Assembly: GCF_032854445.1 (NCBI RefSeq)
Contig: NC_088297.1
Location: forward strand, 11,554,163-11,618,162
Direction: 5' to 3'
From: Liolophura sinensis
Lineage: Eukaryota > Mollusca > Polyplacophora > Chitonida > Chitonidae
Length of the DNA stretch: 64,000 nt
Each line of letters starts with the position of its first letter. Position 1 is the first letter of the stretch. Shown in pieces: positions 1-64,000 of the stretch. Position numbers and translations under genes: made by a program. The notes below the pieces were generated by a model that saw only the letters and a list, made by a program, of their open reading frames with translations, did not search any database and was not told the DNA's origin.

Positions 1-3000
1 GTTAGCCTGTTTTTAAATGCCCTTCTAGATTTGATTGATTTTGGATGTCTCGATTCTCGATTCGTGATTCTATTATCTGCTTCTTTTAGCCAGTTTCCTA
101 TATTCAGCTGTGTGTAAAATCAGTCATATTCGCTACCAAAATTGCCTTTCATGAATGGCGCTTAACGTCATACATTGCTATGTTGTAGGTCTATATTTTT
201 GCATGGAGAATGCAATTGGAATACTTTTTCTGATTCATAATGTTAAAGATGCCTGGTTTCAACGACAGGAACCCTGCATGAACTGGACTTGAACTCAAAG
301 CGACCGCATTGGTGAGAGGCTCCTAGGTCATTACGCTGCGCTAGCGCGCTAACCAACTAAGCCACAGAGGTAACGGCACCTGAATATAGGCTACTAGCTA
401 AACTAAAGGAATGCACTATTGCTCTACACGTGGATATGTTGAAATTTTATATTCTTGACGCATGACTTAATCCATAGCTGAAGCAACGAAGCTTACACAT
501 CAAGCCAGCGATTTAAACATCTAGGTCCCCTGTGGAAATAAGGAAGGAAAGAAGAAAGCAATGAGTCACTGACTATGGATTTACGTTATATAGCTCTACG
601 ACAGAATTTTGTTAAGCACTAATTAAAATCCGATGCAAAACATATAGGTGAATTGCATTCTGCTGTCACAAATCATCTGTTTCAAACATAAATGACACTA
701 TTTAAAAGTTTATTGTGCTAAAAGTATGACTTCGCCTTAAGGGATTTCATTTTGATGCTTCAAGTTGTCAAATTTTTTTATATAAATTTTTTTAGCGTTA
801 GAAAAAGCAAAACCTTAATCAGTAGATTTCATTATCACTGGCACTATATTTATAGTGCTACTTTACTGTATTGCCATGCAAAAGACACAACGGTTGCGAC
901 GTGTTGTGCAGTCAGAGTACTTACTTTGGACGAAGAAGAACGTTAATATTCGTTCTGACCGTTTATCGAAAGAAAAAACGTTTCTAATTTTGAAAGCCAA
1001 CTCGGAGATAGAATCCCGATCTTTCTGCTAAAAACAAAAAAGGTTCCAACAACGTGGCCGTCGCCGAGCTCCAAGATTTCATGTGATTTGTCTCAGCTTC
1101 GAAGAAACTAAGAGATGATGTTCTCAAGCTGTTGGCTGAGATGATGAACGCAGCTAAGTGCATTTAAGCTGCTTTGCGTGATCGAAATGGAAGCCCGAAA
1201 CAACAGTTCCGGACATGTAATTTAGCTTGTCTGCGATTGGCTAGAAAGATTAGCGCATCATGTTTCCGAACAGGTGCTTTCAACGCTTGGACTAATTTGA
1301 ACCCAGAAATATAGTGTCAAGCTAAACGGATGTGAAATCGTAATATCTTTATGCCCGAAACGTTGAAAATACGATGTTTTTTGTTTTTCGTTGCAGTGTA
1401 GCAAGCAGATACTCGCTGAGAACGACAGATTATAGCACTTTTTTCTCTGCACTTTAAGCAACACCTTCAAAACTCAACATCTGTGACACACACCACTTGT
1501 AATGTTTGCTCGAATTTGTTTGGTTTTGTGCTAACGGCTGGTTTATTCATGTTTAAGTTAGTGTTTTAGAACGTCATTTTAATTGTTCACACAGGTAATA
1601 AACAATGTTTATGTTTTCGTGAATCTGTATTGTTGTAATAAAGTACTACAGAACAGCTTCATCACACACACGGACGTCGTGGGTCAGTATTTTCTGCTGA
1701 CTAAATATGAAATTAAATTTCGTGTATTAATAAATATGTCGCTTTAACTACGCTTAATGTGACATAAAATCCACGTGCGTTGAAAAGGAGCTAGTCAACA
1801 TTTAAAACTTGAAGATTTTGCATAATTTATTTTGCTTCATGAGGTTCAAACTCGTAGTTCATCCGATGGTTAGTTATTGTACTTGAAGTTGAAATTTGGA
1901 CACATTTGTCTTAAGATAACATCGATGAGGGGCACAAATTTTAACTTGTAAAACCCAAAAATAAGCTTTGAGATCGTATTTCAAATTTTGACTTAAGTCA
2001 GAAATGGCTTTGTGGAATCGGCCTTAGGAATTTCAGCTTTCAAATCAAATTTTAGCTTAAGTTAAATTAGCGCGCTAGTGCAGCGTAATGACCCAGGAAC
2101 CTCTCACCAATGCGTTCGCTGGGAGTTCAAGTCCAGCTCATGCTGGCTTCCTCTCCGGCCGTACGTGGGAAGGTCATGCAGCAACCTGGAGATGGTCGTG
2201 GGTTTCCCTCGGGCTCTGTGTGGTTTCCTCCCACCACAATGCTGACGGCCGTCGTATAAGATAAATATTCTTGAGTACGGCGTAAAACACCAGTCAAATA
2301 AATAAATAAATAAAATGATCTGAATCAAGTTCCCTTTGGTTTCTCTGTGTCATTCCTGAAACGACAATATATGTTTATATGTATGTTTGTATTTACGCTT
2401 GCGTTTACACGTCATACTTAACAACTTTTCAGCCATATGCATGACTATGAGGAGTGTGTGTACAGACTGTGTCGTCGTGTCCATGCCGCCAAAGTTCATG
2501 CTCAAAAACACCAGACATGACACTCCATCCATCAATCACTTCTTACTGACACCAGACAAACCAGTCATGTTTCCTTTCTCTACCCTCTGTGTCTTGAGGG
2601 CCCAGGGAGGCTTTGTTATGGCGCGACCCAGGTTTGTTCCCAGGTCTCCCGGTTTGGGATAATATCTGTGACTTTACTGGAGTGAGAAAACTAGCTGTAT
2701 TTCTACCTTCCCCTCGTCGGTGATGCCTTGTCGTTACCAATAGCTCTGGAGTAACGCACCTTATTAGTCCCAGATCTCCGCATGGAGTTCGTCTTTTGCA
2801 AAATGTCTCAACTATGGAGAATAAATTGCATCCTATTTGCGGGCGCTGTTTCTGGATGCCTGTTTGGATTATGGCTCAATAGTTCATTACGACTTCATTT
2901 CTGAGTCGTCGTTAGTGTGTCATGATGACTTGACTACAGATGCATTTTTATAACCATTATATAGAGAGCGTGAAGATAATGTTCTTGAGTGTGGCGTAAA

Positions 3001-4244
3001 ACACCAATCAAATAAATAAATAAAACTACTGCAGCAAGTTTACGGACGCTGGATATTCTCTCGACATTTTGTGTCGCGCTACCGCCAACGGCCTTCGTGT
3101 CACAGAACAACAAGGATTATGTTTGGTAAAACATTCTGACACGAGCAGCCCGGAAACAACGAAAGACATCTACCAGAAATTGCCATATCTGATTTAACCG
3201 TTTATTTCCTCCTAACAAAAAATAACCAAGAAATTTATATCAAACAACACTCTCCTAATCTTCCGACAGTCGAGCGTTTTAGCCACGTTTGCGCATTCCA
3301 AAGCAAGACAAGCGTTCAACACTTTTTGCGCCCAAAACAAACCTCCTTTCACCGAACCCATCGACATTAACGTTTGCTGTATCACGTAAGAAGAGATTCC
3401 CGGAACACCCTAACGTCTGATTTAATCGAACCTGCCCAAAAAATTGGCTATTTATTTTGTGATCAATTCTGGCTGACATAACACCTAACTTTTCTAGAGT
3501 AGCATCTTGTGCTTCGCTCTATCCAAAGCTGTGTAAATCCTAAAACCTTCGCGAGAACCTCAAACGAAAGTATTACTCAGCCGTCGTTTGGTTTCCCGAG
3601 CTCATGACTTAAGTCTTGTGTTTAGTGACACCCAAAGATTCTCACATAACCTAAAGCTGGCGCAATCACGGTTGAGATAAAAATGCAGATCTGCTACAAA
3701 GCCCGTGTGCGTAAAGAAATACGGCTCGTAATGTTATTAATCGTTACATCACATGCCGTTACCCATGCTCATGACAGATCTTTTAAACACAACTGGCCCG
3801 TTTCTGTCATGGACGAATGACACACAAAACAGGCTAAAGGACCTAGTCCAACATGACCAACACGAAAATTGTAGGATATTGTCGTCTGCAGAATTTGCGC
3901 AAGAAAAGCAGAAAACTTGGCACACACGTACGTCATCATGCATACTGGACATGTGTACGTAATACAAGCGTACGAAAGCTGGACCCCCATTATATACCTG
4001 GGAAATCCAAACACAACCGCAAAAATTCTCCAGTGAACCGTTCAACGTTCGAAGTTTCTGAAAATGTCCTTTACGCCTGAATTACAAAATTTTCCGGAAG
4101 ATTTGTTCGGCACAAAGCTTCACGAAGCACGTCTGGAACTCGTTTCAAGGTTAAGCAATTACTAGTGCCAATTTGGGAGACAGCCACAGACGACAAAGGC
4201 TTGAACAGAAGAATCCTGGCAGCTGATGAAATATAGTATCGTTA

Positions 4245-4288
<44 letters not shown>

Positions 4289-5950
4289 TAAGTATACAAC
4301 TTTAACGCAAACACACGTTAAAAACATCAGCATATATATATATAATGTCATAGTCTACTTAGTAGTCCGCTAAGTGTAGTTATACTGTGTATTTCCTTGT
4401 GCACAGGGGAGGTTCATACCACCAAAGTGCTGCCGCCACTGGAGTATGATGTCAAAGGCACCAGACATGACACCCCACCCGTCACATAATACTGTCTCCG
4501 AGCTAACCAGTCCTGTTTCCTTTTTTAGTATCATTTTTAAAATCCTTTGTACGACCTGATCCGGGTTTGATCCCTGGTCCCCCGGACTTCGGGACGGACG
4601 CTTGCTGACGTAGTATATACTTACCTCAGAACTGCACATACGCGATCCACCATGGTCAAATATGAGAATACATTTTCTTGTTACAGTATGGCTTACGCAA
4701 AAGACCGTTCACTGTTATATGTCTCGTATGGACAGACTCCCTGTTTTTTCGATATGTATTATATATCTGGAACATTCGTTTCATTTCCGACTTTACATGT
4801 TTGTTTGTTTTTTGTGACGTCAAGATTGGAGTACTGACGACGTTGCGTAAGCTGTCAATCATTCATGCTATGATTTATTACCTCTGTAGTCGGTGCCGTT
4901 TCATAAAGGTATATGGCTGATTTATTACCGATATGTTAGTAAAATACCAAGTAATCAATCTTGTAATCCTTTTCTTAATCCTCATACGTAACCTTTATAT
5001 AAGTAATTAAGCAATTCTACAGTGATAATTATGTCCACCTTATGTCTGCGTATTAATTATTTCTAGAACAGATCTGGTAGGCTGCAATGCTCTTTACGCT
5101 ATGGTGCTACTCGGCTTATAATTCCCCACTGTTTAACTATTTACATGAACGGTTAGGAAAAACAATGGTTAGAAAGGGCCGTATCTTTCACGGGTGACAC
5201 TTTGCCAGTTCTCACGCTGTCGTCGCTGCTCAGATTTTATTCTCTATGCTGTAAGTTTTTATTATATTATTGATGATTTTTAATTGTTTCATTACTGCCA
5301 GTCCATACAAATTTTATACAGCCCTAGTACATTTACTTCACAAAATATTAATATGACAATATATTTATCAGCCCGCATAATTTCCACATTGTAGGGGGGT
5401 TGTCAAAATGTATTTTCTTCCACAACATCATATCTATTCATCTCTTCTTCGTCAATGACCAACCCTTTTTCCTGCGAATTCACGTGAAGGCTGAACTTAT
5501 TTGCTCTTAAAGGTTCTCCTCCCAGACCACAATAACGCTGCTTCTGTCTGTCTTGTCCCCTGACTTTTTTCCCTCTCCCCATACCCAGACACCTCAGCGG
5601 TAGGGTGGCCGATCTTAGCTGACCTGATGAACAGAGAGCTGCCGCCGGCCCTGTTGTGTTGTCAACGCAAACACCGCTAGCAAACAAAGAAACGTTACAG
5701 GTATTTATTCTTCGATCAGAGCATCTATGAGTTTCCCTCCTCTTTGCAAGTCCCCACCTCCCTCCCTCTTCACCCTCTATCCTCCTCTTCTCCCATGTGT
5801 CCTGGCTCGCTCCTGCCAGTAAATACCGCATCATCCCAAATTGAAACCGAGGTATTTGTCAACAAAGCCTCCCTGTAGCTCTGTAAGGAATGTACAGTCG
5901 ATACTTGTATGCGCTGTCCAACTGCCCTTCCATCGAATTTGCATATTGGC
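1..5950. other. Gene-poor left flank
   Basis: No coding region with family-like sequence was recognised on either strand. The stretch holds SINE-A pieces (273-370, 2067-2315, 2975-3024), SINE-C copies (2385-2665, 4378-4610), one end of an inverted-repeat element (about 1850-2032), a TA/CA microsatellite (about 4240-4285) and an inverted piece of dispersed element E (about 5175-5260). Nothing was recognised in 371-1849, 3025-4239 or 4611-5174. The open frames are short, overlap on both strands and lack codon-like conservation. Confidence 0.6.
1850..2032. mobile_element. Inverted-repeat element F, diverged copy
   Basis: Contains ATTTGTCTTAAGATAACATCGATG and TTTTGACTTAAGTCAGAAA, and ends GGCTTTGTGGAATCGGCC, as in the copy at 47165-47410. 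The left end is unclear. Confidence 0.5.
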
Positions 5951-5954
5951 CATC

Positions 5955-5997
5955 TATAAAAGACGCCGTAAGCCGATGTGAGCGGTGTATTGTCAGT
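5955..5997 (+). promoter_or_regulatory. Candidate TATA promoter with initiator for the chitinase A leader
   Basis: TATAAA lies at 5955-5960 and an initiator-like TCAGT at 5993-5997. The spacing of about 40 nt is longer than the usual 25-32 nt, so the exact start site is uncertain. Downstream comes an ATG-free stretch ending in a good donor (AAG|GTAGG at 6139/6140). This could be the promoter of chitinase A, whose first coding exon is preceded by an intron-like acceptor. No transcript supports this. Confidence 0.35.
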
Positions 5998-6139
5998 TAA
6001 CCAGAGAAGGGGTCTACTATCGTACTGTAACAACAACAACGACGACTCAGCTTGGGGACCATCAAACCGTCGTGAATCTCAAACGGGAATTCTACCGGAT
6101 TTTGCTGATAACTGTTCCCCGGATATCATTTTTGATAAG
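5995..6139 (+). other. Candidate 5' UTR exon of chitinase A
   Basis: This segment of about 145 nt contains no ATG in any frame and ends at a consensus 5' splice site. Chitinase A's initiator ATG (15572) sits 22 nt after a pyrimidine-rich acceptor (TTTTTTCTTCCAG ending at 15549), so a distant non-coding first exon is expected. Joining the two would imply a leader intron of about 9.4 kb. The link is an inference from the pairing of signals. Confidence 0.3.
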
Positions 6140-6371
6140 GTAGGACATTGGTGCAGACTTTCTATTTTTCTTGTGTTATCTTTTTTCCGTTCTTCTGGAT
6201 ACAAAACAAATTCAAGAAAGCTTGCTGTGTTAAAATATAAAAAAGAAGAACTCGATGAGACGAAAGATATTTTCTTTTGCACGTTAAATTGTCCTAGAAT
6301 TTTGGCCTTGTTTTGCACAGAAACCAAAACAAGTGTTTATAACATTTGTCTGGAGAGACTCATATGCTGTG

Positions 6372-6413
6372 TGGGGGGTGGGGTAGGGGTTGGGATGGGG
6401 GTTGGGATGGGGG
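6372..6413 (+). other. G-rich tract with quadruplex potential
   Basis: Several runs of three to six G separated by one or two bases lie on the + strand, as in GGGGTAGGGGTTGGGATGG. It lies about 230 nt downstream of the candidate leader-exon donor. Such tracts can form intramolecular G-quadruplexes; here that is only a sequence-based prediction. Confidence 0.5.
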
Positions 6414-6970
6414 CATTTTTTCGCAGTTATATTGTAGCAAGCATTGAATTATCCTGCTTCAAGGAAATAAATAAATAAAGAGGTGTACCAATGGGAATTT
6501 CCCTTTAAAGAGCTAGATTTGCGGATCAGGATATCTGAGCTCAAATCCCGGTGTGACCACGGAGTAAATTTCTTCAACCTTTGCATCCGATGTTACTGTC
6601 GTTTTGATGTGGTCTAAATCACGAAATGCAGCTCTGTTCCTGTCCAATCTCCTATTGTCTCTTTTGCTTTGTGCTGTACGTCGTTTTGGGAATTGGCCTT
6701 GCGATTATTGATTAGAAACGTCCGTATTGGTTGACGGCTGGTATACGAATGTCTCTTTCGACGCACAGATTTATGCCACACTTGTCCTTGTTACTCTATG
6801 ACATTTTTACATTCAATATACCGCGTACGAACGCCAGCTTTAAAACCATAGTCTATGTCCCACATTAAGAGGGATACCATCATGTTGTACTCGGAATGCG
6901 CTTGGAACACGCACTCGTATTCCAGCCGTCACTCAAAATAATCGTTCCAGGCCTCAAGACTATTTTACTT

Positions 6971-7175
6971 GTACGACGGCGGCCAGCATTGTTGTGGAGG
7001 GAAATCGGGCAGAGCCCGGGGAAAATCCACGACCATCAGCAGGTTGTTGAAAGACCTTCCCACTTACGGGCAGAGGCTTGACCTAGAATTGAACTCATAG
7101 CGACCGCATTGGTGAGAGGCTCCTGGGCCATTGCACCGTGCTGGCGTGCTAACCACCTTGGCCATGGAGGCCCCC
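6971..7175 (-). repeat. SINE-A copy with tRNA-like head, minus orientation
   Basis: The body and tRNA-like head of the A family are present; on the minus strand it begins GGGGGCCTCCATGGCCAAGG. It is somewhat diverged from the 18208 copy and lacks the AAATAAATA tail. Confidence 0.8.
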
Positions 7176-8297
7176 GACAATGAATGAAATGTTCAAATCT
7201 TTTGTATATAATATTAGTGTATAAGTTTGCCGATAATCCAGATATTATCTTAGTTACACTTTGACTGCAACTGTTTTGTATATCCAACGTGAAGATGTAA
7301 TTTAACACGATGAATATAAAACCCCTAGCCCCAGATTAAGGCGAATTAGACGTCATTACGAAGAAGAGTACAATTTTAATCCTACATAGTTAAGCAAATG
7401 AAAGTGGAAAAAGTACATTCCAAAAGAGATCAAATGCCACGTTATCAACACTATATGAAGATTGCCTTTCACAAAAGCTTCTTCATCTGAGTCCCCATCT
7501 TCCAGTTATTAAGCCAAAAAATTAAAAACAAAGCTCTTTGTTTTCAGTATTATTAAAGATATACAGCGTAGAAAGTAAGACCACGTAGAGAGCGACGACA
7601 GTGTGACAGTCGGCAAATGATCACACGTAACCGGTCAAATGAGACCTTTTGTCAATTTACCACAGGCAGGGTTTTATTTTAACTATTCAGAAACCTACAA
7701 TAGATTCAATTACTGATTTGATTTAAAAGTAGAGGAAACGAAATGGTGAAACAGAGATACATTTACCCATACGGCAAACTAGCCAGTATCTTGAGTCCGA
7801 ATTGTGGACAAACTTTCCACTAGCCAGAATTGGAATCGTACGAAAATCCATGAAGGACCATTATATATACCAAGGGTTGTACTCGTTTCATACTTCTGGA
7901 TATTAAGGTAAAACAACATTATGGGGGAAACAGAGATTGTTCCACCTAAACCTGCTGCTGTACAAAGTAATATTATCAGACTTGTCTTCGTTATCGGAAG
8001 CAATTCCCAAAATGACGTTTAACTCAAAAAAAACCCTAAGAATGTCTGTGCTTTATGCTGATGTCTCTGATACACTTTGTCTTCCTAGCTCCCATTGTGA
8101 AAGAGTGCATGGTTTTGTCGTAAAGCAACATAAGTGAGGTTAATATCTGCTCAAAGCATCCAGCATTCATCCCGTGTTCTCCTTACATACCATGGATGTT
8201 CTTTTTACGGCCTTGTTACAGAGTGGAAAATCAAGGCAGAAGTATAGAGCTAAAACAGAATACGGCAGCTGATAGATCTATCACGCATGTCAAATTG

Positions 8298-8473
8298 TCG
8301 GGTTTCTTTTGATTAGATTTATTTTATTTGATTGGTGTTTTACGCCGTACTCAAGAATATTTAACTTATACGACTGCCGCCAGCATTGTGGTGGAAGGAA
8401 ACCCAGCATATCCCGGGGGAAACCATCCGCAGGCTGCTGAAAGGCATTCCTACGTACGGCTCGGGTTTCTTTT
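8298..8473 (-). repeat. SINE-A copy with 13-bp target-site duplication
   Basis: A 5'-truncated SINE-A lies in minus orientation at 8311-8460. It is flanked by perfect direct repeats TCGGGTTTCTTTT at 8298-8310 and 8461-8473. The duplication shows insertion by target-primed reverse transcription. The tRNA-like head is missing. Confidence 0.85.
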
Positions 8474-11400
8474 GTCCAATGTCTTCACAATGATTTTAGA
8501 CGTCATTTAGACGTCTAGTTTTAAGGCCTTCAACGAAATGCCAGTCTGAAATGTAACGATGTCCTCTTAACTTGTTCCAGCAGATGATCTACTACCGACT
8601 GACTAGCTTTTTATCAATATCCCCTTTTCAGCTCCAATGAAAATGTTTCACTGCCAAAGCTAGTTCTTTTCCTTTGCCGGGCAGGGGTTCAAAACCTTAT
8701 GTTGTTCTGAACATGATAACACGTTTGACCATAACTTTTTTTATTGCAGTAGTATTTATTCGATTCTGAGAAGCAGTTCAGAATCTAATGCTGTCTCACC
8801 CGAAACATCGTCCTCGAAGGCCAGCTTTGATAAAAGTAAAATGGCCCACTAGATTGTATTTACAAAGTACTACTGGCTTTGAGGTAACAACAGAAGTATT
8901 GGACAACTGCCAAACCGTACTGCCCGGGTATTTCAACACTTCGCAAGGGTAACTTTGGTTTTGAAGTAATAAGAAGAGAAGTGAACTACGATCTCACACA
9001 GCTGTCCTTGGCTATTTCTCAAGAGTATCTTTGGTTTTGATATAATAATAAGAGTACTGAACCGCTGCTTCACAGCACTCTCCGGTGTTTTTTGACCTTT
9101 CTCAAGAGTACTACAAGTATGAGAACCTTTCAGTACTTTTCGGTCACGGCTTTGTTCTATAAGTCTTTATTTTGCGTGCGAAGAGCACTTCTGTTCACCA
9201 CAAAACACTGACTGTTAATTGTTCTAACTTATCTTGCAGCATTTAACTAACGATCATATCAAAACAGCTTCAACCAAAATGAGAAAGAGCACTGGGAATA
9301 AGGACATTCTCTTGAGATAATGAGATTTCACCTTACTAAATTTGGTGAACTCATATATTGTTAGTTTACATACAATCGCCGTGACTCCGAGGCCGTCTGT
9401 CGTCTCACAACCCTTCGCTTACTCACGGACAATGTCCACGTAACATACAGCGCTGTGACCAATAAATGTAAATTATTGCCTTGCGCCAGTTCGATTTTGC
9501 CGAATCTCGTTTTATCGACCGTTTTCGTGGACTAGGTGACATTTCTAAATCTGGCTACCGAGATGTTTTGAAAGATTTTTCTCCTCCTTATGGGCATCTT
9601 TGGAAGTTAGAGCCAACTCAAGGTCAAGTCTACTTTCGCTCGCTTAGCTTGGCACAGTCATTGGGCTGGTAAATACATCTTTGAAATTAAACCCTTATCA
9701 AAGCTGGCTCTAACCTCGCCTCGGTGCAGAAATGACTTTGAACTCGCTTCACCTCTTGCAGTTTGTTTACCTTGTGTCGTCGCCAAAATGCAACCTCTGA
9801 AATGTAGCTGCCGCCCAGTTCAAATTGAACACAAATGAATGCCATACCCATCGAATCCTTCGCATGGAGATCGACATTCGTGTTTGTGCCTTAACGCCTA
9901 CTCAAGATTTCTGACTCCTATATTCAGAAAAATCTATATCTAGAAAATTGTATGAAGGCGATAAATTTTTAAAGGATCATGTGTGAGCAGTCTAAAACAT
10001 TAAGCATTTCCTGAAGCGATAAAGAATTAAGAACGCAAAATTTCTAAGTTTATGAGCCGTTTGTGTAGTCGCTTGTAATCATTACTTCAGAAATCGGAAC
10101 AGCCACGGCTCAACTTTTAAAACGGCGTCCTTGCTTTAGATGTATATCCTCTCACCATAAAGCAACCCAGCCACATGACCCTTAGATCAATTCACTACTA
10201 TATTCTGCGACTTAATGGCAGAAAATGTATTAGGTCTATGACGATTTGTGCTATATATGCTTTTTCATGAATCTAATCAGGTATTTTTCAGTCACCAACT
10301 ACTCATATCTTTGAAATGAAACTGTCTCTGGATCAGCCAGGGTTCCAGATATATACAAGTCATTTACTTCAAAGGCTTACCTCTTCTCTGATGATCAAAT
10401 CTGACAACAGGTCAACAAATGGAAATGGAACTCTCTAGAGTTTCGACATTGGATTTCGTTAACCTGAATTCTAATTTGACTAGGAATGTAATTTGACACC
10501 TAATATAACGCTGATACGGGTGAGGCTTGTAAACGCACAGTTTTTTCAGGTGTACATGGCACGATGCGATTTATTGGCTGTTTGTTCTGAATTTTTTTCC
10601 ACGCAAAAGCCAAACTGCCGCCACCTAAATGCAGTAATTTTAAGCAAGGCGACCAAATAAACGTGTACAAGGATTTCCACTTGAAGTCAGGACGCTGAGT
10701 GAGATTTTCAGTCATCTTGTCTTGTACTATTATAGTGCCATGAACTGTATCCATGACTACCGGCGGCCATCTTGTCATCTTCAAACCAGACGATGTAACT
10801 GAGTTCTCTGTTGTTTATTTTGCTATTTGCTCACTAAATCGTCGTGTCAATAGATGCGGCTCTCTGGGGACTTAAAGGGATTGAATGAAGAATGTGTAGT
10901 CTGGGTATAGGGCTGAGAAATGCACACAGATATTGAATCACGTGATCAGTTGGATTGAAGACATGCCGATCAAAAAGGTCTTGAGTCAACTAACATGGCT
11001 GCCGTACATGCAGCGACATGGAACAATTTCCAAATATTGCACTCTGGCATCCTACCGCTTTTATCATGATAGGACTATTCCGTGAAATCGTTGCTATGAT
11101 GAGTAATTTACGCCGGTAAATCTGTCCGACAATGTACATACTGCTTCGTAGCCATTTTGTTTGCTGTCTTACAGCGAAATAATGTTGATCGTGTTGATAA
11201 AACACTGAATGGAAACAATTTAGCATGTTTAACAAATAAAATTTAAAAAAAAACATTGTTTCTAGAAAGTTTTCCTTAACAAATAACTTCACAATTCAAA
11301 TGCCTTGCTCAAACGATTCTGTTGGATTTCACCTTGGCTTAAACTTGATATATTTTTTGCTTTCTGTCCGTCAGAAAACAACTATGACGTAAATCCAACA

Positions 11401-13578
11401 TATCCGATACACACATAATCCAATATGAACACCGGCGACTAAGTTTACATTTGTTTTGTTTCTGACGGAATTCAGTGTGAGACAACATTTAAGAGGTTCC
11501 CAGGTCGTCGCTGTTTATACACTAATTTAGTGATTCACGTAGCCATGTAGTCCAGTGTCCGCGTCCGCCTTTAAAAGCACGGTCATGTTTTTAGTAACCA
11601 CCCAACTAACGGCCTAAATGTCGTGACCGAGTCGCACGAGGTGAAATAAGCCAATCGATTAATCGACTGACTGCTTCACAACGTCAACATTTGTTGCATT
11701 CCGGCAAATATGATCTCGACAAATTTCTCTTGGACCGCATAACAAAGTTCCCCGATCGGCATCATGCTTAAAGTTTGCCCATCACCTACAAACAAGTGGC
11801 TCCATTATTCTCCTTTTCCACACAGTCTTTCGCTTGTAAACATTAGTTTCTTGTCTTACTAGCGTCAGAAATTCTGGCCTGGGCAAAAATGGCTGTGTCT
11901 CATTTATTCTCAAACCATCGGCGTAAACTTACGAAAACGCACATCACTTGTTATCTGCGATAAGTCGACCAGTGGTGTTTTAATGTCATTGTGTGCTAAA
12001 TATGATGACGACACAGCAGTTTGACTAATTCTACACAACTGAAGCCTAATACTAGTATATACCAATAAACATCACTGCATGTATTTGTTTTCCCTATTTC
12101 CACTTTTGCAAGTTATCACACTGCCATTGCTGGTCTGTTTGTATTCTTTCTTTAACTATATCGTCACGTTGGTCATGCAATTCCTCTAACGATGGGCTGG
12201 TAGAATTCGGGATGCTCATTTTGGTGATCAAATACAATTGCATCTATAAACCTGATCTTTTAGGTTTTCTTCATTGTGTTTCTATTGTAATGAACAACAC
12301 TAGAGCAGCAATGTTATTTCAGCAGTTATTTGTTAGTATAGTTTTAGTATTGTAATCGGACAGATAACTATCTTTTTGGTCGTATTTGCTCAACTGTAAT
12401 GACATGCATATTATTAAATTGTCTGAGAAACCGCTCACATTAAAATCGCCTTGTCTGCTTTCATCCAACACTGATTTTCTAAAATTGCCTCGGTTGCTAA
12501 AATCCACATAAGGATATATTGTTTTCATCGAAAATGAAGAGCGCAGGCATCTCTGATCCAATCTGCTGCAAATTTACCAACAGAAAGAAACAACGTCCAG
12601 ATCATCGATTCTGAAGTGAGGATTCGTTTTTCTGTAGTCTGATACGGATTTGCACTCTTTCACTTGTGCAAAGACTCGAAAAAGAAAAAAGAACCAAACT
12701 AAAAACTTTAAACAAACCTGCAACACAGACGCAGGAAAACATCAAAACCTGTCAAATCTCATATTAAGTCCAATCGGTAATCTCCGCCGTGGCGGTCTGG
12801 ATATCTCGCCAAGTGTTGTCACACTGGATCACGTGACTATAGCCGTCAGGTTTTAATCTTTACCGTGTACACCCGGCGCGATCGCATTCTTTTGGCATAG
12901 GTCTTAGCGACGTCGACTAGGCCGGTCGATTCTAAGACGTTCCATGGAATTCTAAGTTTGACGAGCGCTGACTTAGGCAAGAACTCGTGGGGGGAAACAA
13001 TTGAACGCAACGTTTCTAGGTACGTCAGCTCGATATATGTTCTATTATATTTTTGTCCTCAAAGATTTGGATTATCGTATACAGTAAGGATTTACTTTAA
13101 CAATGTTCATCTCACTGTATTTGGGCGGCATCATTCACAAAATCCATGGCATTTTTCCGTATTGATTTGAACACACTTTTGTTTCATTTATGAGATCCTT
13201 TTCTAAGGTTCTGCCACGATGGTTGTCTAAATACATGGAAACATCTTCTCGTGTGTTTCTAATTATATCATTCAAAACCGCCAAACCAACTTTCCGTTTT
13301 GACTTGATTACTATTTTTCCATTTATGAAAACCTCGTCAAAGATTTTTCTGAGATGTTCTCTAAATAACTAAGAAGAATATCTTCTAATGTATTGCCTTT
13401 CAGTTATCCTTTATAACCTTCAAAGCACCGTCCTTGTTGATTTGATCAAGTTTTGCCGTATTTTTTATGTGGAAGAGATTGCCTCAGGAATACCGTGAAG
13501 CAAAAGTATTATTTCTGTTATCTCATTTGTTTGCTCGACGTCTAGCTGTTGATCCATATCCAGCTCTGCTATGTGGGC

Positions 13579-13799
13579 CTCCGTGGCGGAGGGGTTAGCA
13601 CGCCAGTGTGGCGCAATGACCTAGGAGGTGTGAGCTCAAGTCCAGCTCATGCTGTTGGGAACGTCTGCCACAAACCTGCGGATAGTTGTTGGTTTCCCCG
13701 GGCTTTGTCCGGTTTCCTCTCAAAATAATTCCGGCCGCGGTCGTATTATTGAAATATTATGTGAGTATTGGAGTAGAGCACCAATGAAATGAATAAATA
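13579..13799 (+). repeat. SINE-A copy, plus orientation
   Basis: It has the tRNA-like head GCCTCCGTGGCGGAGGGG, a B-box-like GAGCTCAAGTCC, the diverged body and the tail ending GAATAAAT. It lies in the candidate leader intron of chitinase A. Confidence 0.8.
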
Positions 13800-14603
13800 T
13801 GTGTATGGGACACTTTAATCATAGCTTGATTGGCGTTGTTGTGTATAGTACTTCTTTGCGAAGATATTCATAAACTCCGTTCACATGACTCCATTTGCTC
13901 AGCAGCATTGAATAAAATATTGCAGCCGATTTTAGGTGTGGATGAAACCGGAGTGCTTGGGTAAAACCACTAGGCCTTCGGCAATTTACTGGCGAACTAC
14001 CATTTGCAAACCAGCAATTTCCTTTCCTAAACCTGAATTTAATCCTAGCATTGACACCTGTCAGTACCATTACACTTGCTATGATTCTGGTGGCCTCTAA
14101 TGTGTGTTTATTGGTCTTCGTGCGAAATAGCTCAGCACGAAGTATATCTATATTTCGCGTCATTTATTTCATGACGATTGCTCAATAGACTATCGTATAA
14201 AGAAAACAAGTTCTTCTCAAGCTACTGAAATGATATCAATGCGGAATTCTGCTGATTTGATTCGATTCAGCCATCAAGATGTCCGCGTACAGGGTTGTAC
14301 CAAAAACTATTCTAGCCCTTTGCCAAATTCTCGGTATATCTACATCCATCGACCTAAATTCGGAAAGTGCGTGACGGATTTTAGAAATCTTGAGATTTTC
14401 CGGAGAGCGGATCGGGCAGTGATTTTTGACTTTCCTGTTGAGTTGAAATCCCCAACATTTAGATCCAGACATCCAGCATTGTCGGGACTTGTGCCAAATT
14501 AAGGACTTGAAGATCGATCGGAGTTACCGTATGTTAGCTGTACATATGTACATGTGCAATGATCTTTAAGTGTATGCAAAAGTTGCTGTCTTATCCTGAC
14601 GTA

Positions 14604-14850
14604 CTCTCCAAAAATAATTTGTTAAATTTAACAAAAACATGCTGTTGTCTGAGAAACACTACGGTGTATTCTGTTCTTGATGCAGATTATTTTCTAAAAT
14701 ATAACACAGGTATTCTATTAATTCCCGTCGGAAAAACGGCTGATTATGTTGGATATGACACCGTATTATATTATAATAACAGAATACACTGTAGAAGCGA
14801 TCAGACAACAGACGTTCTGTTAAAATTAATAGATTAGTTTTAGAGCGTAC
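14604..14850. mobile_element. MITE-like element D, copy 1
   Basis: This AT-rich element of about 245 bp has imperfect terminal inverted repeats: TCTCCAAAAATAATTTG at the left and the complement of CTATTAATTTTAAC type sequence at the right. Internal halves are palindromic (TATTCTGTT against AACAGAATA). Related copies lie at 32487-32706 and 38746-39267. It has no coding capacity, as expected for a non-autonomous DNA element. Confidence 0.6.
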
Positions 14851-15571
14851 GAGTCATTTGTAACATTTGTTACATTCTATGGTCTGATTTATTGATTAAT
14901 TGTCAAGATGAATATATTGTGATTACATGAAGGAACGATGCGAGGCGAAAAAGGACAATGACCAATCTGCCCAGGATGTCTTCGTTCACTTAAGCTGTGT
15001 GAAACACGAGAGCAAAGTTTCAAAACTTGTGCCCCGCGGGGCTCTGGTAATCCTTTAGGATACAACAGGGCTTGCGTTAACTGACCGGGTCAGTCTATTT
15101 GACCATTGTTCATCTGATTACATTATTGACGTAGTTCATGTCCATGGACTTTCTTAAGGCTTTTGAGTGCGCAAAAAAAGAAAAATTTAGTCATCAAAGA
15201 TAAAGTACAAGATCTGGGAAAGATTATGTAAGATTAACCGATTTAGGAACTGCGAGTAGGGATGAAAAAACACATGAAAAAAAAAGATGTGCTTTGCCTT
15301 TTTTCTGAACGATGATCAGTTCATGTTCGCTTAGTCACAGAACCGTCTCGATGGAGAGCCAAAAGATGACTGTCACTTTGATGACAAACGGTGCCTTGCG
15401 CTTAAAAGCGGCTCAGGTGCCTACAAATAAACTGGATCTTCTACAACGGATCCAAAACCTCTGTGGGCCGTCTCGTCGGCTGCTGGGGAGGAGATCATCT
15501 TCTTGTTTGCTTTATCCTCAGTCTCAACTTGTTTTATTTTTTCTTCCAGGTAGTTTTAACCAGAAGCAGAC

Positions 15572-15629
15572 ATGATCGCCCAACTTCTGCTCGCGATGGC
15601 GGGCACGACCTTATTTCTAGCAGCTCAAG
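15572..15629 (+). CDS. Chitinase A exon 1: start codon and signal peptide
   Basis: It encodes a hydrophobic leader starting [19 protein letters not shown] and ends phase 1 at a consensus donor (AAG|GTAAGT). An upstream acceptor-like site at 15549 suggests that a spliced 5' UTR precedes it. Exon 2 continues directly into the first barrel strand ([10 protein letters not shown]). Confidence 0.9.
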
Positions 15630-18600
15630 GTAAGTCTGGCATTGTGCATGTTTATTGATAACTGTTCAAAAAAATAAAGATTATTTTATATAACGGAGCG
15701 ACAGGTATTAATATACCATATCCTAAATTCAATATGCAGTTTGTAATAATAACACTGAAAGATCTGAAAACAACACACAGACAAGTTTTAATCCGGGTTT
15801 AATTACTAAAAGTCCACGTCCTTTCAATTTTATTTCTTAAATGGTAAGATTTGTTCAAAAACACCACAGACGAATATGATTTATCAAAAGTACCGCGATG
15901 TTCACAAAACAACCATACACTAATAATTGAGTTTTTCCACGATGGTATATATACAATAGTGCGGACTGTGCCGTGACATGCATCGAAAAATCTTTCATCT
16001 GTTAACTGATATCATTGAGGTTATATCTCTGGTCTCCGTTCTTACCTGAGAAAGGAGCACATGCAGTCTCACTGCCTTGTGGTTTAGCCCGTGACTGAGA
16101 TCAGTGTTGATTTACTTGTTGCTAGTGCAAATACTCGTCTAATTATATTTTCCAATACAGCGTATTAACGCACGCGAAATGATTCAACAGTTATAACGGA
16201 CAAACATTCATATTGTTTAAATATTTTTTCATCTGATTCTTTGTAAAAATTGGTATTTCTTGATATTCATCCAAGGAATCCAGTTACATTTTGAATAAAT
16301 ATTATTTCTCTCCATGATACCGTTTGACTGTATGCCTATGCTCAAAAAGAACTGTTTGTCCACCTTGCGCGCACGATCACTGAAAATGCGCAGTGCAAGA
16401 TATGTTTTCTTGGAGATTATGTCGAGAGCGTCCACATCTGGCGAGAACTTGCGAGAATAACACACAAAACGTCCGAGCGGAAATCCATCGCTGTTTGTGA
16501 TTGCCAAATCATACCTCCACGCACAAAAGAGCGTTCTCGTGTTTAGTGGTTGGGAAGATTGCAGAAAGCCCAAGCCGTGTTCAGTGTCGACCTTTGTTTA
16601 TATTGATCAGGCGTGACATTGTCTAACTCACGTTTAGACATCGTCAGCAAGAAAAGAGAGCTTTTTTTAAATTTTACATGGCGGACGATTTCGGTAGAGT
16701 AAGCATCAAAACTGTTGATAAAAATGCCGTGTGTTGTCTCGGCCACAATAGCACGTGGTCTGGAAGGTTCGTTGAGCGGACAAGCTGGTCTTGCAGTTCC
16801 TTGGGGGGGGGGGGGGGGGATGCCGCACCCCGGTGGAGGAAAACCCGACACATAAACTGAAACGTTGTTAAACTAAAACTATCAAATCCTGCTTCAGTGT
16901 TATGAAGTTTGCTTGATGCAGATTATTACCCGTCTCCGAACAAAAACATGACTGTCTCTGTCAATCCTGCTTAATCCTGTTATTGGATCATCAATAACAC
17001 AAGAGCCTCCGTAACCGGGCGGTTAGAGCGCTAGTGTAGCAGAATGGACAAGCAGCCAATGCGGCCGTTGTAAGTTCAAATCCAGCTCATGCTGGCTTCA
17101 TCTCCGGCCCTACGTTGGAAAGTGCCAACAACCTGCGGATGGTCCGTGGGTTTCCCCTGGGCTCTGCCTGGTTTCTTCCCACCATAATGCTGGTCGCCGT
17201 CGAATAAACGAAATTTTCTTGAGTACGGCGTAAAAAACCAATTAAATAAAGAAATCAATCAATCAATCAATACAATACACAATTAAAACATGCTCCGTTC
17301 TGTCATACACCGCAATTCCTCCTTTAACGTCCGGTTATTTCACTAATTTAGGCCTTAATCTAGCTGTTACAATTTACTGTAAAATATTTGTGCCTGAAAA
17401 CTTGTCCCTTGAAAAATTAAAATTACTACCTAGCACTTGTTTTTAAGGTGTTGTAAATTTCGTTGATTGGGGTTTATCCAAGGCAAATGATACAAAATAA
17501 TCAAATGTGACGGTTGGTAAAGGAAAACGGTCTAATTCGAGTGAATATAATTAAAGACGTACAGAATGGAGAGTAAGACCAGAGCAGCGACGACAGGGCG
17601 ATAGACGTACAGAATAGAGAGTAAGACCAGAGCAGCGACGACAGAGCGATAGACGTACAGAATAGAGAGTAAGACCAGAGCAGCGACGACAGTGTGATAG
17701 ACGTACAGAATAGAGAGTAAGACCAGAGCAGCGACGACAGTGTGGTAGACGTACAGAATAGAGAGTAAGACCAGAGCAGCGACGACAGTGTTATAGACGT
17801 ACAGAATAGAGAGTAAGACCAGAGCAGCGACAACAGTGTGATAGACGTACAGAATGGAGAGTAAGACCAGAGCAGCGGCGACAGTGTGATAGACGTACAG
17901 AATAAAGAGTAAGACCAGAGCAGCGACGACAGTGTGATAGACGTACAGAATAGAGAGTAAGACTAGAGCAGCGACGACAGTGTTATAGACGTACAGAATG
18001 GAGAGTAAGACCAGAGCAGCGACGACAGTGTGGTAGACGTACAGAATAGAGAGTAAGACCAGAGCAGTGACGACAGTGTGATAGATGGCAAATGGTCAGA
18101 CTTAACCGATGAAATACGACCTCTTGTCAATTTACCCCAGTCAGGGTTTTTTCTAACTGTTCAATAAATTTATTTGTTTAAATACTAACAAATTACACGT
18201 CCTCTAGGGGGCCTCCGTGGCTCAGTTGGTTAGCGCGCTAGCGCAGCGTAATGACCCAGGAGTCTCTCACTAATGCTGTGAGTTCAAGTCCAGCTCATGC
18301 TGGCTTCCTCTCCAGCCGTACGTGGGAAGGTCCGCAGCAACCTGCGGATGGTCGTGGGTTTCCCGGTTTACACCCACCATAATGCTGGCCGCCGTCGTAT
18401 AAGTGAAATATTCTTGAGTACGGCGTAAAACACCAATCAAATAAATAAATAAATACACGTCCTCTAGCAACGTGGCTTAAGTAGAATCAGGTAAAAAAGT
18501 ATATATACAGTGATGTAAATTGGTAAATAGGCCTAGTAGCCGTCACTGGTGTAAAATTACTCAAAATCTAAAAGCCTTTCATTGGAAAAATCGATATATC

Positions 18601-21600
18601 GAAATACTCCCAGGCCATATCGATTATCTTCTTTAACCTTTCAGAAAAACCGATTTGTTTGAACTAGATATTCGATCGAAACGGAAACATTTTGTGTCCA
18701 TGAGGTCTCGTGGTGAATCCCTGCTTCCAACAGTTCGGTTGATGCCTTGTGTTAGGACGTTTACTGTGTACTTAACAAGGTACTGTTGTTGTCTCTAGGC
18801 TCAAAAGGGGTTGGATGCCGCTCTCAAAAATTTTTCACTTAATATATGACAGTGGTCAGGTGAGGGAACCCTCCTTAAAGCCACAGGCGACGTATAGCGA
18901 GAGCTGAATTCGAACGCGCGACCCTATTCAACAAAGGCCTGACAATGGCATTGAGCTATCACTTTAACCGTCTTAGCCAGTAAATAAACAAAACATAAAA
19001 AGAAAAAGAACAAAAATTCAAGGAATTAATTCTTAAGCATTTTATTTATTTCAGCCGATGGTAAAAAAATCTTCTGTTACTTCAGCAGTTTTGCTCAGAC
19101 TCGTCCCGGTAAAGGAAAGTTCCTGCCTGAGGACATCGACCCTTACCTCTGTACACACATCATCTTCGCCTTTGTGGACATCACTAGAGATGGAACAGAC
19201 CTGAAAACTTTCAACTGGAACGACGTTGGAAATAACGGTAAAAACATCGTTTACATCTGTATTCCGATTGCTATAAAGATTACCGACGCATAAAAGGCCC
19301 CAAAAACACGAATAGTTAAATTTTCACATTATAAATCTGCTTTAGTTTGAAGGAGGATAATAAATTTAGTACGTTGTCATCTTCAACTAACTTACGCAAT
19401 GAGGACGTCAGAGTTTTAGTAATCATGAAATAAACAAGAAAAGTTCATTCAATCATGACGCCAGGGCGCATATTTATCGAACAACTTAAAACGGAAATCA
19501 TAAACTGCATGTGTTTAAAAAGACAGAACCTCTCCGGCCGTACGTGGGAAGGTCTGCCAGAGACCTGCGGATGGTCGTGGCTTTCCCCCGGGCTCTGCCG
19601 TCTTGCCCCCCCCCCCCCCCCCCCCACCAAGGCCGCAGTCGTAAAAGTGAAATATTCTTGGGCACGGCGTAAAACACCAATCACATAAATAAATGAGATA
19701 AAAAGCCACAACTCAAACTGTGGTTAGTACATTGTTCTGCAGTAAAGAATCAGTGTACAAATTTTGAACTTCCTAGAGCAAAACATTTTAATTGTCACTG
19801 TGATCGAATTATTGATTTAAAACTGTCTTAAAACTTTTGATAAAGATGGCTTAACATCTATATCCTTTGCGGTATTGAAATGGAAGAGTGTACTTTAAAT
19901 CCAAGCGCGATCAAATCCATATCAATTTCACCTTTTTTCTGTCGTAGACATAAATGCTTGTATTGGCTAGGATCCACAATGAGGGTGACTCAACACTCTG
20001 TGTCCACGGAAAAAATAATGATTACAATAGTTGTTTTATTTACACTAGCGCTGTTTTGCCTCAGATGGAATTCCTAGCATTTCTTTGCGATCGCCTGTCT
20101 TCTGCCCTTAAATATATCTATAACGCGACGAACTTATTCGTTGCAGTCTCTTGAATTTGTTTTCTTTTGTCCTTTATTTCATGGACGTTTTGGAACGCTT
20201 CTGATGTCAATTGTCCTGGACGAGAGAATCTTCAATGTGCATATTTGTCATCCAGAGAACGTAAAACAACGTCCGTTTATTTATTTATTTATATTTTTTC
20301 TTGGTGTTTTATCCCGTACTCAAGAATATTTCACTTATACGACGGCGGTCAGCATTATGGTGGGAGGAGCCCGGTGAAAACCCACGACCATCCGCAGGTT
20401 GGTGGCAGACCTTCCCAGGTACGGCCATAGAAGAAGCTAGCATGAGCAGAACTTGAACTCACGGCGACCGCATTGGTGAGAGGCTTCTGGGCCATTACGC
20501 GTCGTCCTTTTGATCGAACAAATAATAACATGTACGTAAACAACAGGGACCTCGAGGAAACCGATTTTATGAAAACATGTCGTCCTCTTTTTTTCCTCAG
20601 GGTTATACAAAAGAACCATTGCCTTAAAAGAAAAGAACCCGAAATTAAAGGTTCTTCTCGCCGTTGGCGGCTGGTCCATAGGTTCAAAGCCATTCATCCC
20701 CATGATAAGCTCGAAGAGCAAACGTCACACATGGGTGAAGAACGTCATCAAATATTTGCGCAAGTAAGTATTCTTAAACTTTTTCGATAATGCTTATATC
20801 ATGTGTAGCTATCGATTTAAACAACATTTCTCAGACAATTTTCAAGTCGTTAGCCTCTACCTTAAGATTTACTAGCTGGCACATAATACATAGGCACTAC
20901 AAACTCGCGGAACGGTTTAACGTAATAAGTTTTAACTTAAGATCTAAATTGCAACTTGCGAACTTTGACGAAACGGGGTCCTGACTATAAGGATACTTTT
21001 GCCTTCTCAAGATTTCTTTTTCAGTCCACTATTGGATTTTCAGCCGAATTGTCTTTCTAGCAATGAACATGGTTTTTCATGACACAAATGGACATGTACC
21101 TGGAATGTCTTTCTGGTATCATTGAAAACTCTTCAGCCATGGTATATAAATGTGATGATAATACAGCATTTTGAGAAATTCTACACAGTTAAAGTCCAAT
21201 ATATTGGAATTAAGATCAACTGCCTATTTTTTATTTACCTAATTCTGCTTTAACCATTGTGTTAGAGGGAGTAATTTGCTACTGTTAAAAGTTAAGTATG
21301 AAACCCTAACTGAGGTAAATTGACAGGAGATCGAATTTCACCTGTAGCATCTGATCTTTTTCCCAATTATCACACAGTCGTCGCTGCTCTGGTCATATTT
21401 TTATTATTGGTGCTGATTTTTGTTTGTATACCTCTCTGTCTGTAGGTATGAATTCGACGGGTTTGACATGGACTGGGAGTTTCCTGCCACTAGAGGCAGT
21501 CCTCCAGACGACAAATACAGGTTCACTCTTCTCATGAAGGTAACGTCATGGATACTTGTGTGATTTGAGCTTGATGTTTCTCATTATTCCATCAGAAATT

Positions 21601-24600
21601 TTTTTCAGCCAAAACAACAGCAATGGTATAAGAATAATTTTCTTACAATCATAGAAAACTACATCACAAGATATCTGTACACAGCTGTATGGTGCTTGAT
21701 ACCCGTTTCATACACGAGGGAATTGTCTACGTACATGTGCAACAAATATACTAAGTCTATATCTATAGTGTTGCCGTTGTTGTTGTGTGTGGCTATTATA
21801 TGAGAAATGCGTTAGTTCCTACGTTCAACGTAACAGGTTCTAATGTTTATTTTATTTAATTCTTCAGGAACTTTATGAATCATTTGCTCAAGAAGCTCGT
21901 GAGACCGGCAGAGATAAACTTCTGCTGACTCTGGCTACAGCCGCGGGAACGTATTATATCAGCCAATCATACGAGCCGACAGAAATTGTCAAGTAAGTCG
22001 CCGAATTTAATTGGAAGAACTTTCTTCCGGTTGTTGTTCTACAAAACGATATCTGTTAGATGACCTTTTTATGCGGCCATTCGAGCCCATTGAACATAGT
22101 TCAGCAGAAAACGTATATCAGAAGCAGACGCATACATATAAATCACGTGGTTGAAATATTCAAGCCTAGTATTGAGCGCATCTTCTTCTTTTTTTTTTTT
22201 CTTGCTTGCTTTCTTTTTTTTTTTTTTGGACCTGTACAGGCTCATCTAAAGCGTCGATCTCTCTAAACAACTTCCTTGGTTTGGCTGAGGCTTTAAATCA
22301 TGAGCTTTTCAAGTACCAGTCCAGGTGCGGTTTCTCTGGTTGTTGCCTGATTTCCACCGCCTTCACATCATTGAAATATTCTTCAGTATGGCGTTAAGCC
22401 CCAAAATAATTGAAGAGGTAAATAAACACATATGTCATGTGCACCGTTGTCCTTTTCAGATATGTCGATTATATGTTTCTGATGACATATAATTACCATG
22501 GTGGCGCGTGGGAGCAGGTGACAGGTCACCACGCCGGGCTTTACCGACACAAGAACGACCCGCCTGGCGAGAAAGGACAGCTGTACCAGGTAAACTACAC
22601 CATTCACTGCTTCGGTCGGCATAGGGGCATACCTGTGAAATGAAGGTAGAATTGTGGCTCTTATAAATAATGTACTTGAGTACTTGGATATGCTGCGGTG
22701 TCTGAAAGAGTATTTCTTACGTATTTCTAAGTAATATTTTGTACATACTGCATTTCCAAGATGGTGACAATTACAAATTAATAGTATGTATACAGTTTGC
22801 AAACTATTTCCCCCAAGAAGCCTACAAGCTAAAGACTTACATTTCATAACACTCTAATGTAAAGAATTACAATTCAGAACACTATAATTTGAAGACTTAC
22901 AAATCAGAACACTTACATGTCAGAACACTGTAATGTAGGTATACCTGCATTTCATTACACCGTACAGTAAAAGCTTAATACATTTCAGACTGTGGAATCT
23001 TAATTTAAGCCATCAATTTGTAAGTGAATAGAGCGCGTTTCGTCACAACCTCCATTTTTTCTACCACATAACGTTTCCGTAAAGCCGTAGACCGCACTGA
23101 TAATAGTGGACAAATTAACGTTGTATCATTTCAGCAATGGTCTATTGACTTCTGGCTCGATGCCGGAATACCCAAGGACAGACTCGTTGTAGGAATTCCG
23201 ACTTACGGAATGACTTTCCGATTGGCTGATCCCAGTCAACACGGCGTGTTTGCTCCAGCCATTGGTGGAGGTACTAAGGGAGAATACACCGGGGAGAGGG
23301 GCATAATGTCTTATTACGAGGTAGGTTGGCACGAGCACCAAAGTTTGGCTAAGTGCTTTGCTGCGTCTAACACATAAGCTATATTGCTGACTATAATAAA
23401 AAGACTTCGATAAAGAGATTAAGTAGAGACTTAATACAGCGTAAAACCAGAGCAATGGCAGCAGTTTTATTTCTTGTCCATATAGTTTATTATAAATAGG
23501 CATACGTGATTTACCCCCACCTCTCACTATTCCATGCTCATGTGTTACAGGTTTGTGAGCGTCTCCAAGAGAGAGGCTGGAAATCAAAGTGGATTGACAG
23601 TCAGGCTGTGCCCTATGCTTATGGCGGCGACCAGTGGGTGGGTTATGAGAACAAGGATAGCATTAGGCTGAAGGTAAGTCACTTGACATGTAGATACAAA
23701 ACAATCCACGCCCGATGAATGTGTTAGACAGGAGCAACAAACATTTAGCAAAAATGCTTTCTGGAATCACGTTTGTCAAGAATTGAAGAGTAACGGGCAA
23801 AGAGTAGTATTTCCTCTCTGGTTTAGCTGCGGGTTTACGTTAGTTGGTTTTCCAGGTAGATTTGTTTTTTAGATTTCTCCATTTTTAAACCTTGTCGCCA
23901 CCATACCGAGACATTGCGAGAGTTACATCAAAGGGACAAGACTCCGCCAGCCACTATATCACAAGATAAAAGAAAAGTGTGCGTTTGTGTCCTGACATGT
24001 TGTGGTGAAAAATTGTCTAATAAATCGCTCCGAAAAGAATCGAGATCAAACCTTTATTTAAATGTATGCATAAATTTTTAAGTTACTGAAACTTAAAACA
24101 CACGGACAGACACACAGAAAAAATAAAATGAAAAGATAGCCCTCTGGTATTAGTATTAAATGAATTTATTTTTCTCTCAAAAGGGGAATAAATGTATAAA
24201 ATTTTGTTATGTGTTCATGGTAAACAAAAAACAAACCATATTGTTATTTTCATCCATCACCAAAGAAAATTGACTATTTATTTATTTATTTTTTGGCAAT
24301 AACTGAAAAGAACACTAACATTTCATCCCTCATTGTGTTCGGATTATGGACACGCAAGCAGAATATGTGTTTCAAACATTACTAACCCATTTACCAAATT
24401 ATTAAACTAACATTTGTCAACAGTATGAAAAAACATTGGCTTTCTTCACTCAGGCTAAGAACATTATGAAGAGAGGCTTGGCGGGGGCGTTTGTGTGGTC
24501 CGTAGAGATGGACGACTTTGGTGGCACCTGTGGCGAAGGGAAGTATCCGTTGATGAGTGAGATCACAAAGATTCTGAAGCCTTACAACGGCATGAAACAG

Positions 24601-25499
24601 GAAACACACTGGACTCCCAAGCCAACAGACGCCGCAGTGTGGACACAGAAGCCAAAACCAACATGGAGACCAAAACCAACTCAACCCAAACCAAAGTGGC
24701 AACCGAAAGCGGAGGAACCTAAACCCAAACCAACATGGGCGCCTAAAGTTACGTCAAGACCAGCGGTCCAGCGTCCGGAGAAACCCACGTGGTCCCGAAC
24801 GAAGAAACCTTCCTGGAATAAACCACAGAATAAGAGACCTTCATGGAATAGACCACAGAAGAAGAAACCCTCCTGGCAGAAACCCAAATACGAGAAACCT
24901 TCCTGGCAGAAACCAACTTTCCGGCCCGTGACGAAACCACCGAGTGCAGGTATGTACGTGATTGGCGGATTTGCTCATTTTTCCGACCTTAGGAATAAGT
25001 GTACAAATAATTAATATCGCAAATTAAAAATTTACTGCCATTATTTCCAAACTTTTCGCGTTTAATTCAGCTTTAACCGCATCACATGTTTCGGTAGATA
25101 TGAGGCTTTATCATTATTGTAATATGAAGTGGAAAAAACGGTTCTTGTAGAATAAATATTTTTGTGCTAAATTTAAGATATGAAATGCATATGAATGCAT
25201 TTGGTGCTTCAATTCTTGTTTTTAAATTGATTCTATGATTCAAAAAATTTTCATTTTCAAGTTTTTTTTCATTATTTTAAATTACACCTTTGCTTTTCTC
25301 ACCAGCTGGAAGCGTGGATTGCTCAAAACTGGGATCTGGAATATTTTCGGATCCGTCTAGCTGTGACAAATTCTACCTGTGTGTCCCCGGGGTGTGGGGC
25401 TCTTACCAACCCGTAAGGATGTCCTGTCCCACGGGTACACGATTTGACGACGCCCTCAGAATATGTAATCACGAGAACAGCATTGAGTGCTGGACGTAA
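15572..25499 (+). CDS. Secreted GH18 chitinase A (10 coding exons, 583 aa)
   Basis: Predicted endochitinase that hydrolyses beta-1,4-GlcNAc links in chitin. Exons: 15572-15629, 19055-19237, 20601-20763, 21446-21539, 21868-21992, 22460-22589, 23135-23320, 23551-23673, 24454-24949, 25306-25499. All introns are GT-AG and the frame is continuous (phases 1,1,2,0,2,0,0,0,1). Residues 1-19 form a signal peptide. The GH18 barrel spans about 20-398, with LLAVGGW at 99-105, the catalytic motif DGFDMDWE at 139-146 (proton donor E146), MTYNYHG at 216-222 and [11 protein letters not shown] at 366-376. A Lys/Pro/Trp-rich linker with repeated KPSW-type units covers about 400-519, and a CBM14 chitin-binding domain with six Cys covers 525-581. 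The common YD in the MTYDxHG motif is YN here. The exon 9 start was chosen by analogy with chitinase B; an in-frame alternative acceptor sits ten codons upstream at 24424. The neighbouring chitinase B is a tandem paralog. Confidence 0.95.
16803..16819 (+). repeat. Poly-G tract (17 G)
   Basis: An uninterrupted run of 17 G in chitinase A intron 1. It may be a polymorphic or error-prone position. Confidence 0.9.
17008..17274 (+). repeat. SINE-A copy in chitinase A intron 1
   Basis: It has the head GCCTCCGTAACCGGGCGG, the body and the tail (TAAAAAACCAATTAAATAAA followed by a CAAT-rich run). Plus orientation, sense to the host gene. Confidence 0.85.
17550..18083 (+). repeat. 48-bp minisatellite, about 11 copies
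   Basis: The unit of about 48 bp contains ATAGACGTACAGAATAGAG and AAGACCAGAGCAGCGACGA, with few substitutions between copies. It lies in chitinase A intron 1. Its flanks (to about 18165) match dispersed element E, seen with a single unit at 7560-7690, so the array is an expansion inside that element. The long minus-strand open frame across it is a by-product of a period divisible by three. Confidence 0.95.
18194..18467 (+). repeat. Full-length SINE-A with 14-bp target-site duplication
   Basis: Reference copy of family A. The element at 18208-18453 (246 bp) is flanked by identical TACACGTCCTCTAG at 18194-18207 and 18454-18467. The tRNA-derived head has an A box (TGGCTCAGTTGG) and a B box (GAGTTCAAGTCC). 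The body ends GAGTACGGCGTAAAACACC and a short AAATAAATA tail follows. The near-perfect duplication suggests a fairly recent insertion. Confidence 0.95.
18842..18990 (-). repeat. tRNA-like dispersed repeat (family G)
   Basis: It contains a B-box complement of the type AGCTGAATTCGAACGCGCGA and resembles segments near 36820-36930, 43270-43560, 32150-32215 and 27500-27720. It is probably the relic of another tRNA-derived SINE. Boundaries are approximate. Confidence 0.45.
19529..19700 (+). repeat. SINE-A copy with a 21-C run
   Basis: A 5'-truncated A family body and tail. The segment normally reading TGCCTGGTTTCCTCCCACC is replaced by 21 consecutive C at 19605-19625. It lies in chitinase A intron 2. 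Confidence 0.85.
20272..20498 (-). repeat. SINE-A copy in chitinase A intron 2, antisense
   Basis: Minus orientation, with the tail complement TTTATTTATTTATATTTTTT at the left. The body runs to GGGCCATTACGCG at the right, with the head truncated. It ends about 100 nt before the exon 3 acceptor. Confidence 0.85.
21285..21412 (-). repeat. Dispersed element E, inverted copy
   Basis: The reverse complement shares segments with 7560-7690 and 18061-18165: an AGAGCAGCGACGA block, then TGTCAATTTACC and AGTTAGGGTTT. It ends about 35 nt upstream of the exon 4 acceptor of chitinase A. Confidence 0.6.
21446..21539 (+). CDS. Chitinase A exon 4: GH18 catalytic motif
   Basis: This 94-nt exon (phase 2 in, phase 0 out) carries the family signature DGFDMDWE, matching DxxDxDxE, followed by FPATRGSPP. 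The terminal Glu (residue 146) is the expected proton donor and Asp144 its partner. The full motif implies an active hydrolase rather than a chi-lectin. The equivalent exon of chitinase B (36985-37078) has exactly the same length. Confidence 0.95.
22360..22420 (+). repeat. SINE 3' tail fragment next to exon 6 acceptor
   Basis: The stretch TTGAAATATTCTTCAGTATG and the following GGCGTTAAGCCCCAAAATAA match the shared 3' tail of the SINE families. It ends about 40 nt upstream of the exon 6 acceptor of chitinase A. Confidence 0.6.
24454..24949 (+). CDS. Chitinase A exon 9: end of GH18 barrel and K/P/W-rich linker
   Basis: It begins with [19 protein letters not shown], whose Trp (residue 369) is the usual substrate-stacking residue on the last barrel strand. 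After KILKPYNG the sequence becomes an extended linker rich in Lys, Pro and Trp. Units of the type KPTW/KPSW recur every 9-12 residues, for example [17 protein letters not shown]. Typical secreted chitinases have Ser/Thr-rich, O-glycosylated linkers; this one is strongly basic and aromatic. That suggests ionic or chitin-surface contacts, but no function is proven. Confidence 0.9.
25306..25499 (+). CDS. Chitinase A exon 10: CBM14 chitin-binding domain and stop
   Basis: It encodes a peritrophin-A type (CBM14) module with six Cys (residues 525, 539, 545, 560, 573, 581) and the typical SCDKFYLC core. It ends IECWT then TAA at 25497-25499. The module should bind insoluble chitin and hold the catalytic barrel on its substrate. 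Confidence 0.93.
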
Positions 25500-27395
25500 A
25501 ATTTGGACTTAGCCTAAAGACGAAACAGATTTTGTTGCCATATTGTATTATTGTCATCTACGCAAGTTACAGTATAAGAGTCGTTCTGACTTATTACCTG
25601 ATGTATTTACCTGTCTCCTCATTTATGACGGACTCGCCGGTTTTATTAGTCAAGAGGCGGAATATTTTTTTCATTTTAAGTAAACATCAGTTATGATGTG
25701 AAAACTGTTCGTGATTTTGCAAGATCATTTTTACCAACTGTAAAACAATATGGTTACAGGCCTGTTCTCTATATGACTTATTTTTTTGTTTTGGTACATA
25801 CATGTATTGGACCGACTGGCATCTAAACTACTACCGGTCAAATCGGTCGACTGCTTTTCAAAGCAGCGAATTTCACTTTAATTTCCCTTTCTTGTTGGTG
25901 GTAATTACTTGCAGCAATCGGAATTGGAGTTTCTATTTGTCCTATTTTTAACCAACCATCATTTAGTAAAATACTTAGCTCGCTTTGAAAACATTTGCAG
26001 CGCACTGGCTGATTTTGATTCACCTACCTACTTTGTATACAGTATATAAACAATATCTTACATCTAAGTGACCAGAGACTCTTTTTCTGTTTAAAATACC
26101 ACACACATTAATGTAGGTGTAAACAGTTTCATCTTTAATTGAATGAATTCAGGTATAAAAATACTGTTTATCTCATTAGTATACTCTTAAAACATCACGT
26201 CAGAGTGCACAAATCCTCTCATAGTGTACATTTATTTCCCTGTTCAAAGTACGATCATTCCCTCAAAGTATGGCCTACATGTTTGTACAGGCTTGGTGAA
26301 CAACCATTCCCTGGCACGTCCACCTATTTTCTCGCTGTGTACATTTGAGCACAGGTTAGCTAGACGTTACATATGGACTAACATACTCCTTACCGCCCAT
26401 GCGCCTCTCACAACTTTTGTTTCACACCACTCCCGCCACGAGCAAACTTTGCACAGAAATCTTGAACAAAGCCATAGGTCACTTGGCTCTCGGAGGCGAG
26501 ACAGAAAATGATACCGGAAGAAACAAAACCTCGGTCTGTCTCAACCATTCGTTTTTTGTTCATTCTTGCTACGCAAGCATTCTTTTTAGTTTAAATACGC
26601 ACAACATGATTTTAATGGACACCACAAACAATTTTATTGATCAAAACTTATTAGGTCAGAGACCAGAGAATAATTGCGATAGAGTAACTATGTGTAAAGA
26701 TGGAATAAACTCCGTCTTCGTTGTACAATCTACTGCTATGACCTGTATTTTAAAACCATTTCTTTTAACACCAATATGTACATTTTCTTTACAAATCACG
26801 TGTTATTTTTGTATATATTTTATGTAACTTGATACTGTCATTGGCTGTCAAAATCATGTGGGAAATCAGGTTGGAGTTATCGCCTCTTATTATCGAAATT
26901 CAACTGGCGTTCAACGCCCAACAAATGTAGTAGGCCTACTTCAAATCCTTGATTTAATTTTAAAAAATTGATGTTAATCACAAAAAAAAGATTAAATTAC
27001 AAAGTACATTCCTGTCCTTGGAATTAATTTCTTAAAACACCAATATAGACCTGTAAACTGATTGATATATCTATTTCATATATCTTTGTAAATATACATA
27101 AACACCTCCCTTTGATCGTCCTGAACACTTGCAGCCTAGGAAAAAAAAAACATTTTTTAATCACTTGTTCCGTTCAGAAAAGCCATACCTGATGTAATAT
27201 GATTCAGAAATCTAATGTTCGAACATCAAATAGATATTTTATGCGCAGGCGCACAGATACAGGAAGTCTTGCTCATCAGTGTACTTTACAGAACATATCC
27301 GTTGCTGTTGTAATATATGAAGATGACTATCTGATTGTATATATTTGTACATAATTTAAATATTGAATGAAAAATAAACCTACAGTTTATACCTA
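25500..27395 (+). other. Probable long 3' UTR of chitinase A
   Basis: Non-coding AT-rich stretch after the stop codon. A weak AATAAA lies near 26703 and a strong AATAAA at 27373-27378, the latter followed by TG-rich sequence (GTTTTGTGTGTTGTTTTG). The open frame at 26399-26827 inside it has no recognisable protein and is treated as chance. Confidence 0.5.
27373..27378 (+). terminator. Candidate poly(A) signal for chitinase A
   Basis: Canonical AATAAA followed within 25-45 nt by a T/G-rich downstream element. This is the best cleavage-site candidate between chitinase A and chitinase B. The earlier AATAAA near 26703 is an alternative. Confidence 0.5.
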
Positions 27396-28510
27396 ACCAG
27401 ACTGTTTTGTGTGTTGTTTTGCCGCAATCAAGAATATCAAAAACAAGGGAAGAGGATAATCTTTTTGATTACATGTAAGCCTACCGGTACTATTCTTACT
27501 GGGGCTATTCGTTCGAATCCAGCATCTGCAGATTTGTCTCTGATCTTGTGTTGTGCTAGATAAAACATACAGTACAGAGAGTTCTTTTTGTCTTTTTCCG
27601 TCTTAACTTCATCATAGGCTTTGATTCGATGACAGAGTCCTGATATAAGGGGTCACACACTCGAATCCAGCTCTCGCTTGTTATCTGCTTTAACGTAATA
27701 ACTTCGTCAAGTACCTAACGAATAATTTTTTGTAATAAAAAATCTTCAGGGCTTCAGGATACGTATACACAGATCCCTTGTAACAAATGACAAAATGAGC
27801 GTACTGGTGCGAGACTCATGCGACATTGTGCTGCGCAAGCCTGCTAAAATCTAGATTTTGGAAAAGTTCAAGAGAATAAACATTCAAATTCAACATAACT
27901 GTTTTTATAACATGTTTTGGGGATTTTTTTCGGATGCTAATATGTATTTTATTGGAATATATTTCGGCCTTGTAAACTGTAATTAAAACTTTCCACTGTG
28001 GCCTTTTCTGACCATATTGGGACCAACGATGTCACTTCAGCTTTTTGCCACTTGACACACACTAGCCTGCTACATTTCATCAACAAATAAATCCAACTAT
28101 TTTCCTGGACGATTTATAATGGTATTTCATCTGATATATACTTCATTTTCGAATGGTCTTTGCCTTTAAACTATGGTGTTTGGTGGTGGTGTGGGGAGGG
28201 GGGGTGTAAGATGCTAATTGTTAATTATTTATGGGAACAATTATAGAATAAAGCCCTAATTTAGGTAAATTCACAAGATACCGGTTACGTGTCACCATAT
28301 GACAACTCTCTTTTTGTCGTCAGTGCCTTAGTTTAGCTCTTTATGCTGATGTACTCTTTAAATGTATAATTTTTAGATATTTTGTATGGCAATAAACATT
28401 GGTTACACTGCTCTGCGAAGAAATCCCATGCTTAGAAAAACTGTCCAGAAAGAATGAAAAGTTCCAAAGTGATTACCGTGTTCTGGATAACAGTATGAGG
28501 ATAACACTTT

Positions 28511-28707
28511 ATTTATTTATATGATTTATGTTTTACACCGTACTCAAGAATATTTCGCTTATACGGCAGCAGCCAGCATTATGGTGAGAGCAAACCGGGG
28601 AGAGCCCGGGGGAAACCCACGACCATAAACAGGTTGCTGTCAGACCTTCCCACGTACGTCCGGAGAGAAAGCCAGCATGAGCTTGACTTGAACTCACAGT
28701 GAGGACA
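28511..28707 (-). repeat. SINE-A copy upstream of chitinase B
   Basis: Minus orientation, with the tail complement (TTTATTTATTTATATGATTT) first. The body contains GAGAGCCCGGGGGAAACCC and ends near AACTCACAGTGAGG, before the tRNA head. Confidence 0.8.
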
Positions 28708-29060
28708 TTGTCTTATCAGATGGCATATCGGTGTACTATCTTTCACACATTAATCAATTTTCTGAACGTTTCATGAACGAAATGACAAAAACATTGTAGT
28801 TGTTCCAGTTGAGATGCACAATTCTAATCCATATCTGTCGAACTATTTAATTTATACATTTAGAAACGATTGTCCCTACTGTCCACAAATCCAACTATAG
28901 TCTACGCCAAGCAAACACAGGGACACGTTAGAGAAACAGGCCCACATAATCCGTGTCAGGTGAACTCTTTAAAGGCTTAGATGTTTGGATGCCTGACCCA
29001 GAGAGTTTCCAGTGACTACTGCGTGTTATAGTGTGGGTGGTGTTTACTGGTGCATTGTTC

Positions 29061-29105
29061 CTCCCCCCACATCCCCCCACCCCAACCCCAACCCCCACCC
29101 CCACC
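29061..29105 (-). other. C-rich tract, quadruplex potential on the minus strand
   Basis: Repeated runs of four to six C separated by A or CA on the + strand, so the minus strand is G-run rich. It lies about 400 nt upstream of the chitinase B TATA box, where promoter quadruplex elements are often found. This is a sequence-based prediction only. Confidence 0.5.
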
Positions 29106-29470
29106 TCTTTCTCCTCTCTCTGTACCTAGTGAATCTCACCTTTTGCTATCTACCGTAGTGTACACATTGACAAGTTGGCGCCAGTATAAGCAACAAAATA
29201 TTGTAAGCACGAAGACGGCTTTTGAAGCATCACGTGACTCTGGGACGTCTACCCATTGGCCCAAAACTAAGTGACGTAAGCTTACCCACGTGCTAAGTAT
29301 GTTTACTTGTGGCTGATGATGTAAACGCAGAGGCGGGTAGAAGACTGAATTAGGCTGCATTGAACAAAGGGGAAAAAAACTTCCTATAGCTACCCTTGTC
29401 CTTGATTTTCATTGGATAACTCGAACTGCGTGAGGTATGGCTTAGAGATGCTACAGTAGGAGGGTGAAAG

Positions 29471-29507
29471 TATATAACTTTAGATACACTGGTATTTTTG
29501 TATCAGT
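29471..29507 (+). promoter_or_regulatory. Chitinase B core promoter: TATA box and initiator
   Basis: TATATAA lies at 29471-29477 and an initiator-like TCAGT at 29503-29507, about 30 nt downstream. The chitinase B ATG follows at 29563, giving a short leader of about 60 nt with no intron needed. The spacing is canonical for a focused, tissue-regulated animal promoter. Confidence 0.65.
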
Positions 29508-29562
29508 ATCTTAATCAGCGCTAAACTGCAAACCATCCATTTTGAATCGAGCTCTCGAAGGC

Positions 29563-29623
29563 ATGAATTTGAACAGTTTGGGACTACTTTTGGTATCATT
29601 ACTCTCGGCATGCAAGGTGGCTT
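29563..29623 (+). CDS. Chitinase B exon 1: start codon and signal peptide
   Basis: Encodes a 20-residue hydrophobic leader and ends phase 1 at CTT|GTAAGT. It lies about 60 nt downstream of the predicted transcription start, so no leader intron is required, unlike the arrangement suggested for chitinase A. Confidence 0.9.
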
Positions 29624-32600
29624 GTAAGTCATTTTTTACTCTTATTCCATGAAAAATTGTTTACCATCATTATAAAATAATCAGCTAACCATACAAAAAC
29701 ATATTACAAATTCTCATGTTTTTTTTATGCGTGTTCTGGTATATTGAGTATAGATGAGCTTCGCATGGAACAGACCACTAACAAAATTTCTTTCACTAAG
29801 CAGAAATTTTGGTGTCAGTCTTTTTCTGTATGCGTGTTGCAAATATGTGCCCCATGCTTACAGGGGGACAGGCTTTACACAGGCAGGTTCAAAAGAACCA
29901 CAGATGGAGCAAAACAAAAACACACTTATTCACACTATGTCTTTGTTTCGAACCCAAATGGGCTCATTGTAAAGCATTGTCTGGCATTCCTGTATGCAAG
30001 GCACGCACCTCTTGTGTGTCCGCCTAAAAGGGCAATTTCAGCATATATTTTCCATGTGAAATGTTTTGTTCTTAAATACTGCAAAGAGTAGGGCGAATCT
30101 TGACGATATTACAACAGACTGGGACAATCTATTACAGTTAGTAGCGCATCTAAACGATGTTTTCGTATGATAAAAACACCAAACATCAACGGTGACGCTT
30201 TTTAACTTCATCGTCCCCGATGTTTTAATCAAAATCAAATCTCAAAAGTTTTTTCCTTTGAGCTGTTTTTTTTTTGGTTTGTTTTATTTTTTTTAGATTT
30301 TAGTTTTAGCCTGACGTTGTGAGGAAAAAAGACCAGTGACCCCGTTAGCAAATTTAAACCGTCTCATTATTCCAGTTACCCTCAAATAATCTTTTCAACA
30401 CGTTTTTTATGTAAATACAGGAATATGACGTAAACTAACGCACGAATAATTTCTTACACGTTTCGCATAACTAGTCAAAACCGAACAAAGGTTTAATCAT
30501 CTAACTTCAGTTCATTTAACTTCAGTTCAGTTAATTCATTTTAGTCAAATTCGCACCTGTATTCTTTAGTACTTTAGATCAAGAGGGTACTGTTCATTAT
30601 GATGACATTGTGAAGATCTTACGGTATACTGCACTTATACGGTATACTGCACGACTATTTCTATAGCTCCGCGAACCACTTGCACGCCGAGTACTGCATG
30701 CAGTATTTACACCATTGTGGTTTTGCATTACTAGTACTTGTTGACCAGTATAGGAGGCAACAATGCAAAGAACTTTACGTTTAAGTGGATGAGCATTGTT
30801 CTATTACAACAGAACTAGGAGAAAACAGTACAATAAAGTTAATTCCATGATCAAATACAGCTTCTAAATTTGGCCGCCTTTCTATGTTTCATAATTTACC
30901 CCGGGCTCTGCACGGTCCCACCCACAATAATGGTCCTCGCCGCATTCGTATAAGTGAAATATTCTTTATTACGGCGTAGTCAACACCAGTCAAATAAATA
31001 AATAAATAAATATTTTATTATTTCGGCTAAAATCACGAAAGTAACAAAATATGTCCGATATTAGGTTACATATACAACTTAATAACAAGGATATTTATTC
31101 AGTAAGAAGTAATAATAAAATATATCGAATCAAATTAATCAAATATAAACACATTTTTTATTTTTATCTATTCTTAAGTTGGACTTTTCTTTTTTTTTTT
31201 TTTTTTGACGTTCGGCTTAATTTGGGCACCCCATTATGGGTATGAATAATTCGGCCTATCTCGTCTCCATCACAACGACGTTTCCTTGCATATAGCTTAT
31301 GTTCTCTTTGAACAGTGAAAGATTACCGGGAAAGCTTTGGTAACGTTAGGCCTATACTTCCCTCATGACCATTCTGTTTCTCAGAATTCATTTGTTATGG
31401 AAATCATATTCCACACACATGTACATACTAAGATGTCTGCCACATTGTAACTTAATTTACTCCGGGCACTGGGCCCTTTCCCTCCCACCATAATGCTGGT
31501 CGCCGTGGTAAGTGAAATACTCTTGGGTGTGGCATAAAACTCCTGTGAGACAAATAAATGAATAAACACTGCCATTTCGACATACAGATAGCTAAACCTG
31601 CATGACATTGTATATCACCACCATTCAGCAATAATATTATCTGCTTCTTTGTTTCCAGCTGGGAAGTTGGTATTTTGCTACTACAGCAGCTTTGCCCGCA
31701 GCCGTCCATGGCAGGGCCGTTTCCAGCCGGAAGACATTGATCCAAACCTGTGCACACACGTGATCTATGCCTTTGTGGATATGCAGGGCGCCACAGGACT
31801 AAGGCCTAACCACTGGTTAGATTATGGTAAGAAATTCACTTGCCCACCGAGGGGCTTTTTGTTGTAGTTAACTGATTTAGTTGACTCAAGAGCCCCTCAC
31901 GAATGGGGTGGTGTGAGTTGAAGCCCAGCTCATGTTGGCTTCTTCTCCGGCCATACGTGCAAAAGCTCTGACAGCAACCTGCGGATGGTCGTGGGTTTCC
32001 TTCCGAATGGGCCTGCTTTCCTAACAACATTTTTGCTGGCCGCCGTCGATTAGTGAAATATTCTTGAGAACGACGTAAAACACCAATCATCTAAATAAAT
32101 CAAAGAAATAAATTAAGTTAATATGATGGGCTCTAAGCCTAATTTATAGCCACAGCTGAAATAGTGTAAGCTGAAATTGAACTTGCGACCTCGTTAGTCA
32201 GCGACATATAAAGGTGCATAAAGACCAACGTTTCGGTTGAATTTCAGAAAGTCAGAAAGGTTCAACGTAAAAAGGCTATGCATTTGCCTCCTAAAAATGC
32301 AAACCATATATATCAACGCTTTAATCCAAATGAATTATGAGCGTCACTGATCTTATTGTCAATGATCTTTGCCATGTAGGTATACACAGGATTAATCACC
32401 ATAACCTAAACTAGGTGATTCCTTTACAAAATGCAGTATCGTCGTCACAGAACTGAAAAACCGTTACAAACAACCGAATAATGAACCTGTTAATTTTAAC
32501 GGAACGTCTGTTGTCTGAATGATGCTAGAATGTATTCTATTATTATATCATTATATTCTGTCATATTCAACATGATACCCTGTTACTGTGATGGAATATT

Positions 32601-35600
32601 TATGTTAAATGTATAGACAATGTGTGTTAAATTTAACAAAATAATCCGAAGAATACATTCTAGAAATAGACTTTCTGTTAAATTTAATAGATTATTCTTT
32701 GGAGTGCCAGAATTAGGTAGAATACCATGGCCCAAACTAGGTGGTTTCATTACTAAACGGAGTAAATGTTCGACAACAATGTGACATAACACATAGACAC
32801 GCGAAGTAAAGCGTAGCGTGCTACCTCTCTACCAAAATAACTGTAGATATATTTAGACAATGGCGTTCCACATTACAGAGAAAAAACACGGAAATGTCAA
32901 GCAGACGCATGCTCTGTAAACAAATCCACATGACAAGGACAGAGTTACTGCTATACGCAGTAGGTGGCCTCTAGTTTATGTAGATTTTTTTTTTGACTGT
33001 TGGAATTATTTCGCTTACGGTTCACTAGGACGTTTAGGATTCTGCGTGGATGAGGAGAATGAGTATGGTGCGAGGTGATTAAACCATTGTAGCAGTTCTT
33101 GTGACAAACTGACAAAGCCTTTAAGCTAAACTGATTAAGATGTCGTGGTTTATTTAAAACAACAAAACCAACGTCTGTTATATACACTGATCGGATAAAA
33201 CCGTTTCTTTTCATAAAGTCATGAGGATTCGGGAAAGTATGAAATTTATCTGCAGAGTTCTTTGGCTGATTTATCAAATCAGTCCTGTGAATCAACCAAT
33301 CATAAGACCCCAGATATGCACATCGACCCTGAAACCGGGCCAACCTGTCTTGTTTCCTTGTTCTAACTCTTCAATAGTGTGCGCAACGACTGGTTGACCC
33401 GTATCAGTATAATGGCTCGGGCGGGGCGGCTTGCTTGCCTTCGGTAAGTCGTCTCAGTGAGGCAGCACTAAATAAAAGAGCGGTGGAAATCCGTCCTGCA
33501 ACAAGGAGGCACATTACACGTACATGGACCCTAATGATTCCTTCGTCGTCGTATGACTGAAAAATTGTTGAGAACGACGTTAAACCCCAAGCACTCACTC
33601 ACTCACTCAATAGTGAGCGTCAAGCGAGGCTGCAACGTGTACTTGTAGCATGCTTTAGGTCGTTGGTCCAAGATTTTGATTGTCGTAGCTATAGTCAGAT
33701 AGGCGCCACACAATGCGCGTAAAGGTACACATTTCTGCTGTATTATTTGTTGTCAGTCCCTGGAATGCGACTCCTGCTTACTTATGTGGAACTGAAAGCA
33801 TGTTTGTCTAATACCAATACTGTGGCGCATACAAAGCATTGTCATTGGGTACAAAATATTTATACCAAGCATTTTGAAATTAAAAAACCTCATCAGTTAT
33901 TAACTTGAGAACATATATATTTAATTAACATGCACGTTGCAATGTATACTGTATTGTACATGCAATACAGTACGTACCTCAACACAATCCGATATTGCCT
34001 TTACCGTACGATTACTTTATTTTGTTTATTTGATTGGTGTTTTACGCCGTACCCAAGAATATTTCACTTATACTACGGCGGCCAGTATAATGGTGGGAGA
34101 AAACCGGACACGATGTTCGAGAAACGCACGACTATCCGCAGGTCGCCAGCAGACCTCACCACGTACGACCGGAGAGGCAGCCAGCGTATAATTAAAACTT
34201 CTTTCGTACAACAAGGCTGAGTCTTTCAAGGCAAGGAGCAAACATTTGTTCAGACCTGTATAACTCTAACGGATACCTCTACTTTAAAAAGAATACCTTC
34301 GTGTTTCTATTTTTTATAAAAAGGAAACTGACTTAATTTGTTAAAACAGGGGCTTCATACTTTAAATGTCTATTGTCTTGGTTTAGTTTCAGCAAACAGG
34401 TAAAAGCCGAAAAAGTCTTTCTTGTCAATGAATCGTCACGAAAGTACTTTTAAAGTTAAACGGAGTTAGATGTTCTTTGGTCTTGGTAAATTTACAAATG
34501 CGTGCAGGTTTGGAGCAATGAATAACTCTCAGGGTGTGTGAAGTTTGATGAGCTTTTCAGAGGGCTTGTTAAGGATATTCAGTGTCTCTGTAGACTCAGA
34601 GAAGACAGGAGCAAACCATGCCTGCGTAAAAAGCTTGGATCTTAGCACGGATATGTCGTTTTACTTTAGAGGATTTGAGGAAAGAAAAAAAAACGGGCAA
34701 AAAATCCTAGCCTTCAGGATTAATGTAACCCTAAAATAGCGACTTCGTCAAATAAACTGCTTTTCACACGGAACGTCCAAGTTAGCATGATGTGACGTGG
34801 AGCATGCACAGACATTTTAAATATAATTCATTTTTTTTGTATTTTTTTTTTGTTGGATGTTATTTTTAACAAAGAGACATGTGATTTATCATCAAGGAAT
34901 AGATCTACGTGACTTTGGAGTTGAGTTCAACAAAGACTGATGGTCTATAGTAGTGTCAGCATTTATTTACAGCATGCCGTCTCTTAGACTGTCCTTAGAA
35001 TTCAAGGATGAACTGTGATATACTTGGTCAATCGTGATGCAGTGTTCTGATTTATTTTATTTTTCTTTTAATTTTCAGGGGCGGGGGTTTACTAACTTTT
35101 TTGCATATAGACAAGAAGCAGATCTCTTCCTTGAGGAAGATAACTGGAAACTTCACACTACAGTACTCTGTAATTTTCTCTGCCTTTAATTTTACATTCC
35201 TGCTCTAGCAAGACAAAAATCTGTCATAAATGACTTCCAAAAAGTTTGTACGTATATATAAGAAAATCAACCGGGGTTAAATAACTGTGACCATAAAAAT
35301 CAATATGCAAAAACTCAGTTTCAAGTTAGGCCTAATCGTCATATACATAAATATATGAAAATATGTAAAGATTATTTCGTACGTTTCAGTTAAAGAATTG
35401 TTGCATTGCGGATTTGTTTGACTTCAAACAGTATTGCTTTAAAATGCATGATCAGTAACAACGCTTACTTTACTGGTAAAATCGGTCGGGTTACATGTAC
35501 TTTCATTAGTTTTTCAGGGTGTTATCTTTGTACTTTGGCGCTTTAAAGTATTATCTTTGTACTTTGGCACTTCAGATTATTATCTTTGTACTCTGGCGTT

Positions 35601-38600
35601 TGGGAGTATTATCTTTGTACTCTATCGCTTCAGAGTATTTTAATTACCGGTGCACTCTGGCGTTTCACAGTATTATCATTACCGGTACAGTCTGGCGTTT
35701 CGGAGTATTATCTTTGTACTCTAGCTTTTCACAGTATTATCATTACCGGTACACTTAAGCTTTTCAGGATATTATACTTGTATTCTGTCGTTTCATAGTA
35801 TTATCATTTCACTCTGACGTTTCAGAGTTGTACATCTTTCATCATGCCCCGTTGCACTCACTGGGTGTATTATCAGTGCATACTTAGTTGCGTAGTTTGA
35901 TAAATTACCGTGATAATATTAGTTCTGTTCATCTCAGACAAGTTTACCCTTAGTTCTGTGTGTGTGTGTGTGTGTGTTTTTTTTTATCCTTTAGAGGTCC
36001 ATCCACGAGTATTGTTAATTTACTCTTTTCTCCCAGATAGTATTATCATATTTTTCTATGTATTAAAACTGTGAGTGGTCAATTACTTGTATGAGTACCA
36101 TCGCGTTCTATTTATAATTTCATCCCCTAGTATTATCAATTTGCTCTTTTTCCCCCACAGAGTATTGTTAGGGTTCAAACTAATAGTGATTTCAGACTAT
36201 GTGTAGTCAATTACTTATGCGAGTACCAGCATGTTTTACTATAGTTACCTTCACGAGTATTATCAATTTACCCTTTTCGCCCCAACAGAGTATTATCAGC
36301 GTACTCTGGACCTCAAGCGAAGGAATCCCGACCTGAAGGTGCTGTTGGCCGTGGGCGGGTGGGACATCGGATCTGAGCCTTTCGTTGCCATGATGAGTTC
36401 TCCGGAAACACGAAGGGAGTGGGCCAAAAATGTCGTCAAATTTTTAAGAAAGTAAGAATTAATACGATTTTGTTTTCCACATATTTATTCAGAGCTTGAC
36501 TGGCATTGTGAAATAAATCAATTCGAAACACTGTATTATGGAGGAAAATTGAGAAAAAAAGAAAAAAAGCGAAAACTAGCTTTAAACAGAAGAATGTCGA
36601 TTCGCATTACCGTTTGAATGAATCATGGAGGTATATATACCTCTTTGAATGAATTAATGATTATGGCTGAGCGCCACATTGTCAATATTTCGGCCCTATC
36701 GTGGTGACATTACAGTTTGAGATACTTTGTATAACTACCTCAAATAGTACAATCCTTAATTTGTGTTTGAGGAACTTGGCAAAAAAGGTTAACTCCGGAG
36801 TACCTGGAGTAGATCGCGACCCTTTGCCAGATACATGACAAATCCCCTGTCTAAATACCAACCAGAGCTGGATTCGAAGCCGTGACCTTACAGGCCATGG
36901 GCCGTTATGCAATGGCAAACACAGCCCTGTAAGACATCGTTCAGGTAAAACTATATGGCATCATCTGTTCCTTATTAACCACAGTTACGGGTTTGATGGA
37001 TTAGATATGGACTGGGAATTTCCAGGCACACGAGGAAGTCCACCGGCGGATAAATACAGATTTTCAGATCTTTTAGAGGTAAGTAAATTTACACTCTCAC
37101 GATTCTTAGTATGGAAGATTTTTCCATCTCGTTTCTACGCTGGAACGCCTTGACCCTTTGTAGCCGTAAATGACGTCCCATCTATATACATATACCTGGT
37201 ATATTCTAACGCTCAGAATTTTGCAAACCTACCCTAAATTCTCAGCGAATTCGATAAAGCGCTTATTTTGACATGCAAGAAGACATGAAGAATGTTATTT
37301 TATCTGGACAGATCATTTAAATTTATACTTTACTGTTATAATTCGTTCATGATTTAGGATAAGTTATATATGAAGATGGTGCATCGGTAAGCTATTTTGA
37401 ATGAATGGTCACTGGCCCCGATGGCTCAGTTGGTCAACGTCCGCTTCGGGGACGGTAAATCCAGGATCAGTCCTGGGTTGGGGCAGGTGGCTTACTTGCC
37501 TTCGGTAAGTCGTCTCAGTGAAGCAGCACTAGATAAAAGAGAGGAGGAAATCCGTCTGCAAGGAGGAGGCACATTACACGTATATAAACTCTAACGACGC
37601 CTTCGTCGTCGTATGACTGAAGAATTGTTATGTACGACGTTAAACCCTAAGCACTCACTCACTTGTATTCACTAAATGAATGGTCTATATGATGTGGGAC
37701 AGAAAAATGATAACCCAGTAATATTCAATTATTGAAAATGTTTCAAATATAAGGCCTTGACATTTCACAAACCTAACTTAACGGCTATTTGCAGCCTTTC
37801 GTGAAACCTTCAGAAGCATAGGCTAAGCATAATATTTAAACGTAACAAAATTTGAAAGCATGTGTTTGAAATTTAGGAACCATATCCCACACATTTGATG
37901 CCATTGTACATTAGATAAGCAATTTGTCAACATAATTCACACATACAACTTTTATACAATATTCTATGCGGTCACTCTCTCTCTTGCATCATACATTCAG
38001 GGATACACTTTTAATTTCTCGCTGTTTTAACTCTGTTTCACCTGTGATATTTTGTATTTCATTGAAGGTTGCCTAATAGCCATTACAATATGTGTCAGAA
38101 ATATCAAAATCTTACGTGTTTAAATCTTGTGAAGCATTGCGAATTTAAGATGCCATTTTTTTGGTTTTCCCTTTATTGGGTCTTCTGGAGTGTACAAACA
38201 CGCTCTCCTCCCATCATAATGCCATCGTAAAAGTGAAATATTCTTGAGTACCGCGTAAGACATCAGTCAAATAAATAAATAAATGCGAAATACGGCGAAT
38301 GCCAGATATCTTAGATGTCGGACTTCCGTCTTCTGTATCTTCCATCTCGCTGTGTGGTAAAAAGACAACAGCAGTTAAACCAGCTAAATTTGTAGCTAGC
38401 AAATATCACTGTGCTTTTCGGTTGTTCCCACCTGTAATCAGTGTTAGTTGCAATTACCAGGTGTGTACACTGGGATGTAGAGATCAGGTAAGTGTTCCAG
38501 GATCTCCCACGCTTTGCCTCTAGTCTATTAGTCACAGTAACGCAGGACTAATTAACTCAGGTGACATACAACAGTTAGCTGCCCAGGTAAAGCGGACTGC

Positions 38601-41600
38601 GTGGCGACCAAAATCACGGTGTTGGAATGCAAGGTCAAAAGTGCACGATACATGTTACTAGGCTTTAGAGGTGACACGGAAAAAGGCACGATGTGACATT
38701 TGTCATAACATCCTGCACAGACAGATAAAACACCTGCTGTCGTTACACTCAAAAAATTACTTTGTTAATTCTAACAGAAAGTCTCTTGCCTGAGTGATGC
38801 TAGAATGTATTCTGTTATTGCAATAGATTGTTCTTTTAAATATAACACGCATATTTTATTAATTCAACATAAAGATTCTACTAGAATAACAGAATATTAT
38901 GTTGAATGTGACATAGTATTGTGTTATAACAACAGAATACAATTAATTTGTTAATTCTAACAGAAAGTCTCTTGCCTGAGTGATGCTAGAATGTATTCTG
39001 TTATTGCAGTAGATTGTTCTATTAAATATAACACTCCGTCGTATATGTGAAATATTCTTGAGTACGGCGTAAAACACCAATCAAAAAAAAAAATAATATT
39101 AAATATAACACACACGTTCTATTAATTCAACATAAAGATTCTATTACAATAACAGAGTTCTATGTTTAATAAGGCATAATATTGTGTTATAATAAATAGA
39201 ATACATTCTATCATCGCTCAGACAACATATTTTCTGTTAAAATTAACAGATTAATTTTTGGAGTGTAGGTTTCATCTATAAAGATTGAGCATTGGTTACA
39301 ACAAGCGGTCGAAGACACTGTAGCTCTTCTGAAAAATAGGTTACATTATGTGCATGTTAGGGCCCGCTACATTTTCTGTTACACTATTTAGGTCACAAAC
39401 ATACATATGTATACCTGCATCTGGAGTTATATCGGAGATTTTTGACAAACAGCGACCAACTTAAATCCAGTTGAATTTTTGCTATTATTTTGAATAACCC
39501 AAATAATTACCTTATACAAAGCATTGTCCCTGACTGTGCACATGTTACAGTTCAAAATCGGCAATAAACTTTCTGAAATTTTTAAAGCGGGTCGCATTAT
39601 AACTTCAGAATCATTTTAGCACTATGGATAGTAAAAGTAAGAGTTTAATGATATTTACTGACAAGAAATTATTATCAGTTTGGCTATTCTTGCTTAATAC
39701 ATAGAATTTGAATTGCCAAGCGAAAGTGGATTTTTTTGGCCAAAAATCTCAGTTAAAGCCTCTTTAAATAAGAGAAGAATAACACCTTTGACATTTCCAC
39801 ACAACCTTCCTGGAAATCATCATCCGTCTGCTAAGAAGGTCGTATTACACTTGCATACTTGGACGCTTAAACTATTATCGCTGCATATCTTTAGGTCCTC
39901 CAATACGAGTTTACTGAAGAAGCACGCAGGACCGGAAACGACAAGCTGATATTAACCTTAGCAACTGCTTCCGGTACATACTACATTGACCAGTCGTATG
40001 AGCCGTGGAAGATTCCAAAGTAAGTAGAAGTAAATGTACTCCTACACTAATACTTCATGTCAAAGTTCAGAAGATAGAACGGCATAAAAATTATGAGATA
40101 TTTAACATATTGACACCTGACCGTGCGTCTGTGTAGTCGACATTTGTTTTGGTTTATATCTCTTGGAGTAGAATTGATATATTATAAACATAATAATAAT
40201 GTGAATGAACCACATAATGTTCCGGTTAGTCCTCGCACTGTTCACCCGGAACAGGGCTCAACTGTTAATTATGCTGTTGTAGATACATAGATTACATGTT
40301 GCTGATGACGTATAATTACCATGGCAACTGGGAGAACGTCACAGGGCATCACAGTGGACTAAACGCTCATTGGTCAGATTTCGTTACTGAGAGGCCAGGA
40401 CAAACGGAACTCCATCAGGTATTTGATAAACACGATTTCAAGTGATATAGTTTGGAATAACCTTAAACTTCTGATAAAAATTTATACAAACGTCAAAGGT
40501 TCAGAATTTTTTTATAACTTGGGGTCCAATTAACCATTTGGAGCTGTCTGGTCTTCAATATTTCTTGGATTATCGACAGTAACAGACTAATTGGAGCAAT
40601 TGTTTTGGAATAGCAATAAAAGTTTGCGCTTTCTGGCAAACTTTGGCATTCTTTGGGTTTGTGTCCAAGCCCTAGGCATTTGAAACTGACAAAGCTATGA
40701 GCAATACCTTGTTTTAAGTGAGGACTTACCTAAATTGCTAAAAACCACGTCTTGTGTGTGTAGCTCTTGTATCCTTAACTGGTGAGGATGTATGTATAAC
40801 TGTAATTCTTAGTGACAATGATTAGACACATTTCACATGGAATGTAGTTTTCAAAAGTGTAAAACTAAATTGAATTTTTTGAAGGGGAATATTTAATCTC
40901 GATTGCAGTACAATACGTATATCACAACAAAAAGGCAGAATGCAATATTTTTTTTACAGTTCCCTGCAAGTTCAGAATTTTTATGCAAATGGTAAACTGA
41001 TTTGTGAAACTCTTTAGATTGATGCCACAATCTAACCACATCATCAGATCGGTAAATGTTATTTAGTACATGATTTTAGTGACGAAGTCATAGTAGTTTG
41101 GGATTTACACTTTTTGGACAAAACATGTGGGAGTCTTGTTGGCGAAATAGCCTAGACTGCCTAGCATAACATGCGTCTAATTTGGGAGGTCGTTGGTTCG
41201 AAACCCGGAGTAGTCGTAGCCGATTTATTTGCCTGTATTGCAATCCACAAAGAGTGTAAGTCAAATAAAATTAATAACGCTGTTTTGTATACGGTCTTTA
41301 CAGTTTTACACAAGTTGCAGTTCAACCATAGCGCTGTATTAAGCAGAGAGCACTCGTCCATTATATCGATAATACTGTTTTGCACACGGCCTTCATAGTT
41401 TTACACAAGTTGCAGTTCAAGCATAGCGCTGTATTAAGCAGAGAGCGCTCGTCCATTATATCCATAAAACTGTTTTGCACATGGCCTTCATAGTTTTACA
41501 CAGGTTGCAGTTCAAGCATAGCGCTGTATTAAGCAGAGAGCGCTCGTCCATTATATCGATAATACTGTTTTGCACATGGCCTTCATAGTTTTACACAGGT

Positions 41601-44600
41601 TGCAGTTCAAGCATAGCGCTGTATTAAGCAGAGAGCGCTCTGTCCATTATATCGATAATACTGTTTTGCACATGGCCTTCATAGTTTTACACAAATTGCA
41701 GTTCAAGCATAGCGCTGTTATAAGCAATAGGCGCTTGGTTAATATATCGATAATACTGTTTTGCACACGATCTTTATAGTTTTATAGAACTTGCAGTTCA
41801 ACCACAACGCTGTTATAAGCAATAGGCGCTTGGTTAAAATATTGATAATGCTGTTTTGCATATCGTCTTTATAGTGTTACGTAAGTTGCAGTTCAACCAT
41901 AGCGTTCTTGTAATCAGAGAGCGATTGTCCATTCTATTGATAATACTGTTCTGCACACGGCCTTCATAGTTTTACATAAGTTGGAGTTCAACCATAGCGC
42001 TGTTCTAAGCAATAGGCGCTTAGTTAATATATTGATAATGTTGTTTTTATAGTATAGGGTTTTTATAGTATTACATAAGTTGCAGTTCAACCATTAGCGC
42101 TGTTATAAGCAGTGAGCGCTTGTCTTTTCCAGCAATGGTCTATTGACTACTGGCTGAACAAAGGTATGCCCAAGGAGCGGTTGATCGTCGGCCTCCCGAC
42201 CTACGGTATGTCGTTCACATTAGAGGACCCCAGAAATAACGGAATCCGAGCCAAAACCGTAAACTCCACGGACTGGCGGGAGCGTGCAGGGGACGCAGGG
42301 CCTTGGACAGAGGAGAGGGGCGTCCTGTCTTACTATGAGGTCAGTTATTTATTTATATTTGTTTGGTTGGTTGTTTTACGCCGTACTCAAGAATATTTTA
42401 CTTATACGACGGCCGCCAGAATTATGGTAGGAGGAAACCAGGCAGAGCCCAGGGGAAACCTACGACCATCCAAAGGTTGCTGGCAGACCTTCTCACGTAC
42501 GGAGGTCAGTTAACTCGTGAATACACTTCTCTGCGAAGAGTACATTTTAGTCCTTCTAGGCTTCTGTTTCGCTTATTCTGCTAATCGCCCCTGGATTTAA
42601 TCCACTAGCAAAAGCTAAAAACATTTAGCTAGAGCAATTACAACTGCAGGCCTTATAGAGTTTGGTTTGGCAATGACTCATGTGTGATACTCCATTGGTT
42701 GGACGCGCACATCCTTAATGAAAAACCAACTTTATTGTATCAAGGGATTTAAAAGTTTTACCTTAGCTTGCTCGCCAACAAAGGTGCTGTGCAGTGAGGT
42801 CTGTCAGAGTCTTGGCTCTCCTTACCGCTACGCATTACCGGTAAAACCCATAAGATTGGCATATGAATCTATATGAAGTAAAACCCATGAGATTGGCATA
42901 TGAATCTATATGAAGTAAAACCCATGAGATTGGCATATGAATCTATATGAAGTAAAACCCATGAGATTGGCATATGAATATACCTATTATGCATCAACTG
43001 AATACAATTGAACAATAATAAAAAAAATAACATTAGTTTTAATTAAGTACTCTGTTCACATTCTCTTCCAGATTTGTACCTTCCTGAAGTACCAGGGGTG
43101 GGACAGAGAGTGGATTCCCGACCAGCGGGTGCCTTACGCGACGAAGGGGGACCAGTGGGTCGGGTACGAGGATGTACCTAGCATCACAATAAAGGTGAGT
43201 ATTAATCTCTCACTCACTACCCAAGGAATCTATAAGGCGCTGATCAAGACTTAATTAGAGGCCCTTCACTGAAACCAAGTAGATTCCTGCCTGACTAGTA
43301 AGGTCAAAGGCTCGAATCCAGGTCTCGCTGGTTCTTTTTCCGCTTAAGTCTGATGGTTTGTCAGTTATACACTACGCTTTCATCCACCCATAAACCTGAA
43401 CACCGTTTCGATTGCGGTTAAAAATTTCATTTATATCACGCTGGAGAAATCGATGAATGGGTGTTGGAAAGCGGAGGAAACCACGGCATCTCGTGTGAAG
43501 CAAGAAAGCAGCTGGATTCGATCCCCCGACCTGTCAAGAGCATGTGTTCTGAACTAAGGCTCTATCAGCGTGGTTCCCTTTTCCGTTTTCAGCGTGGTAC
43601 TTGCATGGTGTCCCAATAAAATAGTTAGCTGTCCTGTTTTGGGAATAGTTTTGTTGTAATTGGAGACGTACCCAAACTGATACCGTATACCCATTTAAAG
43701 CACGAACCAAAAACATGATTTTCTCCCCTTACAGTCCGAAAACATAATGAGCAGGGATTTAGGGGGAGCTTTCGTGTGGTCCGTTGAAATGGACGACTTC
43801 CGCGGGGTGTGCGGAGAAGGGAAATATCCTTTACTCAGCAAAATTAACGAGATTCTAAAACCACAACCAGAAGGGCCGACAACCCTGCGCCCTCCTTACA
43901 GAACACCGCAGCCCGTGCGTATCACGCCTGTACCGACGACAGCAGCCCCCCCTACTACCAGCCAACCGACGCGAAGGCCCGCAACTCGCACCACACCTCG
44001 CACACGTCGTCCAACAACCAGGCGGCCATACGTGACGACGCCGCGACGGACGACAGTGCGACGAACGAGTTCGTGGTGGACAGCCCGCCCAACCACTCGC
44101 AGGCGACCGGCACCAACCACCAGGCGGCCAGTGGCAACAACCAGGCGGCCATCCGTCACTCGTCCCCCTGCACAAAGTAAGTGGAAGTGACCTCAATGTA
44201 TTCAAACAAGCGTGTTTGAGCTTTAATTAAATTAGTCATAAAAAAAAAATTATTGCCTAACGCATTCGGGCCTAAGTTTCGAAATTTTTTTTTCATTCCT
44301 GTTTTACAATAACGATTTGTGGGCAAAATGGTAACCTAATACATGTACTCGTGTATTGCCCAAGAGTGACAATGGTCAATACCTCTTGGGCCTGAGTGGC
44401 CATTGCCTGGAAATAGGTACTCTATTGCAAACTATAACGTAGGGGCCTAAATGTGGAACATTAAAAGTGGTGAATACATTTACACAATTTTTCGAAACTA
44501 GTATCAAATAAAATTCAACTTATATGTTTCAGTTTAAAAAAAAAAAAACAAAAATAACTTCCCAGATCTTTAGTAGGCTTACATGGTGTGTCATCATACT

Positions 44601-45133
44601 CCGCATGCCCACATCTTTCGAAATATTTTAACATGATAGTGTATTTTATGATGGCTGACAACAGCCATCTAGACAGCGACCTTGGGGACCCCACGGGAGG
44701 CGCTATTTTAACAAACCCACGCCTTTTATGCACCCTCCAAAAACGCGGAAGACGCCACAAACGCGGATCCGCATTTTCCGTGCCTTCTGCGTCTTCTGCG
44801 GGGGCACGAAGGTCGCGGTGTTGTTACAACTGCGCCCTCCGTGGTGTCATGCTCAACAAACGGACGCTATCAGCCACCCCCACATTTCGCGATAACAAAA
44901 AAAAAACAGCACCAAAAAAAAAACAATAGATGATATAACCATTCACTATTTATATCTTTGCAGAACTGGACTGCACATATTTACCAGACGGAATCCACGC
45001 CGATCCTACCAGTTGCTTCACCTTTATATTCTGTGCGGAGGGACGAGCCTTCACGCTTAAGTGTTCTGCAGGCACCAAATTTGACGTCGACAGAAAAGTG
45101 TGTGACTTTGAAAAGCTGGCTAAATGTCCTTAG
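29563..45133 (+). CDS. Secreted GH18 chitinase B (10 coding exons, 562 aa)
   Basis: Predicted chitin endohydrolase and tandem paralog of chitinase A. Exons: 29563-29623, 31659-31826, 36289-36451, 36985-37078, 39895-40019, 40283-40418, 42133-42339, 43072-43194, 43735-44176, 44964-45133. All introns are GT-AG, with the same nine phases as chitinase A. Exons 3, 4, 5 and 8 have identical lengths in both genes (163, 94, 125, 123 nt). Residues 1-20 form a signal peptide ([20 protein letters not shown]). The GH18 barrel spans about 22-400: LLAVGGW at 95-101, DGLDMDWE at 135-142 (proton donor E142), MTYNYHG at 212-218, [11 protein letters not shown] near 371-381. A Thr/Arg/Pro linker with TTRRP repeats covers about 403-506. 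The CBM14 domain has Cys 510, 524, 530, 540, 553 and 561. As in A, the motif reads YN where many chitinases have YD. A SINE sits immediately after exon 7 and duplicates its donor site. Confidence 0.95.
30898..31012 (+). repeat. SINE-A 3' fragment in chitinase B intron 1
   Basis: Truncated body (CCGGGCTCTGCACGGTCCCA) and full tail with AAATAAATAAATAAATA. Plus orientation. Confidence 0.8.
31459..31567 (+). repeat. SINE-A 3' fragment upstream of exon 2
   Basis: Truncated body and diverged tail (TGTGGCATAAAACTCCTGTG) ending GAATAAA. It lies about 90 nt before the exon 2 acceptor of chitinase B. Confidence 0.75.
31896..32119 (+). repeat. SINE-A copy in chitinase B intron 2
   Basis: Body and tail, with the head truncated. 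It begins about 70 nt after the exon 2 donor. Plus orientation. Confidence 0.8.
32487..32706. mobile_element. MITE-like element D, copy 2
   Basis: Shares the terminal sequence GTTAATTTTAAC and the TCTGAATGATGCTAGAATG block with copy 3 (38746-39267). It ends with the inverted counterpart TTAAATTTAATAGATTATTC. It is non-coding and diverged, and lies in chitinase B intron 2. Confidence 0.6.
33376..33609 (+). repeat. SINE-B copy, 5'-truncated, intron 2
   Basis: Plus orientation. The body has CTTCGGTAAGTCGTCTCAGT and the end of the element has ACGTTAAACCCCAAGCACTC. The tail is a (CACT)n repeat. Confidence 0.8.
34017..34182 (-). repeat. SINE-A copy in chitinase B intron 2, antisense
   Basis: Minus orientation, with the tail complement TTTATTTGATTGGTGTTTTA at the left. 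The body extends to CGTACGACCGGAGAGGCAGC; the head is absent. Confidence 0.8.
35510..35835 (+). repeat. Degenerate tandem array of about 30-bp units resembling the exon 3 start
   Basis: About ten units carry AGTATTATC, then CTTTGTACTCTGGCG or ATTACCGGTACACT, then TTTCAG. Exon 3 of chitinase B, 450 nt downstream, begins AGTATTATCAGCGTACTCTG right after its acceptor CAACAG. The array therefore looks made of copies of the acceptor plus the first exon bases. Confidence 0.75.
35958..35978 (+). repeat. TG microsatellite
   Basis: (TG)n followed by a T run in chitinase B intron 2, between the tandem array and exon 3. Confidence 0.9.
35998..36300 (+). repeat. Acceptor-like repeats leading into exon 3
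   Basis: Three diverged copies of a block with ACGAGTATTGTTAATTTACT and a C/T tract ending in AG occur before the true site. Examples are TTTCTCCCAGATAGTATTAT near 36031 and TTTTCCCCCACAGAGTATTG near 36150. The real acceptor is CGCCCCAACAG at 36288. The decoys resemble functional 3' splice sites. Confidence 0.7.
36985..37078 (+). CDS. Chitinase B exon 4: GH18 catalytic motif
   Basis: Encodes [18 protein letters not shown], carrying the complete DxxDxDxE signature with Glu142 as proton donor. It is 94 nt, phase 2 in and phase 0 out, matching the equivalent exon of chitinase A. No frame or motif damage is seen, so activity is expected. Confidence 0.95.
37400..37685 (+). repeat. SINE-B with tRNA-like head and target-site duplication
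   Basis: Reference copy of family B at about 37411-37665, in chitinase B intron 4. It has the head GGCCCCGATGGCTCAGTTGG with a tRNA A box and a B-box-like GGATCAGTCCTGG. The element ends GTACGACGTTAAACCCTAAG followed by CACTCACTCACT. The flanks AATGAATGGTC at 37400-37410 and 37675-37685 are a likely target-site duplication. Confidence 0.85.
38202..38284 (+). repeat. SINE-A 3' fragment, chitinase B intron 4
   Basis: Short tail piece (CCCATCATAATGCCATCGTA, GAGTACCGCGTAAGACATCA) ending AAATAAATAAAT. Confidence 0.75.
38746..39267. mobile_element. Composite MITE-like element D, copy 3, with nested SINE tail
   Basis: The outer inverted repeats are long, about 75 bp: the left end starts CACTCAAAAAATTACTTTG and the right end is its near complement, ending TTTTTGGAGTGT. 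The left half is partly repeated in tandem (TAACAGAAAGTCTCTTGCCT occurs twice). A truncated SINE-A (39035-39097) lies inside, flanked by ATTAAATATAACAC at 39021-39034 and 39098-39111. Confidence 0.75.
41142..41220 (+). repeat. tRNA-like relic before the 95-bp array
   Basis: It contains TAGCCTAGACTGCCTAGCAT and a good B box (GGTTCGAAACC), reminiscent of a tRNA-derived SINE head. It does not fold as a convincing functional tRNA on reading and is annotated only as a relic. It lies directly upstream of the minisatellite in chitinase B intron 6. Confidence 0.4.
41275..42125 (+). repeat. 95-bp minisatellite, about 9 copies, abutting the exon 7 acceptor
   Basis: Units of 95-96 bp contain CTGTTTTGCACACGGCCTTC, AGTTGCAGTTCAACCATAGC and AGCAGAGAGCGCTCGTCC. 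Later units diverge (GCAATAGGCGCTTGGTTAAT). The last unit merges into the polypyrimidine tract of the exon 7 acceptor (GCGCTTGTCTTTTCCAG, ending 42132), so part of the splice signal appears to be repeat-derived. Confidence 0.9.
42337..42512 (-). repeat. SINE-A inserted at the exon 7 donor of chitinase B, duplicating it
   Basis: SINE-A in minus orientation (42348-42501) is flanked by identical GAGGTCAGTTA at 42337-42347 and 42502-42512. The first copy spans the exon 7 donor (GAG|GTCAGT), so the target-site duplication created a second identical donor 165 nt downstream. The 55 codons between the donors are free of stops in the gene's frame. Splicing at the second donor would add 55 SINE-encoded residues between SYYE and ICTF. 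Confidence 0.85.
42841..42985 (+). repeat. 37-bp tandem repeat, 4 copies
   Basis: The unit contains GTAAAACCCATGAGATTGGC and ATATGAATCTATATGAA. It is nearly perfect and lies in chitinase B intron 7, about 90 nt before the exon 8 acceptor. Confidence 0.9.
43735..44176 (+). CDS. Chitinase B exon 9: end of GH18 barrel and T/R/P linker
   Basis: Begins [19 protein letters not shown] and continues to EILKPQPEG, the end of the barrel. A linker rich in Thr, Arg and Pro follows, with repeated units such as TTRRP and [18 protein letters not shown]. The Thr content allows O-glycosylation and the Arg content makes it strongly basic. The matching exon of chitinase A is instead Lys/Trp-rich. Confidence 0.9.
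44964..45133 (+). CDS. Chitinase B exon 10: CBM14 domain and stop
   Basis: Encodes a compact CBM14 module with six Cys (510-561) and ends KLAKCP then TAG at 45131-45133. A TATAAA at 45188-45193 followed by TG-rich sequence may serve as a non-canonical poly(A) signal; no AATAAA is seen close by. Confidence 0.92.
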
Positions 45134-45288
45134 GCTGAAATTCGCCGCTTTTGTAACAATTAGGTAGCTGTATATAGGAATTTCTGTTATAAAATATATG
45201 CGTGGTACTGTGTTTGTATTGTATGGTTGTTATTCGTTGCATACACGAGTTGACAGTGTCGCCTTCTACGATGAACTACGCCACAACT

Positions 45289-45592
45289 ATTGAGTGCTTG
45301 AGGTTTTAACGTCGTACTTAACAAGTTTTTAGTCATATGACACGAAGGATCCTTAGAGTGCATGTAATAAGTCTCCTTCTTGCAGGACGGATTTCCACTG
45401 CTCTTTTATCTAGTGCTACTTCACTGAGACGACTTACCGAAGGCAAGTAAACCGCCCCACCCGAGCCATTATATTGATACGGGTCAACCAGTCGTTTATG
45501 CTGAATGCCAAGCGAGGAAGTTACAACTTCCTCTTCTAAAGTCTTAGGCCCCGAAGAGGACACTCTACCCACTATGCCATCGGGGCCAGTCC
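45289..45592 (-). repeat. SINE-B copy with tRNA-like head
   Basis: Minus orientation. The minus strand begins GGCCCCGATGGCATAGTGGG, a tRNA-like head with an A box. The body matches the copies at 37411 and 51783, and the tail lies near 45290. Confidence 0.85.
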
Positions 45593-46364
45593 CACTACTT
45601 GGAACGTAAACTCTCAATCAGCGTGCCGACAACTGCTAGTCAAAGCGCCCACGCCTCCTAACTCCTTATATTGACTGGTCAGCCAGCATCATGTGGCTTT
45701 ATTTACGTTACAAGCGAGAAACAGTCAACTCTTGTGTTGTCTGGATTCAGACCATGTACATTTAGCATTTTCTGGTTTGGAGGGAGTCATTTTGTAGAAC
45801 AGATGGACAGGGTCCCGCAATTAGCGTGCGTTGACCTCACCTTGTATTATTTGTTAGATCATGTGTTAAAACAATATGATACATGTACTTCACACTTCTG
45901 ATTCTTTCTAGAATCAACTTTCAAAGCAACATCGTTCTCTACCTATGTGCGCTGAGCTGTTATATAGCTCGGAATACTCAAGTAAGCTTGTGACATTTTT
46001 AGGTGATGTCAATTTCACAACATAATTGACCCAAGAGGTCAATCAGCTGGACATGGTGTCAGGTTGATATGGCGGACACGTTTGATTCGCACTTTTTGGT
46101 CCGAGTCAAATGGTGCCAATGATTGATAGACGTGCACAAATGCCTCACTCTACGAACTAACCATGCATTATCTTGATTCAGGCATTGTGTATCGCATATG
46201 CAGCGAACTTTGCTGATCTAATGTGATAATCGGACCCACAAGTCGTCCGTGCTAAGATGGCAGCGGTCTCCGCGTATCAATAAATATGAACCATCCTTCG
46301 AGAGAATTTTCTGCCCAGGTGACTGCGTCTTGTTTTACTGTCTATGCTGTAAGTATTTTGTATT

Positions 46365-46640
46365 GTATGTATGCTTGGGGTTTTACGTCGTAGTTAATAG
46401 TTCAGTCATAAAACGACGAGGAGTCATTAGGTGTGTACATGTACTGTGTCTTCTTGTGGTGTGCAGAAGACACTAGACATGACATCCCACCCCGTCATAT
46501 TATTCTGACATCAGGTCAGCCAGTCCTGTTTCCTTGCTCTAACCTCTCAGTGCTGGCGTAAAGCGATGCATCAATAAGTACCATTTTTAAAGTCTTTGGT
46601 ATGACCCGACCTGGGGCTCCCGATCTTTTATACTGTACAC
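46365..46640 (-). repeat. SINE-C copy
   Basis: It shares the tail complement (GCTTGGGGTTTTACGTCGTA) with SINE-B. The body is distinct: AGACACTAGACATGACATCC, CAGCCAGTCCTGTTTCCTTG, then GTATGACCCGACCTGGGGCT. Related copies: 2385-2665, 4378-4610, 52655-52945, 60198-60372. Confidence 0.75.
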
Positions 46641-47164
46641 TTCTCTATGCATTACGCGATCTGAACCGAATGGATTACCGATATCTTAGTAACCATTTCC
46701 GAAGTACATTCCCATAGCATCGCCTTGGGTCGCCATTTGGTGTTCTACTAAAGCATATTTCAGTTCCACGATCACAGTCAATGTTACGGATAGATGAATC
46801 GAAGAGATCTGGGGCAAAGCCACCCGCATTAGGCAGTGATGACCGCTTACTCTGCAAGACGTCTCGGAAGACGACGTGGGTAAAGAAAATTGCCTTCCAA
46901 AATGATATAGCCTGTTTTTGAATCGATAGTTCTCGATAGTGTGTTCTTTGGATTTGCACAATTTACATCTTTGCAGATGTTTTCTTTTTACAACCCGGGC
47001 TTATAGGTCACTGATAGAGTGGAAAACATGGGCTTTTTCGCAATATATACTTCACAATGGTGTGGCTATTTTGCTTTCTCCACACTAGGACGATCACGTG
47101 ATCTCCAAGTTCCAAGGCTCCTCACAAAATTATCCCCAAGGATTCTAAATGAATGCCAACGGGA

Positions 47165-47410
47165 GAATTTACAAATTCCCTGTCTAAGACCAGGTGCCGA
47201 TTCCACAAAGACAATCCTGACACAACCAGCACTTAAAACCTTGCCTCAATGCTTATTTTTTGGTAATGAAACCTTGAAATATAGACACATCTGTCTTAAG
47301 ATAATATCGATGAGGTCATCAAAATTTTCATTCCCAGGGCTCAATAGTGAGCTCTATAATCGTATTCCAAGTTTTGACTTAAGTCAAAATTGGCTTTGTG
47401 GACGCGGTTC
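47165..47410. mobile_element. Inverted-repeat element F
   Basis: The ends are inverted: GGTGCCGATTCCACAAAGAC at the left, and GGCTTTGTGGACGCGGTTCC at the right, whose complement resembles the left end. The interior shares ATCTGTCTTAAGATAATATCGATG and CAAGTTTTGACTTAAGTCA with about 1850-2032. It is probably a non-autonomous DNA element. Confidence 0.55.
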
Positions 47411-47533
47411 CCGGACTGGAACTGTGGATATGAGTTGCGCGTCTTACTGTGTTTAACAACGACCAAGTTAATACTTGTACACATGGCCCCAACAAAAAAA
47501 AAACCCTAATGAATCCTGTTTTTACAATAACAA

Positions 47534-47539
47534 TTTATT
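47534..47539 (-). terminator. Candidate poly(A) signal for SRRT
   Basis: TTTATT on the + strand reads AATAAA on the minus strand. It lies about 1.6 kb past the SRRT stop codon. Intervening SINE tails also carry AATAAA on the minus strand, so a shorter 3' UTR is possible. Confidence 0.45.
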
Positions 47540-49155
47540 GTGTAGTTAAAAATGATGAAGACAGTTACACGTTAAAAATCATACCTGGTACTATCATATA
47601 CATTTAAATGCAGCATATAATAATTACAGTCTTGCGTGGTGGGAACTGGTAAAGCTAAAGTACATGTATATCGTGTCAGTATGTATATAATGTATACAAG
47701 TCAAATTTTACCACATTTATGAACGCACGTTTTTACACAAATTTAACACCATGAAAAAAAAAAACCAACATGATATTTCATTCCACAGCTAAAAAAGCAC
47801 TTGTATCATGTATGATACATGTTTTCATTCTCCTGAAAGTATCTTCCTTATGGTAGCTGTCTTGGATTAAAACTTCCCAATAAGCTAACCAAAACGTTTT
47901 ACCGGCTCACATATCCCAACATTCATATTGGCATACTGGATAAATCTTCAGCAGAGCATGAGTTATTGCAGAACTTAATAAATGATAGATAACAGCGAAA
48001 TGAAAAAGAAATCAATGCAATGAATGTATGGGGAAAAAACACCAATTAAAAAACTGTGACATTTAACACAAGAGACAGTACTAAAAGAGAGATATCTCTG
48101 AGGGCCTATCTTCATAACTGTCTAACATGAGAGTGTATTCCGTGAAGAAACCATTACATACTCACTCGCCCATCCGTCCATTTATTTATTTATTTGATTG
48201 GTGTTTTACGCCGTACTCAAGAATATTTCACTTATATGACGGCGGCCAGAATTATTTCTCAGGGAAATTTGAGGTCCAGTCAACAAAGTGTTTAAAGGCT
48301 AAGTTGATTGTAACTACCAAGGCATCACATGTTAAACACATATGTTGCATGGCAACAAATGTTAAAGACATACGTTGCCATGGTAGTTACAGACAATGCT
48401 AAGGAAAGAAGAACAAATCCATGACAACACTAACTAGGGCAGTGCTTGTATCTGATAATGACAGTTGACAGGATAGTGTGACAGAAACTCATGACAGAAT
48501 GTTGCAGATGGCAACAAACTTACGACACAGTTTGGTCATGGTGGTAGATTATGAAAGTAATGATAAATTGTGGCAGTTTGGAAAACAATCTCATGACAGA
48601 ATAGTTATATTGCAGACTGTGACTAAAATTCATTTCAGAATGTTGTAGATGGCAAAGAACTGATACATGTAGAATGAAGTGGATTACAACAGAGGCTCAT
48701 CTCAGTATATGATAGACGACAATAAACTCACGACACAATGTGGTCATGGTTGTAGATTATGATAGAAATCAATGATAAATTGTGTTAGGTTGATTGCAAC
48801 AAACTCCTGAAAGAATGTGGCAGATTGCATAAAAAAATTCTCATGATGGAAAAATAATAAAGAAGATTACGTCTGACACTCATGTTTTAATGTGGTGAGA
48901 TTGCGACAGAAACTCATCATTGATTGGCTCACCGTGTGGTGGTAGACAGTGAAAGGTATTCATGATAAAAAGATGGTCTATCTTGCCTCACAAAATCTCC
49001 TCTTAAAATGTATGCATGAAAACAGAACAAAACAGAAAAAAATATGGGACAAAACATGCGAATGGAAACATTATCTGACAAAAATGACGCGAGAACATTT
49101 TGACAAACATGATAAATTCCATGAATGTTTGCAATGTAAGGACTGTGGACCATCT
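47540..49155 (-). other. Probable SRRT 3' UTR
   Basis: Non-coding sequence after the SRRT stop. It includes a SINE-A fragment (48178-48258), a hairpin-forming inverted repeat (GTAACTACCAAGGCA at 48310-48324 against TGCCATGGTAGTTAC at 48376-48390, one mismatch) and degenerate repeats at about 48430-48960. In the latter, blocks such as ACGACACAATGTGGTCATGG recur about 207 nt apart. Confidence 0.5.
48178..48258 (-). repeat. SINE-A tail fragment in SRRT 3' UTR
   Basis: Tail complement TTTATTTATTTATTTGATTGG plus a short piece of the body. Sense to SRRT. Confidence 0.8.
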
Positions 49156-63961
<14,806 letters not shown>

Positions 63962-64000
63962 CTGTAATCAGCAAATATATGTATGTATGTATTTACCTGA

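Follow-up and report, generated by a model that had tools for sequence, protein, structure and literature searches.

A SINE insertion that copied a splice donor in a chiton GH18 chitinase gene

INTRODUCTION

Which of two identical splice donors would a gene use when a retrotransposon lies between them, and what becomes of the codons that separate the two? This question is raised by a chitinase gene, here called chitinase B, in the window (the whole stretch of 64,000 nt of Liolophura sinensis DNA that was analysed), where a short interspersed element (SINE) lies at the 3' end of exon 7. Below, the gene and its duplicated donor are described, the site is compared with paralogous genes and with other SINE insertions, and the possible consequences for splicing and for the protein are weighed.

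RESULTS

A GH18 chitinase gene and its exon 7

Six exon pieces, from 36985/36986 to 44176, join into 1125 nt with zero stops, and the joined exons up to 43863 belong to glycoside hydrolase family 18 (GH18; PF00704, E 4.3e-57), with exon 7 falling inside the Pfam match. The DxxDxDxE motif of GH18 is present (DGLDMDWE, intact in the exon at 36986-37078), and the best solved relative of the joined exons is the acidic mammalian chitinase 3fxy (E 2.6e-69). Upstream of this gene in the window is chitinase A, a tandem relative with exon matches at 19066, 20600, 21444, 21883, 22461, 23135, 23551, and 24454. By tblastn within the window, exon 7 is 51% identical to the chitinase A exon at 23135-23320, and the next exon, which has AG before it and GT after it, is 54% identical to the one at 23551-23673. 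A genome search with the DNA of exon 7 gave no second match. The exons that matter here are as follows.

42133..42339, plus strand: chitinase B exon 7, 69 amino acids (QWSIDYW...GVLSYYE), phase 0 at both ends
43072..43194, plus strand: next exon, ending ...SITIK; its acceptor would serve either donor
43735..44176, plus strand: following exon, with the end of the GH18 domain (FVWSVEMDD) and a Thr/Arg/Pro-rich linker

Several further features of the gene were observed. A CBM_14 chitin-binding domain at 44939-45133 (E 3.7e-11) lies downstream of the GH18 domain and the Thr/Arg/Pro-rich linker and is presumably part of the same gene. Exon 7 carries, at 42241-42309, 7 extra residues between GIRA and GPWT relative to chitinase A, an excess about as large when several other paralogues are compared. 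A tandem array of 95-nt units (8.8 copies, 41280-42124) makes up the end of intron 6 to within 8 nt of exon 7; the branch point and pyrimidine tract region of exon 7 may derive from its repeat units. Within intron 7, a second array of 37-nt units (42841-42979, 3.8 copies, 99% match) is probably of recent origin or varies in length.

A donor copied by a target-site duplication

At the end of exon 7 an exact direct repeat of 11 nt, GAGGTCAGTTA, occurs twice with a start-to-start spacing of 165 nt, and this pair is the sole direct-repeat family of at least 10 nt reported between 42100 and 42800.

42337..42347, plus strand: target-site duplication, copy 1 (GAGGTCAGTTA), with donor GAG/GTCAGT, first intron base 42340
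42340..42504, plus strand: potential in-frame exon extension of 55 codons (open frame)
42346..42375, plus strand: U-rich stretch, mostly antisense SINE tail, at +7 to +36 of the first donor
42348..42501, minus strand: SINE copy of 154 nt, antisense to the gene, 5'-truncated, without a tRNA-like head
42502..42512, plus strand: target-site duplication, copy 2 (GAGGTCAGTTA), with donor GAG/GTCAGT, first intron base 42505

Allowing up to one mismatch, GAGGTCAGTTA has 3 matches in the 64 kb against 0.94 expected (3 is reached by 4 of 100 shuffles), the third of which, at 52455, carries 1 mismatch. A chance origin of the repeat was ruled out, as its copies sit at both ends of the SINE copy. Since the SINE majority sequence (ACGTACGG) likewise continues with the G found at 42502, element and repeat overlap by one base at the truncated end, and the duplication measures 10 or 11 nt. 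Both donors are identical from -3 to +8, with differences between the copies only outside the 11-mer; pairing with U1 is therefore equal, and only context differs. The initial annotation had placed a SINE insertion here, with the donor copied in its target-site duplication, and this was borne out by the repeat that flanks the SINE copy; its coordinates for the two donors, 42339/42340 and 42504/42505, 165 nt or 55 codons apart, were right as well. A genuine splice donor copied whole by the target-site duplication of a retrotransposon is thereby confirmed.

The A-rich tail of the SINE copy is at its low-coordinate end, where the gene strand reads TTTATTTATATTTG. Besides itself, the insert has 40 matches in the genome among the 40 scored of 6743 first-look candidates; 39 of these listed matches span about 150-165 nt at 88-91%, and the remaining one spans 43 nt at 86%. 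Many other copies extend past ACGTACGG into CCGGAGAGG... and then into a head that carries A and B boxes, and because they continue past this point the chitinase copy is taken to be 5'-truncated and to lack the promoter-like head. With at most 1 mismatch allowed in the A box and at most 2 in the B box, the two boxes occur in order in 21 of 41 alignments, a number that includes the query. Two loci (L014 and L015) are near-identical and look like one duplicated stretch, which is counted twice in the tallies of SINE copies. In the heads, ARAGORN found no tRNA in any of 5 loci and Rfam returned nothing in either of 2 loci, so the head of the family is tRNA-like at most. The features expected of a tRNA-derived SINE were all found: dispersal in multiple copies, A and B boxes in the family, and a target-site duplication with an A-rich 3' tail. 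A literature search with two SINE core strings gave no match among the papers listed. Within the 64-kb window the SINE core yields 28 blastn alignments, query included, and this region is densely populated by the family. In two other copies (L003 and L027) the truncation is seemingly at or beside the same ACGTACGG point as in the chitinase copy.

Paralogous exons as substitutes for the empty site

The state of the site before insertion was approached through paralogues: 17 stretches (L032-L048) were taken from 67 exon-level GH18 matches and compared together with chitinase A. In 11 of these 18 paralogous exons, the last codon is that of the glutamate in Y-Y/P/T-E, and GT comes directly after it, in phase 0 and without a SINE; the identical GAG/GTCAGT was found in 3 of the 11 (L038, L040, and L041). 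The exon end was not placed in the remaining 7 (L033 and L043-L048), of which six gave tblastn matches of 36-60 residues and L044 none. Since 11 of 18 paralogous exons share this SINE-free position, the exon-side donor position is very likely ancestral. GTCAGT itself is the donor of this intron in 4 of the 12 GH18 genes where the intron was recognised (chitinase B and 3 of the 11 paralogues), as if it had long been conserved there.

How often SINEs copy donors

The genome report for Liolophura japonica gives 85,584 SINE copies in 609.5 Mb (PMC11068029); it also puts heterozygosity at 1.22-1.26% and lists RNA-seq from five tissues, namely digestive gland, foot, gill, gonad, and heart (PMC11068029). 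A hand estimate, which takes 3 to 7 placements per donor that would copy all of -3 to +6 and assumes 100,000-200,000 donors, arrives at roughly 40-200 donor-copying SINE insertions on the premise of random insertion free of selection. A pattern search for AGGTNNGT at most 28 nt before an antisense tail returned 48 matches, of which two share a site, while the reversed control returned 0. The 25 loci fetched from these 48 matches represent 24 distinct sites, 8 of which carry an exact repeat of 9-29 nt overlapping AGGT, as candidate donors only; the whole of AGGTNNGT lies inside the repeat in 4 of the 8 (L049, L059, L061, and L070). At L063 and L067, open frames of 51 and 45 codons end at the AGGT-overlapping repeat and have no Pfam match, and L061 has a long frame with a repetitive translation. 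In the titles and abstract openings of the literature searched, no donor copied by target-site duplication was found, which is not proof of absence.

An open frame through the insert

A stop-to-stop open reading frame (42109-42513) runs from exon 7 across the insert to the second donor, its stop being the third codon beyond the second GAG. The proposal that the frame of the exon stays open through the SINE up to that donor, for 55 codons, thus holds, with zero stops in the joined exons that were checked. Either donor joins the exon at 43072-43194 in phase 0; the exon would be 207 nt long with the first donor and 372 nt with the second, and the would-be introns 732 and 567 nt, respectively.

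The accompanying claim that an in-frame, open insert is rare was not borne out in that form by comparison with the family. Among the 30 copies that span the whole stretch, which are those most like the chitinase copy, 11 are of a length that, added to an 11-nt duplication, preserves the frame, and in the chitinase phase 8 of these 11 are free of stops as well. Hence 8 of 30 would also be in frame and open here, and about a quarter of such insertions at this site would look the same. Read antisense, the SINE core is open in the three frames in 28, 34, and 28 of the 37 copies covering it, a tally in which indels in the copies shift the frame labels; the open insert is less remarkable because the antisense core is nearly stop-free. 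Two positions of the chitinase copy stand out against the family: at 42364-42366 the family majority reads TGA (35 of 39 have the A at 42366) but the chitinase copy TGG, and the T at 42372 of the chitinase copy is missing from 30 of 40 copies.

Strength and context of the two donors

On a human matrix, both donors score 3.56 and are the top GT sites in 42250-43071, the next being at 42426 with 2.28. By that matrix a C at +3, as in GTCAGT, is unusual. Among 9 other donors of the two chitinases in the window, 3 score lower (1.58-3.55) and 6 higher (5.03-8.46), and the three AG/GTRAGT donors reach 7.59-8.46 vs. 3.56 for GTCAGT, which is thus weak to middling for these genes.

The contexts of the two donors differ in composition. 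Behind the first donor, 20 of 30 nt (+7 to +36) are T, a count reached by 0.32% of the 30-mers in the window, vs. 8 of 30 behind the second, a flank that by construction is also that of the rebuilt empty site. Mean unpaired values for the first and second donors were 0.32 and 0.12 with 40-nt flanks, 0.33 and 0.25 with 60, 0.33 and 0.24 with 100, and 0.19 and 0.24 with 150, and 0.25 and 0.24 when both were folded jointly, so that prediction does not separate them consistently. The section of PMC2766253 on a human minigene describes how a pyrimidine tract between two donors lets the upstream, weaker donor win via TIA proteins, and how the effect was maximal with at least 9 consecutive U, while shortening the tract moved use to the downstream donor. 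In the SINE tail the U runs are merely 3-4 long, and the effect here is perhaps weaker or absent for that reason.

The 55 residues as protein

The 55 residues start with VS, followed by an 11-residue hydrophobic run with a mean hydropathy of 2.9, and gave no match in Pfam at E values up to 0.1. Against the family majority the insert has 13 substitutions, 4, 3, and 6 at codon positions 1, 2, and 3 (third-position P 0.24, a small sample); no coding constraint on the insert is seen in this test, which is weak at such size.

Counted on the alignment to 3fxy, the junction of the insert follows YYE after index 284, which we take to be residue 305 (offset 21), some 8 residues past the subsite glutamate. 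The junction is presumably enclosed by the bounds of the chitinase insertion domain. The 55 residues had initially been placed late in the GH18 barrel, and the alignment moves their entry into that insertion domain instead; a junction on the barrel or on the active-site glutamate was ruled out by its position after index 284. It would split YYEICTFLK, a stretch nearly unchanged in the three aligned relatives, all of them acidic mammalian chitinases. Because the hydrophobic run would split the chitinase insertion domain, the 55-residue form is probably defective, and it would be a minor isoform at most.

Whether the gene has kept its function can be approached from the private changes of the insert, defined as sites where the letter of the chitinase copy is found in no more than 4 of 41 alignments (8/154 per site). 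Assuming that all 8 arose after insertion, although the source copy may have carried some (40 of 6743 candidates were scored), the same drift would give 2.75 stops in 1125 nt, with 0 observed (P(0) 0.06), and 2.41 in the GH18 part alone (P(0) 0.09). The stop-free joined exons argue weakly that gene function, and hence the upstream donor, has been retained.

DISCUSSION

Which donor is used?

The observations are probably best explained as follows. A 5'-truncated tRNA-type SINE would have inserted antisense, precisely at the donor of exon 7 in a GH18 chitinase gene, presumably by the usual target-primed reverse transcription. The 11-nt target-site duplication would have copied the whole donor, the upstream one keeping the exon and the downstream one the native intron flank, and because the donor was copied whole the gene would have been left unbroken. 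The original upstream donor would then make most or all of the mRNA, the 55-residue form being minor at most, and most likely the SINE would simply be intronic. Upstream use would be favoured by the exon 7 context and the retention of a 207-nt rather than a 372-nt exon, by the U-rich flank that the antisense SINE tail would supply, a kind of sequence to which TIA-type proteins bind, and by the gene having stayed open though the insert carries private mutations. Against upstream use stand the frequent choice of the intron-proximal site between equal donors, the broken U tract, and the weak to middling strength of GTCAGT.

Unlikely, yet to be taken seriously, is that both donors are used appreciably and give two chitinases, one with 55 more residues in the insertion domain, in a ratio set by exon and intron context. 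The identical 11-nt donors fit such a division, as do the open frame, which gives no reason to expect nonsense-mediated decay, and the score of GTCAGT (3.56 vs. 7.59-8.46), by which neither copy is overwhelmingly strong; it is disfavoured by the lack of visible constraint on the insert and by a hydrophobic run of 11 residues (mean hydropathy 2.9) within an enzyme. GH18 chitinases are usually secreted. Where two donors are equal, splicing often prefers the intron-proximal one, as in duplicated-donor minigenes, and this preference, with the native intron flank that stays with the second donor, would suit a takeover by that donor that made the 55 SINE codons constitutive. We consider a takeover distinctly improbable, given the U-rich flank favouring the first donor, an exon of 372 nt vs. 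207, the splitting of the nearly unchanged YYEICTFLK, and, again, no constraint over the insert. Least credible of all is that the insert or one of its flanks was mis-assembled: the evidence does rest on one assembly, but the target-site duplication is clean, exon 7 and the insert are each placed once at 100%, and the Liolophura japonica assembly is described in its genome report as HiFi-based, with 632 scaffolds (PMC11068029).

With predominant use of the upstream donor as the preferred reading, a more specific form of it can be suggested rather tentatively. The insertion could be self-buffering, bringing both a donor pair identical toward U1 and its own U-rich bias, such that the gene works and the 55-residue variant appears at a low level or in particular tissues.

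Known systems and significance

The chitinase case is of a known kind, and its closest relative met in the literature is the SINE of canine merle. The passage on merle in PMC7349775 describes a reverse-orientation SINE at the boundary of PMEL17 intron 10 and exon 11, flanked by a 15-bp target-site duplication that is otherwise single and lies, with the original acceptor, at the start of exon 11. In both cases an antisense SINE landed on a splice site with a target-site duplication (PMC7349775), and in merle, too, the antisense tail forms a pyrimidine stretch that influences splice choice (PMC7349775). Merle differs in that the site is an acceptor, the poly(T) is long, and a cryptic acceptor within the SINE gives rise to the abnormal product (PMC7349775), whereas in the chitinase the donor was copied whole, the copies are identical, and the alternative product is in frame. 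Merle also has a known phenotype (PMC7349775), while the chitinase case is known from its sequence.

Two other systems share parts of this arrangement. In antisense Alu exonization, as presented in PMC2766253, competing 5' splice sites are likewise separated by the U-rich stretch of an antisense SINE; the upstream donor wins there, as it is predicted to do here, but the Alu donors are of unequal strength, the downstream one being engineered (PMC2766253), whereas the chitinase donors are identical and one is native. In introners, as in the chitinase SINE, a target-site duplication supplies a splice site (PMC9860276). Introners create a new intron (PMC9860276), whereas the chitinase SINE sits at the edge of an existing one and creates none: the intron was found already present in 11 of 18 paralogous exons, unlike the new intron within an exon that defines an introner.

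The value of the site is as a natural test of donor choice. Native exon sequence precedes the upstream donor and SINE sequence follows it on the intron side, while for the downstream donor the exon side is SINE and the intron side native; this is a natural factorial design in which the effect of exon context could be separated from those of intron context and proximity. For the chitinase gene itself, the insertion illustrates how a target-site duplication can render an insertion on a splice site tolerable.
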